NCBI RefSeq assembly: GCF_016809835.1
Contig: NZ_JAFBIL020000001.1
Coordinates: forward strand, 868,001 to 932,000
Direction of reading: 5' to 3'
Source of the DNA: Massilia soli
Lineage (GTDB): Bacteria > Pseudomonadota > Gammaproteobacteria > Burkholderiales > Burkholderiaceae_D
Length of the DNA: 64,000 nucleotides
Notes under the pieces: model-generated
The model's input: only the letters and a program-made list of their open reading frames with translations
Database searches by the model: none
Told to the model about the DNA's origin: nothing
In this document: one piece after another, positions 1-64,000 of the stretch
Position numbering within the stretch: position 1 is the first letter of the stretch
Layout of the letters: the number at the start of each line of letters is the position of its first letter
Made by a program: the position numbers and the translations under genes

Positions 1-195
1 GAAAAGCTGGATGCCGACACCGTCGAATGGTTCAAGGAAAACGGCGGCCTGCAGCGCAAGAACGGCGACCACTTCCGCAAGACCTTGCTGTCGCGCGGCG
101 GCACCGCCGATGCGATGGACCTGTTCCGCAACTTCCGCGGACGCGACGCCAAGATCGAAGCGCTGCTTGAGCGCCGCGGCCTGACCGGCGAGTAA
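1..195 (+). CDS. M3 family oligopeptidase, C-terminal end (partial)
   Basis: The window opens inside this gene. The 64 visible residues (EKLDADTVEWFKENGGL through RRGLTGE) match the C-terminus of the next gene almost residue for residue, including at nucleotide level, so it is a tandem paralogue of the M3 (Dcp/thimet oligopeptidase) peptidase at 370. The catalytic HExxH lies upstream of the window and cannot be seen. The family hydrolyses short peptides with a zinc ion. The stop is TAA and is followed by a 174-base gap holding a copy of the dispersed repeat. Confidence 0.85.
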   Translation, partial: EKLDADTVEWFKENGGLQRKNGDHFRKTLLSRGGTADAMDLFRNFRGRDAKIEALLERRGLTGE

Positions 196-230
196 GGAAG
201 CAATGCCGCGTCAAGTGTGAACCTCAGCAC

Positions 231-263
231 GTCGTGCCCGCGAAGGCGGGCACCCATGCTGAG
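231..263. repeat. Dispersed GTCGT-CCCGCGAA-GCGGG-CCCAT palindromic repeat, copy 1
   Basis: A short palindrome (CCCGCGAAGGCGGG) followed by CACCCATGCTGAG lies between the two peptidase genes. The same core recurs at 3600, 48062, 52998 and 54001, always between genes. This is a REP-like intergenic repeat and no coding function is visible. Confidence 0.75.
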
Positions 264-369
264 CTGGCAGGAGCCGCTTTCGCGCGAACGACGTGCGACT
301 GCCAAAACCGAGTCCACACTTGACCACGACATACCTGCGCCCACTGATACCACCCAGGAGAGACAACAA

Positions 370-2496
370 ATGAATCGTCCCCACATGTTAATCATCGCCG
401 CCAGCCTGGCGGTAGCCAATGCCGCCTACGCCGCGCCTGCGTCGCTGCTGGAAGCATCCAATCCGTTCGCCAAGGTCAGCACGCTGCCGATGAACTACCC
501 GGCCTTCGACAAGATCAAGAACGAGCACTACGAGCCGGCTTTTGCCGAAGGCATGCGCCAGGAGATGGTCGAAGTCGATGCCATCGCCAACAACCCGAAG
601 CCGGCCACGTTCGAGAACACCATCGTCGCGATGGAGCGTTCGGGCCAGCTGCTCAACCGCGTCAGCAGCGTGTTCGGCAACCTGTCGGGCGCCAACACCA
701 ACGACACCATGCAGGCGATTCAGCGCGGCCTGTCGCCAAAGCTGGCGGCCCACAACGACGCGATCCGCCTCAACGAAAAGCTCTACGCCCGCATCAAGAG
801 CCTGTACGACAAGCGCGACCAGCTCAAACTCGACCCGGAATCGAAGTTCCTGCTCGAGCGCTATCACACCGACTTCGTGCGCGCCGGCGCCAAGCTCTCG
901 AGCGCCGACAAGGACAAGCTCAAGGCGTACAACTCCCAGCTCGCGACCTTGCAAACCACCTTCGCTCAGAACGTCCTGAAGGAAGCCAACGCCGCCGCCC
1001 TGGTGGTCGACAAGCGCGAAGAACTGGCCGGCATGTCGGATGCCGCGATCGACGCGGCGGCCGCCAACGCCAAGGCACGCGGCATGGACGGCAAGTTCGT
1101 CATCCCGGTCACCAATACCACCGGCCAGGCGCCGCTGGCGGTGCTGACCAACCGCGCCACGCGCCAGCGCCTGATCGAAGCGTCGATGGGACGCGGCAGC
1201 CGCGGCGGCGAATTCGACAACCGCGATGTCGTCGTCAAGATCGCCAAGCTGCGCGCCGAACGCGCCGCGCTGCTCGGCTATCCAAGCCACGCCGCCTACG
1301 CGCTGGAAGACCAGACGGCGAAAAACACCGAGTCGGTCAACAAGCTGCTGGCCGAATTCGCCAAGCCGGCGGTTGCCAACGCGAAGAAGGAAGCGGAAGA
1401 GATTCAGAAGATGATCGACGCCGAAAAAGGCAGCTTCGGCGTGGCCGCGCATGACTGGTCGTACTACAGCGACAAGGTGCGCGCCGAGCGCTTCGCGTTC
1501 GACCAGAACCAGCTCAAGCCGTACTTCGAACTGAATAACGTGCTGACCAACGGCGTGTTCTTCGCCGCCAACAAGGTGTATGGCCTGAGCTTCAAGGAGC
1601 GCAAGGACCTGCCGGTGTACGACCCTGACGTGCGCGTGTTCGACGTGATCGACGCCAACGGCAAGCCGCTGGCGATCTTTGTCGCCGACTTCTACGCGCG
1701 CTCGAACAAGCGTGGCGGCGCATGGGCCAATGCCTACGTCTCGCAATCGAAGCTGATGGGCACCAAGCCGGTCATCGGCAACCACCTGAACATTCCAAAG
1801 CCCCCGAGCGGCGAAGCGACCCTGCTGACCTACGACGAGCTGCGCACCCTGTTCCACGAGTTCGGCCACGCGCTGCACGGCATGTTCTCGGACGTGAAGT
1901 ACCCGCGCTTCGCAGGCACCCGGGTGCCGCGCGACTTCGTCGAGTTCCCGTCGCAGGTCAACGAGATGTGGGCGGTCTATCCGGAAGTGCTGGCCAACTA
2001 CGCCAAGCATTACAAGACCGGCGAGCCGATGCCGAAGGCTTTGCTCGACAAGGTGATCGCCTCGAAGAAGTTCAACGAAGGCTTCCGCACCACCGAGTAC
2101 CTGGCCGCGTCGATGCTCGACCAGCGCTGGCACCAGCTTGGCGCGAACCAGATCCCGACGGACGTGCTGGGCTTCGAGGCTGAAGCGATGAAGGCCGCGG
2201 GCGTCGACTTCGCCCCGGTACCGGCGCGCTACCGCACCACCTACTTCTCGCACGTGTTCTCGGGCGGTTACTCGGCCGGCTACTACGGCTACCTGTGGAG
2301 CGAAAAGCTGGACGCCGACACGGTGGAATGGTTCAAGGAAAACGGCGGCCTGTCGCGCAAGAACGGCGACTACTTCCGCAAGATGCTGCTGTCGAAAGGC
2401 GGCACCATGGACGCGATGGACATGTACCGCCAGTTCCGCGGGCGTGATGCGAAGATCGAGCCGCTGCTGGACCGCCGCGGCCTGACGGCGAATTAA
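370..2496 (+). CDS. M3 family metallopeptidase (peptidyl-dipeptidase Dcp-like), exported
   Basis: This is a zinc oligopeptidase of the M3 family, 708 residues, the usual length for Dcp-type enzymes. The metal site is visible: HEFGH at residues 496-500, with the third ligand probably E525 in the FVEFPSQ stretch. The start at 370 is preferred over an in-frame codon at 217: an AGGAG site lies at 356-360, and the start gives a clean signal peptide (MNRPHMLIIAASLAVANAAYA). The enzyme therefore probably acts in the periplasm, trimming peptides. It sits directly downstream of a near-identical paralogue, so the pair looks like a tandem duplication. Peptidyl-dipeptidase and general oligopeptidase activity cannot be told apart from sequence alone. 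Confidence 0.93.
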   Translation: MNRPHMLIIAASLAVANAAYAAPASLLEASNPFAKVSTLPMNYPAFDKIKNEHYEPAFAEGMRQEMVEVDAIANNPKPATFENTIVAMERSGQLLNRVSSVFGNLSGANTNDTMQAIQRGLSPKLAAHNDAIRLNEKLYARIKSLYDKRDQLKLDPESKFLLERYHTDFVRAGAKLSSADKDKLKAYNSQLATLQTTFAQNVLKEANAAALVVDKREELAGMSDAAIDAAAANAKARGMDGKFVIPVTNTTGQAPLAVLTNRATRQRLIEASMGRGSRGGEFDNRDVVVKIAKLRAERAALLGYPSHAAYALEDQTAKNTESVNKLLAEFAKPAVANAKKEAEEIQKMIDAEKGSFGVAAHDWSYYSDKVRAERFAFDQNQLKPYFELNNVLTNGVFFAANKVYGLSFKERKDLPVYDPDVRVFDVIDANGKPLAIFVADFYARSNKRGGAWANAYVSQSKLMGTKPVIGNHLNIPKPPSGEATLLTYDELRTLFHEFGHALHGMFSDVKYPRFAGTRVPRDFVEFPSQVNEMWAVYPEVLANYAKHYKTGEPMPKALLDKVIASKKFNEGFRTTEYLAASMLDQRWHQLGANQIPTDVLGFEAEAMKAAGVDFAPVPARYRTTYFSHVFSGGYSAGYYGYLWSEKLDADTVEWFKENGGLSRKNGDYFRKMLLSKGGTMDAMDMYRQFRGRDAKIEPLLDRRGLTAN

Positions 2497-2515
2497 AAAG
2501 CAGGACCGTAACTCG

Positions 2516-2598
2516 TAGGGCGGATAAGCGACAGCGCATCCGCGTGCACGCGTCTCGTTGACGCAAGCACGCGTATGCACTCCGTTTATCCGCCCTAC
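2516..2598. repeat. GTAGGGCGGATAAGC inverted-repeat element
   Basis: The outer arms GTAGGGCGGATAAGC and GTTTATCCGCCCTAC are inverted copies around about 50 bases with further short palindromes. Related copies lie at 15491, 24-kb-distant 37308 and, more degenerate, 44024. This is an intergenic mobile-repeat type of unknown function. Confidence 0.7.
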
Positions 2599-2620
2599 AC
2601 TTTTTTGACGAGCCGACCAT

Positions 2621-3034
2621 ATGACCGACGACGAATTCCTCGCCAGCTTCAGCGCCTGCACCTTGCCGCCCGAGCAGTTCAGCCACGCCGGCCATATCCG
2701 CCTGGCCTGGATCAACCTGCAGCGCCTGGACTTTGAGCCGGCTGTCGAGGCTACCTGCCGCGGCATCCGCGCCTACGCTACCCACCTCGGCGCCGCCACC
2801 AAATTTCACGCCACCATCACCGTCGCGCTGATGCACCTGCTGCGCGCCGCTGGCGCTGGTGAGCGCGACATCAGCTGGTACCAGTTCGTTAACGCCAACC
2901 AGGAGCTGATGCATGATGCGCGCGCCGTCCTCGCCCGCCACTATTCCAGCCAGCTCCTCGACAGCCAGGCGTCGCGCGAGCGCTTCGTTGGCCCCGACCT
3001 GCAGCCGCTGCCCGTGCGAGCCGCTGGGCCGTGA
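2621..3034 (+). CDS. Conserved protein of unknown function
   Basis: A 137-residue soluble protein with no signal peptide or membrane segment. The most distinctive stretch is [11 protein letters not shown] near residue 20, followed by a helical region with [10 protein letters not shown] and a histidine-rich middle. I recall similar small proteins in other proteobacteria but cannot assign a named family or function. Its codon use matches the neighbours, and it is followed at 47 and 12 bases by two more small genes in the same direction, so the three may be co-transcribed. Confidence 0.7.
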
Positions 3035-3080
3035 TCGGTATATACTTTCTCACAACAACGCAACCGGAAGCGCCGCAGCA

Positions 3081-3293
3081 ATGAGTGTTCAGGAATTACA
3101 TGGTATTACCCTTGAAGCGATCTTGACCAGGCTGGTCGACCATTATGGTTGGGACCAGCTGGGCAAGCGGATCGTGATTAATTGTTTTCTCAGCGACCCG
3201 AGCATCAGGTCGAGCCTGAAGTTCCTGCGCAAGACGCCGTGGGCACGCAAGGAAGTTGAGGATTTATACCTGAATACGCGTTTTACCAACTAA
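3081..3293 (+). CDS. VF530 family protein (DUF2132)
   Basis: A 70-residue protein with the strongly conserved VF530 signature: [14 protein letters not shown], then INCF and [19 protein letters not shown]. The family is named after a Vibrio fischeri protein of known fold and is thought to bind nucleic acid, but its role is not established. The start chosen is ATG 3081, which gives the family's normal length; an in-frame codon at 2913 would overlap the upstream gene by over 100 bases. It ends 12 bases before the DUF4404 gene. Confidence 0.9.
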
Positions 3294-3305
3294 AGCGAGC
3301 CTGAT

Positions 3306-3596
3306 ATGTTGAACGACAATGCATCGAACCTGAAGGACCATCTGAAAAGCCTGCACGCGAACCTCGAGCAGACCGAACACGTCGACGACGAGCTGCAGGA
3401 ATTGCTGCGCCAGCTCGATGGCGATATCAAGGCCCTGCTCGACAAAGGCGCCGAGGAGGAGCTCGAGGAAGAGGGCGGTCCTTACGGCCTGGCCGAACGG
3501 ACCCAGGAGATCACGGCGCGCTTCGCAGTCGAGCATCCGACCCTGGAACCGACCTTGCGCGAGCTGGGCCGAATCCTGCAGAACATGGGCATCTAG
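3306..3596 (+). CDS. DUF4404 family protein
   Basis: A 96-residue acidic, mostly helical protein. The N-terminal half (LKSLHANLEQTEHVDDELQE) looks like a short coiled coil. The C-terminal half holds the conserved part: ERTQEITARFAVEHPTLEPT followed by LRELGRILQNMGI, typical of DUF4404. No function is known for the family. It probably shares a transcript with the VF530 gene 12 bases upstream. Confidence 0.85.
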   Translation: MLNDNASNLKDHLKSLHANLEQTEHVDDELQELLRQLDGDIKALLDKGAEEELEEEGGPYGLAERTQEITARFAVEHPTLEPTLRELGRILQNMGI

Positions 3597-3599
3597 ACC

Positions 3600-3700
3600 G
3601 TCATTCGCGTGACAGCGGGAATCCATAACCCGTTCGCGGCATTCGACGGCCATCGCAATGGCATGGCCGGTATCGGTTCCCGCTTTCGCGGGAACGACGA
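3600..3700. repeat. Dispersed GTCGTTCCCGCGAAAGCGGG repeat, paired inverted copy
   Basis: Two inverted copies of the repeat core face each other (GTCATTCGCG...GCGGGAATCCAT and GGTTCCCGCTTTCGCGGGAAC) about 50 bases apart, which would fold into a long hairpin after the DUF4404 stop. It may also act as a transcript end. Confidence 0.7.
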
Positions 3701-3820
3701 GGTGTTTGTCGCAATCGCGACACAAGTTATTGATAGTTAAGACATTTTTCGAGCCCGTCCGGCCTCCCAAAACGGCCGGTCATCGGCTTTGCATAGCGTT
3801 TTCCGGTACAATACCGGCCA

Positions 3821-6100
<2,280 letters not shown>

Positions 6101-6244
6101 GCCCGGTGCCCCGCCGCGCCCACGGTACGAGTGTGGCGCGGCGACCCCGTTGTTACAATAATCAGGGTTGGCGGCCAGCGAACTTACGTACAATCTCACT
6201 CATATATTGCTCCTGCGCACCGGTAACCCGGCCGCTATCCCGAG

Positions 6245-9052
6245 ATGACGTTCCTGCACCTGGCTGACCGGACTCGCCGTGCCCTGGCCGCCGTGCGCCA
6301 AGCGGCGGTGCTGGCGCTCGTCCTCGGCGCCGCGCTGCCGGCCCACGCGCTCGAGCGAGTCACGCTGCAGCTCAAGCACCTTCACCAGTTCCAGTTTGCC
6401 GGCTATTACGCGGCCGTCGAAAAGGGCTACTACCGCGACGCAGGGCTGGCGGTGCAGATTCTGGAAGGCAAGGACGGCAACGAGCCGGAGCGCAATGTCA
6501 TTTCCGGCAAGGCGCAGTTCGGCGTCGGCAGCAGCAGCCTGCTGCTGGCGCGGCTGGCCGGCAAACCGGTGGTTGTGCTCGGCACGATCTTCCAGCACTC
6601 GCCATACGTGTTGCTGGTGGCGCGCCGCGACGGCGTCAAGGACCTGCGCTCGATCATCGGCAAGCGCGTCATGATCGGTTCGCTGACCGACGAACTGACC
6701 CAGGCCGACGAGCTGGTCGCGTTCCTGAAGAAAGAGGGCATCCCGATGTCCAGCACGGTGCGGGTCGACCACAGTTTCGACCCGCAGGACCTGGTCGACG
6801 GCAAGGTTGACGCCTACTCCGGCTATATCACCAACGAGCCGTATTTCCTCGACAGCATCGGCTTTGCCTACGACGTCTTCAGTCCGCGCGCCGCCGGCAT
6901 CGACTTTTACGGCGACAACCTGTTTACCAGCGAAAGCGAGATCGCCCGCCGTCCGGAGCGGGTGCGCGCATTCCGCGAGGCCAGCATGCGCGGCTGGGCC
7001 TATGCGATGAATCACCCCGAAGAGATCGCCGACCTGATCCGCGCCAGGTACAGCAAGCGCCACGAGCGCGAGCACCTGCTGTACGAAGCGCGCCAGATGG
7101 TGCCGCTGGTGCAGCCGGTACTGGTCGAACTTGGCTACACCAATCCCGAGCGCTGGCGCCATATCGCCGACACCTATGCCTCACTGGGCATGTTGCCGGC
7201 GAATGCCTCGTTCGACGGTTTCCTGTACCGTGGCGATACGCCGCTGTACAGGACCTGGCCGTTCCGGATAGCGGTGCTGGGCGCCTTGCTGCTGATCGGC
7301 GCGACCGCGCTGCAGTTTTCACGGCTGGCGCGCGAACGCCGGCGCGCCCGCGAAACGATCCGCCAGGGGGAGCGGCGGTTCCGCACGATGTTCGAGGAAG
7401 CGCCGATGGGCATCGCGCTGATCGATTCGAGCACTGGCGAGTACAAGGACATCAACCCGCGCTACGCGCAGATCGCGGGCCGCTCGTTCGACGAAGTGAT
7501 CAGCGGCAGCTGGACCGATTTCCTGCACCCCGACGACGCCGCCGGGGCGGTCGGATTGAGCCCGGGCGGCGGCGCCGACGCCAAGACCACGGCGCGGCTG
7601 GTGCATCCGGACGGCTCGGTGGTGTGGATCGCCATGTCGGTGGTGGCGGTCGAAACCGAGGCGGGCGCCCACCCGCACCACCTGTGCATGATCGAAGACG
7701 TGACCGAGAAGAAGAAATCGGAAGCGCTGATCTGGCAGCAGGCCAATTTCGACCCGCTGACGCAATTGCCGAACCGGCGCATGTTCCACGACCGCCTGGA
7801 AGTCGAGATCGGCAGGAGCCGGCGCGAAGCGCTGCGCACCGCGATCCTGTTCATCGACCTCGACCACTTCAAGGAAGTCAACGACACCCTCGGCCACCAT
7901 CAGGGCGACGTGCTGCTGATCGAGGCATCGGAGCGCATCCGCGCCTGCGTGCGCGCCACCGACACCGTGGCGCGGCTGGGCGGCGACGAGTTCACCGTGA
8001 TCCTGTCGGGGCTCGACAGCGCCACCTGCAGCGACGTGATCGCGCAAAAGATCCTCGACACCTTGCAGGCGCCGTTCGTGCTGGGCCAGGAACAGGCGTT
8101 CGTGTCGGCCAGCATCGGCATCACGCTGTACCCGGACGACGCCACCGAGGTCGACGAGCTGCTGAAACATGCCGACCAGGCCATGTACGCGGCCAAAGGC
8201 GCGGGCCGCAACCGCTTCAGCTACTTCACCCCGGCGCTGCAGGTGGCCGCACTGAACCGCATGCGCCTGACCAACGACCTGCGCGGCGCCGTCAAGGGCA
8301 ACCAGCTGCGCGTGTATTTCCAGCCGATCGTGCACCTGCGCACGGGACGCATCCACAAGGCCGAGGCGCTGGTGCGCTGGCAGCATCCGCAGCGCGGGCT
8401 GGTCAGCCCGCTCGAATTCATCCCGCTGGCCGAGTCGAGCGGCCTGATCGTTGAAATCGGCGAGTGGGTGTTCAAGGAGGCGGCGCGCTGGGTGCGCCAG
8501 TGGCGCAGCCAGCATCACCCGGACTTCCAGGTCAGCGTCAACCAGTCGCCGCTCGAGTTCCAGCGCGACGGGCAGGGCTACGAGCACTGGTTCGCGCACT
8601 TGCAAGAGCTGGGGCTGAAAGGCTCGGCGATCCTGGTCGAAATTACCGAAGGCTTGCTGCTGGACGCAGGCAGCGGCGTCACCGACAAGCTGCTGCAGCT
8701 GCGCGACCACGGCATCCAGGTCGCGCTGGACGATTTCGGCACCGGGTATTCCTCGCTGTCCTACCTGAAGAAATTCGATATCGACTACCTCAAGATCGAC
8801 CGCTCGTTCACCCGCAACCTGGCGCCGCAGTCGAGCGACATGGCGCTGTCGGAAGCGATCATCGTGATGGCCCACAAGCTCGGCCTGAAAGTGGTTGCCG
8901 AAGGGGTCGAAACGGCCGAGCAGCGCGCCTTGCTGCTGCGGGCCGGTTGCGACTACGGCCAGGGCTATCTGTTCGCGCCGCCGCTGCCTGCCGCCGAATT
9001 CGACGCGATGCTCAAGGCGCAGCTGGCGATTGCCGACGGCGCGCGCCGTTAG
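6245..9052 (+). CDS. Periplasmic NMT1/THI5-like sensor with PAS, GGDEF and EAL domains
   Basis: A 935-residue membrane signalling protein. Order: signal peptide (1-36), a periplasmic substrate-binding domain of the NMT1/THI5 type (about 40-330, LKHLHQFQFAGYYAAVEKGYY), one membrane segment (about 337-357), PAS (375-495), GGDEF (500-660) and EAL (680-925). The GGDEF motif is intact at 579-583 with an inhibitory RxxD site (R570-D573) five residues before it. The EAL domain keeps EAL (707-709), EITEG, DDFGTG and KIDRSF, so cyclase and phosphodiesterase could both be active. NMT1/THI5 domains bind thiamine-pyrimidine precursors and related small molecules, so the ligand is probably such a compound (inference). 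The next gene also makes c-di-GMP. Confidence 0.93.
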   Translation: MTFLHLADRTRRALAAVRQAAVLALVLGAALPAHALERVTLQLKHLHQFQFAGYYAAVEKGYYRDAGLAVQILEGKDGNEPERNVISGKAQFGVGSSSLLLARLAGKPVVVLGTIFQHSPYVLLVARRDGVKDLRSIIGKRVMIGSLTDELTQADELVAFLKKEGIPMSSTVRVDHSFDPQDLVDGKVDAYSGYITNEPYFLDSIGFAYDVFSPRAAGIDFYGDNLFTSESEIARRPERVRAFREASMRGWAYAMNHPEEIADLIRARYSKRHEREHLLYEARQMVPLVQPVLVELGYTNPERWRHIADTYASLGMLPANASFDGFLYRGDTPLYRTWPFRIAVLGALLLIGATALQFSRLARERRRARETIRQGERRFRTMFEEAPMGIALIDSSTGEYKDINPRYAQIAGRSFDEVISGSWTDFLHPDDAAGAVGLSPGGGADAKTTARLVHPDGSVVWIAMSVVAVETEAGAHPHHLCMIEDVTEKKKSEALIWQQANFDPLTQLPNRRMFHDRLEVEIGRSRREALRTAILFIDLDHFKEVNDTLGHHQGDVLLIEASERIRACVRATDTVARLGGDEFTVILSGLDSATCSDVIAQKILDTLQAPFVLGQEQAFVSASIGITLYPDDATEVDELLKHADQAMYAAKGAGRNRFSYFTPALQVAALNRMRLTNDLRGAVKGNQLRVYFQPIVHLRTGRIHKAEALVRWQHPQRGLVSPLEFIPLAESSGLIVEIGEWVFKEAARWVRQWRSQHHPDFQVSVNQSPLEFQRDGQGYEHWFAHLQELGLKGSAILVEITEGLLLDAGSGVTDKLLQLRDHGIQVALDDFGTGYSSLSYLKKFDIDYLKIDRSFTRNLAPQSSDMALSEAIIVMAHKLGLKVVAEGVETAEQRALLLRAGCDYGQGYLFAPPLPAAEFDAMLKAQLAIADGARR

Positions 9053-9242
9053 AAGCTGCGCACTAATTCTTCACGGTACAACCGTACAACCATCAATACC
9101 GTGTAATATAGTTCCTTTGGGAAACACCTATTACAATTTTGCTATGCAAATGCAAGCTATCCAACGCCATTTTGCAGCGGAAAATTGATCGGACGCGGCA
9201 ATCCCTGCGGGCCGGAGGAAGTCTCTCAAGCGAGGAACTGTA

Positions 9243-10394
9243 GTGATCGACATTAAAACTTTCGTGCTGGTGCTCGCCATCGGCAATATTGGCCTGGCGG
9301 TGCTGATGGCAGGTTACGCCCATTCGCAGCGCCATGCCGCGATGCGCATCTGGACCTGGTCCAAGCTGGTGGTCGGCTCGGCCTACCTGATGGGCTGGCT
9401 GCAGGCGCCGGTGCCGGCGCTGTGGCACAGCGTTTCCGCGAACTCCCTGGTGATGGTCGGCATTACGCTGGAAGTGGCCGCTTACTGCACCTTCTTCGGC
9501 TTCAAGGGCTGGAAGCGGGTGTTGTACCCGTTCGCGGCGCTGTCGATCATTGCCTACATTGGCCTGCGCCTATCCGGCGCCGCGTTGCCGTACGCGACAG
9601 GCCTGATGTCGAGCGTGGTCGCGGTGATGATCGGCGCGATCGCGTTCGCGCTGCTGCGTCCGGCAAGCGACAGCACGCTGCTGCGCCGCATTATCGGCGT
9701 CAACGACGCCAGCTTCTTCCTGGCGATGAGCGCGCGTGCGCTGTCGGACCTGATGCCCGGCACCTTCACCTTGCTGTCGCCGCACGCGGCGCACGCGTTC
9801 ACGTTTGTCACCGGCTATCTGCTGGTGATCGTCAACGGCTTCGGCTTCCTGCTGCTATGCAAGGAAAAAGACGACCGCGAGATGGCGCTGCTGGCCACCA
9901 CCGACAGCCTGACCGGGCTGGCGAACCGGCGCGCCTTCTTCGAGCGCACCGAAGCGGCGCGCATGCTGGCGGCGCGGCTGCGCAAGCCGATCTCGCTGAT
10001 GATGCTCGACATCGACCATTTCAAGTCGCTCAACGACCGCTTCGGCCACGCCTGCGGCGACCAGGCGCTGTGCGTGTTCGCCGACACCGCGCGTTCGGAG
10101 CTGCGCGAGCACGACATCATGGGCCGGCTGGGCGGCGAGGAATTCGCGCTGGCGCTGCCGGGCACCGACCTGACTGGCGCAATGCAGGCCGCTGAGCGGC
10201 TGCGCGAAGCGGTCGAACGGGTGATCTTGCCGAATCACGGCTACGCGATGACGGTGAGCATCGGCGTCGTGCTGATCGACCCCAACGAAGACATCAACGC
10301 CGCGCTGGCGCGGGCCGACCAGGCGCTGTACCAGGCCAAGAGTGGCGGGCGCAACCGGGTGAAGAATGGCGAGCCGATGCTCAAGTTCGCTTAA
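9243..10394 (+). CDS. Membrane diguanylate cyclase (GGDEF)
   Basis: A 383-residue protein beginning with GTG 9243, preceded by a GAGGA site at 9231-9235. About seven hydrophobic segments fill residues 5-205 (for example LVMVGITLEVAAYCTFF and FVTGYLLVIVNGFGFLLL). A GGDEF domain follows with GGEEF at 297-301 and an inhibitory RxxD site (R288-D291) five residues before it. It should make c-di-GMP at the inner membrane and be product-inhibited. There is no EAL domain. The input signal recognised by the membrane part is unknown. It lies 190 bases after the GGDEF-EAL gene on the same strand. Confidence 0.92.
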   Translation: MIDIKTFVLVLAIGNIGLAVLMAGYAHSQRHAAMRIWTWSKLVVGSAYLMGWLQAPVPALWHSVSANSLVMVGITLEVAAYCTFFGFKGWKRVLYPFAALSIIAYIGLRLSGAALPYATGLMSSVVAVMIGAIAFALLRPASDSTLLRRIIGVNDASFFLAMSARALSDLMPGTFTLLSPHAAHAFTFVTGYLLVIVNGFGFLLLCKEKDDREMALLATTDSLTGLANRRAFFERTEAARMLAARLRKPISLMMLDIDHFKSLNDRFGHACGDQALCVFADTARSELREHDIMGRLGGEEFALALPGTDLTGAMQAAERLREAVERVILPNHGYAMTVSIGVVLIDPNEDINAALARADQALYQAKSGGRNRVKNGEPMLKFA

Positions 10395-10431
10395 GCAAGC
10401 GCGGGGATTTTCGCTATTTTTCGAAAAACCC

Positions 10432-10461
10432 TTGCGCAGGTCGAAAGGTATTTGCTATGAT
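10432..10461 (+). promoter_or_regulatory. Likely sigma-70 promoter of the tRNA-Val/tRNA-Asp transcript
   Basis: TTGCGC (10432-10437) and TATGAT (10456-10461) are separated by 18 bases and end 64 bases before tRNA-Val. There is no other good promoter in the gap after the cyclase gene. Confidence 0.55.
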
Positions 10462-10525
10462 TCGGCCTCTTCAGACGCGATGACAAGCGTCGGATGCAAG
10501 AAGTCTCTGAGTTAAGCGAGCATAT

Positions 10526-10601
10526 GGGTGCTTAGCTCAGTTGGTAGAGCGGCGCCCTTACAAGGCGTAGGTCGGGAGTTCGAGCCTCTCAGCACCCACC
10601 A
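10526..10601 (+). tRNA. tRNA-Val (anticodon TAC)
   Basis: A 76-base cloverleaf with acceptor arms GGGTGCT/AGCACCC, D arm AGCTCAGTTGGTAGAGC, anticodon loop CTTACAA (TAC) closed by a five-pair stem, T loop TTCGAGC and an encoded CCA at 10599-10601. All stems pair. The downstream tRNA-Asp starts 49 bases later and is likely on the same transcript. Confidence 0.97.
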
Positions 10602-10650
10602 AGACTCAGAGTCCTGCATCATGATCAGCAACACCGATCAGAGTAAAAAC

Positions 10651-10727
10651 GGAGTGGTAGTTCAGTTGGTTAGAATACCGGCCTGTCACGCCGGGGGTCG
10701 CGGGTTCGAGCCCCGTCCGCTCCGCCA
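10651..10727 (+). tRNA. tRNA-Asp (anticodon GTC)
   Basis: A 77-base cloverleaf with acceptor arms GGAGTGG/CCGCTCC, D loop GTTCAGTTGGTTAGAAT, anticodon loop CTGTCAC (GTC), T loop TTCGAGC and an encoded CCA at 10725-10727. The last 20 bases (from 10708) recur twice further downstream as part of a 155-base tandem repeat. Confidence 0.97.
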
Positions 10728-10737
10728 GCAAAAAGAG

Positions 10738-10766
10738 AAAAGGTCCGACAGTGTCGGGCCTTTTTT
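10738..10766 (+). terminator. Rho-independent terminator after tRNA-Asp (repeat unit 1)
   Basis: AAAAGGTCCGACA pairs with TGTCGGGCC and is followed by six Ts. It lies 11 bases after the tRNA-Asp CCA. Confidence 0.9.
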
Positions 10767-10892
10767 CGTTTCCACGGTCAGAGCGTTCCCCCTGCGGGGA
10801 ACGCGGTTTAGGGCTCGAAGGGATTTCCTTGCAAGGAAATCCGCGGCCTGCGGCACGTAGGCGAGCCCCGTCCGCTCCGCCAGCAAAAAGAG

Positions 10893-10921
10893 AAAAGGTC
10901 CGACAGTGTCGGGCCTTTTTT
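10893..10921 (+). terminator. Second copy of the tRNA-Asp terminator (repeat unit 2)
   Basis: This is identical to the terminator 155 bases upstream. As the first copy should already stop transcription, it looks like a passenger of the duplication. Confidence 0.85.
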
Positions 10922-11040
10922 CGTTTCCACGGTCAGAGCGTTCCCCCTGCGGGGAACGCGGTTTGGGGCTCGAAGGGATTTCCTTGCAAGGAAATCCGCG
11001 GCCTGCGGCACGTAGGCGAGCCCCGTCCGTTCCGCCAGTC

Positions 11041-11072
11041 AAAAAAGGGTCCGACACTGTCGGGCCCTTTTT
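11041..11072 (+). terminator. Third, diverged copy of the tRNA-Asp terminator
   Basis: AAAAAAGGGTCCGACA / TGTCGGGCCCTTTTT. The stem is one pair longer than in units 1 and 2, and the inner base change keeps pairing, so the hairpin has been maintained. This may be the ancestral end of the tRNA operon. Confidence 0.85.
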
Positions 11073-11073
11073 C

Positions 11074-11419
11074 AATTCTGCAGTAACAACACCCATTCCA
11101 CAGCGCACTGTGCCGAGCCAATCTGCCATCCATTTTTTAACATTTCCCACGAAACCCGTTCAAATAAAAACAACCGATTCAACGGCCATACCCGCTCTTA
11201 ACCAAACAACATTTGATTTTGCTCAAACTTCCCGCCTAAGTGTTGTGTTTACCGCGAATGTCATTGAATTCCCGAATCTTTCTTTTGGTTTCGTCGTAAT
11301 CTGCAGAGCTTGCTTGAAAGCGAGTCTGCGTAACAATTGCGTAGAAAAAAAACGGCAGCACAGCTGGCCATCCAGTTGCGACTGCCACCATAAGATTCTT
11401 ACGGAAAAAAGGATTTGAC
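11074..11419. other. AT-richer intergenic region, leader of the S8 protease gene
   Basis: There are 346 bases without a convincing gene. The region is visibly less GC-rich than its flanks and presumably holds the promoter of the protease gene. An A-rich GGAAAAAAGGA ribosome-binding stretch lies just before the ATG at 11420. I see no reliable paired -35/-10 or operator. Confidence 0.5.
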
Positions 11420-13228
11420 ATGAAGCTGAAGCATTCGACGTACCCGGCAGTGTTGGGAGTTTTTGCAGCTGCAGTAGTCATCGGCGGGCCTCTGACCGCC
11501 AATGCCGCCGTGCCGGAGTTCCAGGCCACGGTGGAAGCCCAGACCATGCATACGGACCGCATGATCGTCAAGTACAAGGACTCCAAGCCTGCCGGCAAGG
11601 GTGCTGCCAAGCACGCCGCGGTCGGCAAGGATCGCGAAGCGATCCTGAACCGCGCCGGCCAGCAGTTCGGCCTGAGCATGAAACTGTCGCACGGCATCGC
11701 CACCGGCGCGCATGTCATGAAGCTGAACAAGCGCATGAGCGTCGCCGAAGTGCAGGCCCTGGCGCGCGACCTGATGGAACGCGATCCGAACGTCGAATAT
11801 GCTGAGCCAGACCGCATCATGCAAAAGTTGTTCACCCCGAACGACACCCGCTACAACGAACAATGGCACTACTTCGAAGCCACCGGCGGCCTGCGCGCCA
11901 ACCTGGCGTGGGACAAGTCGACCGGCACCGGCGTACGCGTCGCCGTCATCGACACCGGCTACCGTCCACATGCCGACCTGAGCGGCAAGATCGTCGGCGG
12001 CTACGACTTCATCACCGACACCTTCATCTCGAATGACGGCAACGGCCGCGACTCGGACGCGTCGGATCCGGGCGACCGTGTGCTGGCCGGCGAATGCGGC
12101 GGCGGCCAACCTACCCAGACCCAGAACTCCAGCTGGCACGGCACCCACGTCGCCGGCACCATCGCAGCGGCAACCAACAACGGCGCCGGCGTGGCTGGCG
12201 TTGCTTATGGCGCCACGGTGGTACCGGTACGCGTGCTGGGCAAGTGCGGCGGCTACACTTCGGACATCGCCGACGCGATCATCTGGTCGTCCGGCGGCAC
12301 CGTCAGCGGCGTGCCAGCCAACGCCTACCCGGCCAAGGTCATCAACATGTCGCTCGGCGGCGGCGGCGCCTGCGACACCACCAGCCAGAACGCGATCAAC
12401 AGCGCCCGCTCGCGCGGCACGGTCGTGATCGTCGCGGCCGGTAACGAAAACCAGAACGCCAGCAACTCCAACCCGGCCAACTGCGCCGGCGTGGTGACTG
12501 TTGCCGCGACCAACCGCTCCGGCGGCCGCGCCTGGTACTCGAACTACGGCACCGTGGTTGACGTGGCAGCGCCAGGTGGCGACACCAGCGTGGCCGCCAA
12601 CGGCATCCTGTCGACCCTGAACGCCGGCACCGGCGCGCCAGGCGCCGACAACTACGCCTTCTTCCAGGGCACCTCGATGGCGACGCCGCACGTCGCCGGC
12701 GTCGCTGCGCTGATGCTGTCGAAGAAATCGACGCTGACGCCGGACCAGATCGAGAGCATGTTGAAGTCGACTGCCCGCGCCTTCCCGGCAACCTGCACCA
12801 GCTGCGGCTCGGGCATCGTCGATGCCAACGCCGCGGTTGATGCGGCCATCGGCACCACCACCGGCACCACCTTGGCCGAAACCGAGTCCAACAACACGCT
12901 GGGCACCGCCGATCCGGTCGCGACCAGCGGCACGACCGTCAACGCCAACCTGGGTTCGACGACCGACACCGACTACTTCGTGGTCCAGCTGCCGGCCGGT
13001 AAAACCCTGAACTCGGTGCTCACCCCTGGCACCAAGGACTACGACCTGTACGTGTACAACAGTGCGGGCACGCAGCTCGGCAAGAGCGAAAACGGCGCCG
13101 GCTCGGTCGACACCGTCAATGTCACCAACACCGGCAGCACCACCTCGGCCCGCTACGTTCGCGTGGTGTACTACAGTGGCGGCACCGGCTCGACCAGCGG
13201 CACCTACACGCTCAAGCTGACCTGGTAA
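11420..13228 (+). CDS. Secreted subtilisin-like (S8) serine protease with PPC domain
   Basis: A 602-residue pre-pro-protease. Signal peptide at 1-30 (ending ANAA), a propeptide to about 135 (KYKDSKPAGKG, then MERDPNVEYAEPDRIMQ), and an S8 catalytic domain with the full triad: D178 (VIDTGY), H240 (HGTHVAG) and S419 (GTSMATPH). A C-terminal pre-peptidase domain (about 490-600, ESNNTLGTADPV and DTDYFVVQLPAGK) probably aids secretion and is removed afterwards. The enzyme should degrade extracellular protein. It is single-gene, with a strong terminator 25 bases after the stop. Confidence 0.96.
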   Translation: MKLKHSTYPAVLGVFAAAVVIGGPLTANAAVPEFQATVEAQTMHTDRMIVKYKDSKPAGKGAAKHAAVGKDREAILNRAGQQFGLSMKLSHGIATGAHVMKLNKRMSVAEVQALARDLMERDPNVEYAEPDRIMQKLFTPNDTRYNEQWHYFEATGGLRANLAWDKSTGTGVRVAVIDTGYRPHADLSGKIVGGYDFITDTFISNDGNGRDSDASDPGDRVLAGECGGGQPTQTQNSSWHGTHVAGTIAAATNNGAGVAGVAYGATVVPVRVLGKCGGYTSDIADAIIWSSGGTVSGVPANAYPAKVINMSLGGGGACDTTSQNAINSARSRGTVVIVAAGNENQNASNSNPANCAGVVTVAATNRSGGRAWYSNYGTVVDVAAPGGDTSVAANGILSTLNAGTGAPGADNYAFFQGTSMATPHVAGVAALMLSKKSTLTPDQIESMLKSTARAFPATCTSCGSGIVDANAAVDAAIGTTTGTTLAETESNNTLGTADPVATSGTTVNANLGSTTDTDYFVVQLPAGKTLNSVLTPGTKDYDLYVYNSAGTQLGKSENGAGSVDTVNVTNTGSTTSARYVRVVYYSGGTGSTSGTYTLKLTW

Positions 13229-13252
13229 GTTTCCAGCGAGGGTAGTGCCAGC

Positions 13253-13285
13253 AGGGCGGGAGACTTCGGTTTCCCGCCCTTTTTC
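13253..13285 (+). terminator. Rho-independent terminator of the S8 protease gene
   Basis: AGGGCGGGA pairs with TCCCGCCCT across a ten-base loop and is followed by TTTTCTTT. It lies between the protease stop and the dinB promoter. Confidence 0.9.
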
Positions 13286-13339
13286 TTTGGGGCCCAGCTC
13301 GTTGGGGTCATGTTGGACCCCCGAGGCGGCGCGGATTAC

Positions 13340-13386
13340 TTGCAACAAAAGCGATTTCAGATAATACTGTATGGAATTACAGTAGT
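13340..13386 (+). promoter_or_regulatory. dinB promoter with LexA (SOS) box
   Basis: A perfect CTGT-N8-ACAG box (CTGTATGGAATTACAG, 13367-13382), extended by TA/TA on both sides, overlaps the -10 TAATAC (13362-13367) of a promoter whose -35 is TTGCAA (13340-13345, 16-base spacer). The next gene is the translesion polymerase dinB, a classic LexA target, so LexA repression is well supported. Confidence 0.88.
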
Positions 13387-13411
13387 TGCCCGCCTTGTGG
13401 CACCCCGCCGA

Positions 13412-14491
13412 GTGAACGACCCCGTCCGAAAAATCATCCATTGCGACTGCGATTGTTTCTATGCGTCGGTCGAGATGCGCGACAACCCGGCGCTGCGCGA
13501 TGTGCCGCTGGCCGTCGGTGGGCGCTCCGATCAGCGCGGCGTCGTCGCCACCTGCAATTACGAGGCGCGCCGCTATGGCATCCATTCGGCCATGGCGACC
13601 GCGCAGGCCATGAAGCTGTGCCCCGATCTGGTGGTGATTCCGCCGAACATGGAGAAGTACCGCGTGGCGTCGCGCCAGATCCTTGCCATCTACAATGATT
13701 ACACCGAGATCGTCGAGCCGCTGTCACTCGACGAGGCCTATCTCGATGTGTCCGACTCGCCCCACTGCAAGGGCAGCGCGACCTTGATCGCCCAGCAAAT
13801 CCGGCGGCGCATCTTCGACACCGTCGGCATTACCGCGTCGGCGGGCGTCGGGCCGAACAAGTTTGTGGCGAAGGTCGCCAGCGACTGGAACAAGCCGGAT
13901 GGGCTGTTCCTGGTTCGCCCGGATGAGGTCGATGCTTTCGTCGCCGTATTGCCGGTCAAGAAGCTGTGGGGCGTCGGCAAGGTGACGGCAGCGAAACTGA
14001 ATCATCTCGGCGCCCAGACCTGCGGCGACCTGCGCAGCTGGACGCTGGCCGACCTGGAGCACCATTTCGGCAGCTTTGGGGCGCGCTTGCACGACTTGTG
14101 CCGCGGCATCGATAACCGCGCCGTGTCGACCTCGCGCGAGCGCAAGTCGGTCAGCGTCGAGGAAACCTACACGCCCGATGTGCCGGACCTGCAGAACTGC
14201 ATCGCATTGCTGCCCGAGTTGTTCGAGCGCCTGCAGGCGCGCATCAAGCGCTCGGGCACCGAGTCGGCCGCGCAGAAACCTTTTGTAAAGATCAAGTTTT
14301 CGGATTTCCGCCAGACGACCGTCGAGTCCGCCACGTCGGCACCCACGCTTGGGCATTTCGAGAACCTGATTGAAACCGCCTGGCAACGCGGCAAGCGCCC
14401 GGTGCGCCTGCTGGGCCTGGGCGTGCGGCTGGGCGAGGCCGAGGGCGTCGAACAGCTGAGCTTGTTTAGCGAGAGCGGCAGCGATATTTAA
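13412..14491 (+). CDS. dinB: DNA polymerase IV (translesion, Y family)
   Basis: A 359-residue Y-family polymerase. The N-terminus IIHCDCDCFYASVEMRD supplies the first metal-binding aspartates, SLDEAYLDVS the second acidic pair, and SAGVGPNKFVAKVASDWNKP the conserved fingers/thumb region. GTG 13412 (VNDPVRK) gives the normal start just before the polymerase core; an in-frame ATG at 13310 lies upstream of the -35 and SOS box and can be excluded as the start of the SOS transcript. The C-terminus ends in QLSLF, the expected sliding-clamp binding motif. It is probably damage-induced through the LexA box 30 bases upstream. Confidence 0.95.
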   Translation: MNDPVRKIIHCDCDCFYASVEMRDNPALRDVPLAVGGRSDQRGVVATCNYEARRYGIHSAMATAQAMKLCPDLVVIPPNMEKYRVASRQILAIYNDYTEIVEPLSLDEAYLDVSDSPHCKGSATLIAQQIRRRIFDTVGITASAGVGPNKFVAKVASDWNKPDGLFLVRPDEVDAFVAVLPVKKLWGVGKVTAAKLNHLGAQTCGDLRSWTLADLEHHFGSFGARLHDLCRGIDNRAVSTSRERKSVSVEETYTPDVPDLQNCIALLPELFERLQARIKRSGTESAAQKPFVKIKFSDFRQTTVESATSAPTLGHFENLIETAWQRGKRPVRLLGLGVRLGEAEGVEQLSLFSESGSDI

Positions 14492-14586
14492 GCGTCATCG
14501 TATGCAACATCCAGCCGTCCCGGGCCGGATCGAGCGTGTAGAATGGCGTTCCTCTGGACATACTGACTGACACAAGGTTTAGCAAA

Positions 14587-15483
14587 ATGTGGTTTAAGAA
14601 TCTACAGATTTACCGCCTGCCCGCACCGTGGGCTTACACACCCGAGCAGCTGGAAGAGGCGCTGGCGCCGACCCGCTTTGCTCCGGCATCGAGCAATGAA
14701 TTGCTGCGCCAGGGCTGGGATTCGCCGCGCGGTAATGGCAATCTGGTGCACACCGTAAACAAGCAGATGATGATCCTGCTCGGTACCGAAAAGAAGCTGC
14801 TGCCGACGTCGGTCATCAACCAGGTCGCCAAGGCCAAGGCGGCCGAGCTGGAAGAGGCGCAAGGCTTCGCGCCCGGCAAGAAGGCGATGAAAGAATTGAA
14901 GGAACGCGTTGCCGACGAGCTGCTGCCGCGCGCATTCAGCATCCGCAGCAACGTCTGGACCTGGATCGATCCGGTCAACGGCTGGCTGGTGGTCGATGCG
15001 GCCAGCCCGTCGAAGGCCGATGATGTGATCAAGCTGCTGTTGAAGGCGGTCGACCGCATGCCGCTGGAAAGCCTGCGCGTGCAGCGCTCGCCGGTCGCGG
15101 TGATGACGGCATGGCTGGAGATGGACGAAGCGCCGCACGGCTTTACCGTCGACCAGGACACCGAACTGCGCGCCACCGGCGAGAGCAAGGCCGCGGTGCG
15201 TTACGTGAAGCACACGCTGGAGCCGGACGACATCCGCCGCCATATCGCCGCCGGCAAGCAGTGCACGCGCCTGGCGATGACGTGGAACGACAAGGTCTCG
15301 TTCGTGCTGACCGAGTCGCTGGCGATCAAGGGCATCAAGCCGCTGGACGTCATCAAGGAAAACGACACCAGCACGCGCAATGACGAAGAGCGTTTCGACA
15401 ACGACATGATGTTGATGACGGGCGAACTGTCGAAGATGATGGGCGACATCGTCGAGGCGCTGGGCGGAGAAGCCAAGGCCTAA
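14587..15483 (+). CDS. rdgC: Recombination-associated protein RdgC
   Basis: A 298-residue protein matching RdgC from its first residues ([15 protein letters not shown]) to the end; the expected length is about 300. RdgC forms ring-shaped dimers around DNA and restrains RecA-driven recombination. It is nucleoid-associated and cytoplasmic. It follows dinB by 95 bases on the same strand; a separate promoter is possible, and no SOS box is visible in this gap. Confidence 0.96.
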
Positions 15484-15490
15484 GGGAATC

Positions 15491-15521
15491 CGGCGGATGC
15501 GGGCTGCGCCCTTATCCGCCG
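15491..15521. repeat. GGCGGAT...ATCCGCC palindromic repeat
   Basis: CGGCGGATGCGGGCTG followed by CGCCCTTATCCGCCG forms a short inverted repeat between the convergent rdgC and asparaginase genes. It belongs to the same family as the elements at 2516 and 37308 and may serve as a two-way transcript end. Confidence 0.6.
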
Positions 15522-15528
15522 ATCTGAC

Positions 15529-16014
15529 TTACAAAGGCTGGAACACGCCCGCCGCGCGGTTCTTGGTCACGTTATTCCACGTGAACACCTGCCCGTTCAT
15601 CGCCACATACACGCCCGGCGGCAAGGTCTGCGCCACGCCCGTTGCAAAGCCCAGGTTGAACAGCGCATCCGAGTTGGCAATCTCGTAAGGAATCATCGCG
15701 CCGGTCAGCACGATCGCCTGCTCCAGTCCCGCATTGCCCAGCACCTCGGCGGTTTCCTTCATGGTATCGGTGCCATGCACGATCACGATCGCTTTCTCTT
15801 TGGCGCCGCGGCATGAGGCGAGCACGCGCTGGCGGTCCTCCTCTTTCATATCCAGCGAATCGAGCAGCGGCAGCACTTCCAGTTCGACCGGAATCGTCAT
15901 GCGCGTGCGCGCCAGCACCTGCGGAAGATGGCTGTCGGAGAAGCCGAGGATGCCCGTCAGTTCGTCGTAGTGTTTGTCGAAGGTGCCGCCGGTGGCAATG
16001 ATGCGCAAGCTCAT
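15529..16014 (-). CDS. Single-domain asparaginase-family protein
   Basis: A 161-residue protein covering only the N-terminal domain of L-asparaginase. It holds both catalytic threonine motifs: TGGTFDKHY near residue 9 and HGTDTMKETA near residue 80. The normal enzyme has about 330 residues with a second C-terminal domain, which is absent here. The stop is clean and the codon use is ordinary, and such stand-alone asparaginase domains are annotated in other betaproteobacteria, so it is probably a real short family rather than a truncation. Activity on asparagine is not certain. It is convergent with rdgC. Confidence 0.85.
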   Translation of the reverse strand: MSLRIIATGGTFDKHYDELTGILGFSDSHLPQVLARTRMTIPVELEVLPLLDSLDMKEEDRQRVLASCRGAKEKAIVIVHGTDTMKETAEVLGNAGLEQAIVLTGAMIPYEIANSDALFNLGFATGVAQTLPPGVYVAMNGQVFTWNNVTKNRAAGVFQPL

Positions 16015-16168
16015 AATGGTCGTATCGTAGTTGGGTAAAAGTGGCTTATGATAGCCGTTACCACAGCTGCTGTCGAAATACGCGGCGATGATGTTTCAGG
16101 TTGTGACCGGGCTGGAATCCCCGATACCCCATCAGTACACTGATCCTTTATTTTTCCCGGCTTACCCG

Positions 16169-16924
16169 ATGAAAGCGCTTGCTCCAGGTACTGTTATTTT
16201 CCACCGCCATCGCGGCTACGGCGTCATCACCCACGTCAACCTGCTGACCGGCTGGATCTCCGCACGCTTCGGCTCCGAAGCGCGTACGCTCGACCTCAAC
16301 CTGTCATCCGATGAAGTGCAGCACGCCGACGGCGAGCCGATCCTGTTCCGCCGCGCGCCGCCCGACCGCATGCCGCATGCGCGCCTGATGGCGATGGTGC
16401 GTTCGCTGCATGAGGCCGGCTACGAAAAGCTGTACCTGTACTCCTGGCCCAAGCCATCCGGCTTGCACTGGCGCTGGCACTTGTTCACCGGCCAGCGCGA
16501 CTGGATGCAGCGCCCCTGGCGCGAGGGCTGGTATGGGTCGGGCGCCGACTACAACGTCAACCCGGTGATGGGCTGGGGCGATACGCCGGGCGCCACCACC
16601 GAGGAGCTGGTGCACGCGCTGGCCAAATTCGATCCGCAGGGATTGGCGCAGGCCCTTGGCCGCGATGAAGACCACAGCGCGTGGTTTGCCGATGTTTGCG
16701 ACGCGCTGCTGCCCGGCTACATGTACAGCCTCGATATGGAGAAGCCGGTCGCGGGCGGCTTGCGCGATACGCCGCCAGTGCCGGTGATTCCGGTACGCGC
16801 CACCTTGCCAGCCTATAGCGGGCCGGCGATCGGCTGGCCGCCGGGCTGGGCCGGCCTGTGGACGCGCGCGCATGTGATGCCGGCGCCAAAGATCCGCCTG
16901 ACGCCGCAGGAAGAAGAGCGCTGA
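16169..16924 (+). CDS. Hypothetical protein
   Basis: A 251-residue soluble protein beginning at ATG 16169 (MKALAPGTVIFHRHRGYGVI). The first 50 residues resemble a small beta-barrel of the kind found in CarD/PcrA-type tails (GTVIFHRHRGYGVITHV), followed by a Trp-rich region (YSWPKPSGLHWRWH). No known domain is recognised with confidence. An in-frame ATG at 16088 would add 27 residues of unlikely composition. It lies alone between a divergent asparaginase and a 256-base inverted-repeat element. Confidence 0.7.
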   Translation: MKALAPGTVIFHRHRGYGVITHVNLLTGWISARFGSEARTLDLNLSSDEVQHADGEPILFRRAPPDRMPHARLMAMVRSLHEAGYEKLYLYSWPKPSGLHWRWHLFTGQRDWMQRPWREGWYGSGADYNVNPVMGWGDTPGATTEELVHALAKFDPQGLAQALGRDEDHSAWFADVCDALLPGYMYSLDMEKPVAGGLRDTPPVPVIPVRATLPAYSGPAIGWPPGWAGLWTRAHVMPAPKIRLTPQEEER

Positions 16925-16930
16925 CATCCC

Positions 16931-17186
16931 GTCCGGAATATTCTTGTTGACAGTGCGATCGCCTCAATCGGGTTCGGGGCGCTCAAAGAAATCGCGACAT
17001 TGAGACTGGAAATGCAAGACTTAACGTCGCCCCTTCGAAGGCAGGGGCCAATGCTCGGCACGATTCGTATGGGCCCCTGCCTGCGCAGGGGCGACGTTGG
17101 CCTGCATTGCCGATTTCCTTGTGGCTGTCGCTTCTGAAACGACGCTTGGCTGCCGAGCGATTCGGGTAAAGCAGAATATTCCGGAC
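16931..17186. repeat. 256-bp element with 14-bp terminal inverted repeats (possible MITE)
   Basis: GTCCGGAATATTCT at 16931-16944 is the exact reverse complement of AGAATATTCCGGAC at 17173-17186. The DNA between has no gene but contains a second, 27-base imperfect hairpin. I see no target-site duplication beside the ends, so a MITE is only one explanation. Confidence 0.6.
17023..17098. repeat. Long imperfect hairpin, AACGTCGCCCC...GGGGCGACGTT
   Basis: AACGTCGCCCC-TTCGA-AGGCAGGGGCC pairs with GGCCCCTGCCTGCGCAGGGGCGACGTT over about 27 positions with a few mismatches. It lies within the 256-base element and is not followed by a T run. Confidence 0.7.
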
Positions 17187-17218
17187 AGCAGTGCGCCTGC
17201 GCGGGAACGGCGCCAGCG

Positions 17219-18217
17219 CTAGAGGCGCTGCTTGCCCAGCGCTTGCGGATTCAGGATATTGCTCGGCTCGCCCCTGGCGAAATTGACCAGGTTCTCGAAT
17301 GCCGCGCCAAAGTACATCTCGTAGCTGTCCTGTTCAACATAGCCGATGTGCGGCGTGGCCAGCACGGTCGGAATGCGCAGGATCGGCGCGCCCGCCGCCA
17401 GCGGCTCGCTGGTGAACACATCGAGCGCGGCGAAGCCAGGGCACCCCTCGCCAAGTGCCTGTTCCAGCGCACCCTCGGCCACCAGTTCGGCGCGGCTCGT
17501 GTTCACAAACAGCGCGGTGCGCTTCATGCGCGCCAGGCGCGCGTGGGTGACGATACCGCGCGTGCTGTCGGCCAGGCGCAGATGCAGGCTCAGCACATCG
17601 GCGCGCTCGAACAGGTCGTCGCAACTGGCCGCCGCTTCAAAGCCATCGGCCACAGCCGCCGCCCGGCTCGTTTCGCCGCCCCATACCAGCACCTGCATCC
17701 CGAAAGCCTTGCCGTAGCCGGCCACCATGCGGCCAATTTTTCCGTAGCCCCAGATCGCCAGCGTCCGTCCGCGCAGCACCGTGCCCAGTCCGTTTAGCTG
17801 CGGATTGATGGAGGCGGTCTGCCACAGCCCGTCCTTCAGGTTGCTTGCATACGGGACGATTTTGCGGGTGGCCGCCATGATCAGCGCCCAGGTCAGCTCG
17901 GCCGGCGCCACCGGCGAGCCGGTGCCTTCCGCGATCGCGATCCCGTACTCGGTCGCCGCCTCGACATCGACATGCCCGCTGACCTTGCCGGTTTGGGAAA
18001 TCAGCTGCAGATTCGGCAGGCGCGCCAGCAGCGCGCGCGGGAAAGCGGTGCGTTCGCGGATCAGCACCAGCGCGTCGTAAGGCGCCAGCCTGATCGCCAG
18101 CTGGCCCAGTCCGCGTGAGGAATTGGTGAATGTTTTGACCTCGTAGCCGTCCAATAATCTGAAACACGCGAGTCCGCGCGCGCTGTCCTGGTAATCGTCG
18201 AGAATTGCAATTTTCAT
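17219..18217 (-). CDS. D-2-hydroxyacid dehydrogenase
   Basis: A 332-residue NAD(P)-dependent dehydrogenase of the D-isomer-specific family, which interconverts 2-hydroxy and 2-oxo acids. The Rossmann glycine motif is WGYGKIGRM near residue 157. The C-terminal half keeps the catalytic arginine in LFVNTSRAELV, an acidic residue in DVFTSEPL and the histidine in ATPHIGYVE. The start gives an N-terminus (MKIAILDDYQDSARG) typical of this subgroup. The substrate cannot be told: glycerate, phosphoglycerate and lactate-type acids are all possible. It is divergent from pckG. Confidence 0.92.
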   Translation of the reverse strand: MKIAILDDYQDSARGLACFRLLDGYEVKTFTNSSRGLGQLAIRLAPYDALVLIRERTAFPRALLARLPNLQLISQTGKVSGHVDVEAATEYGIAIAEGTGSPVAPAELTWALIMAATRKIVPYASNLKDGLWQTASINPQLNGLGTVLRGRTLAIWGYGKIGRMVAGYGKAFGMQVLVWGGETSRAAAVADGFEAAASCDDLFERADVLSLHLRLADSTRGIVTHARLARMKRTALFVNTSRAELVAEGALEQALGEGCPGFAALDVFTSEPLAAGAPILRIPTVLATPHIGYVEQDSYEMYFGAAFENLVNFARGEPSNILNPQALGKQRL

Positions 18218-18353
18218 GGGAGATGCCAGATGTTGAGCTTGCCTACGTAGGTAAATAACAGGTTTCGTGAGTATCGAAATAGCTTACTACTTTAGTCGGG
18301 CATTATTCCTACATTTTTGTGGGTTTTGCATATTAAACGACTAATAGCGGGTG

Positions 18354-18576
18354 TACAATCGCCCTCTAAAATCGGGATTTGCCCGGGCCGGAGGCCCTCC
18401 AAATCCCTGCAACACCCAAGTCCACCAGCCTCGTCAAAGAGGTTGGCGACATGACCGCCGTACCGCCGGACCATCGGATCGCCTTCCCGTTCCAGCAGTC
18501 ACGTGCGCAAGAGCTCTCCAGCTGACGACGATCTGCCGTACAGGACCAAAGAATTTTAATTGGCATTGGAGGTACT
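18354..18576 (+). promoter_or_regulatory. Structured leader of pckG
   Basis: A likely -10 (TACAAT, 18354-18359) opens a leader of about 200 bases. It contains two hairpins: GGGATTTG/CAAATCCC with an inner GGGCC/GGCCC stem (18374-18407), and CCAGCCTC/GAGGTTGG (about 18424-18446). GGAGGT at 18569-18574 is a strong ribosome-binding site. No matching -35 is clear. A regulatory RNA is possible, but I do not recognise a known riboswitch class. Confidence 0.45.
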
Positions 18577-20445
18577 ATGAATCAGCCCGTCATGGGCGGC
18601 GTTGCAGCACTGAACGTCCCAGCTTACATCAAACATCAAAAGCTCATCAACTGGGTCGCCGAAGTGGCGGCCCTGACCAAGCCTGCGCGCATTTACTGGT
18701 GCGACGGCTCGCAGGAAGAGTATGACCGCCTGTGCGGCGAGATGGTCGCGGCGGGCACGATGCAAAAGCTCAACCCAGCCAAACGTCCCAATTCTTACCT
18801 TGCCTGGTCCGACCCGTCGGACGTGGCCCGCGTCGAAGACCGTACCTTCATCTGCTCGGAAACCAAAGAGCAGGCCGGCCCGACCAACAACTGGACCGAC
18901 CCGGCCGAGATGCGCCGCACCCTGCACGGCCTGTTCGACGGCTGCATGGCCGGCCGCACGCTGTACGTGGTGCCGTTCTCGATGGGCCCGCTGGGTTCGC
19001 CGATCGCCCACATCGGCGTCGAGCTGTCCGACTCGCCTTACGTGGCCGTCAACATGCGCATCATGACGCGCATGGGCAAGGCCGTGTACGACGTGCTGGG
19101 CACCGACGGCGATTTCGTACCGTGCGTGCACAGCGTTGGCGCGCCTTTGCGTGCCGGCCAGCAGGACGTGTCCTGGCCGTGCAACCCGACCAAGTACATC
19201 GTGCACTACCCGGAAACCCGTGAAATCTGGTCGTTCGGGTCCGGCTACGGCGGCAACGCGCTGCTGGGCAAAAAGTGCTTCGCGCTGCGCATCGCTTCCA
19301 ACATGGGCCACCAGGAAGCCGAGCAGGGCGGCGCCGGCTGGCTGGCCGAACACATGCTGATCCTCGGCGTCGAGTCGCCAGAGGGCAAGAAGCACTACGT
19401 CGCGGCGGCGTTCCCATCGGCTTGCGGCAAGACCAACTACGCGATGCTGATCCCGCCGACCGGCTTTGAAGGCTGGAAAGTCACCACCATCGGCGACGAC
19501 ATCGCCTGGATCAAGCCGGGCGCCGACGGCCGCCTGTACGCGATCAACCCCGAGGCAGGCTACTTCGGCGTGGCGCCGGGCACCAACGAGAAGACCAACT
19601 TCAACTGCATGGCATCGCTGCGCGAAAACGTCATCTTCACCAACGTCGCGCTGACCGACGACGGCGACGTGTGGTGGGAAGGCATGACCAAGGAAGCGCC
19701 TGCGCACCTGGTCGACTGGCAGGGCAAGGACTGGACGCCGGCGTCCGGCACCAAGGCCGCGCATCCGAACGCGCGCTTCACCGTCGCGGCAACCCAGAAC
19801 CCGGTGATCGATCCGGCCTGGGATGACCCTGCCGGCGTGCCGATTTCGGCATTCATCTTCGGCGGCCGCCGCTCGACCACCGTGCCGCTGGTAACTGAAG
19901 CGCGCGACTGGGTAGAGGGCGTGTACATGGCCGCGACCATGGGTTCCGAGACCACCGCCGCGGCTGCGGGCCAGATGGGCATCGTGCGCCGCGACCCGTT
20001 CGCGATGCTGCCATTCATCGGCTACAACATGGGCGAGTATTTCAAGCACTGGCTGAATCTGGGCAAGAAGGTTGGCGAGCAGCATGGCAGCGATGTGCTG
20101 CCAAAGATTTTCTGCGTGAACTGGTTCCGTACCGATGCGGATGGCAAGTTTGTCTGGCCTGGCTTTGGCGACAACATGCGCGTACTGAAGTGGAAGCTCG
20201 ATCGCATCGAAGGCACGGTTGGCGGAACCGAGAACATCTTCGGTACCACGCCGCGTTACGAAGACCTGAACTGGAACGGCATCGCCTTCACGCGCGAGCA
20301 GTTCGAGCAGATCACGTCGATCGACACCGATGCCTGGATGGAAGAGCTGAAGCTGCATGACGAGCTGTTCCAGAAGCTGGAAGGCAACGTGCCGCAGGAG
20401 CTGGCCAAGGCCAAGGCAGAGCTGGAGAAGCGCTTGGCGGCGTAA
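18577..20445 (+). CDS. pckG: Phosphoenolpyruvate carboxykinase (GTP)
   Basis: A 622-residue protein matching the GTP-dependent PEP carboxykinase family in length and motifs: the P-loop [12 protein letters not shown] near residue 285 with the mobile active-site cysteine, the metal-binding region IGDDIAW, and the nucleotide-site block [14 protein letters not shown]. It converts oxaloacetate and GTP to PEP, CO2 and GDP, feeding gluconeogenesis in the cytoplasm. The start is supported by GGAGGT eight bases upstream. It is single-gene, with a long structured leader and a bidirectional terminator shared with uvrA. Confidence 0.97.
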
Positions 20446-20467
20446 CCGGCCTGCACTTCCTCAAGTG

Positions 20468-20499
20468 AAAAAGGGACTGCTTTCGCAGTCCCTTTTTTT
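20468..20499. terminator. Bidirectional terminator between pckG and uvrA
   Basis: AAAAAGGGACTGC-TTTC-GCAGTCCCTTTTTTT. The perfect stem is flanked by As on one side and Ts on the other, so it can end both convergent transcripts. Confidence 0.92.
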
Positions 20500-20524
20500 G
20501 TGCACGCAATTCGGTGGATACCGC

Positions 20525-23383
20525 TTACTTCGATTTCACCTTCAACAGCGGCCCGAGGTACTTGCCGGTCACGCTCTCCGGATTGGCCGCCACTTCTTCC
20601 GGCGTGCCGCTGGCGATGATCCTGCCGCCGCCCGCGCCGCCTTCCGGCCCGAGGTCGACCAGCCAGTCAGCCGTCTTGATCACGTCGAGGTTGTGCTCGA
20701 TGATCACCAAGGTATTGCCCTGGTCGCGCAGGCGATGAATCACCTTCAGCAGCAAGTCGATATCGTGGAAGTGCAGGCCCGTGGTCGGCTCATCGAGGAT
20801 GTACAAGGTGCGGCCGGTGTCGCGCTTGGACAGCTCGAGCGACAGCTTGACCCGCTGCGCCTCGCCGCCCGACAGCGTGGTCGCGCTTTGCCCCAGCTTG
20901 ATGTACCCAAGGCCGACATCGAGCAGCGTTTGCAGCTTGCGCGCGATAACCGGCACCGGCTTGAAGAATTCGTGCGCGTCTTCCACCGTCAGGTTCAGCA
21001 CTTCGGTGATATTCTTGCCCTTGTACTGCACTTCGAGCGTTTCGCGGTTGTAGCGCTTGCCGTGGCAGACGTCGCACGGCACGTACACGTCCGGCAGGAA
21101 GTGCATTTCGACCTTGATCACGCCGTCGCCCTGGCATGCTTCGCAGCGCCCGCCCTTGACGTTGAACGAGAAGCGCCCGGCGCTGTAGCCGCGCTCTTTC
21201 GCCGTCGGCACGGTAGAGAACAAATCGCGGATCGGCGTGAACACGCCGGTGTAGGTGGCCGGGTTGGAACGCGGCGTGCGGCCGATCGGCGCCTGGTCGA
21301 CCGAGATCACCTTGTCGAAGTGCTCAAGCCCGCTGATCGACTCGTGCGGCGCAGGCTCGGTCTGCGAGCCATACAGGTGGCGCGACAGGGCAGGGTAGAG
21401 CGTGTCGTTGACCAGCGTCGACTTGCCCGAACCGGATACGCCTGTCACGCAGGTCAGCAAACCGACCGGCAGCTTGAGCGATACCTTCTTCAGGTTGTTG
21501 CCGGTCGCGCCCGTGATCACCAGCTGGCGGTCGGGATTCGACGGGTGGCGCTTCTTCGGGACCGCGATGCCGAGCGTGCCGTTCAGGTATTTCGCGGTCA
21601 GCGAGTTCTTGTTCTTCAGGATCTCCTTGACCGTGCCTTCGGCGATGATCTGGCCGCCATGCACGCCGGCGCCCGGACCCATGTCGACGACGTAGTCGGC
21701 GGTGCGGATCGCATCTTCATCGTGCTCCACCACCAGCACGCTGTTGCCGATGTCGCGCAGGTGCTTGAGCGTTTCGATCAGGCGGTCGTTGTCGCGCTGG
21801 TGCAGGCCGATCGACGGTTCATCGAGCACGTACATCACGCCGGTCAGGCCCGAGCCGATCTGCGACGCCAGGCGGATGCGCTGCGCTTCGCCGCCCGACA
21901 GGGTGTCGGCGCTGCGGTCCAGCGACAGGTAGTCGAGGCCCACGTTATTGAGGAACGTGAGGCGCGAGACGATCTCCTTGATCACGCGGTCGGCGATGTC
22001 CTTCTTGGCGCCCTTGAGTTTCAGCTTTTCGAAGAACTCGAGGCAGTCGCGCAGCGGCTTGTTGGCCACTTCGTAGATTGCGCGCTGCTGCTTGCCTTCG
22101 CCGACCTTGACGTAGCGCGCTTCGGTGCGCAGGCGCGCGCCGTCGCACGACGGGCACTGCTTCTCGTTGATGAACTTCGACAGCTCCTCTTTCACCGCCA
22201 TCGAATCGGTTTCGCGATAGCGGCGCTGCAGGTTGGTGACAACGCCTTCGAACGTGTGCTCGCGGATCACGGTGCGGCCACGCTCGTTCACATAGGTGAA
22301 CGGAATCGAGGTTTTGCCCGAGCCGTAGAGGACTGCTTTCTGCGATGCTTCCGGCAGCTTTTCGAACGGCTCGTCGATGTCGAATTCGTAGTACGCCGCC
22401 AGGTTCGACAACATCTGGAAGTAGAACTGGTTGCGCCGGTCCCAGCCCTTTACCGCGCCCGATGCGAGCGACAGGTTGGGGAAGGCGACGATGCGCTTCG
22501 GGTCGAAGAACTCGATGTGGCCAAGGCCGTCGCATTCTGGGCAGGCGCCCATCGGATTATTAAACGAGAACAGGCGCGGCTCGAGTTCCTGCAGCGAGTA
22601 GCCGCATTCGTTACAGGCGAACTTGTTGGAGTAGACGTGCTCTTCCCCGCCATCCATCTCGAGCACCACGGCGCGGCCATCGGCCAGGCGCAGCGCTGTC
22701 TCGAAGCTTTCGGCCAGGCGCTGCTTGATCTCGTCGTTGACCTTGACGCGGTCGATCACCACGTCGATGGTGTGCTTTTCGGTTTTCTTCAGCTTCGGCA
22801 GGTCGTCGATCTCGTAGATCTTGGCCGCGTGCGTGCCGCTCTGGATGCGGAAGCGCACGAAGCCCTGCGCCTGCATGCCCTCGAACAGGTCGGAATGCTC
22901 GCCCTTGCGGTTGGCGACCACTGGCGCGAGGATCATCAGTTTTGTATCGGCCGGCATGGCCAGTACCGCATCGACCATCTGCGACACGGTTTGCGCGGCC
23001 AGCGCGTTTTCCGGATGGTTGATGCAGTAGGGCGTGCCGACGCGCGCGTACAGCAGGCGCAGGTAATCGTGGATTTCGGTGACCGTGCCGACTGTGGAGC
23101 GCGGGTTGTGCGAAGTGGCCTTCTGCTCGATCGAGATGGCCGGCGACAGGCCTTCGATCATGTCGACGTCGGGCTTTTCCATCAGCTGCAAAAACTGGCG
23201 CGCATACGCCGACAGCGATTCCACATAGCGCCGCTGGCCTTCGGCATACAAGGTGTCGAAAGCAAGCGAAGACTTGCCCGAACCGGACAGCCCGGTGATG
23301 ACGATCAGCTTGTTGCGGGGAAGGTCAAGATTGATGTTCTTGAGGTTGTGCGTACGAGCGCCGCGAATGCGGATTTGTTCCAT
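20525..23383 (-). CDS. uvrA: Excinuclease ABC subunit A
   Basis: A 952-residue UvrA, the damage-recognition ATPase of nucleotide excision repair. Both ABC modules are complete: Walker A motifs GLSGSGKSS (31-39) and GVSGSGKST, signatures [16 protein letters not shown] and [15 protein letters not shown], and zinc-binding CPECDGLG and CEACQGDGV...CDVCHGKRY. The start is set at [15 protein letters not shown] (23383) because AAAGG lies just upstream; an in-frame codon nine residues earlier is less likely. It is divergent from ssb, a common arrangement, with a LexA box in the shared gap. Confidence 0.98.
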
Positions 23384-23515
23384 GTATTTTTGCCTTTGAT
23401 GGTCAGCCACATACTATAGCCGCGATTCACTTCGGACGTTCCGGGCTGCTTCGATTGGCTGAGGCCGTAAGCGGGGGGAGAGCATATTGAGATCGCTCAG
23501 GAATCTATCGCGGGG

Positions 23516-23535
23516 TACTGTATATAATACCAGTA
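23516..23535. promoter_or_regulatory. LexA (SOS) box between uvrA and ssb
   Basis: TACTGTATATAATACCAGTA is close to the enterobacterial LexA consensus (CTGT-N8-CCAG, one change in the right arm). It lies about 130 bases from each start codon. LexA control of uvrA, and possibly ssb, follows from the known regulation of this gene pair. A separate TATAAT at 23601-23606 is the likely ssb -10. Confidence 0.85.
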
Positions 23536-23663
23536 TTCATGCTCCCTGCAAACGCATGTTGAGTGCACAATATTGAGTGCTTTTCACTGGATGGCTGACA
23601 TATAATCGTCGTTTAGGGATAAATCATCGCGTCGCGCGCCGTCGCGTTCATTAGGAGTAATAC

Positions 23664-24167
23664 ATGGCATCAGTGAATAAAGTCATCATCGTCGGCAACC
23701 TGGGGCGCGATCCGGAGATCCGCTACATGCCGAGCGGTGACGCCATCGCCAACATCGCCGTCGCGACCTCGTACAAGTCGAAGGACCGCAACACCGGCGA
23801 GCAGAAAGAGCTGACCGAGTGGCACCGCATTTCGTTCTTCGGCCGCCTGGCTGAAATCGTTGGCCAGTACCTGAAAAAGGGCTCGTCGGTCTATGTAGAA
23901 GGCCGCCTGCAGACCCGCAAGTACACCGACAAGGACGGCGTCGAGAAGTACGCAACCGACATCATCGCTGAAAACATGCAGATGCTTGGCGGACGCCAGG
24001 GCATGGGCGGCGACGCTGGCGGCGGCATGGACGACGGCGGCGGCTACGATGCACCACAGCAGAGCCGTCCAGCGCCACAGCGCCAGGCCCCTCCGGCACC
24101 GGCCGCGCGCCCGGCGCCGCGTCCGGCACCGAATTTCTCGGATATGGATGACGACATTCCGTTCTAA
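23664..24167 (+). CDS. ssb: Single-stranded DNA-binding protein
   Basis: A 167-residue SSB. The N-terminal OB fold (1-110) begins [18 protein letters not shown] and includes [13 protein letters not shown]. It is followed by a Gly/Pro/Gln-rich linker and the acidic tail DMDDDIPF that recruits repair and replication proteins. It binds single-stranded DNA as a tetramer during replication, repair and recombination. AGGAG at 23653-23657 supports the start. The gene ends in a strong terminator. Confidence 0.98.
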
Positions 24168-24193
24168 AACGTACCTGACGTACGGAAATAACC

Positions 24194-24230
24194 AAACCCC
24201 TGCAACGTTTCGGCGCTGCAGGGGTTTTTT
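24194..24230 (+). terminator. Rho-independent terminator of ssb
   Basis: AAACCCCTGCA pairs with TGCAGGGGTTT, followed by six Ts, 27 bases after the ssb stop. Confidence 0.93.
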
Positions 24231-24265
24231 ATTCGCGGGAAAGCGCCACCGACGGTCGCGCCGCT

Positions 24266-24433
24266 GAAGCCAAAGTAACGGTGCCGGTCGTCGATGCGCG
24301 CTGCCAGCAAGACAAGGTCATGGTCTGCAAATCCAACGGCGGCGGCACCAACGCGCCGACGCAAGTGTGGGTATCACCGAATGCGGTACCGACGCACCTT
24401 CAGTCTGAAGTGTCACTCGAAGCATTCAGCTGA
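24266..24433 (+). pseudogene. Remnant of a coding sequence (C-terminal 55 residues, no start)
   Basis: An open frame without a start runs from the ssb terminator to TGA 24431. It reads like real protein (EAKVTVPVVDARCQQDKVMV, then CKSNGGGTNAPTQVWVSP) and is followed 19 bases later by its own terminator. The simplest reading is the tail of a gene whose front was lost when the region next to ssb was rearranged. No family is recognised. Confidence 0.45.
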
Positions 24434-24452
24434 TTGTCTGAAGCCATATCGC

Positions 24453-24481
24453 AACCCGGCACTTCGGCTGGCCGGGTTTTT
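24453..24481 (+). terminator. Rho-independent terminator after the gene remnant
   Basis: AACCCGGC / GCCGGGTT with a ten-base loop and a short T run. It supports the view that the preceding open frame was once the end of a transcribed gene. Confidence 0.75.
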
Positions 24482-24617
24482 ACTGCTTCTAGACAGAAAA
24501 GATGCGTACGCTTACACTCCTGGTTGTTGTTATTTATGAAACTACCCCAACCGCATAAGTCTCGTCCGATCGCGTTGATAGCGTCCGGCAGGGCAACCAC
24601 GTATAGGAAACGTCACG

Positions 24618-25232
24618 ATGTTCAGCCGCCTCGCAACTCTGCTTTTTGCATCTCTTTTATTGACCTGCGCCCCATCCTTCGCGGCACCGATTACGATTGA
24701 TTTTGAATCCTACCCAGGCCTTGACGGAAAGTTGGGCACGTCGGATGACGTCCCTGCCCACAATATGATCTGGCGGCTTAGCGATGAATTTGCAACGATG
24801 GGCATTACGTTCGTCCGTGGCAGCCTTCACCAAAGTGGATTCTTTGATGGGAATCCTGCAAATCATTTCCTAAGCTCTGACAACCCGATTATTTCATTAG
24901 GCGTGCCGGTCTTTGGTATCAGTATGATGAGCAAGTCGTACTGGGATGCGACGTTGACAGCCTATGGCGCGTCCGGAAACGTTCTTGCGATCCATCGCCT
25001 CGAACACTTCGGCCCCGGTACCGCGATGATGGAGGGTTTGTTGTCCGTCACGACCTCCGAAGCCATCGCCAGCTTCTCGATTCTGCCCGATCGGCCGAAC
25101 TATATTCTTAACCTCGACAACCTTGTCCTCGACGTTGTCGACGTCCCCGAGCCATCGAACATGTTGTTCGCTGGCCTTGGCCTTCTCGGGCTGGTCATGC
25201 GCGCGAAGCGTCGGCCACGTCCTTTCGCGTAA
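24618..25232 (+). CDS. PEP-CTERM sorted exported protein
   Basis: A 204-residue exported protein. The signal peptide ends SFAAP, and the middle is a beta-rich domain (ITIDFESYPGLDG, then ILPDRPNYILNLDNLVLDV). The C-terminus is a PEP-CTERM anchor: VPEPSN, a hydrophobic stretch MLFAGLGLLGLVM, then RAKRRPR. Such proteins are processed by an exosortase and are usually linked to exopolysaccharide or biofilm. No exosortase gene is in the window. It precedes a surface-polysaccharide gene group. Confidence 0.9.
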   Translation: MFSRLATLLFASLLLTCAPSFAAPITIDFESYPGLDGKLGTSDDVPAHNMIWRLSDEFATMGITFVRGSLHQSGFFDGNPANHFLSSDNPIISLGVPVFGISMMSKSYWDATLTAYGASGNVLAIHRLEHFGPGTAMMEGLLSVTTSEAIASFSILPDRPNYILNLDNLVLDVVDVPEPSNMLFAGLGLLGLVMRAKRRPRPFA

Positions 25233-25353
25233 CCAGCAGGCGCTTGGGGCACATCAATGATGTCCCGGCCGCGCAGAACTTCAGCGCATCAGTATTTCTC
25301 CAAGCTTGGCACGGTTGCATTCGCAGCCGCTCAGCCTTGCAAGGAGAATACCC

Positions 25354-25980
25354 ATGCTGGAGGATCTCGAGGCCCTGTCGATCGCACATTTTCATGATGC
25401 CAAGCTGGTCGATCCCGCATGGCCGAATGCGGCACCGCCGCACGCGCTCGACGGTGCGTGGCGCTGGATCGATGCCAACCATCGTTTCAATGGATTGTTG
25501 TGGAACGAGGAAGACCGTGCCAGGCGCACCGACGTCGAGCCAGCCGAGATAGCCGCCAGCAAACGCCTGATCGACCGGCACAATCAGTTGCGCAACGACG
25601 CCGTGGAGGCGATCGACGAAGTGGTTCTTCAGCTACTCGGCAACACCATGCGCTCGCCGGGAGCGCGCCTCAGCAGCGAAACTGCCGGTGCGATGATCGA
25701 CCGGCTGTCGATTCTGTCGCTCAAGATATTCCATATGCGCGAGCAAACCCGGCGTCACGATGCCGGCGCCGATCACATCGACACCTGCAACACCAGGCTG
25801 CGGCGCCTCGCCATGCAGCGCGCCGACCTTGCCTCTTGCCTCGATAACCTTCTTGCGGACGCGCGTCTGGGCCTTGCCTACTTCAAGGTCTACCGCCAGT
25901 TCAAGATGTACAACGATCCCGCGCTCAATCCCTACCTGTATGCGCAGCAAGCCTCGGCACCGGGCAAGGCGGCACCATGA
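25354..25980 (+). CDS. DUF4254 family protein
   Basis: A 208-residue, largely helical soluble protein matching DUF4254: FNGLLWNEEDRARR, then ASKRLIDRHNQLRNDAVEAI and ETAGAMIDRLSILSLKIFH. ATG 25354 is chosen because AAGGAG (25340-25345) precedes it. The family has no proven activity but is commonly found beside LPS-type glycosyltransferases, as here. Its stop overlaps the GT2 start by four bases (ATGA), so the two are translationally coupled. Confidence 0.88.
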   Translation: MLEDLEALSIAHFHDAKLVDPAWPNAAPPHALDGAWRWIDANHRFNGLLWNEEDRARRTDVEPAEIAASKRLIDRHNQLRNDAVEAIDEVVLQLLGNTMRSPGARLSSETAGAMIDRLSILSLKIFHMREQTRRHDAGADHIDTCNTRLRRLAMQRADLASCLDNLLADARLGLAYFKVYRQFKMYNDPALNPYLYAQQASAPGKAAP

Positions 25981-26801
25981 GCAGCGAGGCGGTGATCGAT
26001 GTCCTGATACCCACCTGTAACCGGCCTTGCGCGCTCGCGGTTGTTCTCACCGCATTGTCGTCGCAAAATTTCGAGCGCTTCCGCATCATCGTTTCAGACC
26101 AGTCGGAGGATGATGGTGTGTTCTTAACTCCCGAGGTGGTCGCGGTGACGCGCGTCTTGCGCGCGCGCGAGGTGCCCGTACTTACCCTGCGCAACGTGCC
26201 GTGCCGCGGCATGGCGGAGCAACGCGCATTCCTGCTGGCAGCCGTTACCGGCCCGTATTGCCTGTTCCTCGATGACGATGTCATCCTCGAACCTGACCTG
26301 CTGCAACGCCTGTACGCCGCGATTCGCGAACAGCAGTGCGGGTTCGTCGGCAGTGCGCTGCATGGTTTGAGCTACAGCGCCGAACAACGGCCGCATCAAC
26401 AGCACATCGAGTTTTGGGAAGGCCAGGTTACGCCGGAAATCATCACTCCGGACTGCGCCGCCTGGGCGCGCCACCATTTGCACAGCGCTGCCAACCTGTA
26501 TCACGTCCAGTCGGCGCTGAAGCTGGCGCGCGAAGACACTCGGCACTATCGGGTCGCCTGGGTAGGCGGGTGCGTGCTGTTCGATACGGCCAAACTGCGC
26601 GACGCCGGCGGTTTCGACTTCTGGCAGGAGCTGCCGCCCGAACATTGCGGTGAGGACGTTCTGGCGCAGCTGCGCGTGATGGCGAAGTATGGCGGCTGTG
26701 GAATCATTCCCTCCGGCGCTTTTCACATGGAACTGCCGACCACGGTCCAGGCGCGCCGATGCGATGCGCCGCGAATGCTGCTCGCAGCGCGAAGCGCATG
26801 A
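25977..26801 (+). CDS. Family 2 glycosyltransferase
   Basis: A 274-residue GT-A fold enzyme. The nucleotide-sugar site begins IDVLIPTCNRPCALAVVL, and the metal-binding DxD motif is LFLDDDVILEPD near residue 98. A second acidic region (PPEHCGEDVLAQLRVM) probably carries the catalytic base. It should transfer a sugar from a nucleotide donor to a surface glycan, but donor and acceptor are unknown. It overlaps the genes on both sides by four bases (25977-25980 and 26798-26801), forming a three-gene operon. Confidence 0.92.
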   Translation: MSSEAVIDVLIPTCNRPCALAVVLTALSSQNFERFRIIVSDQSEDDGVFLTPEVVAVTRVLRAREVPVLTLRNVPCRGMAEQRAFLLAAVTGPYCLFLDDDVILEPDLLQRLYAAIREQQCGFVGSALHGLSYSAEQRPHQQHIEFWEGQVTPEIITPDCAAWARHHLHSAANLYHVQSALKLAREDTRHYRVAWVGGCVLFDTAKLRDAGGFDFWQELPPEHCGEDVLAQLRVMAKYGGCGIIPSGAFHMELPTTVQARRCDAPRMLLAARSA

Positions 26802-27883
26802 CGCGCGCTTCGAACAGCACCATTCCCGGCGTGCAAAAAATTCTGGCGCTGCGGCCCAACGCTGTCGGCGATTTCGTGTTCGCATTGCCGGCGCTGCACG
26901 CGCTGCGCTTTGCCTATCCAGCTGCGGAAATCTGGTATGTCGGCAAGCAATGGCATGCTGACTTTTTGCTGGGCCGGCCTGGTCCCATCGACCGGGTCGT
27001 GGTCGCGCCGCCGATACCCGGCGTGGGCGCCCACCCGGAGGCAAAGGTGGACCAGCTCGCGGTGGATGCGTTTGTCGTTGCGATGCGCAGCGAAGGGTTC
27101 GACCTTGCGGTGCAGATGTTCGGCGGCGGGCGCTATTCGAATCCGTTCATCAAGCGGCTCGGCGCGAGGGTGACCGTCGGTGCGCGCACGCCCGATGCCG
27201 AGCCGCTCGACAGGTGGATCGCTTACGGCGACTTCAACAACCGCCGCCTCGAGATGCTGGAAATTGCCGCGCTTGCCGGCGCGACCATGTGGCGCACAGG
27301 ACGCGAACTACAGGTCACCCAAGGGGACCGGGTTCAGGCGGCGACGGCGTTTCCAGTGCCGCCTTCTGCGCGCGTGGTCGTCGTGCACCCAGGTTCAAGC
27401 GACCCGCGCAGGCGCTGGCCTGTCGAGCGTTTTGCGGCTGTCGCCGATGCGCTGGCGCAGGCGGGGGCGGTCATCGCCGTCAATGGAACTCGCGACGAGT
27501 CTGCCCTGGTGCAGGGTGTGATCGGACACATGCGCAACGCGGCGATCGATCTCACTGACGCGCTGTCGTTGTCGGGCCTGTGTGGAGTGATCGACCGCGC
27601 GGCGATGGTGCTGTCGAATGACTCCGGTCCACTGCACCTGGCGCTGGCGATGGGCACCCCATGCGTGGGTGTGTACTGGCTGACCAACCTGATGGAGGCC
27701 TGTCCCCTGCGCCAGAACATGCATCGCGCCGCGATGTCCACAAGAATACATTGCCCGGTTTGCGGCCAAGAGAACCGCAAGTCGCGGTGCGAGCACGACG
27801 TCTGCTTTGTCGACGATGTCCCGGTTGAGCATGTCAGGGAGATGGCACTGGAGTTGTTTGAGTCAACGATGTTACGCACCTGA
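26798..27883 (+). CDS. Family 9 glycosyltransferase (heptosyltransferase-like)
   Basis: A 361-residue GT-B enzyme of the LPS heptosyltransferase family. The N-terminal domain has ILALRPNAVGDFVFALPAL, the usual start of the family. The C-terminal domain has VVVHPGSSDPRRRWPVERFA and SNDSGPLHLALAMGTPCVGV. ATG 26798 forms an ATGA overlap with the GT2 stop; an in-frame ATG at 26759 is further upstream. A cysteine cluster near the C-terminus (CPVCGQENRKSRCEHDVC) looks like a metal-binding insert, unusual for the family. It probably adds heptose or a related sugar to LPS. Confidence 0.92.
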   Translation: MTRASNSTIPGVQKILALRPNAVGDFVFALPALHALRFAYPAAEIWYVGKQWHADFLLGRPGPIDRVVVAPPIPGVGAHPEAKVDQLAVDAFVVAMRSEGFDLAVQMFGGGRYSNPFIKRLGARVTVGARTPDAEPLDRWIAYGDFNNRRLEMLEIAALAGATMWRTGRELQVTQGDRVQAATAFPVPPSARVVVVHPGSSDPRRRWPVERFAAVADALAQAGAVIAVNGTRDESALVQGVIGHMRNAAIDLTDALSLSGLCGVIDRAAMVLSNDSGPLHLALAMGTPCVGVYWLTNLMEACPLRQNMHRAAMSTRIHCPVCGQENRKSRCEHDVCFVDDVPVEHVREMALELFESTMLRT

Positions 27884-27918
27884 GCTTGCCAGCCCGCGCG
27901 CAGGCAACGACACGGCGG

Positions 27919-28959
27919 CTACACACCGCACAGCAGCACCCGCGCGTGCTCCAGAACCTCATCTGCCCGCTCACCTGCCGGATCCCACAGGCACTTGTGA
28001 TGCTGCTGATCGAGCGGCGCCCAGCGCCGTATGTCCGCTTTGCTGAAAATGACCACGCTGCGCAACCTGAGCCCTGCAGCAATATGCGAGACGCCGGTGT
28101 CGTTGCACAGCAGAAGTCTGGAACGGCTCATCAGCGCAGCCATGGCCCCGATGGACATCGGGACGGCGGCGTCCAGCGCAGGCGTGCGCATATGCCGCGC
28201 CACCTCGGCGGTAAGGGCAGCTTCATCCGCTGATCCTGTCAGCACCACCTGCAGGCCAAACTCGGCGGCAAGCCGGTCAGCGACCTGCGCAAACAGCTGC
28301 GGCGGCCAGCACTTGTCGCGCCAGCGCGCTCCCGGGTGGACGCACAGGTATGTTCCGGCCCTGAGGCCGCTGGCGATGCCGCTTGCGGCAAGCTCCCGTT
28401 CGTCTGCATCCGTGATCGGAAACTCCAGGTGCACGCCGATTGTCGGCGCACCGAGCTGTTGAGTTAGTTCAAGCAGCCGCAGTGGCTCCGGGCCGCAGTC
28501 CGGGTAGGGGTAGAAGTAATCGTCCTTGCCCGCCGGGCGCATTGGAATGCCGAAACCGGCAACGCAGCGCGCGCCGAACGACTGGACAATCGCATTGGTG
28601 ATCTCGCCGCTGCCGTGCAACTGCAGGGCGAGGTCGAACTTATTGCTGGTGATTGCCGCGTAGAAGGGCGCTACGAGGCGGTCCTGTACCGGCTGCTCCG
28701 GCAGGCCATGGTGGCCAGGATAGGCGAGGAAAGCATCGATGTAACCCGCAAAGCGCCCGGCAAACTGCGTCGCCCAGGGCAAGCCGACCAGCACGATCCG
28801 TGTGGTCGGCAATGCGGCGCGCAAGGCCCGCAGCGCGGGAACGGCGCACAGCATGTCGCCGAGCTGAAGGGCGCGGAAGATGACGAGGGAACCGGGTGCG
28901 CGATCGGCCACGCAGAGGTGGGAATTAGCGCTGGTGCGAAGCGTATGTTCGGCGTTCAT
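27919..28959 (-). CDS. Family 9 glycosyltransferase (heptosyltransferase-like)
   Basis: A 346-residue second GT9 enzyme, facing the first across 35 bases. Motifs are IFRALQLGDMLCAVPALRAL at the N-terminus, CVHPGARWRDKCWPPQLFAQ near residue 205 and LLCNDTGVSHIAAGLRLRSV near residue 278. It lacks the cysteine cluster of its neighbour and differs enough not to be a recent duplicate. Likely role: sugar addition in LPS core or another surface glycan. It is the last of a leftward group with the dimethylformamidase-like and carbamoyltransferase genes. Confidence 0.92.
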   Translation of the reverse strand: MNAEHTLRTSANSHLCVADRAPGSLVIFRALQLGDMLCAVPALRALRAALPTTRIVLVGLPWATQFAGRFAGYIDAFLAYPGHHGLPEQPVQDRLVAPFYAAITSNKFDLALQLHGSGEITNAIVQSFGARCVAGFGIPMRPAGKDDYFYPYPDCGPEPLRLLELTQQLGAPTIGVHLEFPITDADERELAASGIASGLRAGTYLCVHPGARWRDKCWPPQLFAQVADRLAAEFGLQVVLTGSADEAALTAEVARHMRTPALDAAVPMSIGAMAALMSRSRLLLCNDTGVSHIAAGLRLRSVVIFSKADIRRWAPLDQQHHKCLWDPAGERADEVLEHARVLLCGV

Positions 28960-29038
28960 TCATTGCCTCCTGCGCCGAAGCGCGCTTGGTTCTGCTCTTC
29001 GGTTCGACCGGCACGGCCAGCCACAGTTCAGTTGATGT

Positions 29039-30394
29039 TCAATTTTCCTGTAGCCGGTCAATCACGTTGCGTGTGATGGTGTCGACGCAGGGTTCCTGCA
29101 TGGTGCCAAGCACCCGCGCCCAATCGGTGGTGCCGGCGCTGAACACCGTGCCGCCGTTGGCGTACAGGCCGATTGCCGCGGCATGGATGCCGCCGCGCTC
29201 TGCTTCCGGTTCGCGGCGCGGCAGCTCCTGCCACCCGCGCCCGAGCACGCTTGCGGCGAGGAGCGCGAAGCCTGCGGGCGTCGCGCCGCGCGCGCATGGT
29301 GGTGACAGCGTGGCGCGCCGCTTGCGATGGTCGAATGCCGCGATCGGCATGCCATCGCATTCGTAGCCGATCAGCGGCGGCCTGGTGTGGGCGCCGAACG
29401 ATTGGCCGTCTGCCAGGCCGGTTCCCGCAAACACCCAGTGCGCCGCCTGCTGGACGATGTAGCCATCGGTCTCGCGCGCGCCGTCCCACCAGCCGCCGCC
29501 GTGCCGGTAGCTCAGGCCGCTCAGCGAATCTTCAGGCCGGCCCACGCCGCTGGCGGGCCACCAATGGTCGCGCGCACCGTCCGGGCCGCCCTGGTGGCAG
29601 ACCATCGATGCGCCGTCATCGACCAGCCGGACGCGCCACCAGCAGGTATTGGCGCCGAAGATGGCGACGTTGCCGCCCCGCGCGATGAACGATTCGACGG
29701 CGTCGCGTTCCGGCTCGCTCCAGTATTCGTCGTGCCCCGCCGTGAGCAGGAGGCGGTGGCTGTCGGGAACAGGTTCGCCGTGAGCGAAGTCGAGGCCGGT
29801 GCAAAAGTCGGCCGCATACCCATTGCGCGTGAGCCAGCGGATGAACGGCGCGTCCCAGTGGGCGAAGGTCTGGCGTGGCGAACCCGGGTCGTAGTGATCG
29901 GGCGCGCACCAGACGGCGCCGCCAATGCCGCCGCCGGGCCGCTGGAAGCAGACCTTTCCGCCCGGAGGGTCGGCCGACCATGGTGGGTTGTTGTAGAAGC
30001 AGCCGCCGCCGCTGAAGTTGTAGGCGTGGTAAGTGGCGAGCGGCAGCTTGTACAACAGCCGGGCCTCGCCCATGCCGCGCACGACGAACAGGACGGCCGC
30101 GCTGCTGGCGGCGAGCGACGGCGCGGCGCCCCGTCCGTCGTCCAGGAAGGCGAGGTAGACGGCGGACGGCCAGTTGCCTTGCAGCTTGAACGGATAGGCG
30201 GGCCAGTCCCAGTCATCCGCTGGGCCGCGTGGTGCAGCATATTTGCCCGGCATCCAGCCGGTGATGTGCACCGGCACGAGTTCATCGGACCATCGGTAGA
30301 ACAGCACGCGGAATCGGCGCGCCGTCGTCGATATGTGCAGCACCAGCGTGGCGCCCCGGGCGATGCTGGCGCTGGCAGGGTATCCGGCGATCAT
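29039..30394 (-). CDS. N,N-dimethylformamidase large-subunit-like protein
   Basis: A 451-residue protein resembling the beta (large) subunit domain of N,N-dimethylformamidase. The typical block is LLLTAGHDEYWSEPERDAVE followed by SFIARGGNVAIFGANTCWWR, a glutamine-amidotransferase-like fold. True dimethylformamidase also needs a small subunit, which is not present here. The front 100 residues look like a beta-sandwich (HISTTARRFRVLFYRWSD). As it lies 28 bases after a carbamoyltransferase in a glycan locus, a role in surface-sugar modification is more likely than degradation of dimethylformamide. I see no signal peptide. Confidence 0.8.
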   Translation of the reverse strand: MIAGYPASASIARGATLVLHISTTARRFRVLFYRWSDELVPVHITGWMPGKYAAPRGPADDWDWPAYPFKLQGNWPSAVYLAFLDDGRGAAPSLAASSAAVLFVVRGMGEARLLYKLPLATYHAYNFSGGGCFYNNPPWSADPPGGKVCFQRPGGGIGGAVWCAPDHYDPGSPRQTFAHWDAPFIRWLTRNGYAADFCTGLDFAHGEPVPDSHRLLLTAGHDEYWSEPERDAVESFIARGGNVAIFGANTCWWRVRLVDDGASMVCHQGGPDGARDHWWPASGVGRPEDSLSGLSYRHGGGWWDGARETDGYIVQQAAHWVFAGTGLADGQSFGAHTRPPLIGYECDGMPIAAFDHRKRRATLSPPCARGATPAGFALLAASVLGRGWQELPRREPEAERGGIHAAAIGLYANGGTVFSAGTTDWARVLGTMQEPCVDTITRNVIDRLQEN

Positions 30395-30422
30395 CCACAG
30401 GCCCGCGGCATGGAGCAGGCTC

Positions 30423-32108
30423 TCAGGCGACAGCGGGTGGTTCGCGCCGCTTGCGGATCAGGTAGGGCGGCATGGCCAGCGCGTGGATCGGCGTGTTCCG
30501 GAACGTTTCCAGCGCCTCGGCCGGCGTTTCGACGATGGGTTCTTCCTTTCGGTTGAACGAGGTGTTGAGCAGTACCGGTACGCCGGTGCTTGCCTCGAAG
30601 GCGTTTAGCAATGTCCACAGCAGGGGGTCGTCGTCATCGCCGACTGTTTGCAGCCTTGCGGTGAAGTCGACGTGGGTTACCGCCGGCAGCACCGGCGCGG
30701 CATCCTGGCGCACCGGGGCCGCGAACTGCATGAAGGGAGACGCCCGCTGGATGCCGAAGTAGGCGCTTGCGCGGTCAAGCAGCACTACCGGCGCCAGCGG
30801 CCTGAACCACTCGCGCTGCTTGACCTCGGCATTGATCCAGTCGCGCATGCGCTCGTTGCGCGGATCGCCAAGAATGCTGCGGTGGCCAAGCGCGCGCGGG
30901 CCGAATTCGCTGCGGCCCTGGTACAGCGCCACCACTTTGGCGTTGCTCAAGAGCCCGACCAGCTGCTGGCAGAGGTCGGGAAGTTGGTCGATTTTTGCCA
31001 CCACCAGGTCGTCGGCGCCGTGCAGCGCTGCCGCGATATCGGCTTGCAGCGGTTCGGGGCCGAGGTAGTCGTGGTGCCAGCGAAAGTCGCAGCGTGCACC
31101 GGCAAGTTCGGTCAGGCCATAGATGGCGCAGCCCAGGGCAGTGCCGGCGTCGCCTGGTGCCGGTGGAATGAAGACGCGCTTGAAGGGTGTTTCGCGCAGC
31201 AGGCGGTCGTTGGCAGAGCAGTTGAGTGCGGTGCCGCCGGCGAAGCACAGGTTGTCGGCGCCGGTGTGGCGGTGCAGCCAGCGTGCCACTTCGAGCAGCG
31301 CTTCTTCGAACGCGCGCTGGCCTGCCGCAGCCAGGTTGGCGATGGCGTTGAAGCGGGCCCCGCTGGCCGTGGTGTCGTAGCGATATCGGCCGCGTTCGCG
31401 CAGCACCTCGCGCCACTGGCGCGGAATGCCGACGTGGGGGCCGGAGACATCGAGCGGCGGCAGCCCGGCAGCGCCGGCATCGCCATGGGGCGCCAGGCCC
31501 ATGACCTTGCCTTCGCTGCCTTCGCCGGAAAACATGGCCTGGGTGAGCATGAAGTAAAACATGCCAAGGCCGGCCAGGCGGTTGTCGTCGCGGTCCCACA
31601 GCTGTTTGCCGATGCACTCGACGCGCTTGCGGTCGGCCCGGTAGAACGATGACACCTCGCGCCAGTGGCCCGGCGTTTCGGCGGCGCCCGCCCAGTGTTC
31701 GGTAAAAGTGGACGCTTCGCTGCCCTGGCCATCGATGACCATGACCGCGGCGTCGGCGAACGGCGAGGGATGGAACACGCTGTACGCGTGGGCCAGGTGG
31801 TGCGACAGGTGCGCGCGCCTGCAGCCGGGGGCCAGGCGCAGCGATGCGCCAAGCTCTTGCTCATAGTGCGCGAGGTGGCGCAGTTCAGCGTCGGATGAAT
31901 AGCACTCGACCAGCACGTCGATCTCGCGGTCCAGTCCGGGCAGGCGCGGCCGGTAGATGCTGGCGATGTCGCCTTGCTTGCCCCAGTGATGCTTTTTACG
32001 GGTCAGGCGTTCCTTCTGGATCGCCCATAATAGTGTTGAGCCCTGCATCAGGCAGGCGCTGGCGTCTTGCGTGCGGTTGACGCCCAGTACACGCGGTTCG
32101 TTTGTCAT
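30423..32108 (-). CDS. NodU/CmcH family carbamoyltransferase
   Basis: A 561-residue enzyme of the family that moves a carbamoyl group from carbamoyl phosphate to a sugar or antibiotic hydroxyl. The N-terminal Kae1-like domain starts LGVNRTQDASACLMQG and includes the metal-binding HLSHHLAHAY. The C-terminal YrdC-like part has GRSEFGPRALGHRSILGDPR, the signature of the family. Start at 32108 (MTNEPRVLGVN); the longer open frame upstream overlaps the next gene antisense and is not credible. With the nearby GTs it probably decorates a surface polysaccharide. Confidence 0.92.
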   Translation of the reverse strand: MTNEPRVLGVNRTQDASACLMQGSTLLWAIQKERLTRKKHHWGKQGDIASIYRPRLPGLDREIDVLVECYSSDAELRHLAHYEQELGASLRLAPGCRRAHLSHHLAHAYSVFHPSPFADAAVMVIDGQGSEASTFTEHWAGAAETPGHWREVSSFYRADRKRVECIGKQLWDRDDNRLAGLGMFYFMLTQAMFSGEGSEGKVMGLAPHGDAGAAGLPPLDVSGPHVGIPRQWREVLRERGRYRYDTTASGARFNAIANLAAAGQRAFEEALLEVARWLHRHTGADNLCFAGGTALNCSANDRLLRETPFKRVFIPPAPGDAGTALGCAIYGLTELAGARCDFRWHHDYLGPEPLQADIAAALHGADDLVVAKIDQLPDLCQQLVGLLSNAKVVALYQGRSEFGPRALGHRSILGDPRNERMRDWINAEVKQREWFRPLAPVVLLDRASAYFGIQRASPFMQFAAPVRQDAAPVLPAVTHVDFTARLQTVGDDDDPLLWTLLNAFEASTGVPVLLNTSFNRKEEPIVETPAEALETFRNTPIHALAMPPYLIRKRREPPAVA

Positions 32109-32240
32109 GTTGTTCTCGTCGGGGCCCTGCCTGGCGGCCGCGCAGCTCGGCGGCGGCGATACCAGTTGGAGCAGGCGCGAGAGCTTTAGTTCGCATCGCT
32201 GAAGCCGAATCAGCAGTCGGATTCGGCCGCGCGAGGACGT

Positions 32241-32270
32241 AAAAAAGCCCGCGCGGAGCTCCGGCGGGCT
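32241..32270 (-). terminator. Rho-independent terminator after the second PEP-CTERM gene
   Basis: On the minus strand AGCCCGCCGGAG pairs with CTCCGCGCGGGCT and is followed by TTTTTT. It lies 20 bases after the stop of the gene at 32290-32892. Confidence 0.88.
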
Positions 32271-32289
32271 GATGCTGGCGCGGTGCGTT

Positions 32290-32892
32290 TCAGGCCGGCT
32301 TACGCGCTGCCCTGCGGCGGTACGCCAACGCAAAACCGAGCGCGCCCAGGCCGACCAGCAGCAGCGATGCCGGTTCCGGTACTTCGCTGGCGCTGACGTC
32401 GGCGTCCAGTGTGTTGAGCGTGAACATCCAGCTCGACAGGCCGCCTGTGTTGTTATTGAACTGAAGATCGGCAATGCCGGCCGCCGACAGCGAGAAGGCG
32501 CCGCCGAATCCGACGAAGCCGGTCTGCAGCAGCTCGCCGGCCGTGTTGAACGCGGAGAAGTAGGTGTGGCCGGCGCCCGACAATTCGACACCCTCGTTGA
32601 AGAAGTTGAACGATACGTCACTGGCAAGGCCATCGAAACGCAGGTTCAGGATCTGGGCGGTTTCGTAATCGCCGCCGGCGCTGTTGGTCAGGCCAAGGCT
32701 GTCGAATCCGCCGATCACCGGCGCACCGCCCGGGCCGGGTCCGCCGATCAGCGAGAACGTCACGCCCGGAATCTGGTTGGTGATGGCGGTACCCACCGCG
32801 AAATCAGCGAAATTGATGGAAACAGGGGCCGCGATGGCGCTCGACGCGAAGCACGCGGCCGCGCTGATCATCCCGATGGCTTTCTTGAACAT
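32290..32892 (-). CDS. PEP-CTERM sorted exported protein
   Basis: A 200-residue exported protein. Signal peptide MFKKAIGMISAAACFASSAIA; a beta-rich body (VSINFADFAVGTAI, then NLRFDGLASDVSFNFFNEGV); and a C-terminal sorting signal EVPEPAS, LLLVGLGALGFALA, YRRRAARK. It is the second PEP-CTERM protein flanking the glycan genes and carries its own terminator, so it is an independent unit. Exosortase processing is expected from the family. No binding partner can be inferred. Confidence 0.93.
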   Translation of the reverse strand: MFKKAIGMISAAACFASSAIAAPVSINFADFAVGTAITNQIPGVTFSLIGGPGPGGAPVIGGFDSLGLTNSAGGDYETAQILNLRFDGLASDVSFNFFNEGVELSGAGHTYFSAFNTAGELLQTGFVGFGGAFSLSAAGIADLQFNNNTGGLSSWMFTLNTLDADVSASEVPEPASLLLVGLGALGFALAYRRRAARKPA

Positions 32893-33088
32893 GACATACC
32901 TGCAGATAAGTTTGATAAATGCATAAAAGCAATTTTTATGCCCTGAATCGGATGTTGAATGAAATCAAGCCCTTACCGCGCGCGTCCCTCGCTTCGCCAG
33001 GCTCATCTGTAAGATTCGTCGACATCGCTGCACAGTGGCATTGCCGGCGGTATGATGTCCACACTTCTACATTGAAGGCATTCGCGAC

Positions 33089-33907
33089 ATGCTAAAAAGC
33101 CCCCTTTCATTCAGCCCCGTAATGGACCCGCGTACCGACCCCGATCCGCTGACCTTCGTGTTCAACGGCGGCAAGTTGTTGATGCGCGAGGACAGCCTGA
33201 GCTTGCCGGACCTGTTTGTTGCCGCCGCAGCAGGAGCGGACGCGCAACACTTGCAGCCGGTCGGCATGTTCGGCGACCGCTACTGCCAGACCGCATGGGT
33301 AGAAGGCGATCCGGCTCCTCCCGACGGCTATGCGTGGCGCGGCTTGCGCTCGCTGTTCGGCGCCGTCGATGAAGACTTGCTGGCAATCGCCGGGCGCGCC
33401 TCGCAAATCGCCGAGTGGGCGCGCACCCACCGCTTTTGCGGCGCCTGCGCGTCGCCAATGGAACGGCTCGGCGGCGAGCGCTGCTTCAAGTGCGTCAAGT
33501 GCGGCATGGCCGCCTACCCGCGCATCTCGCCGGCGATGATGGTGCTGATCCGCAAGGGCGACGCCTACCTGATGGCGATGCATATTGCCTCGCCGAGCAA
33601 GCGTTTCACGCCGCTGGCGGGGTTCCTGGAAGCCGGGGAGTCGATCGAGGAGGCGGTGCACCGCGAGGTGTACGAGGAAGTCGGCCTGCGCGTGCACAAC
33701 CTGAAGTATTTCTCGAGCCAGTCCTGGCCTTTCCCGCATTCGCTGATGATCGCGTTTACCGCCGATTACCTGGACGGCGACATCCGCATCGACGCCAACG
33801 AGCTGTCCGAGGCACGCTGGTTCGGGCCGAACGACGAATGGCCCGAACGCGTGCCGCACATCTCTATTTCAAGCGTTCTGGTCGACGCTCACCGGCCGCG
33901 CAGCTGA
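33089..33907 (+). CDS. nudC: NADH pyrophosphatase / RNA-decapping Nudix hydrolase
   Basis: A 272-residue NudC. A four-cysteine zinc site is visible (FCGACASPM...RCFKCVKCG) followed by the substrate-pocket AAYPRISPAMMVLI and a complete Nudix box with GFLEAGESIEEAVHREVYEE. The SQSWPFPHSLM motif is diagnostic for NudC. It hydrolyses NADH and removes NAD caps from RNA 5' ends. Its last 39 bases overlap the 3' end of the opposing membrane-protein gene. Confidence 0.96.
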   Translation: MLKSPLSFSPVMDPRTDPDPLTFVFNGGKLLMREDSLSLPDLFVAAAAGADAQHLQPVGMFGDRYCQTAWVEGDPAPPDGYAWRGLRSLFGAVDEDLLAIAGRASQIAEWARTHRFCGACASPMERLGGERCFKCVKCGMAAYPRISPAMMVLIRKGDAYLMAMHIASPSKRFTPLAGFLEAGESIEEAVHREVYEEVGLRVHNLKYFSSQSWPFPHSLMIAFTADYLDGDIRIDANELSEARWFGPNDEWPERVPHISISSVLVDAHRPRS

Positions 33908-34741
33908 CGGTTCTTGCTTGCTGCGCTGCTGGGGCTTCTCGCCGGTGCCTCGGATCTGCACGGTGCGCTGCAAGAGGTCGAACCAGAACGGCGCGCCGAA
34001 TAGCGCGGTCGATGCCGTCAACAGCCAGCCCGCCACCTGCATCGCGAAGGCGCCGTCGACCTGGGCCGGAAAGCTTTGCCAGCCGATTGGCAGGGTCATC
34101 AGCGCGCTGACGGCGCCCTTGTCGATCGCATCGGCCGACAGGTGCGCGGCCAGCGTCGGTTGCTGCCACAGCGTGCTGAAGAGGTGGATGCTGTCGATGT
34201 TGAACAGGATCGCCAGCAGCAGCGACAAGGCCAGGCTGACCATCAGCGACTTGCGCTTGTAAGCCCCCGAAACGAGCTCCATGGCGCTGTCGAACCAGCC
34301 GGCGATGCCAGCCTGGAGGCTGGCCAGGTCGCCATTGGCTTGCTGGTAAATGCTTTGCAGCGCGCGCCGTACCTGCTCGTCGCCGACCGCATCGATGTCG
34401 CGGCCAAGCTGGACCCAGTTGCCGGGCAGGGTCTGGATGGTGTCGAGCATGGCGATGGCAAACAGCTTCGGTTCGATATACGATGGCTTGAACTTCAGCG
34501 CGCGCTCGTCGGCGGCGGTACCGTCGTCATGCGGGTTGACCAGCGCATGGCTGTACAGCGCGCGCGCCAGCCCGCTGTAGTGGGGGTCGTTGAGCATGGT
34601 CTTGACGCCGTCGAGCAGGGTGCGGGCGCGCAGGCGCAGCAGCGAGGCGAGCGCCTCCTGGACGGTGCTGACGATCAGCGCCACCGCGGCGTAGCAAAAG
34701 GTAAGGCCAATTGCCACTTCCAATACAGTGCTTCCAAACAT
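33869..34741 (-). CDS. Membrane protein of unknown function
   Basis: A 290-residue protein with an N-terminal membrane segment (VLEVAIGLTFCYAAVALIVS), a soluble middle (residues 30-175) and further hydrophobic segments (LMVSLALSLLLAILF and AGWLLTASTALFGAPFWFDL). ATG 34741 is preferred because GGGAG stands just upstream; a longer in-frame extension to 34912 would cover the folE upstream region. I recall similar proteins in other bacteria but no characterised function. Its 3' end overlaps nudC by 39 bases in the convergent orientation. Confidence 0.78.
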   Translation of the reverse strand: MFGSTVLEVAIGLTFCYAAVALIVSTVQEALASLLRLRARTLLDGVKTMLNDPHYSGLARALYSHALVNPHDDGTAADERALKFKPSYIEPKLFAIAMLDTIQTLPGNWVQLGRDIDAVGDEQVRRALQSIYQQANGDLASLQAGIAGWFDSAMELVSGAYKRKSLMVSLALSLLLAILFNIDSIHLFSTLWQQPTLAAHLSADAIDKGAVSALMTLPIGWQSFPAQVDGAFAMQVAGWLLTASTALFGAPFWFDLLQRTVQIRGTGEKPQQRSKQEPSAARPVSVDQNA

Positions 34742-34937
34742 GGCTTTCTCCCGAGTGGACTGACATGTATTGACGCTAGCGCGGAGCCGGTCTTGATGAG
34801 TCCGGTTAGCGCAATAAACAGCGTCGCCATCGGTGCAAATGACCCGCAGTGGCTCAGTCGAAGGGAGGCTGCTGCCGGTCAGGCCTCCGCATTTTCTATA
34901 TACTGTCGGCAATCGAAATATTTAGGGTTAAGAATAT

Positions 34938-35504
34938 ATGTCCAAGGAAACCTTCTCCGAGCAAGACTGGCGCCGCCTGCTGTCCAGCCTGGGCGAAGAC
35001 CCGGACCGCCCTGGCCTTGTGGAAACGCCGCACCGCGTCGCCAAGGCCTGGAAGCACTGGACTTCGGGCTACGACCAGGACCCGGTCGAGCTGCTGAAGG
35101 CGTTCGAAGACGGCGCCGAGCAGTACAACGAGCTGATCGTGGTGCGCGGCATCCCGGTCTACAGCCACTGCGAGCACCACCTGGCGCCTTTCTTCGGCAA
35201 GGCAACGATCGGCTATCTGCCAAACGGCAAGATTGTCGGCCTGTCCAAGCTGACCCGGCTGGTCGACTGCTTCTCCAAGCGCCTGCAGGTGCAGGAACGG
35301 ATGACGATCCAGATCGCCAACGCGCTGATGGAAGTGCTGGAACCGAAAGCGGTCGGCGTGGTCATCAAGTGCCGCCACCTGTGCATGGAAAGCCGCGGCA
35401 TCCGCACGCCGGGCGAAGAGACCATTACGTCGGCGATGCTCGGCGAACTGCAGCCGAACCTGGGGCTGCGTACCGAATTCCTCGCGCTGGCGCGGGACGC
35501 GTAG
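34938..35504 (+). CDS. folE: GTP cyclohydrolase I
   Basis: A 188-residue enzyme converting GTP to dihydroneopterin triphosphate, the first step of tetrahydrofolate synthesis. Conserved motifs are all present: YSHCEHHLAPFFGKATIGY, GLSKLTRLVD, RLQVQERMT and the zinc ligand region CRHLCMESRGI. The length fits type IA enzymes. The next gene (thioredoxin-like) starts five bases after its stop, so both are likely on one transcript. Confidence 0.97.
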   Translation: MSKETFSEQDWRRLLSSLGEDPDRPGLVETPHRVAKAWKHWTSGYDQDPVELLKAFEDGAEQYNELIVVRGIPVYSHCEHHLAPFFGKATIGYLPNGKIVGLSKLTRLVDCFSKRLQVQERMTIQIANALMEVLEPKAVGVVIKCRHLCMESRGIRTPGEETITSAMLGELQPNLGLRTEFLALARDA

Positions 35505-35509
35505 GCCGG

Positions 35510-36901
35510 ATGGCTGAACTCAACTGGTTCGAGGGCGATGCGGCCGCCGCCTTTGCGCAGGCGCAGGCGCTGGACCGCCCGCTGTTCCTGTACTGGGGCG
35601 CGCAGTGGTGCCCGCCGTGCAACCGTATCAAGTCGACCACGTTCGCGCGGGCCGACTTCGCCGAACTGGCCGGCTCGTTCGTCGCGCTGCACATCGACGG
35701 CGACGCCCCGGGCGCCCAGCAGCTTGCCGCCCAGTACAAGCTGCGCAGCTATCCCACCCTGGTGGTATTCAAACCGGACGGCACCGAAGTTACCCGCTTG
35801 CCGTGCGAAGTGTCGGGCGCGCGCTTTGTCCGCACGCTCGGGCTGGCGCTGCGCGCCACCTACACGGTCGCCCAGTCGCTCAGCGCCGCGCTGTCGCGCG
35901 AACGGCGCCTGGCCGACGACGAGTGGCGCCTGCTCAGTTTTTACGCCTGGGACACCGACGAACACCAGGTACTGAAGAACCTCGATTTCGCCGCCGCCCT
36001 GGCCAGCATGACGCGCGCCTGCACCCTGCCGCACGCCGGCCTGCGCCTCGAGTGGCACGCGCTTCACGCGGCGGCGATGGGCGGCAAAGCCGGCATCGAC
36101 CAGCGCACCGTGATTTCCCGCATCGGCGCCGCGCTGGCCGACCCGAACACGGTGTGCGCCCAGATGGACCTGGTAATCACCTACGCGGTCGACCTGGTCC
36201 GTTTCCTGACCGAGCCCGGCTCGGAAGCGCGCATCGCCTTTGCGCAAACCTGGGCCGCCGCGCTGGAAGCGCTGGAATCGGACACCACGCTCGACCTGAC
36301 CGACCAGTTGTCGGCGCTGCGCGTGCGGGTCAGGCTGGCGCGGCTGGGCGCGCCGATCGACGGCATGGCCGCGCTGGCGCGCGCACGCGTCGCGGCCGCC
36401 CTTGCCGCGGTCAGCGAGCCGGCCCTGCGCCACGCCGTGCTCAATACCGGGGCCGGCATCCTGGCCGACGCCGGCCTGCTGGACGAGGCCGACGCACTGC
36501 TGGCCGGCGCACTGGGGCAGTCCCATTCGCCGTTCTATTTCATGCACTCGCTCGCAACAATCTCCAAGAAACGCGGCGACCCGGCGCGCGCCATCGACTG
36601 GTACGAGCAAGCCTGGGCGGGCGCGCGCGGCAGCGCCACGCGGCTGCAATGGGGCGCCACCTACCTGCAGGGCCTGGTGGACTTCGCCCCGCATGACATC
36701 GCGCGTATCGAGCTGCTGTCCGGCCAGATCATGAGTGAACTGTCGGACATGGTGGGGCCGGCCAGCCAGCGCAACGGTACGCAGCTGGCGCAGATCGCCG
36801 GCAAGCTCGGCGTCTGGACCGGGCGCGGCGAGCGCGCACTGGCGCTGCGCCAGATGGCCGTGGACCTGGCCGGGCAGGGCGAGCGGCGCAACGACCGCTA
36901 G
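35510..36901 (+). CDS. Thioredoxin-domain protein with long helical C-terminal repeat region
   Basis: A 463-residue protein. The first 110 residues are a thioredoxin-like domain with active site WCPPCN near residue 31 (CPPC rather than CGPC) and the usual cis-proline loop SYPTLVVFKPDG. Residues 150-460 are alanine-rich helices resembling tetratricopeptide repeats (for example DPARAIDWYEQAWAGARGS). There is no signal peptide, so it is probably cytoplasmic. The combination suggests a disulfide-active domain tethered to a protein-interaction scaffold, but no partner is known. Confidence 0.85.
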   Translation: MAELNWFEGDAAAAFAQAQALDRPLFLYWGAQWCPPCNRIKSTTFARADFAELAGSFVALHIDGDAPGAQQLAAQYKLRSYPTLVVFKPDGTEVTRLPCEVSGARFVRTLGLALRATYTVAQSLSAALSRERRLADDEWRLLSFYAWDTDEHQVLKNLDFAAALASMTRACTLPHAGLRLEWHALHAAAMGGKAGIDQRTVISRIGAALADPNTVCAQMDLVITYAVDLVRFLTEPGSEARIAFAQTWAAALEALESDTTLDLTDQLSALRVRVRLARLGAPIDGMAALARARVAAALAAVSEPALRHAVLNTGAGILADAGLLDEADALLAGALGQSHSPFYFMHSLATISKKRGDPARAIDWYEQAWAGARGSATRLQWGATYLQGLVDFAPHDIARIELLSGQIMSELSDMVGPASQRNGTQLAQIAGKLGVWTGRGERALALRQMAVDLAGQGERRNDR

Positions 36902-36954
36902 CGGTTTTTTCGGCGTTGGACGGGGGTTGACGGGAACCTGTTCCTTATTTTTGT

Positions 36955-36972
36955 CTCAAATGATCATTTGAG
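36955..36972. promoter_or_regulatory. Perfect 18-base palindrome upstream of the DUF4096 gene
   Basis: CTCAAATGATCATTTGAG is a perfect dyad ending nine bases before the ATG at 36982. Its position fits an operator for a dimeric repressor or an autoregulatory site, and the palindrome covers the ribosome-binding region. No regulator is identified. Confidence 0.5.
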
Positions 36973-36981
36973 GCGAAAGCG

Positions 36982-37311
36982 ATGGCCAGACCCGAATTCG
37001 CGACTGACATCTCGCGCGAGGAATTCGACGCCGTACGCGGCATGCTGGAAGCGGCGCGCCGCAAGACGCGGCCACGTAAGCACGACCTGTACGACGTCTT
37101 CAACGCCATGCTGTATTTTCTCGACACCGGCACCGCCTGGCGCAGCTTGCCGAAGGAATTTCCTCCATGGCGCACGGTCCACGAATACTTTACGCAATGG
37201 ACCATGGCGCGCGAAGGCGAGCGATCCTTGCTCGAGCTGGCGCTGGAAAAAGCCGGCCGCCCCAAGGCCATGGCGCGCTTGAAGGAATTACTCGAACGCC
37301 GCACGGTGTAG
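36982..37311 (+). CDS. IS5-type transposase N-terminal domain (DUF4096), stand-alone
   Basis: A 109-residue protein matching the DUF4096 helix-turn-helix region at the front of IS5-group transposases: KHDLYDVFNAMLYFLDTGTA, then WRSLPKEFPPWRTVHEYFTQ. The DDE catalytic part is missing and no second frame supplies it downstream. The stop codon is formed by the GTAGGGCGG repeat that begins at 37308, so the reading frame may have been cut by that repeat. It could be a transposase remnant or a domesticated DNA-binding protein. Confidence 0.8.
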   Translation: MARPEFATDISREEFDAVRGMLEAARRKTRPRKHDLYDVFNAMLYFLDTGTAWRSLPKEFPPWRTVHEYFTQWTMAREGERSLLELALEKAGRPKAMARLKELLERRTV

Positions 37312-37339
37312 GGCGGATAAGCACGGGCGCGCATCCGCC
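37308..37339. repeat. GTAGGGCGGATAAGC repeat, short copy
   Basis: GTAGGGCGGATAAGC followed by GCGCATCCGCC is the same family as 2516-2598 with a shorter interior. It supplies the TAG stop of the DUF4096 gene. Confidence 0.65.
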
Positions 37340-37399
37340 AAAGCCGCCGCAGATGTGGCGGCGGCCAATGAAGGTTCGACCGGGTGTGCCGCCTGTGTC

Positions 37400-37807
37400 T
37401 CAGCCCGGCGCGGCCGCCTTTTCGAACACATACTTGCCACTGTCATCCATCCTGAACACGCCGACCGGCTGGCCCAGCGCCTCGGGTGCCGGGGTCGGCA
37501 ACAAGGTGCAGTTCTGCGTTTCGAGCTGCCACATGCGCTCGCCGGAGCGCAAGCTGAACACATTGTCACCGGCCTCGAACAGCTCCAGTTCCATTTCGGC
37601 CTGGGGCAGTTCGCCAAAGTTGAACTGCCGCTGGCAGTCCGGCCAGCGCGCGGCGACGACGGTGACGCCGACCGTCTTCTTCCAGAAATAGTCCTGCGCC
37701 ACGCGCACGCTCAGCGTGTGCTCGTTGCCGTTGATGTAGTGCGAAGCCGAGTCCTTGACGCAACCAGCCAGCACCAACGGCGCCAGCAATACCCATGTCC
37801 CGCGCAT
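37400..37807 (-). CDS. Putative lipoprotein
   Basis: A 135-residue exported protein with a lipobox: MRGTWVLLAPLVLAGC, where the cysteine at 16 would be lipidated. The mature part (VRVAQDYFWKKTVGVTVVAA, RWPDCQRQF) has two more cysteines and looks beta-rich. Aspartate is not at position +2 (sequence CVKD), so outer-membrane sorting is expected. Function is unknown. It lies 62 bases after the LpxR-like gene on the same strand. Confidence 0.8.
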   Translation of the reverse strand: MRGTWVLLAPLVLAGCVKDSASHYINGNEHTLSVRVAQDYFWKKTVGVTVVAARWPDCQRQFNFGELPQAEMELELFEAGDNVFSLRSGERMWQLETQNCTLLPTPAPEALGQPVGVFRMDDSGKYVFEKAAAPG

Positions 37808-37869
37808 GTAAGCTTTCCTCGAAAGTAGTCAGCGCAGTATAAGGCGGTGCTTGTCCCGTTGCAACAAGC

Positions 37870-38934
37870 TCAGAATTCGGTGCCGACGGTGATCGCCGCG
37901 ATACGGTGGCGCGGCACCGGAATCGACGAGCGGAACTCGCGCGAGCGGCGCGTGACCTTGAACTGCAGGAACCACGGGCCATGGCTGGCGCTGCGCGTGT
38001 CGGGGAAGTCGATACGCGTCCCCACCATCAGGTCGGTCACGACCTTGCGCCGCTGGACCGAGGGATCGTCGCGCCACATGCGCCCGTCGAGGAAGATGTT
38101 GCGTCCCATCAGCCGCGTTTCGACGACCGCAAACGCCGTGCATTGCAGCCATTTCAGCATGCAGGTGGTCGTGCCGATCGCGTCCTGCACCAGCTTGTTG
38201 CCGATGCCGGGAGGCGGTGGCGAGACGGCCGGCAGGTCCTTGCCGACCACCACCGCCAGCCCTGCCGCCGCGTAGGTCATGGTGTTGCCCGCTGCCAGGC
38301 GCCAGTAGCCGGCGGTGTTGAGCTGGACATCGCCCGGAAGCGCCAGCGACAGGCTGTCGAGCGCAGTGCGCCGCTCGGCGCTGGCCATCAGCGCGAGCGA
38401 CCCGCCGATCTGGTTGTGCCAGCCCCTGGGCTCGGGACGGTCCATGATCTTGTGGAAGAGTTTCTGCGCGTCTTCAGACAGCGAGGCCGGCCCGGTCACC
38501 CCCACCTGCGCGCTCAGCGTCGTCAGGGTGCGTTGGTCGGGCGACAGCAGCGCGTAGGCATGTTCGACGTACAGCAAGCCTGCCCACGGCCGGTCCTCCG
38601 GCTGGGGCTGGGCAATCGTGATGTCGCGCGGGGTGTACATCAGCTGGCCGTAGTTGGTCTGGCTGGTCAGGAAAACGCTGTCTTCGCAGCCGAGCCAGGC
38701 GCAGGCGCGCCGCGTGAGCGCCTTGGCGAACTCGCCGCGCCGGTCGCGCGAGCGCTTGATCGACAGCTGCACGCCATTGGTATAAAAGCGGTCGCTATCG
38801 AAGAACGAATCGTTCTCGTAGGTGCCGAAATGGACGGTCTCTTGCTGCGGCACCGGCGCTTGTGCATGGGCCGCACCGCAGGCGAGCAATGCAAGGCCCG
38901 CGCACCAGCGCGGGTGGAAGGAAAACAGCGACAT
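37870..38934 (-). CDS. LpxR-like lipid A 3'-O-deacylase (DUF2219), outer membrane
   Basis: A 354-residue protein with a signal peptide ending AAHAQ and the DUF2219 signature NYGQLMYTPRDITIAQP followed by EDRPWAGLLYVEHAYA. The fold is an outer-membrane beta barrel that removes a 3' acyl chain from lipid A (established for LpxR of Salmonella). FGTYENDSFFDSDRFYTNGV keeps the conserved metal and catalytic region at the front. Here it would modify lipid A in the outer membrane. It is followed by a lipoprotein gene. Confidence 0.88.
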   Translation of the reverse strand: MSLFSFHPRWCAGLALLACGAAHAQAPVPQQETVHFGTYENDSFFDSDRFYTNGVQLSIKRSRDRRGEFAKALTRRACAWLGCEDSVFLTSQTNYGQLMYTPRDITIAQPQPEDRPWAGLLYVEHAYALLSPDQRTLTTLSAQVGVTGPASLSEDAQKLFHKIMDRPEPRGWHNQIGGSLALMASAERRTALDSLSLALPGDVQLNTAGYWRLAAGNTMTYAAAGLAVVVGKDLPAVSPPPPGIGNKLVQDAIGTTTCMLKWLQCTAFAVVETRLMGRNIFLDGRMWRDDPSVQRRKVVTDLMVGTRIDFPDTRSASHGPWFLQFKVTRRSREFRSSIPVPRHRIAAITVGTEF

Positions 38935-39025
38935 GGCCGCACCGCCTTTCCGTTTCGTGACTACTGATCAGTCCGATTGTAGGCGTGCAACTTTCCCCGG
39001 TCTTGCCGTGGGTCATATCCACCGT

Positions 39026-40345
39026 CTAAACTTGGCTCCCGCCGCGCCCTCGACGGCCCTTGGGCCAGAAACGTTCAAGCGCCGGGGTGACGCTGGAGCC
39101 GTGCACGACAATCGACAAAATGATCGTGACGACGGTGAGCTGAATCAGGTCGCGCGCCAGATGATGCGGCAGGCCATGGTTGATCGCATACATCAGGTAA
39201 TACAGCGAGCCGATGCCGCGCACGCCGAACCACCCGGTAATCGAGCGCACCCGCATCGGCGCGTTCGAGCCTGCCAGCCCGAGCATGATGCTCAGCGGCC
39301 GCGCGATCACGAACAGGAACACCGCGGTGCTGATCGAGCGCCAGTTGAAGTCGGTAACGGCCACCATGCCACCCAGCAGAAGTACCAATGTCAGTTCGGA
39401 CAGCCGCTCGAGGTGTTCCTTGAACACCAGCGATTCGCCGCTGACCGTCAGCGGCACGTCGTGCTCTGGGCCGGCCGCATTGGCCTCGGGTTGTTCGGCC
39501 ACCAGCACCCCCTGGCGGTCCTTGTGGGCGCCAGAAAGAACCAGTTCGGTCTGGCGCAGGGCCACGCCGGCGGCAAACACCGCCAGGAAACCCCATGCAT
39601 GGGCCAGCACCGTCAAGCCATAGACGACCCCGATCAAGCCCAGCGCGACCAGGTCGTCGAGCACCTCATGTTTTGGCGCGCGGTTGCGCAGATGCCAGCC
39701 CAGCCGGCCTAGCAATGCACCGCCGACAATGCCGATGCCAATCGCGGCCAGCGTCGCCCAGACCACATCGACGGCAACCCAGCGCCACCCGAACTCACCG
39801 AGCTCATGCGCGCCAAGCAAGCCCAGCCCGAGCATCACGAAAGGGAAGGCCGAACCGTCGTTCATGCCCGCCTCGGACGTCAGGGCGAAGCGCAACTGGT
39901 CGCGGTCGCCCGCATGACGGATCTGGACGTCGGTCGCAAGCACCGGATCGGTCGGCGCCAGGATGGCGCCGAGCAAGACACCGGCGCCCAGCGGCAGTCC
40001 GAGGACAAAGTGTGTGAAGGCGGCAATCAGCCCGACCGTCAACGACATCGACACCCATGCCATCCGGATCGGTGTCCCCCAGCGCTTGAGCGTGATCGGC
40101 ACCGGCATTTTTACGCCCGCCGAGAACAGGGAAATCAGCACCGCGATTTCGGTCAGCGTTTCCAGCAGGTGGGATTGCTCGGTAGGATTGAAGGAAAAAA
40201 CGCCCAGCACCATCGGTCCAAGGATCAAGCCCACGGCCAGGTACACAATGCTGGAGGAAACCGGGAGCCGCGAAATCGAGGTCGCGAACAGGCCGCGTGC
40301 CAGCATCAGGCAGCCGATCAGGATAATCCAGTGAATTGTTGTCAT
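39026..40345 (-). CDS. Sodium/proton (cation:proton) antiporter, CPA1-type
   Basis: A 439-residue membrane protein with 12 or more hydrophobic segments. The core motif LGAILAPTDPVLATDVQI carries the acidic ion-binding site of CPA1/NhaP exchangers, and the SEAGMNDGSAFPF loop follows. It should exchange protons against sodium or potassium across the inner membrane for pH and salt balance. There is no C-terminal TrkA-N domain. It is divergent from rtcB across 161 bases. Confidence 0.9.
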   Translation of the reverse strand: MTTIHWIILIGCLMLARGLFATSISRLPVSSSIVYLAVGLILGPMVLGVFSFNPTEQSHLLETLTEIAVLISLFSAGVKMPVPITLKRWGTPIRMAWVSMSLTVGLIAAFTHFVLGLPLGAGVLLGAILAPTDPVLATDVQIRHAGDRDQLRFALTSEAGMNDGSAFPFVMLGLGLLGAHELGEFGWRWVAVDVVWATLAAIGIGIVGGALLGRLGWHLRNRAPKHEVLDDLVALGLIGVVYGLTVLAHAWGFLAVFAAGVALRQTELVLSGAHKDRQGVLVAEQPEANAAGPEHDVPLTVSGESLVFKEHLERLSELTLVLLLGGMVAVTDFNWRSISTAVFLFVIARPLSIMLGLAGSNAPMRVRSITGWFGVRGIGSLYYLMYAINHGLPHHLARDLIQLTVVTIILSIVVHGSSVTPALERFWPKGRRGRGGSQV

Positions 40346-40506
40346 GAAATAGTTCGTTGGGAGTCTTGCCAGTCATGCTACAGGCGACACCCCAGCCCGT
40401 CCGTTCGCTTGCACACCTTGTCGTGTCCATCGGCATGATCCTCCCGCGCACCCGGGCGGCATGTATTTTGCGATCATATCGGCTGGCAGCGCAATGCGGA
40501 GACCCC

Positions 40507-41745
40507 ATGACACCCGACCCCACCTACGACGTCATCAACAATGAAGGCGCCCGCCCGATCAAACTGTGGACCAGCGGCGTGCCGGTTGAACAGTCCGCAA
40601 AGCAGCAATTATCGAATACGGCCAGGCTTCCCTTTATCTATAAACACGTCGCAGTGATGCCGGACGTGCATTTAGGCAAGGGGTCGACCATCGGCAGCGT
40701 CATTCCCACGCTTGGCGCGGTCATTCCGGCTGCGGTCGGTGTCGATATTGGCTGCGGCATGATGGCTGCGAAGACCACCCTGACCGCGAACGACCTGCCC
40801 GACAGCCTGGCCAGGCTGCGCAGCGCGATAGAACAGGCGATCCCGCACGGAATGTCGCCAAGGACGCGCAGCTTCAAGGGCCCCGACAAGGGTTCATGGA
40901 GCAAGGCGCCTTCGGCGGTAGATGCCGGCTGGCTGCAGCTCAAGGACGAGTTCGACGAGATTTGCCGCAAGCGTCCCACCTTGAAAAACACCAACAACTA
41001 CAAGCATCTGGGAACCCTGGGCAGCGGCAACCACTTTGTCGAAGTCTGCCTCGACGAGCAGGGTTTCGTCTGGCTGATGCTGCATTCGGGCTCGCGCGGC
41101 GTGGGCAATGCCATCGGCACCCAGTTCATCGAACTGGCCAAGCAAGACATGCGCAAGCATCACATCAACCTGCCCGACCAGGACCTGGCGTACTTGTCGG
41201 AGGGCACGCAGCATTTCGACGACTATCTCGAGGCGGTCGGCTGGGCGCAGAAATTTGCCCGCATCAACCGCGAAGTGATGATGCAGAACCTGATTGCGGC
41301 CATGCGCACGGTGATCGCCAAGCCTTTCGACACCCACATCGAAGCTGTCAATTGCCACCACAACTATGTGCAGAGGGAGCGGCATTTCGGCCGCGATGTG
41401 TTGGTGACGCGCAAGGGCGCGGTATCGGCGCGCGCCGGAGAGCTGGGCATTATTCCGGGGTCGATGGGCGCGAAGAGTTTTATCGTGCGCGGCAAGGGTA
41501 ACCCGGAAAGCTTCAATAGCTGCAGCCACGGCGCCGGCCGCATCATGAGCCGTACGGAAGCCAGGCGCCGCTTCACCGTGGAAGACCAGGTGGGCGCGAC
41601 CAAAGGCGTCGAGTGCCGCAAGGACGCGGCGGTGATTGACGAGATTCCCATGGCCTACAAAGACATCGACGCGGTGATGCACGCGCAGCGCGAGCTGGTG
41701 GAGGTCGTGCACACGCTGAAACAGGTGGTCTGCGTCAAGGGTTAG
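40507..41745 (+). CDS. rtcB: RtcB family RNA-splicing ligase
   Basis: A 412-residue RtcB, a GTP- and manganese-dependent ligase joining 2',3'-cyclic-phosphate or 3'-phosphate RNA ends to 5'-OH ends. The metal-binding cysteine is C83 in GVDIGCGM. Histidine motifs follow (LGSGNHFVEV, NCHHNYVQRE), then GSMGAKSFIVRG and the guanylylated-histidine region SCSHGAGR. ATG 40507 is chosen because the family begins at this point; an in-frame start at 40357 adds unlikely sequence. No rtcA or rtcR lies nearby. Its stop overlaps that of the convergent beta-helix gene. Confidence 0.95.
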   Translation: MTPDPTYDVINNEGARPIKLWTSGVPVEQSAKQQLSNTARLPFIYKHVAVMPDVHLGKGSTIGSVIPTLGAVIPAAVGVDIGCGMMAAKTTLTANDLPDSLARLRSAIEQAIPHGMSPRTRSFKGPDKGSWSKAPSAVDAGWLQLKDEFDEICRKRPTLKNTNNYKHLGTLGSGNHFVEVCLDEQGFVWLMLHSGSRGVGNAIGTQFIELAKQDMRKHHINLPDQDLAYLSEGTQHFDDYLEAVGWAQKFARINREVMMQNLIAAMRTVIAKPFDTHIEAVNCHHNYVQRERHFGRDVLVTRKGAVSARAGELGIIPGSMGAKSFIVRGKGNPESFNSCSHGAGRIMSRTEARRRFTVEDQVGATKGVECRKDAAVIDEIPMAYKDIDAVMHAQRELVEVVHTLKQVVCVKG

Positions 41746-42845
41746 CGCTGGGGCGTGGCCGCACCGTATGCCGCCAGCTTGCGCGCCGGCGAGCCCGGCA
41801 GCAGGCGCAGGTCTGGCGTGCCATCTTTTGGATAGCTGACAAACTGCGGCGCCGCGCTGATCGTGCCGCTGTGCTTGAGCCCATTGCGCAAACCCCAGTC
41901 GGCGCTGGCGTTCTGGAACACCAGGTTGTTGCGGTAGGTATTGTTCTTGCCGGTCCAGCCATGCTCGGTGATGCCGGTCTGGTTGTCGAACACGATGTTG
42001 TTGTGGACGCTCGTGTAATCGTTTGGCCCCTTGGTGTGGTAATAGTCGCCGCCGCCCACCAGGATGCCGCTGGTCGACCTGACCACGGTATTGCCCGAGA
42101 CGATAGCGTGATGGGCGTCGTGCCAGAGCTGGATGCCGGCGCCGCCAATTGCATAGAGCACATTGTTCTGCACCCGGCCGGTCGTGTTGAGATAGATGCC
42201 CTTAGAAAACTTGCATCCCGGGGTGCCGATGTTGTGCACGGTGTTGCCGATCACGGCGGAATTGACGCCCTTGTAATAGCTGTCGAGCCCGATGCCGGAA
42301 CTGCCCGCGCCGCCGCATGCGCTCGTCTCGCCGACATGCTGCACATGATTGTCGCGCACCGAGACGAACGAGCCGCCGTTGTAGATGCCGTGCAGCCACG
42401 CCGTGCCCGTGGTCGACCCGCGGCCGTCGATGTCGAAGCCGACAATGTCGACATAGCTGCCGCGGTTGTCCCACGCCGTGTTGGTGGTGGACTTTACGGG
42501 CGGCACGATGCGTGCGCCCCATTTGACCATCGACCGGTAGACGATGCGGGCGTTCGATTCGCCGTTCATGTTGGTGCGAAAGCCGCCGGCGTAAGTTCCC
42601 TTGGCGACGTGGATGGTGGTGCCGGGCAGTGCGACGCCAGCGGCGTGCTGGATGGTCTGGAAGGGGGAGCTTTCGGTACCGGAATTGCTGTTTGAACCGT
42701 CTGGCGAGACGTAGTAGTTGTATTTGCTTGCTGGCGCTGCCCTGCTGTCCGGCGGCGCCGCCGCTGCGTGCGCGAGGAGGACCATCAGGCCGGTACAGAT
42801 CAGCAAACCGGTACATGCATTTCTTGCAGCACGGATAAAAGTCAT
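41742..42845 (-). CDS. Exported right-handed beta-helix protein
   Basis: A 367-residue exported protein. A signal peptide (MTFIRAARNACTGLLICTGL, ending AAAAP) precedes YYVSPDGSNSNSGTESSPFQ and a series of about 25-residue turns (VRDNHVQHVGETSACGG, AVIGNTVHNIGTPGCKF), the pattern of parallel beta-helix proteins that bind or cut polysaccharides. GAGGA seven bases upstream supports the start at 42845. Polysaccharide lyase or hydrolase activity is plausible but no catalytic residues are certain. Confidence 0.88.
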   Translation of the reverse strand: MTFIRAARNACTGLLICTGLMVLLAHAAAAPPDSRAAPASKYNYYVSPDGSNSNSGTESSPFQTIQHAAGVALPGTTIHVAKGTYAGGFRTNMNGESNARIVYRSMVKWGARIVPPVKSTTNTAWDNRGSYVDIVGFDIDGRGSTTGTAWLHGIYNGGSFVSVRDNHVQHVGETSACGGAGSSGIGLDSYYKGVNSAVIGNTVHNIGTPGCKFSKGIYLNTTGRVQNNVLYAIGGAGIQLWHDAHHAIVSGNTVVRSTSGILVGGGDYYHTKGPNDYTSVHNNIVFDNQTGITEHGWTGKNNTYRNNLVFQNASADWGLRNGLKHSGTISAAPQFVSYPKDGTPDLRLLPGSPARKLAAYGAATPQR

Positions 42846-42901
42846 CGACGGGTCCTCGCAGAACGACAAGCGGAGGTCCGCAACGACCTCCGCGAAAAAG
42901 C

Positions 42902-42975
42902 TGGAGGCGGGTGTTGGAATCGAACCAACTTAGCCAGCTTTGCAGGCTGGCGCATTGCCATTTTGCTACCCCGCC
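42902..42975 (-). tRNA. tRNA-Cys (anticodon GCA)
   Basis: A 74-base gene on the minus strand: acceptor GGCGGGG, anticodon loop CTGCAAA (GCA) on a CCAGC/GCTGG stem, T arm GTTGG-TTCGATT-CCAAC and encoded CCA (complement of 42902-42904). The seventh acceptor pair would be G-A, so that position is mismatched; the rest folds normally. Confidence 0.95.
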
Positions 42976-43191
42976 ATTGGATTCAAGTGTCTACCTTTGA
43001 GGCGGGGAGCGCTTTGCATGGATCAAACTTCGGTTTGATGGGGAACATATACGGCGAAGTCAGTGCATGACGAAAGGAACTTGAAATTGCGGGCAGGCTA
43101 CCGAGCGCACGTAAAGATATGACAAAGCTAGACTTGAGCAACACCGGGATGTCTATCCGGCAGTTGTTATTCACTTCCAATGGAGATCCAC

Positions 43192-44010
43192 ATGCTTAAA
43201 ACAAAAATTTTGAAGTCCCTGCTGAGCGCGAGCCTGATCGCCGCGTTCGCCGTACCGATGGCCGTGCAGGCGCAAACGTCCGCTGCGGGAATGAACACGC
43301 CGGCCGCCAGCGCCCTCAACAAGGCCGACCAGAAAATCGTCATGGACATGGCGCGCGCCAGCATGGCGGAGATCGAGGCCGGCAAGATCGCCGTCAATAA
43401 GGCGCAAAGTCCCGAAGTGAAGGCGTACGCCCAGCGCATGGTCGATGAGCACACTAGGGCGCTGACCGACGTGACCAACCTGGCCCAGAGCAAGGGCGTC
43501 ACCCTGCCAACCGAGCTCGATGCGAAGCACAAGGCGATGGCCGCGAAGCTCAACCGAATGGAAGGCGATAAGTTCGACCGCGAATACATGAAGCAGGCCG
43601 GCGTAAGCGACCACACCAAAATGCATGCGATGCTGAAGAAGGATTCGGCCCGCGCAACAGATCCTGACGTCAAGGCGCTGGCCGCGAAGATGATGCCTGC
43701 TGTCGAGGAGCACATGACCGCGGCCAGGTCCATGCCGATGGCGAAAAAGAGCGGCGGCATGGCCGATGCCAAGGGCACCAAGCCTCCCGTGACCGGCGAA
43801 GCGAACGACCATACCTCGCCGGGCGCAACCCTGCCACCGGCGGCGGCGAAGGATACGTCGCAAGGCACGTCCGGAACCAAGGGCACGACAGGCACCTCGA
43901 CCAGAACCCCGACCGGCGAAGCAAACGATCACACGTCGGCAGGTGCGGTGCGTCCGGCGCCAGCGGCCAAAGACGCCAAGCCGCAGCCGGCGCCAGCGGT
44001 TAAATACTAG
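43192..44010 (+). CDS. DUF4142 exported protein with repeated Pro/Ala-rich tail
   Basis: A 272-residue exported protein. The signal peptide ends VQAQT, and the DUF4142 domain is a ferritin-like four-helix bundle (about 40-185: DQKIVMDMARASMAEIEAGK, then YAQRMVDEHTRALTDV). The C-terminal 80 residues are low complexity and carry two copies of a TGEANDHTS motif. ATG 43192 is used because GGAG stands seven bases upstream. The domain is common in envelope or stress-related secreted proteins but has no proven activity. Confidence 0.9.
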   Translation: MLKTKILKSLLSASLIAAFAVPMAVQAQTSAAGMNTPAASALNKADQKIVMDMARASMAEIEAGKIAVNKAQSPEVKAYAQRMVDEHTRALTDVTNLAQSKGVTLPTELDAKHKAMAAKLNRMEGDKFDREYMKQAGVSDHTKMHAMLKKDSARATDPDVKALAAKMMPAVEEHMTAARSMPMAKKSGGMADAKGTKPPVTGEANDHTSPGATLPPAAAKDTSQGTSGTKGTTGTSTRTPTGEANDHTSAGAVRPAPAAKDAKPQPAPAVKY

Positions 44011-44023
44011 TCCGGCGCGAATT

Positions 44024-44059
44024 CGGCGGATGACGCGCTTGCGCGCTCTTCCGCCGTAC
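44024..44059. repeat. Degenerate GGCGGAT...TCCGCC repeat
   Basis: CGGCGGATGACGCGCTTGCG followed by CGCTCTTCCGCCGTAC is a short inverted repeat between convergent genes, related to those at 15491 and 37308. The inner palindrome GCGCTTGCGC may form a hairpin. Confidence 0.55.
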
Positions 44060-44074
44060 GGCCTCGGCTGTCCT

Positions 44075-45061
44075 TTATCGCGCCAGCAGGTGCTTCAGGT
44101 AGGCGCCCTGGCCGTGGAAGATCGCGCTTTCATCGACCAGGCCTTCGCGCTTGTAGATCTCGTGTACCTTCGGCAGGTTGGCGAACGAGACGCCCGGGTG
44201 CATGTGGTGATAAGCGTGCAGGCCGAAGTTCAAATCAGGCATCAGTGCGCGCTGCCACCAGGTCAGCTGGATCAGCGGCGTGGTTTCGTGGATGGTGCCG
44301 TTCTCGATATTGTATTCATGCTCGCATACCGCGATCCAGCGCACCATCAGCTGGGTGACGGTCATCGCCGGTACCACCCAGTAAATCAGGAATACCGTCC
44401 AGCCGCCGACCGCCGTCAGCACGCCCGCAGCAACGGCAAAGAACGCAATGCGCAGCCATTTCGGTGATGGATTGCGGCGCGTGAATTCGTCCGTGCGCGG
44501 CGCGGTTTTACCGCGAATCAGGCGAATCAGGTTCATCGCCGTCAGGTCTTTTACCGCGATCATTACCAGCTGGCCGAGCGACTTCGGGAACGTCCATTCG
44601 TCGCCGGCTTTGCGCAAGAAGTCAGGGTCATCCTGGGTGAAGCAGTATTTGTGGTGCGACAGGTGTACTTTCGCGTAGTCTTCCACGGTCGTCACAAACA
44701 GCGGATACACGGCAAATACATTGATGAACCAGTCCGCGTATTTGCTGCGCATGCCCAGGCGGTGCACCTGTTCGTGCAGCAGAAGCGCGAGCGCCATCTG
44801 GCGCGTGCCGATCAGGAAAATGCAAACCAGCGTGACCGCGAGATGATCGAAGTACACGCCAGCTGCGATAAACGCCGCAATCGACGCCCAGGTCAGCGCC
44901 AGCTCGGCCGCAAAGCGAACCGGCCGCGCACCGGATAACGCCATGATCTCGCGGCGCGCATCGGCCGATAGTGCCGACGCTTCCGCCAGCACGGCGGGCC
45001 GCAGCAAATTGGCTTGCTGAGGCAGGTCAGGCGCGAAGATGGCAGTGCTTTGCGTGGTCAT
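44075..45061 (-). CDS. Membrane fatty acid desaturase-like protein
   Basis: A 328-residue integral membrane protein with the three histidine boxes of di-iron desaturases: HEQVH, HLSHH and, near the C-terminus, HAYHH. Four main hydrophobic segments surround them (for example TWASIAAFIAAGVYFDHLAV). The enzyme would introduce a double bond or hydroxyl into an acyl chain or related lipid. The exact substrate, such as phospholipid acyl chains or sphingolipid-like molecules, cannot be determined. It stands alone. Confidence 0.9.
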   Translation of the reverse strand: MTTQSTAIFAPDLPQQANLLRPAVLAEASALSADARREIMALSGARPVRFAAELALTWASIAAFIAAGVYFDHLAVTLVCIFLIGTRQMALALLLHEQVHRLGMRSKYADWFINVFAVYPLFVTTVEDYAKVHLSHHKYCFTQDDPDFLRKAGDEWTFPKSLGQLVMIAVKDLTAMNLIRLIRGKTAPRTDEFTRRNPSPKWLRIAFFAVAAGVLTAVGGWTVFLIYWVVPAMTVTQLMVRWIAVCEHEYNIENGTIHETTPLIQLTWWQRALMPDLNFGLHAYHHMHPGVSFANLPKVHEIYKREGLVDESAIFHGQGAYLKHLLAR

Positions 45062-45369
45062 GATGGGTTCCGGCGTCGAAGTTGGTTAATCTCCCATCAT
45101 GATGACGCAGCCGCCGCCAGGCCAATCGGGCGAAAACCGCCACAATTCCCTCTTTCTAAATTGCATAGACCTTTTATTAAGCCCCGGACGTATGCATGCC
45201 GCATGTTCAAAAAATGACACAGCCGTAAGCCATAGCAAGATTTGACAAACGTGGCGATAAATATAACGACAGAATGCGTTCAATACGAAGAGGAGAGACG
45301 CTCGAGCGTCCGCCGAATTCGGTACTGGAAGTCCCACGGTAATCGAACCTAAAGAGTCTTGGAGAGAAC
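45062..45369. other. Intergenic region upstream of the TonB receptor gene
   Basis: 308 bases between the divergent desaturase and TonB-receptor genes. It must hold both promoters, and AAGAGGAGAG at 45289-45298 is a purine-rich stretch. I see no gene, and no operator or promoter pair I would defend. Confidence 0.4.
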
Positions 45370-48024
45370 ATGAACAAGTTGATGGCGCAGCAAAAGCACA
45401 CGAAAACCGCGATTGCGGCCGCTGTATCGGTATTGGTAATGGGCGTCACGCTGCCGGCGCACGCACAGCTTGCACAGCAGGACACGGCCGGCGAGCCGCA
45501 AACCGTCATCGTCACCGGTGTGCGCGCCGCGCTGGAGCAATCGTTGCGCCAGAAGCGCAGCGCCGATGCGGTGGTCGAGGTGGTGACGGCGGAAGACATC
45601 GGCAAAATGCCGGACAAGAACGTCGCTGACGCCATCCAGCGCCTGCCGGGCGTGAACACCCAGTCGTCCGCCGGCGGCGAAGGCGGCTTCGGCGAAAACG
45701 ACCGGGTCAGCCTGCGCGGCACCAGCCCAAGCCTGCAGCAAACCCTGTTCAACGGCCACGCCATCAGCACCGGCGACTGGTTCCTCCTCAACCAGATCGG
45801 CGGCAACGTCGGCCGCTCCAGCAGCTTCTCGCTGCTGCCATCCGAGCTGGTCGGCTCGGTCGTGGTGCAAAAGAGCCCGACGGCCGACCTGGTCGAAGGC
45901 GGCGTCTCCGGCGCCATCAACGTCATCACCCGCCGCCCGCTCGACTTCAAGAAGCAGCTGACGGTGGAAGGTTCGGTGCAGGCCAACTACAACGACCTGT
46001 CCGACAAGGCCGAGCCGCACCTGTCGGGCCTGGTCAACTGGAAGAACGACACCAACACCGCCGGCGTCCTGCTGCAGGCTTTCTCCGAGAAAGCCGCGGT
46101 GCGCCGCGATGGCCAGGAGATTCTCGGCTACACGCCGATCAGCGCAACCAGCGCGGCAGCCGTCGCCAACCCGCAGCTCGCTGGCGTGATGGTGCCGACC
46201 TTCATCGGCGCCAGCTTTTTTGAACAGGTGAAAAAGCGCACCGGAGGCGCCTTCGACGTTGAAGTGCGCCCATCGAACGCGCTGACGCTGGACGTCAATG
46301 GCTTCTACTCGAAACTGGAAGCGGGACACCAGAACACCAACTGGCTGGCCGCGCCGGCCAACTCGATCAACGGCAGCAACCTGGTGCCGCTCACGTCGAC
46401 GGTGCGCAACAACACGCTGGTGGCCGCCTCGTTCGCCAGCAACTCCGGTGAAGTCGACAACATCTACCGCCCTGACGCAGGTGGCGAGTCGTGGTACCTC
46501 GATGTCAACGGCAAGTTCCGCGTCAACGATGACCTGACCCTGTCCGGCAAACTCGGCAAAACCCACGGCATCGGCTACGACCGCAACGACGTCTACTACC
46601 AGAACAACGTCGACGGCGGCATGGTCTACGCGCTCAACGGCCTGTCGCCGGCAAGCGTCAGCTACCCGGGCGGCACCACCACCAAGCCAGGATCGACCGC
46701 ATGGGCGGGCGGCGGCGAAGCCCAGTCGGTGGATCAGGAAAAGTACGCGCAGATTGACGGCGATTGGCGCGCCCGTGGCGACCTGGTGCAGGCGGTGCGT
46801 TTCGGCGCCCGCTTCACCGACCATACCCGCACTGCCGAGCACCCGCTCGAAACGCGCCCGGGCCCGGTCGGCTTCAGCAACCCAGGCCCGGCCTGGAACG
46901 GCCAGATGTACCCATCGGACTTCGCCAGCAACCTTGGCGGCAACCTGTCGTCGGCCTACTTCAAGTACGACGGCGCGGCACTCGGCGCATGGGGCGCGGT
47001 GCCGGGCAACCGCCTGCTTGACTACACCTTGCGCCACAACTGGATGGACGAATTCAAGGTCCAGGAAAAAACCAATGCGCTGTATGCGATGGCCGACATG
47101 GGCGGCGACGGCTGGAGCGGCAACATCGGCCTGCGCGCCATCGAAACGCGCCAGACCACGGTCGTCAATCTCGCTGGCGGTCCCAACCCGATTACCGGGT
47201 CGGCGTTTGGCGCCTACACCCCGACGACATTCGAGCGCACCTACCGCGACTACCTGCCAAGCGCCAACCTGAAGTTCGATGTGCGGCCTGACCTGGTTGT
47301 GCGCACCGCGCTGGGCAAAACCATCGCCCGTCCCGACTACAGCGCGCTCGGTGGCTCGGTGTCGCTGAACGACGACGCGCTGAGCGGCAGCGGCGGCAAT
47401 GTCAACCTGGACCCGGTTCGTTCCACCAACTTCGACATCTCGGCCGAGTGGTACTTCGCACCGAAGGCCCTGCTGTCGGCAGGCTTGTTCTACATGGACC
47501 TGCGTTCGATCGTTGCGCAAGGTACGTCCACCGGCACCTACTACAACAACAAGCGTAGCGCGCTGGCCGAGTACCAGATCACGTCGCCGTTCAACACCAG
47601 CGGCACCAACAAGGGCGTGGAGTTGAGCTACCAGCAGCCGCTGGGCCAGAACTTCGGCTTCCTGGCCAACTACACCTACGCGGACGGTGAGCTGGACGGC
47701 GGCGGCGAACTGCTTAACTCGTCGAAGCGTACCTACAACCTGACAGGCTACTTCGAGAATGAGCGCTTCAGCGCACGGCTGGCGTACAACTTCCGCTCGG
47801 CGTACAAGGCGGGTGTGGACCGTGGCGCGAGCCAGCACGTTGACGACATGCCGTCGCTGGCAGGGTCGATCAACTACAAGTTGAGCGAGAACCTGACGCT
47901 CACCTTCGACGCGCTCAACATCACCAACGAGACGATCAAGATGTACGCAGAAAATCATGATCGTCCGCGCGCCTTCTACTCAAATGGCCGCACCTTCTAC
48001 CTCGGCCTGCGCGCCAAGCTGTAA
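45370..48024 (+). CDS. TonB-dependent outer-membrane receptor
   Basis: An 884-residue TonB-dependent receptor. After a signal peptide (to about residue 34, PAHAQ) comes the plug domain (VIVTGVRAALEQSLRQKRSA, then KMPDKNVADAIQRLPGVN), and then a 22-strand barrel ending TFYLGLRAKL. This clade often imports oligosaccharides rather than siderophores. The next two genes encode a hexosaminidase and an AmpG-like permease, so chitin- or peptidoglycan-derived sugars are the likely cargo. GGAGAG eight bases upstream supports the start. Confidence 0.93.
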   Translation: MNKLMAQQKHTKTAIAAAVSVLVMGVTLPAHAQLAQQDTAGEPQTVIVTGVRAALEQSLRQKRSADAVVEVVTAEDIGKMPDKNVADAIQRLPGVNTQSSAGGEGGFGENDRVSLRGTSPSLQQTLFNGHAISTGDWFLLNQIGGNVGRSSSFSLLPSELVGSVVVQKSPTADLVEGGVSGAINVITRRPLDFKKQLTVEGSVQANYNDLSDKAEPHLSGLVNWKNDTNTAGVLLQAFSEKAAVRRDGQEILGYTPISATSAAAVANPQLAGVMVPTFIGASFFEQVKKRTGGAFDVEVRPSNALTLDVNGFYSKLEAGHQNTNWLAAPANSINGSNLVPLTSTVRNNTLVAASFASNSGEVDNIYRPDAGGESWYLDVNGKFRVNDDLTLSGKLGKTHGIGYDRNDVYYQNNVDGGMVYALNGLSPASVSYPGGTTTKPGSTAWAGGGEAQSVDQEKYAQIDGDWRARGDLVQAVRFGARFTDHTRTAEHPLETRPGPVGFSNPGPAWNGQMYPSDFASNLGGNLSSAYFKYDGAALGAWGAVPGNRLLDYTLRHNWMDEFKVQEKTNALYAMADMGGDGWSGNIGLRAIETRQTTVVNLAGGPNPITGSAFGAYTPTTFERTYRDYLPSANLKFDVRPDLVVRTALGKTIARPDYSALGGSVSLNDDALSGSGGNVNLDPVRSTNFDISAEWYFAPKALLSAGLFYMDLRSIVAQGTSTGTYYNNKRSALAEYQITSPFNTSGTNKGVELSYQQPLGQNFGFLANYTYADGELDGGGELLNSSKRTYNLTGYFENERFSARLAYNFRSAYKAGVDRGASQHVDDMPSLAGSINYKLSENLTLTFDALNITNETIKMYAENHDRPRAFYSNGRTFYLGLRAKL

Positions 48025-48061
48025 TTTGGAGCAGGACTGACTGGGCAAGCCTGAGTAGCCA

Positions 48062-48139
48062 CGTCGTTCCCGCGCAGGCGGGAATCTATTACCCATCTGC
48101 TCACACGAGCTTTGGGTTCCCGCCTGCGCGGGAACGACG
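48062..48139. repeat. Dispersed GTCGTTCCCGCG repeat, paired inverted copy
   Basis: CGTCGTTCCCGCGCAGGCGG and CCCGCCTGCGCGGGAACGAC face each other over 78 bases, forming a long hairpin between the receptor and hexosaminidase genes. It could attenuate transcription between them. Confidence 0.75.
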
Positions 48140-48185
48140 GCGGTACTCGGCCTTGCCCTTTTTTTATGCGGGATGAAGGATCAGG

Positions 48186-50660
48186 ATGCCGACAAATTTT
48201 AATGGGCGGATGCCTCCGATCGCCATCGAGTGGGAGTGTTTGTCCAACTTGGCAAGCGACGCCACTTTCAGCGCACGGCTATCAATGCGCAATGTATCGA
48301 ATCAAGCGATCGCGCCAGGCTGGACGGTGTACCTCAACACCTGCCGCAAGACGCTGGACAGCACGGTGACGCCGGGTTACACGATGAAGCACATAAACGG
48401 CGACCTCTTTTGCGTTACCGCCGAGACGAATCAGGCATGGCAGCCAGGCGAAGCCCACACAATCAAGTACGACGCCCAGCACTGGGCGATCAGCGACACC
48501 GACGCACCGCTCGGTTTCTACCTTGTGCCGGGCGACGCCGGGCCGGTGATCGACCTGGGCGACCCGGTGATCATGCCGTTCGAACTCGCCCAGCAGCGGC
48601 ACAGGCACAATGACGACCGCGTGCCCGCATCCGACGCGGCGCAGCGCTTCCGGCAGAATGAACAAACACGCTTGCTGCCACTGGATCAAGTTGGAAGAAT
48701 CACGCCACGCCCGCTATCGGCGCGCTTCTCCGCCGAGGTGTGCGTTCTGAAGAAAGGATCGCAGATATCGCACAACCCGGCGCTCGATAGTGAAGAGCGG
48801 CTGCTGCGCGCCATGCTTGACCGGCTCCCGTCCGGCGACGGCGCACGCATCGAGCTGGAAGTTGGGCCCATCGCGCTTGATGGCGCCCCGGGCGAAGAAG
48901 CGTACATGCTCGCGATAGAGCCCGACAAAATCGTCGTACGGGGTAACACCCCGCATGGTGTTTTCAACGGCATCCAGTCGCTTGCGCAATTGCTCTCTGC
49001 GGACGGCACTGTACCGGCAGGCCATGTGATCGATGCGCCGCGCTTCAGGTATCGCGGCATGATGCTCGACGTGGCGCGGCATTTTGCTGGGAAAGAGACG
49101 GTCATGCGGCTACTCGACTGCATGGCGCGCTTCAAGCTCAATCGTTTCCATTTCCACCTGACCGATGACGAAGGCTGGCGCCTGCAGATAGCCGCGCTGC
49201 CCGAACTGACCGATATCGGTGCAAGGCGCGGCGTGGCGGCCAAGGGCGAGCCATCGCTGCCGCCATCGTTCGGCTCGGGCGCGGACGTGGCGGCATCCGC
49301 GGGCAGCGGCTATTACAACGCAGGCCAATTCACCGAGATACTGCGTTACGCGCATGCGCGGCACATCGAAGTGGTCCCCGAGTTCAACATGCCCGGCCAC
49401 GCCCGCGCCGCCGTGATGGCGATGCGCGAACGCTACGACAGGCTGCGCGCCGCTGGCGACATTGAAGGCGCCAGCGAATACCTGCTTAGCGACCCCGGCG
49501 ACGAATCAGTGTACGAATCGGTGCAGCTCTGGCACGACAACGTCATCTGCATTGCGCTGCCGTCCGTCGACCGCTTTATCGATACCGTGGTAAGCGAAGT
49601 CGCTTCCCTGTACCGCAGTGCGGGCGTGCCGCTTCGGACCGTGCACACCGGCGGCGACGAAGTACCAGCCGGCGCCTGGCTTGGCTCTCCCATCTGCCAC
49701 GCGCGGATGAAGGAGCAGGGCTGGACCGAGGTATCGCAGCTGCATGCCGACTTCGTCCAGCGCTGCCGCCGTATCCTCGCGCGGCACGGACTCGCGTACG
49801 CAGGCTGGGAAGAAACAGCGCTGATCCACGCCTGCGTTGGCGGACGCCAGCAGCTGCTGCCAGCGCCGGAACTGGGCGGCCCGGAATCGCGCGTCTACGT
49901 CTGGAACAACACCTGGGGATCGGGGACTGAAGACTGCGCCTACCGGCTGGCCAATGCGGGCTACAACGTGGTGCTCTCCAACGCGGCCAGCCTCTACTTC
50001 GACATGGCCTACGCCAAGGACCCGGACGAACCAGGCTATTACTGGGCTGGTTTCGTCGAAACCCGCCAGGCCTTCACCTTCTGCCCGCTGGACACCACCA
50101 TCACGCCGGGGCGCAACGCGATGGGCCACGACATCACGCCTGCGGTATTTGAACCGCTGGACAGTGCCGGCGCCGCGCGCATTGCCGGCATCCAGGGACA
50201 GCTATGGGGCGAAAACTCCCGGTCGCGCGAACGGATCGAGTATCTCGCCGCGCCACGGCTGATTGCCCTCGCCGAGCGCGCGTGGGCCGCGGACCCCGGC
50301 TGGTATCTCATCGCCGACCCCGACCAACGAGCCAGTCGCATCGACAGCGACTGGAACGAATTTGCGAACCGCCTTGGCCAACGCGTGCTGCCACAGCTTG
50401 ACGAGGCACCACTGGCCTACGGCTACCGTCTGCCGCCACCTGGCCTGGTATTGAAAGACGGGGCCTTGCATGCCAACGTCGCACTACCGGGGCTGGCGCT
50501 GCATTACACTACAGACGGCAGCGAGCCGGGCATCGGCAGCCGGCGATACAGAGCGCCGTTGGTGGTGTCGCCTGATTGGCCAGCGTTCAGGATAGCCACG
50601 CTGGACACACGTGGCCGCAGGAGCCGTACCGTTACCTTTTACCCTGAAGACGCCCCATGA
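48186..50660 (+). CDS. Beta-N-acetylhexosaminidase (GH20)
   Basis: An 824-residue GH20 enzyme. Order: an N-terminal CHB_HEX-type beta domain (about 10-120, WECLSNLASDATFSARL), a GH20b domain (to about 280), the catalytic barrel (MMLDVARHFAGKETVMRLLD, and the acid/base pair D491-E492 in HTGGDEVPAGAW) and a C-terminal beta domain. It releases terminal GlcNAc or GalNAc from chitooligosaccharides or glycans. No signal peptide is visible from this start, so it may work on sugars already imported. Its last codon overlaps the permease start (ATGA). Confidence 0.95.
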   Translation: MPTNFNGRMPPIAIEWECLSNLASDATFSARLSMRNVSNQAIAPGWTVYLNTCRKTLDSTVTPGYTMKHINGDLFCVTAETNQAWQPGEAHTIKYDAQHWAISDTDAPLGFYLVPGDAGPVIDLGDPVIMPFELAQQRHRHNDDRVPASDAAQRFRQNEQTRLLPLDQVGRITPRPLSARFSAEVCVLKKGSQISHNPALDSEERLLRAMLDRLPSGDGARIELEVGPIALDGAPGEEAYMLAIEPDKIVVRGNTPHGVFNGIQSLAQLLSADGTVPAGHVIDAPRFRYRGMMLDVARHFAGKETVMRLLDCMARFKLNRFHFHLTDDEGWRLQIAALPELTDIGARRGVAAKGEPSLPPSFGSGADVAASAGSGYYNAGQFTEILRYAHARHIEVVPEFNMPGHARAAVMAMRERYDRLRAAGDIEGASEYLLSDPGDESVYESVQLWHDNVICIALPSVDRFIDTVVSEVASLYRSAGVPLRTVHTGGDEVPAGAWLGSPICHARMKEQGWTEVSQLHADFVQRCRRILARHGLAYAGWEETALIHACVGGRQQLLPAPELGGPESRVYVWNNTWGSGTEDCAYRLANAGYNVVLSNAASLYFDMAYAKDPDEPGYYWAGFVETRQAFTFCPLDTTITPGRNAMGHDITPAVFEPLDSAGAARIAGIQGQLWGENSRSRERIEYLAAPRLIALAERAWAADPGWYLIADPDQRASRIDSDWNEFANRLGQRVLPQLDEAPLAYGYRLPPPGLVLKDGALHANVALPGLALHYTTDGSEPGIGSRRYRAPLVVSPDWPAFRIATLDTRGRRSRTVTFYPEDAP

Positions 50661-51961
50661 TTAACGCAACCACAGCCAGCACCGTGACTTTGCCGGCTCC
50701 CCGCCATCCGCTGATGTGGGTGCCGACCCTGTACCTGGCGCAGGGCCTGCCGTTCTACGCCGTCGCGCTGGTCGCTGGCCTGATGCTGAAAAGTATGGGC
50801 CTGCCCAACGACCAGATCGCGCGCTGGACTGGCCTACTGGGCCTGGCGTGGGTATTCAAGGCGCTGTGGAGTCCATTCCTTGAACTGGCGCGCAGCAAAA
50901 AGCACGTGGTCGTCACCTTCCAGCTGATTGGCGGCGTGGCGCTTGCCGGCGTGGCGCTGGCGCTGCAGCTGCCTGCGTGGTTCGCCATCAGCATTGGGCT
51001 GTTTGCGGTGGTGGCGCTGGCCTCGGCCACGCACGATATCGCGGCGGACGGCGTGTACATCGCCAGCCTCAACGAACGCCAGCAGGCGGCATACGCCGGC
51101 TGGCAGGGCGCCTTCTTCAATGCCGCAAAGTTCGTGTCGCTGGGCGGGCTGGTGATACTCGCCGGTTACCTGGAAAAGCGCATTGGCACAGCGCCCGCAT
51201 GGACGGTGGTGTTTGCGCTGCTTGCAGCCACCATGGTCGCGCTGGCGCTGTACCACCTGTGGGCACTGCCAGGCGGCGCGGTGCGCAGGGCCGGTGCGGC
51301 GACGGGCACCTCGGCGCGCGGCATCGCCAACACGCTGGTCGATGTGATCCGCGCGTTCTTCGCCAAGCCGGGCATCTGGCTGGCTATTCTGTTCATCATC
51401 ATGTTCCGCGCGGGCGAAGGGCAGATCCAGACCATTGGCCCGCTGTTCCTGCGCGATGCGCGCGACATTGGCGGGCTTGGACTGACGACCGGCGAAGTAG
51501 GCGCGGTGTATGGCACGGCGGGCACCATCGCTTTCCTGGCCGGTAGCATCGCCGGTGGCTATTTCACGTCGTGGCTGGGGCTCAAGCGCGCGATGATCTA
51601 CCTGATCCTGGCGATGAACCTGCCGAACCTCGTCTTCTACTACCTGAGCGTGGCGCAGCCTGAATCGCTGGGCGTGATCGCCGCCGCGCTGGGGCTGGAG
51701 ATGTTTGGCTACGGCTTTGGCTTTGTGGGCATCATCCTGTTCATCATGCAGGTGGTGGCCAGCGGCCCTTATCAAACCGCGCACTACGCGCTGGGAACCG
51801 GCTTTATGCAGCTGGGGTTTGTGCTCTTTAAGATGATCAGCGGTGATATCCAGCAGGCGCTGGGCTACCGCTCATTCTTCCTGTGGGTGGTGTGCGCCGC
51901 GCTGCCGGTGCTGCTGTTGATACGCTTCGTCCGGCTTGAAAGTCAGACTAGCGCTTCTTGA
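50657..51961 (+). CDS. AmpG-like MFS permease
   Basis: A 434-residue major facilitator with 12 predicted membrane segments. The N-terminus (HPLMWVPTLYLAQGLPFYAV) and ASATHDIAADGVYI are typical of the AmpG-like branch that imports GlcNAc-containing muropeptides or oligosaccharides. Translation is coupled to the GH20 gene by a four-base overlap, so it should carry the hexosaminidase's substrate or product across the inner membrane. The 3' end overlaps the opposing AraC gene by 14 bases. Confidence 0.92.
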   Translation: MINATTASTVTLPAPRHPLMWVPTLYLAQGLPFYAVALVAGLMLKSMGLPNDQIARWTGLLGLAWVFKALWSPFLELARSKKHVVVTFQLIGGVALAGVALALQLPAWFAISIGLFAVVALASATHDIAADGVYIASLNERQQAAYAGWQGAFFNAAKFVSLGGLVILAGYLEKRIGTAPAWTVVFALLAATMVALALYHLWALPGGAVRRAGAATGTSARGIANTLVDVIRAFFAKPGIWLAILFIIMFRAGEGQIQTIGPLFLRDARDIGGLGLTTGEVGAVYGTAGTIAFLAGSIAGGYFTSWLGLKRAMIYLILAMNLPNLVFYYLSVAQPESLGVIAAALGLEMFGYGFGFVGIILFIMQVVASGPYQTAHYALGTGFMQLGFVLFKMISGDIQQALGYRSFFLWVVCAALPVLLLIRFVRLESQTSAS

Positions 51962-52850
51962 CCGGCAGGGCGAGCCAGCCCTGCCACTGGCCGTCCGCGT
52001 CGCGTTCGACTTTCTCGATGTGAGGACGCGTGCTGTCGAGGCGCCAGACGGTTTGCTTGTCGAGCCAGTCTTCGTACATGGAGCGGAAGCGCGGCCACTC
52101 CTTATGGAATTCGAGAACGGCGTAATGGCCCGCCGGAAGGATGCGCACGCCGAGGTGCGGGTCGGTGACGGCATCGCTCTGGATACCGAAGTCGTAGCAG
52201 TACTCGCTCTCGCCGGTGAAGCCGGGATCTTCGTCGAACACCCCGTACCACGGCGCGCAGCGGTCTACGCCATCGAGTTCTTCGCAGTGGCGGATCAGGT
52301 CATTGCAGGCGATCGACAGCGCGGCGCCCGACTGGCCGAAGAAGCGCTGGTAGCGCAGCGTGACTGCAGGCAGCGAACGCACCGTGATGCGCGCCGCAAT
52401 GGTGCCAGGCTCCGGCGCGCGGTACGGGGCGAGTATTACTTCAAGGTTGTCCGGCTCGGCGACAAAGAAACTGACATCGCTATCGCGGCCGACCTGCTGG
52501 TCCATGTAGGCGCGCCAGCCGCCATCGCGCCACTCCTTGGCCGACATTGCGAACTGCTGCTTGAAGGCTTTGGCGAAAGCCGCATTGGACGGGAAGCCGC
52601 AATCTTGCGCAATGCGGAAGACGGCGACGTCAGGTTCGTGGCGCAGCAGGTGCGCGGCGCGGCGCAGGCGGCGCTTGCGCTGGTATTCAACGGCGGAAAA
52701 GCCGGTGAGCTCGCGGAAGATGCGGTCGAAGTGGAACGAGGAATAGCTGGCCGATGCCGCCAGCGATTTAAGCGCAAGCGGATCGCCGACCGAATCGAGC
52801 ATCAGGTCCATCACTTCGTACAAGCGTGAGACGCGGGACGTCGGCTTCAC
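51948..52850 (-). CDS. AraC-family regulator with GyrI-like ligand domain
   Basis: A 300-residue regulator. The AraC-type double helix-turn-helix is at the N-terminus (about 5-108: LALKSLAASASYSSFHFDRI, then FRIAQDCGFPSNAAFAKAFK), followed by a GyrI-like small-molecule-binding domain (about 130-295: PDNLEVILAPYRAPEPGTIA, then GVRILPAGHYAVLEFHKEW). This arrangement is typical of Rob/SoxS-related drug or effector sensors. It is convergent with the permease, so a role in that locus is possible but not shown. Confidence 0.92.
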   Translation of the reverse strand: MKPTSRVSRLYEVMDLMLDSVGDPLALKSLAASASYSSFHFDRIFRELTGFSAVEYQRKRRLRRAAHLLRHEPDVAVFRIAQDCGFPSNAAFAKAFKQQFAMSAKEWRDGGWRAYMDQQVGRDSDVSFFVAEPDNLEVILAPYRAPEPGTIAARITVRSLPAVTLRYQRFFGQSGAALSIACNDLIRHCEELDGVDRCAPWYGVFDEDPGFTGESEYCYDFGIQSDAVTDPHLGVRILPAGHYAVLEFHKEWPRFRSMYEDWLDKQTVWRLDSTRPHIEKVERDADGQWQGWLALPVKKR

Positions 52851-52997
52851 GGGACGAGTCCCGACGACGTCAGGCCATCAGACGGCAAAGCGAAGTGGAA
52901 AGAGCGCAGCATTCGGGCGATCGGTTACCAAAGTGGAACAATTATCGCCCATAAGCCCTGCAGTGGCTAAATAAGTTGCAGGCATCGACATCGCCCG

Positions 52998-53098
52998 TCG
53001 TCGTTCCCGCGAAAGCGGGAACCCATGCACACGGTCCTTTTTCGGATAACGGACGCCGATCCGTGGCGCATGGATTCCCGCATTCGCGGGAATGACGG
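52998..53098. repeat. Dispersed GTCGTTCCCGCGAAAGCGGG repeat, paired inverted copy
   Basis: TCGTTCCCGCGAAAGCGGGA and GGATTCCCGCATTCGCGGGA lie about 60 bases apart, each itself palindromic and together inverted. They occupy the gap between the AraC gene and the next gene. Confidence 0.75.
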
Positions 53099-53115
53099 TG
53101 AATATGCGGCGAATG

Positions 53116-53484
53116 CTAGTCCGTCACGACATGCCACGCATCCATCACCTTGTCGCCGGTCTTGTCCCCCGGCTTCTTATCCTTGATAAAGGTGTACAGC
53201 GGCTTGCCCTTGTGAGCGAGCTGCTTGCTGCCGTCGGCGCGCGTGATGATCGAATAATCGGCACCCATGGCCTTGGCGTCGGTCGCCATGACCGGCGGCC
53301 AGTTCTCCGCGCATTTGGCAACGCAGGCGCTCTTGCCGGCGGAATCTTTATCGTAGGTATAAACGGTCATACCCTTTGCATCAACGAGCATGCCGTCGGA
53401 TTTTTTGACTGGGGCATCGGATGCGTGGGCGGAAAGGCTGACGAGGGCGAACAGAACGGCAGTACCAAAGCTGACTGATTTCAT
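53116..53484 (-). CDS. COG4315-type secreted protein
   Basis: A 122-residue exported protein. The signal peptide is MKSVSFGTAVLFALVSLSAH (ending ASD), followed by two copies of the family repeat: GMTVYTYDKDSAGKSACVAK with CAENWPP, and HKGKPLYTFIKDKKPGD ending AWHVV. The two cysteines in the first repeat are conserved in the family and may form a disulfide. The role is unknown; related proteins are described as predicted lipoproteins, but no lipobox is visible here. Confidence 0.88.
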   Translation of the reverse strand: MKSVSFGTAVLFALVSLSAHASDAPVKKSDGMLVDAKGMTVYTYDKDSAGKSACVAKCAENWPPVMATDAKAMGADYSIITRADGSKQLAHKGKPLYTFIKDKKPGDKTGDKVMDAWHVVTD

Positions 53485-53692
53485 GGAATTCTCCTTTGAA
53501 AAATCGAGTGCGAGGACCGGTTGTGGGTGTACAGACGGTTCATTCTAGCGCACCGATCGTTGTATTTTTGTACTCAGGCCCCATATGTTTTGGATGCTGT
53601 ACATTTCGTATCGTGCGCAGCGATTGACCGATGAACAAGGTAAGGTATCGGCTCAAGCTGATGAACAACTTAAATGAACGAAGGAGTAGGCA

Positions 53693-53992
53693 ATGGATTG
53701 TCCTGTGTGCAAAAACGTACAACTCGTCATGTCGGACCGACAGGGTATCGAGATTGACTACTGCCCGACCTGCCGCGGTGTGTGGCTGGACCGTGGCGAG
53801 CTCGACAAGATCATCGACCGCTCGGTGCCGGGTGCGGCCCAGCCGGTACAGCAGCAACAGGTGCGCCACGACCCGTACCAGGGACAACACAATCCACAAG
53901 GTTTCGGGCACTCGCAGCCATCGCACGGCTACCCGCACCACAAGAAAAAGAAGCGCGAAGGCTTCCTGGGCGAACTGTTCGACTTCGACTGA
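53693..53992 (+). CDS. Zinc-ribbon (TFIIB-type) protein
   Basis: A 99-residue protein with a zinc ribbon at the front: CPVC at 3-6 and CPTC at 23-26, within SDRQGIEIDYCPTCRGVWLD. A Gln/His-rich linker follows and then a lysine-rich tail (HHKKKKREGFLGELFDFD). The family, zf-TFIIB, is common in bacteria, but its function is unknown. GAAGGAG at 53678-53684 supports the start. Confidence 0.9.
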   Translation: MDCPVCKNVQLVMSDRQGIEIDYCPTCRGVWLDRGELDKIIDRSVPGAAQPVQQQQVRHDPYQGQHNPQGFGHSQPSHGYPHHKKKKREGFLGELFDFD

Positions 53993-54000
53993 CCCCACTC

Positions 54001-54034
54001 GTCGTCCCCGCGAACGCGGGGACCCATACTGAGC
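54001..54034. repeat. Dispersed GTCGTCCCCGCGAA repeat, single copy
   Basis: GTCGTCCCCGCGAACGCGGG followed by GACCCATACTGAG. It closely resembles copy 1 at 231, including the CCCAT-CTGAG extension. Confidence 0.75.
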
Positions 54035-54062
54035 ACGCCTCGCCTCGACAATTTGCAACTCC

Positions 54063-55691
54063 ATGGCCCACATCCACCCGACCGGCTGGCGCGAGATGTC
54101 CATCACCGGCACCGCCGCGCGCGAGATTGAAACGCTGTCCTACCTGGACGAGCAACTTTCCTGTGATCCCTACAGCATTTACCACGGCGTCCACTGGACC
54201 AACGTAGAGCAAGGTTTCTCAGCCTACGGCGAAATCGACTTCATCATCGTCGCCCCAAACGGGCGGGTACTGCTGATTGAACAGAAATCCGGCTTTCTGA
54301 CTGAAACACCGGAAGGCCTGGTCAAGAGCTACCAGGGCAAGCCCCGCAAAATTCGCAACCAGATCCTGCGCACCATCGAAGGCCTGGTAAAGCGCTTCGG
54401 CGGCGAACTATCGATCGATTACCTGCTGTATTGCCCCGACTACACCGTTCGCGACCCGCACCTGGCTGGCATTGACCCGCGCCACATCATCGACGCCACT
54501 GCCGCAGCCCGGCTGGCGCAGGTGATCCGCGATGTGCTGCCGGTTTCCGACTTCAGCGACCAGTTCGAGAAAGTGACACGCTTTCTCGGCGACACCCTGA
54601 GCCTGCGGCCCGACCCCAGCGCCATGATCGGCTGCGCCACCGACATGGTGACGCGCCTGTCGGGCGGGCTGGCAACGTGGGCGCGCCGGCTCGACTTTAC
54701 GCCGCACCGGCTGCGCGTGGTCGGCACCGCCGGCAGCGGCAAAACCCAGCTGGCGCTGGCCGAATACGCGGACGCGATCGATGCAGGCCTGCGCCCGCTG
54801 TATGTGTGCTACAACCGGCCGCTTGCCGACCACATCCAGCGCCTGGTGCCGGCTGGCGGAAGGGTGGCCAACTTCCATATGCTTGGCGACGCCTTCATGC
54901 GCGCGCAGGGCATCACGCCCGATTACTCATCGCCCGAGGTGTGGGGCGAGATGGAGCGGGCGCTGTCCACCGCCGAGCTGCCGGAAACCTGGATGTACGA
55001 CGTGCTGATCGTCGACGAGGGGCAAGATTTCTCCGTCACCTGGCGCAACATTCTGCTGCGCATGCTGAAGGAGGGCGGCCGCGCCACCTGGCTGGAGGAC
55101 CCGACGCAGAACCTGTACGGCCGCGACATGGTGCCGCTGCCGGGGTGGGTGACGTTGAATTCGCATACTAACTATCGCAGCCCGAGGCAGATTGTTGACA
55201 TGCTGGCGTCGATCGGCGAGGCGCGCCAGCCGGTGGAGGCGGCCAGCCCGTTTGAGGGCGCGGATATCGAGGCGCTGGTGTATGAGGAGGGCGATGTCGA
55301 GGCGATGCTGGCGCAGACCAAGCATGCGATTACGCTGTGCCTTGCGGCAGGGTTCGCGCGGCAGGATATTGCGATTGCGTCGTTCAGGGGGCGGGAGAAG
55401 TCGGCCATTTTGGGCAGGGATACGCTGGGCGATGCGCATACGCTGAAGTCGTTCACGGGGGCGTACGACTTGTTTGGAAGTCCTATTTTCCGAGACGGCG
55501 GATTGCTGGCGGAGTCGGTGTACAGGTTTAAGGGGCAGTCGGCACCGGCGGTGATTTTTACGGAGATCGATTTTGAGTCGATTGATGAGCTGGTGTTTAG
55601 AAAGCTGTTTGTGGGTATGACAAGGGCGAGGTTGAAGCTGGTGTTGGTGTTGAGCGAGAGAGCGGCAGAGCGCATGCTTGATCAGATCTGA
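54063..55691 (+). CDS. NERD nuclease-related domain fused to a UvrD-like helicase
   Basis: A 542-residue protein. The front (about 10-120) is a nuclease-related domain with a PD-(D/E)XK-like site, GEIDFIIVAPNGRVLLIEQK. An SF1 helicase follows with Walker A GTAGSGKTQLALAEY near residue 225, Walker B VLIVDEGQDFSV near 320 and a late motif VGMTRARLKLVL near 515. It should use ATP to work on DNA, with a possible nuclease activity. The last third (from about 55200) uses different synonymous codons (more G/T-ending, AGG/AGA) than the first part. It directly precedes the AT-rich restriction island and may be defence-related. Confidence 0.9.
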   Translation: MAHIHPTGWREMSITGTAAREIETLSYLDEQLSCDPYSIYHGVHWTNVEQGFSAYGEIDFIIVAPNGRVLLIEQKSGFLTETPEGLVKSYQGKPRKIRNQILRTIEGLVKRFGGELSIDYLLYCPDYTVRDPHLAGIDPRHIIDATAAARLAQVIRDVLPVSDFSDQFEKVTRFLGDTLSLRPDPSAMIGCATDMVTRLSGGLATWARRLDFTPHRLRVVGTAGSGKTQLALAEYADAIDAGLRPLYVCYNRPLADHIQRLVPAGGRVANFHMLGDAFMRAQGITPDYSSPEVWGEMERALSTAELPETWMYDVLIVDEGQDFSVTWRNILLRMLKEGGRATWLEDPTQNLYGRDMVPLPGWVTLNSHTNYRSPRQIVDMLASIGEARQPVEAASPFEGADIEALVYEEGDVEAMLAQTKHAITLCLAAGFARQDIAIASFRGREKSAILGRDTLGDAHTLKSFTGAYDLFGSPIFRDGGLLAESVYRFKGQSAPAVIFTEIDFESIDELVFRKLFVGMTRARLKLVLVLSERAAERMLDQI

Positions 55692-56038
55692 TCTGACTCG
55701 GCGGGGTGAGACCGACCCATCGGAATATACGTTGTGGAATGGATACCGGCTTCCTCAGCAAAACAGAGGGACATCTCTCTGTCGGTGGAGAAAAGCACTA
55801 CCCCGTACGGTTCAGGGCGGCGACAAGGCGAGCGCTACGTCAAAATGAAATTGATTTAGGCTGGCTGCGGATATATACTGTACATAAACACAGTAATCGA
55901 ATCTGTGGCCGCTATGGACATTTTTTGCTGTTGTTCATGCTGAGTAAAACGCCGAATGTATAATGGTTGCGTTGCTCGACGCGGCGCGCCCTTGTCTCTG
56001 ATGGGACGGCAAGATCTGAATTTGATGGAGAATTATTC
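55692..56038. other. Intergenic region at the left edge of the AT-rich island
   Basis: 347 bases between the helicase gene and the methyltransferase. GC falls from left to right. It holds the SOS promoter described separately and a second TATAAT (55959-55964) with a poor -35 (TTCATG, 19-base spacer). An open frame at 55706-55963 runs through the SOS box and is not credible as a gene. Confidence 0.6.
55851..55895 (+). promoter_or_regulatory. Promoter with LexA (SOS) box upstream of the restriction-modification genes
   Basis: TACTGTACATAAACACAGTA (55876-55895) is a perfect CTGT-N8-ACAG LexA box. It overlaps the -10 TATACT (55874-55879) of a promoter with -35 TTGATT (55851-55856) and an ideal 17-base spacer. 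The next gene in this direction is the cytosine methyltransferase, 144 bases away. Alternatively the box may be left over from a lost SOS gene. Confidence 0.82.
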
Positions 56039-57016
56039 TTGAAGCATGCACCAAAGGTTCTTTCACTGTTCACAGGGGGCGGCGGGCTCGATATCGGGCT
56101 AGAAATGGCTGGTTTTGATACGGTTGCTTGTGTGGATAACGATAATGATTCGTGTAGTACATTACGATTTAACCGTCCTCAGTGGACGGTATTTGAAGGT
56201 GATGTCCGCGAATTTCAGCCCCCCTCAGGGAAGTTTGATCTTGTTGTCGGCGGCCCCCCTTGCCAGGGGTTCAGCACTGCGGGTAAGGGGAATCCAAATG
56301 ACCCGAGAAATTTTCTTTGGCGTGAATATTTTCGCATCGTTGAACGTGTTCGCCCGCGAGCATTATTGCTCGAAAATGTCTCCGGTATGGCCTCGAAAAA
56401 GAATGCCCATCATTTGGAAGAATTCAAGCAAAAACTTGAGTCGCTCGGCTATCAGGTGACGAGTGGAATTCTCGATGCAGCTGATTTCGGTGTCCCCCAA
56501 CATCGCAAGCGTTTGATTGTCCTTGCTGGCTTGGGGTGGAAGCCGCAATTACCTGCAGTCGAACCATCACGGAGACTTGTCCCTGCGCGCGAAGCTATCG
56601 GTGACTTACAACGTAGGAAAGTGTTTCCAAATCATCAGCCGAATGACCACGCTCCGCATGTTGTAGCTAGGTGGGAAAAGCTCGCTCAGGGTGAAGTTGA
56701 TCCGAATTACCGCCGTGGTCGGATATATTCAGACCGTCCTAGCCCAACGATCCGAGCTGGGGGGGGGTATGGGCCTAAAGGAGATCACTTAGCTGGATTC
56801 CATCCACCGATCCACTACTCGCTACCGCGGCAGCTAACCGTAAGGGAGTCTGCGCGGATCCAGTCCTTCCCTGATGACTGGATCTTCTGCGGGTCTAAGA
56901 CAGCGCAGGGTCGGCAAGTTGGTAATGCTGTTCCCCCGCTGCTTGCTGCAGCCGTTGGCCGTTCCCTGTTGGACGGGTTAGCGAAGGCCGCGTTGAGTGA
57001 GAAGCTGGTTGCATAG
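56039..57016 (+). CDS. DNA (cytosine-C5) methyltransferase
   Basis: A 325-residue C5-cytosine methyltransferase. Motif I is LSLFTGGGGLDIGLEMAGFD (SAM site), motif IV GGPPCQGFS with catalytic C75, motif VI ENVSG, motif VIII QHRKRLIVL, and motif X QVGNAVPPLLAAAVG. The start is TTG 56039, with GGAG eight bases upstream; a TTG at 55967 lacks a ribosome-binding site. It transfers a methyl group from SAM to cytosine in a short target. With Vsr five bases downstream and a NotI-like endonuclease opposite, it is the protecting enzyme of a type II system. GC is about 40% on a hand-counted line. Confidence 0.95.
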   Translation: MKHAPKVLSLFTGGGGLDIGLEMAGFDTVACVDNDNDSCSTLRFNRPQWTVFEGDVREFQPPSGKFDLVVGGPPCQGFSTAGKGNPNDPRNFLWREYFRIVERVRPRALLLENVSGMASKKNAHHLEEFKQKLESLGYQVTSGILDAADFGVPQHRKRLIVLAGLGWKPQLPAVEPSRRLVPAREAIGDLQRRKVFPNHQPNDHAPHVVARWEKLAQGEVDPNYRRGRIYSDRPSPTIRAGGGYGPKGDHLAGFHPPIHYSLPRQLTVRESARIQSFPDDWIFCGSKTAQGRQVGNAVPPLLAAAVGRSLLDGLAKAALSEKLVA

Positions 57017-57021
57017 CAAAG

Positions 57022-57426
57022 ATGGACGTATTTGACGCTGACTTCAGAAGTAAATTGATGTCGCGGATTCGTGGAAGTGGGAATTTAAGCACCGAATTGC
57101 GTGTAATAGAAATTTTTCGGCGTCTTGGTATAGCCGGATGGCGAAGGAAGTCAAATCTTATTGGTCGACCAGATTTTGTCTTCCATCGAGAGCGCGTAGT
57201 TGTATTTGTGGATGGCTGCTTTTGGCACGGGTGTCCTACGTGTGGCAAGGTCTCCAAATCGAATATCGAATACTGGACGCCGAAGATTATTGCTAATAAA
57301 AGCCGTGATTTGCGAGTATCGCGCCAACTAAGAAAAGATGGCTGGGCGGTGATACGAGTTTGGGAATGTCGGCTTCGTAACCCAATCGCATTCGTCTCAC
57401 GCTTGCGCAGGAAACTAAATCGCTGA
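57022..57426 (+). CDS. vsr: Very-short-patch repair (Vsr) endonuclease
   Basis: A 134-residue Vsr enzyme. The catalytic aspartate is D51 in GRPDFVFHR, with VDGCFWHGCP (H69) and the zinc-binding and YW...N..RD region following (NIEYWTPKIIANKSRDLR). Vsr nicks T:G mismatches formed when 5-methylcytosine deaminates, protecting against the mutagenic effect of the methyltransferase. It starts five bases after the methyltransferase stop, so both are on one transcript. The gene ends 12 bases before the stop of the convergent NotI-like gene. Confidence 0.95.
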   Translation: MDVFDADFRSKLMSRIRGSGNLSTELRVIEIFRRLGIAGWRRKSNLIGRPDFVFHRERVVVFVDGCFWHGCPTCGKVSKSNIEYWTPKIIANKSRDLRVSRQLRKDGWAVIRVWECRLRNPIAFVSRLRRKLNR

Positions 57427-57438
57427 GCCAAGAGAATG

Positions 57439-58446
57439 TTAAATTTCTTCCAACTCCAAAGAAAACACTTTGCTTTTTTTCGGTATTTTTTTCATCGGCA
57501 TTACCGCTGAGCTCACAATATGTTCAAAGTCTGTTCTCGACATTGGCGTAACAGCGTTCAACGCATCGCTTGCCGCAGCAATTGAGCAGTAAAGCATTTT
57601 CACGAGCGTGACTTTGTTTTCGGAAATTGATACGATTGCAAAAATAACAGAGCTAGCATTTAACCTGTGTGCTTCCGCCTTTTCTGGGTCATTTGCAAAT
57701 GTCGGCGGAATTTCGATTTCTCTGACATTGTGCATGTTTTCGAACACGAACTCATCAACGATGACTACCGTTTTCCTACCTGTTGCGTAAAGATGTTGAG
57801 CCTTGCTTTGCAACTGAGGAAGCAATCTTTTGGGAACAGAACTTTTATAATCTGGATGTCTATAATTTGGGGGCATGCTAAGCGCCCCATTATTTCGCAC
57901 CACACTCTCAAAATCATGTTTTTGGGTCTTCCCCGACATGTAGACCGACTGGGTTTCGACAGCGCAAAAATTCTGGGGATTTACCTTGTCGACGAGCAGC
58001 CAATCAATCCGCCCCGCATAAGCCGGCTTGCCAGACTTCAAAGTTTTGATCAAACTTATAGAGTATGGAACTTCCTTTACCAGAACAGGCTGAGCTTCTA
58101 CTCCAAGAATCTTGGCCGATATTTTTTTTAAGATTGATTTGGAAATAATGCGATGTGGGCAGATAGCCACTGGTATTCCTGCGCCTTCCACATGACCTTC
58201 CAGGGACTCTCGATATAACTGCACTGAACAAATCCCACCTTCTTTTGCACAAGTCTTTATCTGGCCAGTCAGCGCTGACAAGTGTCGGCACTCTCGGTTC
58301 GCATCCGTGTATTTTTTCTGCGCATCTGCGGCTAACGATAGCCGAGTGGCCTCATCAGCCTTAAAGACGTTTACGCCGAACCACTCGGCGGGGCCCCATT
58401 TGTCCGTTTTCGTCATGTAGAAATCCTTGATTGGACGCGGCAGCAT
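57439..58446 (-). CDS. Probable NotI-family restriction endonuclease
   Basis: A 335-residue protein. Residues 50-100 hold four cysteines (C53, C66, C73 in GGICSV and C96 in ICPHR), as in the iron-binding domain of NotI-type enzymes. The likely active site is D148 in AGRIDWLL and E164-x-Q166 in FCAVETQSVYMSG, matching NotI's unusual D...ExQ version of the PD-(D/E)XK site. AGGAGG five bases before ATG 58446 decides the start over an in-frame GTG at 58452. Its place next to a C5 methyltransferase and Vsr supports a restriction role. The assignment rests on motifs, not on overall similarity. GC is about 38% in a counted line. Confidence 0.75.
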   Translation of the reverse strand: MLPRPIKDFYMTKTDKWGPAEWFGVNVFKADEATRLSLAADAQKKYTDANRECRHLSALTGQIKTCAKEGGICSVQLYRESLEGHVEGAGIPVAICPHRIISKSILKKISAKILGVEAQPVLVKEVPYSISLIKTLKSGKPAYAGRIDWLLVDKVNPQNFCAVETQSVYMSGKTQKHDFESVVRNNGALSMPPNYRHPDYKSSVPKRLLPQLQSKAQHLYATGRKTVVIVDEFVFENMHNVREIEIPPTFANDPEKAEAHRLNASSVIFAIVSISENKVTLVKMLYCSIAAASDALNAVTPMSRTDFEHIVSSAVMPMKKIPKKSKVFSLELEEI

Positions 58447-58636
58447 CGCCACCTCCTGGTGCGTCGTAATTACTATTTTACTCCTGCAAAGTTGTTTTGC
58501 CGAATTATTTAGCGATGGCTAGCACTCATCGCCGCTTGCCCTCAAAAATTTTTTATGCAATAGTCCAAGGTTGGCAAGTTCTTCTAGTTTTATGCGACTC
58601 GCATAGAATGATCGATAGTCCACTTTTGGAGCAAGT

Positions 58637-60055
58637 ATGGTTAGCTCATCAGCACCCTTGGCAACACCAGGAAAGACCGCTAGCGCAAGTCCTGCAAAGA
58701 AATTTTTCGTCGACATGCTCGTCAGGGACATTGACTTGCATGACGCGATTCTTGATCTCCTAGATAACTGCGTTGATGGCGCTATGCGAAAGGCTGGCTC
58801 GGCGGGGAACGCGGGGATTTCGTTACCATACAAGGGCAGTGAAGCCCGCATAACGTTTGACGAAAATCGATTCATTGTCGAGGATAATTGTGGTGGAATC
58901 CCGTTAGCTCTTGCAGAACAGTATGCATTCCGCTTGGGCCGTGCCGACGTCGGTCGTGATAAAGATCTTCCGACCGTTGGTGTTTATGGCATCGGGATGA
59001 AGCGTGCTATTTTTAAGTTGGGTAGGCATGCTGAGATAAAGAGCCAAACTTCTCAAGGCGGACTTAAGGTAGAAATTTTGCCAGCTTGGCTCGAGGACGA
59101 TAATGATTGGTCTCTGCCATTGCAGGAATCGGAGAACGTTCTAAGTCAGGCCGGGACAAAAATTGTGGTTACTGAGCTGCGCGACGGAATTCCCCGAATC
59201 TTTTCCGACGAGACGGACTTCGAGCGAACCCTCAAGACAGCCATTTCGGCTTACTACGGCTACATTATTGACAAGGGTTTCTCGGTTTTCGTTAATGATG
59301 AAGAGATTTCTCCGGTTAAGGTGGCGTTAGTTACGGATGATTTTCAGACTAAAGACGGAATAACACCCTATATTTACGAAGGGAACATAAAGGGCGTCGA
59401 CGTGGTGGTGACTGTTGGGCTCTACCGTGCGCTTCCGAACGAAGATGAAGAGGACGCTGCTATGGAGGGCCGTCCTTCGACCGAGAAGGCAGGTTGGACA
59501 GTAGTGTGCAATGACAGGGTGGTTTTGTTTGCTGACAAAACTCGGGTGACCGGATGGGGTGAAGCAACAGTGCCGCAATACCACACACAGTTTATTTCCA
59601 TCGCCGGGACGGTGACATTTAAGTCAAACGACGCACGCTTGTTGCCTTTAACGACAACTAAAAGGGGGGTTGATGGAAACTCGGAGTTGTATCTAGAAGT
59701 TAAAGAATATATGCGCGAGGGATTGAAACTTTTCACTAACTTTACCAATAAATGGAAAAAATCGTCGAAAGAACTCCGCGCGATCAATGTTCAGACTACA
59801 ACTGTAGACCCTGAGATCGCATTTTCTCGAGTCCCGGCCGACAAGTGGTCAAATGTCCATCGAAATGACGGCAGGCGCTACAAGCCGAATCTTCCTCTGC
59901 CAAGCGAAGATGATCCAAGTCGACAGATACGATTTTCGCGGCGCATGAGCGAAATTGCCGAGGTTGCTTCTTACCTTTTTGATGACACAGGTCGCTCGGC
60001 TGGGGATGTGGGCGCCAAATGCTTCGATGACGTCCTCGACCGGGCTAAAAAATGA
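58637..60055 (+). CDS. GHKL (MORC/MutL-like) ATPase
   Basis: A 472-residue protein with a GHKL ATP-binding domain: N box DAILDLLDNCVDGA (36-49), G1 box VEDNCGGIP (81-89) and G2 box GVYGIGMKRA (115-124). A transducer-like region follows, with conserved lysine region TTTKRGVDGN near 348. The C-terminal 130 residues are charged and of unknown role. Prokaryotic MORC-like ATPases of this kind have been linked to restriction-modification loci (Iyer, Abhiman and Aravind). GGAG at 58628-58631 supports the start. It overlaps the next gene by four bases. GC is about 43%. Confidence 0.85.
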   Translation: MVSSSAPLATPGKTASASPAKKFFVDMLVRDIDLHDAILDLLDNCVDGAMRKAGSAGNAGISLPYKGSEARITFDENRFIVEDNCGGIPLALAEQYAFRLGRADVGRDKDLPTVGVYGIGMKRAIFKLGRHAEIKSQTSQGGLKVEILPAWLEDDNDWSLPLQESENVLSQAGTKIVVTELRDGIPRIFSDETDFERTLKTAISAYYGYIIDKGFSVFVNDEEISPVKVALVTDDFQTKDGITPYIYEGNIKGVDVVVTVGLYRALPNEDEEDAAMEGRPSTEKAGWTVVCNDRVVLFADKTRVTGWGEATVPQYHTQFISIAGTVTFKSNDARLLPLTTTKRGVDGNSELYLEVKEYMREGLKLFTNFTNKWKKSSKELRAINVQTTTVDPEIAFSRVPADKWSNVHRNDGRRYKPNLPLPSEDDPSRQIRFSRRMSEIAEVASYLFDDTGRSAGDVGAKCFDDVLDRAKK

Positions 60056-61029
60056 GCGGGGCTGGATCGATCCCGTATCACCTTCGTCAGAACAAGGCTA
60101 TCGATAGATCCTTGTTTATTGACCTTCTCAGTAGAATCAACCGGTATCGTAATATCTCTTCGTATTCCTATATCGGTTTTGGTGGGCCGTTTCTGGAGGA
60201 TTTCAGAACGTTGCATAGCGCCCTAAGAATCAAAACCATGATCTCGATCGAGTCGGATAAAAATGTTGCAGAGCGACAACGATTTAATCTTCCCACTTCC
60301 TGCATCACAATTTCGAACGAGCTCAGTGGCGATTTCCTGACGAGGCATACGTTTGACGCACCATCGATCGTCTGGTTCGATTATGCGGTTCCAAGCCAGT
60401 TAGGTAGTCAATTGGCAGAGGCACAGTCCTTGGTCTCAAAACTTGCTGCGGGAGATATCTTTAAAATCACCCTTAACGCTAGTCCTGAACCGTTAGGCCG
60501 CCCCAGAGATGGGAGCGATTTACGCGCGTTCCGCGCAGCGGAAGCTGCAAAGCGCCTTGCGGACTACGGTCCTGCGGTCTTAGATGTTGACGATGTCACC
60601 ACGAGAAGATTTCCAAACCTACTTTTGCATGCGCTCTTTAGTGCCTGCAAACGAGGAGTGAGCGGTGCACCTCGACTATACGTCCAGCCGCTTACGGCAT
60701 TCGTCTACAAAGATGGCCAGCAAATGATCACAGCGACAGCGATCATCTTGGATAAGCTAGATAAAGATGCTTTTTTGGCGCAGACGCGTTTGGCGCATTG
60801 GCCTCACAGCAGCCTCGATTGGGTGCGGCCTCGGTCGATTAGCATCCCGGATTTGTCGACGAAAGAGCGACTATTCATTGAATCGCTTTTACCTGGTGGG
60901 GCATCGACCGATATTCGGAACGCGCTCGGGTATTACGTCGGTTCTGATGAAGCAGACGCCGAGGAGTTAATGAGTAATTTTGTGACCTATTATCGGATGT
61001 CGCCTTCTTACTCTCGGGTGCTGGGTTAG
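60052..61029 (+). CDS. Methyltransferase-fold protein, partner of the GHKL ATPase
   Basis: A 325-residue protein that starts within the stop of the ATPase gene (ATGA overlap), so the two are made together. The front resembles a SAM-binding Rossmann fold: SYSYIGFGGPFLEDFRTLHS, then ISIESDKNVAERQRFNLP, where the E of ISIES sits like the acidic residue that binds the SAM ribose. IVWFDYAVPSQLG may be the following strand and loop. No catalytic motif of a DNA methyltransferase (such as NPPY or PCQ) is present, so it may methylate something else or only bind SAM. GC is about 43%. Confidence 0.75.
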   Translation: MSGAGSIPYHLRQNKAIDRSLFIDLLSRINRYRNISSYSYIGFGGPFLEDFRTLHSALRIKTMISIESDKNVAERQRFNLPTSCITISNELSGDFLTRHTFDAPSIVWFDYAVPSQLGSQLAEAQSLVSKLAAGDIFKITLNASPEPLGRPRDGSDLRAFRAAEAAKRLADYGPAVLDVDDVTTRRFPNLLLHALFSACKRGVSGAPRLYVQPLTAFVYKDGQQMITATAIILDKLDKDAFLAQTRLAHWPHSSLDWVRPRSISIPDLSTKERLFIESLLPGGASTDIRNALGYYVGSDEADAEELMSNFVTYYRMSPSYSRVLG

Positions 61030-61208
61030 TCGTATAAACGTGCGGCGTTCCGTCGCCTTTCGACTTTGGTTTCCAAACACCTGATGCTGGGCTTATAGGG
61101 TGCCGCTAATGCCTAGTGAACGACGGCACATACCGTCGTGTTTGCGGGAGACTTTCAGCGCATGAACAGGCACGTTTAAAAGCCCAACATTAAAACGCTG
61201 CCGAGCGT
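61030..61208. other. Gap between the ATPase operon and the TonB pseudogene
   Basis: About 180 bases with no credible gene. A hairpin CGACGG/CCGTCG (about 61121-61136) is followed by GTGTTTGCGGG, too poor in T for a good terminator. This is probably the right boundary of the AT-rich island. Confidence 0.4.
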
Positions 61209-62000
61209 TCAATTTCGGTAGGCGGAACCAGTTTTCCCATTTGTAAGCGTCGAGGTTGTGGCGACGAACACCGCTGGCAACACCGCTGGGCCGGAAAGGT
61301 AAGGGCGGCAATTATTGAATCCGAATCTCAATGTTAATGATCCAGGTACCTCGAATTCAATCACGTCGTACTCGCGTGCCAGACCTGGCGGGAAAGCGCC
61401 ATATGGCGCCTGACTGGCAATTACCTTACGTATCGCATGGTCGATCGCCGGTACACCGCTGGAAGACAGGAACGCTACCTTCTCGACCGAACCGCCGGCA
61501 CGAATTCCAACGGTTACCATCAGCCGGGCGTGCGGCTGCTTGGGGGGCCTCGCTCACCATGTGGAACGACGTGCGAGTCTCAATCGTCTTGCTTATGGCT
61601 AGGGCAGAGAGCTGAAGATCAGCATTCGCATCGGCGCGTTCGAACATTCACGCGGCGAGGGTGCTTACCGTTGGCTGCGAGGTGCTTCATGAACGATTCA
61701 GCTCATCGCGCTCCGCCGCTTCTCTCTTCATCTGCTCGCCGAGTGCGCGCAGGCCTTCCTGGCGTTTCTCCTCTCGCTCAGCGCGCTCCTTGTGTGCCAG
61801 TTGTTCTCGTGTCGGTTCCTGTCATGCTGCGCCCGGCTTGGCTGCGTCCCGACGTGCCGCCTTTTGTTGGAGGGCGTCGTGACGCGCAGCCGCTACTTTC
61901 GGCTGAGCTTGTGCCTGCCGCTCTGCTTCAAGCTGTGCCTGCCTTGCCTGTTCGTGTCGAGTAGCTTTCTTCCTGCGGCTTTTAAGGGTGCGGCCTAGGC
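61209..62000 (-). pseudogene. Decayed TonB-like (TonB C-terminal) gene
   Basis: On the minus strand a charged linker (ARQAQLEAERQAQAQPKVAA, then REQLAHKERAEREEKRQEGL) leads into a TonB C-terminal domain (VTVGIRAGGSVEKVAFLSSS, GVPAIDHAIRKVIAS, PPGLAREYDVIEFEV). The frame is broken by TGA codons at 61822-61824, 61687-61689 and 61648-61650 and by a frameshift close to 61520. No intact copy can be made. The 5' end is uncertain. The gene probably coupled the proton gradient to a receptor before it decayed. Confidence 0.75.
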
Positions 62001-62162
62001 ACGCTCTTGTCAGGCTTATTACGAAGCATTGCGGCAGAAAAAGCCTGACCAGGTACAAACGCGCAGCGTTGTTCCAGCCTGTTCGTTGGAAATATTGATA
62101 CGCGACAATTGCGATAGAAACTCTCTGGGCAAGAATGAACGCTGTTCTTAAAGGGGGAAACT

Positions 62163-62654
62163 ATGGCTATCGACGTTTACGTGACGATTGACGGTATCAA
62201 GGGCGAATCGACTGATTCCACGCACCAGGGTTGGATCGAATGTGAGGCGGTAAGCTGGGCCATCTCGCAACCGCGTTCGGCAACGGCTTCGACGGGTGGA
62301 GGTCATACCGCAGAGCGCGCGGAATTGTCGGACATCACGTTTACAAAACTAGCCGATTTGACGTCGCCTATCCTGGCGCAAACGTGCGCGGCCGGCAAAA
62401 CCATTCCAAAAGCGAAGTTTGAATTCATGCGCGCGGACGGGCAAGGTGAGCGCGTCAAATACGACGAACTGGAGTTGGAAAACGTTCACATCGGTCATCT
62501 CGCGCCGAGCATCGCTCCTGGCAGCATCATGAGCGAGACTGTCGCCCTGAAATTTTCCAAGGTTAAATGGAAGTATACCCAACAAAAAGCCAGTGGCGGC
62601 GCTGGCGGCAATACCTCCGGCGGGTGGGATGCGGCAACCAATAGGATCGCCTGA
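62163..62654 (+). CDS. hcp: Hcp-family type VI secretion tube protein
   Basis: A 163-residue Hcp1-type protein: MAIDVYVTIDGIKGESTDST, then GWIECEAVSWAISQPRSAT and the family block KAKFEFMRADGQGERVKYDE. Hcp forms hexameric rings in the tail tube of the type VI secretion system and chaperones small effectors in its pore. AAAGGGGG nine bases upstream supports the start. Its stop overlaps the immunity gene (TGATG), so it is the first gene of a cargo operon. No other structural T6SS gene is in the window. Confidence 0.95.
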   Translation: MAIDVYVTIDGIKGESTDSTHQGWIECEAVSWAISQPRSATASTGGGHTAERAELSDITFTKLADLTSPILAQTCAAGKTIPKAKFEFMRADGQGERVKYDELELENVHIGHLAPSIAPGSIMSETVALKFSKVKWKYTQQKASGGAGGNTSGGWDAATNRIA

Positions 62655-63052
62655 TGGGCAGCTCATTGCTCTTGGCTACGTTGTTAGCCACGCAGTCGGG
62701 CGCGTTATTTGAATCGAACATCGACCTCAGGCGAAGCTACCCAGGCACCTTGACGGGCGATGCACTCCTTCGGGACTACATGGGCCCCCAGGGGCCGCGC
62801 GACGATCCATTTCTCAAGGGCGGCGACATCGTGAATCAGCAGATGGCGCGCGGGTACATGAACGGCATAAAGGACGCAGCAGAAGGCACAGTCTGGTGCT
62901 ACGTCGCCGGAAAACCTCACGAGCTGAACGACGACATTGCCGCTGCGCTAATAAAGCTACCTGCAAAAGACCTGCGCGGCCGCGCCGCGCCGCTAGTCGC
63001 CGACGCTCTTCGACGTCGATTCCCTTGCCCGGCAAAGCAGAGGTCGCCATGA
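62654..63052 (+). CDS. Rap1a/Tai-family immunity protein
   Basis: A 132-residue protein with a hydrophobic front (MGSSLLLATLLATQSGALFE) resembling a signal peptide. The body matches Rap1a/Tai immunity proteins: ARGYMNGIKDAAEGTVWCYV in the middle and ALRRRFPCP at the end, with two cysteines likely to form a disulfide. Such proteins sit in the periplasm and block Tae4-type amidases. The effector follows with a four-base overlap, which supports this reading. Exact pairing is inferred from gene order. Confidence 0.82.
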   Translation: MGSSLLLATLLATQSGALFESNIDLRRSYPGTLTGDALLRDYMGPQGPRDDPFLKGGDIVNQQMARGYMNGIKDAAEGTVWCYVAGKPHELNDDIAAALIKLPAKDLRGRAAPLVADALRRRFPCPAKQRSP

Positions 63053-63513
63053 AGCCTAGTTTCGCGTTATTAGCCAAGGGCTATCCACGCAGAGACCAGT
63101 ACATGCGTGAAGCGCTCTATGACAATTTGGGTTGGTCCGACTTGAAGTCCCACCCGGCATTCCAGGATACGTGCGCGATTAGAATGAGCCTGGCACTTAA
63201 CACGGCTGGTGTGCCTTTAACTGGATGGCTACGAGTCAAAGCTGGTCCTTTGAAGGGCAAGAGCATTGAACCGTCCCAAGCCAAACTTTCGAGGTGGCTT
63301 AAAGAGCGTTGGGGGCAGCCAGAACTTTTCAAGAGCGAGGATGCCGCCCAACGAGGGATTGGGAACCACTCCGGCGTTGTCTCGTTTTGGGGAATCGACG
63401 GCACACAGCAAGGCCACATCGACCTCGTTAAGCCGGATGAACAGGGGTTTCATGCGTGCGCGATGTCATGCTACTTCAAGTCGCGTGAAATCTGGTTCTG
63501 GCCAGTCCTCTAG
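63049..63513 (+). CDS. Tae4-type type VI amidase effector
   Basis: A 154-residue NlpC/P60-fold amidase of the Tae4 family. The catalytic cysteine is C42 in FQDTCAIRMS and the histidine is H123 in QQGHIDLV, with aspartate D125 close by. Tae4 enzymes cut peptidoglycan peptide cross-bridges in competing cells after delivery by T6SS. ATG 63049 lies in the immunity gene's stop (ATGA); a longer in-frame version from 62896 would overlap the immunity gene by 157 bases. The immunity gene precedes the effector here. Confidence 0.92.
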   Translation: MKPSFALLAKGYPRRDQYMREALYDNLGWSDLKSHPAFQDTCAIRMSLALNTAGVPLTGWLRVKAGPLKGKSIEPSQAKLSRWLKERWGQPELFKSEDAAQRGIGNHSGVVSFWGIDGTQQGHIDLVKPDEQGFHACAMSCYFKSREIWFWPVL

Positions 63514-63680
63514 GGCGCAAAAGGGCGCCATCCGGAAGAGGGCGTATATGAATCCGTCAACGAAAAGCAAAATGATTAGCTGACGGGCTGGTAGATGCGT
63601 TCGCAATCAAGTTCTCGGTCCCCATGAATGAACTCTTCCGGCATCTTTCGCGACACTCCGACCGAAGCAAGGAGCGCCCT

Positions 63681-64000
63681 ATGGTGAACATCCCCGGACT
63701 TGTTGCTGTTGGATTAGTGATCGTTTCGATGGCCGCGCGCGGAGACGGTATCGAACCCAAGATGCGAGACCCGAGGCTCCCTGCGGTTAAGTCAGTCGAA
63801 ATCAAGGCGGTGGCGGCCCCGCCCCGAGCCGCGCGTGAGTCTGTCGAACAATGCGGACGATTTGTGCTGTCCAAGGCAGAGGTGCGAGCCTACCTTCGCA
63901 AGGCGCGGGAGGTCACCCGGCACGACTATCTGCACATGCTCGACTGGTCTCCATGTTATGTAAGCGGGAACGTGACATTTGCAGGTGGCGTAACGGGCGT
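63681..64000 (+). CDS. Exported protein of unknown function (partial, runs off window)
   Basis: 106 residues are visible. A short signal-like front (MVNIPGLVAVGLVIVSMAAR) is followed by a Pro-rich stretch and FVLSKAEVRAYLRKAREVTR with LHMLDWSPCYVSGNV. AAGGAG at 63669-63674 supports ATG 63681, though an in-frame ATG at 63624 is also possible. Its place after the Tae4 gene suggests a link to the same cargo module, but I do not recognise the family. The 3' end is outside the window. Confidence 0.7.
   Translation, partial: MVNIPGLVAVGLVIVSMAARGDGIEPKMRDPRLPAVKSVEIKAVAAPPRAARESVEQCGRFVLSKAEVRAYLRKAREVTRHDYLHMLDWSPCYVSGNVTFAGGVTG

Follow-up and report, generated by a model that had tools for sequence, protein, structure and literature searches.

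A conserved MORC-type ATPase and methyltransferase-like partner of bacteria and prophages, a candidate phage-defence unit linked to cytosine methylation

In eukaryotes, MORC proteins are gene-silencing ATPases, and this silencing is linked to methylation. Bacterial MORC proteins were linked to restriction in 2008 by means of sequence and gene neighbourhood (PMC2292703). In that study (Iyer, Abhiman and Aravind), prokaryotic MORC and paraMORC genes lie in restriction neighbourhoods, with helicases in approximately 70% of them, and the S5 motif GhXhhpXXRhl is said to unite the MORCs. Here we describe a locus of Massilia soli in which the gene of a MORC-type ATPase is directly followed by that of a methyltransferase-like partner. 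This conserved pair of bacteria and prophages looks like a candidate phage-defence unit.

The window, that is, the whole stretch of DNA that was analysed, is 64,000 nucleotides long. Five genes form an AT-rich island in it, downstream of a good LexA-type box, and all five open reading frames reported in a first-pass annotation were found in place. The features are given below.

54063–55691, plus strand: NERD-UvrD helicase; genus-conserved left boundary, outside the island
55876–55895, no strand: LexA-type (SOS) box TACTGTACATAAACACAGTA, TACTGT-N8-ACAGTA, about 140 bases upstream of the likely C5 methyltransferase start
56039–57016 (longest open reading frame from 55967), plus strand: C5 cytosine DNA methyltransferase (C5MT); Pfam DNA_methylase 1e-64; PCQ, ENV and QxRxR-type motifs
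57022–57426, plus strand: Vsr mismatch endonuclease; Pfam Vsr 2.3e-18; DGCFWHGC motif
57439–58452, minus strand: NotI-family restriction endonuclease; PF12183 6.6e-32, 111 bits (cut-off 22)
58637–60055, plus strand: prokaryotic MORC (GHKL + S5) ATPase; PF13589 (HATPase_c_3, 5.9e-7); MORC motif GWTVVCNDRVV
60052–61029, plus strand: Methyltransf_35 (PF20553) class I SAM-methyltransferase-fold partner; Pfam 1.6e-82; 4-base overlap with the ATPase gene

The G+C content of the whole island is 48.9%, compared with 63.2% for positions 1–55000 of the window. It turns out that the 38–43% previously given for the genes is wrong; the recomputed values range from 45.7 to 53.2% (C5MT 53.2%, Vsr 46.9%, NotI 45.7%, GHKL 49.4% and partner 50.2%). 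Judged from the sequence, the C5MT probably starts at the TTG at 56039, which follows GGAG, and not at 55967. The SOS-box promoter that had been proposed is present as the site at 55876–55895, which we take to be LexA-type. Within the window alone, its core pattern CTGT-N8-ACAG is weak evidence for an SOS box, with two occurrences against 0.5 expected and at least two in 8 of 100 shuffles. The full 12-base pattern occurs at nine sites in the 4.99-Mb genome, versus none for the reversed control. Genes beside other such sites were named by eye as DnaE2-like, ImuB-like and CD-NTase-like. SOS control was rejected as a conserved feature of the module, the core preceding a module gene in one (L025) of 86 other loci scanned.

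The NERD-UvrD helicase was also considered as a member of the island and was rejected: its G+C content is host-like, and it is kept across the genus without the pair, at 75–91% DNA identity in 11 of 16 other genus genomes (partly in G373). PF20553 was found in two of the 17 genus genomes, the present one and G376, in which the copy lies on a different contig. The site downstream of the NERD-UvrD gene is variable. Elsewhere, NERD domains occur in three of 107 proteins neighbouring the pair.

The C5 methyltransferase, Vsr and NotI-like identities were all borne out by Pfam, and Vsr also scores 108.5 bits against TIGR00632 (cut-off 97.85). The three genes have the layout of type II restriction-modification, with methyltransferase and endonuclease genes side by side and the Vsr gene between them; the NotI gene, on the minus strand, lies between the Vsr and GHKL genes. 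Its product and three relatives have in common the blocks [RK]ID, ExQxVY and KRLxPQLQ and four Cys. The C5MT is the single PF00145 match found in the genome, and is close to neither of the usual C5MT lineages (module-linked or NotI-linked). PADLOC and NCBIfam gave no match for the NotI-like protein, the ATPase or the partner up to an E-value of 1, and a PDB sequence search gave none for the NotI-like protein or the partner; for the ATPase it returned two rows at chance level.

The GHKL ATPase proposed on first reading as MORC-like does carry the prokaryotic MORC signature: the S5 motif is present in 56 of 60 aligned ATPases, versus one of 303 background open reading frames. Residues D40/N44, D83-C85-G86-G87, G115-Y117-G118-G120-K122-R123 and K342 are invariant in all 60, and K342 would be the catalytic lysine of the S5 domain. 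A VIA-align comparison with the ATPase model placed MORC3 (Z 22.4; 305 residues, 4.0 Å) and MORC4 (Z 22.1; 294 residues, 3.9 Å) at the top, followed by Hsp90 (21.1), in matches that barely reach the last 50 or so residues of the ATPase. Foldseek ranked TRAP1/Hsp90 first with the same model. No MORC accessory domain was matched by Pfam in this ATPase.

The other member of the pair, earlier described as a SAM-fold partner, has a class I SAM-methyltransferase fold according to both PF20553 ('putative O-methyltransferase'), its sole profile match, and the predicted structure, a Rossmann methyltransferase fold with a pLDDT of 93.9. The near folds include RNA base methyltransferases, such as Trm1 (E 6.5e-8, TM 0.43 by query; Z 14.4, 214 residues, 3.8 Å) and RsmD-like proteins. 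An acidic residue at position 67 and D110 are conserved in 67 of 67 aligned partners, and the conserved residues may represent the SAM pocket and a motif IV-like position. PHROGs holds a family for each member of the pair, phrog_20521 and phrog_19983, both without an assigned function.

Peptide patterns were used to find partner loci, and 80 of 89 were taken in, so that divergent pair loci will have been missed. In 79 of these 80 loci the partner gene immediately follows the MORC gene, often with an overlap, and 23 of the 80 pairs are inside DISARM operons, most of them in the order drmD-drmMI-[pair]-drmA-drmB; 17 of these 23 stretches also contain a C5MT and 16 contain Vsr. Among the 57 non-DISARM loci, 48 have a C5MT within 3 kb of the pair, and 24 have Vsr within 6 kb. 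When at least 3 kb of flank is available on both sides, the C5MT is that near in 36 of 39 loci, the three others being L049, L054 and L059; in the 34 loci with 8-kb flanks, 27 of 35 C5MT matches are within 1 kb. The order C5MT-Vsr-MORC-partner is also seen in L063, L066, L085, L095 and L099. ATPase and partner are co-diverging (Mantel r 0.81); the values are 0.48 for ATPase and C5MT and 0.35 for partner and C5MT.

NotI was rejected as a conserved partner, since phmmer with the window's protein detected it in none of the 80 pair loci; this search also misses the weak Pfam NotI relatives in L133 and L134, and a very divergent NotI near the pair could thus be overlooked. A scan of viral sequences with NotI gave no relatives. 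A hidden common nuclease was rejected as well: among the best 25 of 149 families listed, the top nuclease family, HNH_2, accounts for five of 107 neighbour proteins scanned (197 were listed). Based on the near-constant MORC-partner pairing, the frequent C5MT and the missing NotI, the conserved unit is the pair plus cytosine methylation, not the pair plus NotI. The tie of the pair to restriction suggested by the first-pass annotation therefore holds for C5MT, Vsr and DISARM, but not for NotI. The first-pass annotation would be refuted if most pairs lacked restriction genes, and on this point the outcome is split: across loci the pair mostly has a methyltransferase at hand, but an endonuclease other than Vsr is seldom recognised.

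In 21 of 24 viral loci (11 groups at 95% identity), the trio of MORC, partner and C5MT genes is inserted between the P2 portal gene and the replication genes, a site that the accessible text of PMC9122126 presents as a tested defence hotspot. The loci in this P2 setting have no further open reading frame longer than 183 amino acids at the insertion, and no helicase or nuclease was recognised in them. Four of the 17 small extra reading frames listed were scanned; two matched DinI and two had no match. In two annotated E. coli prophages, RefSeq has only the trio genes at this site. Among 5,426 complete genomes of E. coli, 47 contain 80% or more of the trio query, and two of these were inspected in detail. 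The phage PfAC20 likewise has the pair and a C5MT and no recognised nuclease. In the accessible text of its description, only the cytosine methyltransferase is named, as an incomplete restriction system (PMC11878078); the pair beside the C5MT suggests that this system may be complete. Since pair and C5MT travel without a recognised nuclease in viral loci, E. coli prophages and PfAC20, the pair seems to be one of the core components, and the earlier idea that it is an add-on to a restriction endonuclease does not stand.

We give about an even chance to the conserved unit being a three-component, methylation-gated DNA defence module, whose C5MT is shared in the window with a NotI-type cassette. 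The C5MT would mark host DNA, and the MORC ATPase and SAM-fold partner would form a complex engaging DNA without the host mark. A MORC-type clamp, driven by ATP, would close on the unmarked DNA, the partner would act as a SAM-dependent modifier or sensor, and replication or expression of the clamped DNA would be halted. Cleavage, where any, would come from exchangeable modules, namely NotI and perhaps Vsr here, HNH in a few loci and DISARM in one clade. In the window, the sole C5MT found in the genome would serve both module and NotI-type cassette from a LexA-type promoter. This reading is supported by the gene pairing, the linkage to C5MT, the placement in the P2 hotspot and in DISARM operons, the conserved motifs and the co-divergence of ATPase and partner. 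Against it speak the three well-flanked loci that have no C5MT nearby, the presence of Vsr in fewer than half of the non-DISARM loci, the rarity of the LexA-type core at other loci and the low identity of the window's C5MT to those of other modules.

A less probable, though still serious, alternative is that two unrelated neighbours have met: C5MT, Vsr and NotI as an ordinary type II cassette, and the pair as a hotspot orphan that has lost its own C5MT. The insertion spot after the NERD-UvrD gene is variable, and a NotI-family gene is beside a C5MT in three of four other NotI-bearing genomes of the class sample (L131, L133 and L134, not L132), two of these three NotI matches being weak (29–31 bits). 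The window's C5MT has neither the APTxRxR motif VIII nor the PTxRAG[TS]G form, which occur in 43 and 38, respectively, of 57 module C5MTs (the window counted), but C5MTs without the common motifs also exist at other module loci. Its identity to other module C5MTs is only about 29–35% over most of its length, although the nearest pairs are 64–72% alike, and its partnership with the pair may thus be fortuitous. Among L036–L039, the four loci with the nearest pairs, the C5MTs show 44–68% mutual identity, versus about 29–31% to the window's. However, the window's C5MT is also outside the NotI-linked group (35–38% over 168–181 residues, versus 47–54% within the group), and no second C5MT was found in the genome. 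The recurrence of the C5MT-Vsr-MORC-partner order at five other loci also argues against a chance meeting.

Equally tentative is the idea of a nuclease-free immunity, in which MORC clamp and methyltransferase-fold partner would silence or compact DNA that has no C5 mark. This would be a prokaryotic counterpart of eukaryotic methylation-linked MORC silencing, exchangeable between C5MTs and captured by DISARM.

It is improbable that the pair is instead a modification device, in which MORC loads the partner on nucleic acid and a second methyl mark, made by the partner, protects the DNA of a prophage or plasmid against other systems. The SAM-pocket and motif IV-like residues apparently kept in the partner, its fold near Trm1 and RsmD-like RNA base methyltransferases and the frequency of the pair on prophages are consistent with such a role, but the pair is also found in DISARM restriction operons, and it is not obvious how a protective mark by itself would account for the strictly kept ATPase. 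A signalling pair resembling the HK-like and RR-like (HEF_HK/Response_reg_2) genes, for which C5MT and Vsr neighbours are also reported in the accessible text of PMC8011034, is very improbable, because HEF_HK matches none of 60 ATPases and the window's partner, with its Methyltransf_35 methyltransferase fold, has no match to Response_reg_2.

In the literature searched, which excludes most subscription journals, we found no mention of Methyltransf_35 or PF20553, no match for GHKL with anti-phage and cytosine methyltransferase, and no description of the MORC-partner pair; DISARM and GHKL occur together in two papers, and figures and supplements, e.g. those of PMC9122126, may list the trio. A minimal, recurrent three-gene MORC form without a recognised nuclease is carried by E. 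coli P2-like prophages and is testable there. Should the pair prove to restrict DNA without cleaving it, the mode of action of MORC ATPases beyond eukaryotes would become visible, and the annotation of 'orphan' C5 methyltransferases would change.

Among described systems, the MORC neighbourhoods of PMC2292703 likewise have a MORC-type GHKL-S5 ATPase beside a cytosine methylase and Vsr, some without a helicase, and some have a further GHKL protein extended at its C terminus, as in eight loci here. In contrast, the text of that study names no second SAM-fold partner, which is near-obligate here by the way the loci were found. In DISARM class 1 (PMC9142583), the pair occurs in drm operons, but drm genes are absent from the window, the DrmA and DrmB profiles giving no match in the 20-kb region around the island (L032); the terms 'GHKL', 'HATPase' and 'Vsr' are absent from the accessible main text of that paper. 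The HEF_HK/Response_reg_2 elements, as far as the accessible text of PMC8011034 describes them, also have a GHKL ATPase pair next to C5MT and Vsr, but the partner is of another family and fold, and the HEF_HK domain was not found here. NotI-type type II restriction-modification systems share the NotI-family nuclease next to C5MT and Vsr, whereas here these are flanked by the MORC pair and the C5MT is from another group. Finally, compared with the eukaryotic MORC silencing ATPases, the window's ATPase is without a matched MORC accessory domain and has a methyltransferase-fold partner, whereas the GHKL-S5 module and the MORC motif are common to both.

The five open reading frames (ORFs) of the island lie where the first-pass annotation had placed them, and Pfam matches bore out the four identities it had proposed (C5MT, Vsr, NotI-family endonuclease and GHKL ATPase):
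56039..57016, plus strand: C5 cytosine DNA methyltransferase (C5MT; Pfam match)
57022..57426, plus strand: mismatch endonuclease Vsr (Pfam match)
57439..58452, minus strand: NotI-family restriction endonuclease (Pfam match)
58637..60055, plus strand: GHKL ATPase (Pfam HATPase_c_3)
60052..61029, plus strand: partner of the ATPase (Pfam Methyltransf_35, PF20553)
The last two ORFs overlap by 4 bases. The G+C content of the island is 48.9%, compared with 63.2% for window positions 1-55000; the 38–43% previously ascribed to its genes was incorrect, since we measured 45.7–53.2% gene by gene. To the right of the island are a T6SS Hcp gene and then a Rap1a-type immunity gene (62163-63052).

All 60 rows of the ATPase alignment retain the GHKL motifs. 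The S5 motif, the MORC-defining criterion of Iyer et al. (PMC2292703), reads GWTVVCNDRVV in the window and was found in 56 of the 60 rows, versus one of 303 background ORFs. VIA-align ranked MORC3 (Z 22.4) and MORC4 (22.1) highest against the ATPase model (pLDDT 88.9), followed by Hsp90 (21.1), and Foldseek gave TRAP1/Hsp90 first place. By its model (pLDDT 93.9), the partner has a class I methyltransferase fold, as had been claimed, with putative enzymatic activity. Its top Foldseek match is Trm1 (TM 0.43), which also gave the longest of the 50 alignments listed (214 residues; Z 14.4, tied with others), and an acidic residue 67 and D110 are invariant in all 67 rows.

We scanned 84,980 species genomes using the partner alignment and kept the best 80 of 89 loci. 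The ATPase gene lies immediately 5' of the partner gene in 79 of these; in the exception, L089, the contig begins 1.4 kb ahead of the partner gene, with the ATPase match on the opposite strand. The two proteins diverge together (Mantel r 0.81; maximum among 500 permutations, 0.18) across the 57 loci that have a C5MT nearby, counting viral loci and the window. The pair is conserved. The partner family is sporadic: with the M. soli genome counted, it was found in three of 369 genomes of the class, five of 245 of the family and two of 17 of the genus.

The first-pass annotation had proposed checking whether the pair accompanies NotI-like or Dcm/Vsr genes. Among the best 80 loci, the association with C5MT held: a C5MT lies within 3 kb of the pair in 48 of the 57 non-DISARM loci, and in 36 of the 39 with at least 3 kb of flank on both sides, absence being less sure for odd C5MTs because the profile was trained on proteins of these same loci. 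As a proximity control, 27 of 35 C5MT matches fell within the first kilobase (34 loci with 8-kb flanks). The association with Vsr stood in part (24 of the 57 have one within 6 kb). That with NotI failed: phmmer with the window's protein found none beside the pair in any of the 80 loci, although this search also overlooks the two weakest of the NotI relatives that Pfam detects. NotI-family genes in L131, L133 and L134, from three other genomes, adjoin one C5MT group (in L131 also Vsr), which may point to a NotI-type restriction cassette that recurs, with two of the NotI matches being weak. The remaining 23 of the 80 loci are DISARM operons, mostly drmD-drmMI-ATPase-partner-drmA-drmB; the stretches examined contain C5MT in 17 and Vsr in 16, mostly upstream. 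On an 85-locus tree the DISARM label requires two changes, versus a shuffled mean of 21 (quick method). Inside the DISARM clade, L095 has C5MT and Vsr immediately ahead of the pair, after which its contig stops. The simplest reading would be a single capture of the pair by DISARM, then one loss.

A Rhodoferax contig (L043:8610-15709) has a single C5MT flanked on each side by an ATPase–partner pair, the two of differing lineages. Eight stand-alone loci (L036:1021-2853, L037:11611-13356, L038:6846-8486, L042, L044, L046, L052 and L067) encode a second, longer MORC-like GHKL protein (546–610 aa) with a variable C-terminal part, which in L038 is Hypoth_Ymh (PF09509). It adjoins C5MT in most of them, and may correspond to paraMORC1 as described by Iyer et al.

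The partner is also encoded in 24 IMG/VR loci. Of these, 21 (11 groups at 95% identity) carry all three genes, ATPase, partner and C5MT, in the interval bounded by P2-type portal and replication genes, where no other ORF is longer than 183 aa. PHROGs confirmed portal, terminase, scaffold and nicking proteins in the P2-type loci tested. Among the additional ORF types, the two largest are DinI matches, and a DinI-like gene stands next to the trio in some of these hotspots (L008:10251-10802, L019:10221-10757). RefSeq annotates exactly three genes from portal to replication endonuclease in Escherichia coli EC77 and 7/2, and among 5,426 complete genomes of this species, 47 contain 80% or more of the trio query. 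Rousset et al. (PMC9122126) describe this P2 spot as a hotspot harbouring anti-phage systems that have been tested, and Vassallo et al. (PMC9519451) locate four of their systems there. Filamentous phage PfAC20 carries ATPase, partner and C5MT, then a 105-aa ORF with no Pfam match; its description counted the methyltransferase alone and classed it as incomplete (PMC11878078). In this minimal form, whether in the P2-type loci, E. coli prophages or PfAC20, we recognized neither a nuclease nor a helicase.

The window C5MT, the sole PF00145 match in its genome, is about 29–35% identical to the listed module C5MTs over most of its length (maximum 37%, over 165 residues), although the ATPases of its nearest pairs are 64–72% alike. 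Motif VIII has the form APTxRxR in 43 of 57 module C5MTs, window included, where it reads VPQHRKR; PTxRAG[TS]G is found in 38 of the 57 (window, PTIRAGGG). The NotI-linked C5MTs form a separate group (47–54% among themselves), 35–38% identical to the window's over 168–181 residues. At ATPase identities of 65–75%, the median identity of C5MT recognition regions is 56%, whereas in L036-L038 versus L039, and in L005 and L040 versus L041, ATPases 62–67% alike accompany recognition regions only 24–27% alike. These sequence comparisons therefore indicate that C5MTs are sometimes exchanged between modules, presumably along with their sites. Such exchange would sit better with a device reading or borrowing the methyl mark than with a site-specific nuclease.

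We found the 12-base LexA-type pattern nine times in the genome (reversed control, zero). One, at 55876-55895, is about 140 bases upstream of the likely C5MT start, in agreement with the SOS-box promoter first proposed. Of 86 other loci scanned, only L025 has the core pattern upstream of a module gene, so the predicted SOS control is a local feature of this island. A second full site (TACTGTATGGAATTACAGTA) lies at 13365-13384; others are near genes resembling, by eye, DnaE2, ImuB and a CD-NTase. The box before the CD-NTase-like gene (G000:C22:16215-16234, L120) suggests that this genome has a further damage-inducible defence system.

We favour, at about even odds, a methylation-gated DNA module of C5MT, MORC ATPase and partner. 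Linkage, folds and motifs are observed; the rest is our proposal. The C5MT would label self DNA, and the MORC–partner complex would close on unlabelled DNA, using ATP, and block it; nucleases, in the window NotI, would be optional attachments. A less likely alternative is that the pair is a fortuitous neighbour of C5MT, Vsr and NotI in a hotspot. The left neighbour of the island, a NERD-UvrD helicase gene (54063..55691, plus strand), has 75–91% DNA identity in 11 of 16 other genomes of the genus. Downstream of it, among nine genus stretches, one has C5MT, one Vsr and C5MT, and seven none of the tested families; given this conserved gene with variable content behind it, the region looks like an insertion hotspot. 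In L154, from another genus of the same family, a NERD-UvrD relative has a divergent ATPase–partner pair no more than 4 kb downstream, accompanied by a different C5MT and Vsr (L154:2758-13391), and modules of one kind may have entered this type of spot twice. We consider it unlikely that the pair makes a second mark, on DNA or RNA, the partner's fold and invariant residues notwithstanding. A signalling pair is very improbable.

DNA looping was proposed for MORCs of restriction systems (Iyer et al., PMC2292703), and topological DNA entrapment by a nematode MORC is reported (PMC8277788). Our literature search, covering text outside figures and supplements, found no description of the Methyltransf_35 partner of MORC, of the three-gene P2 form or of the pair's place within DISARM. 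Neighbourhoods of MORC ATPase, Dcm and Vsr have been known since 2008 (Iyer et al., PMC2292703), and the module offers a testable step beyond them.
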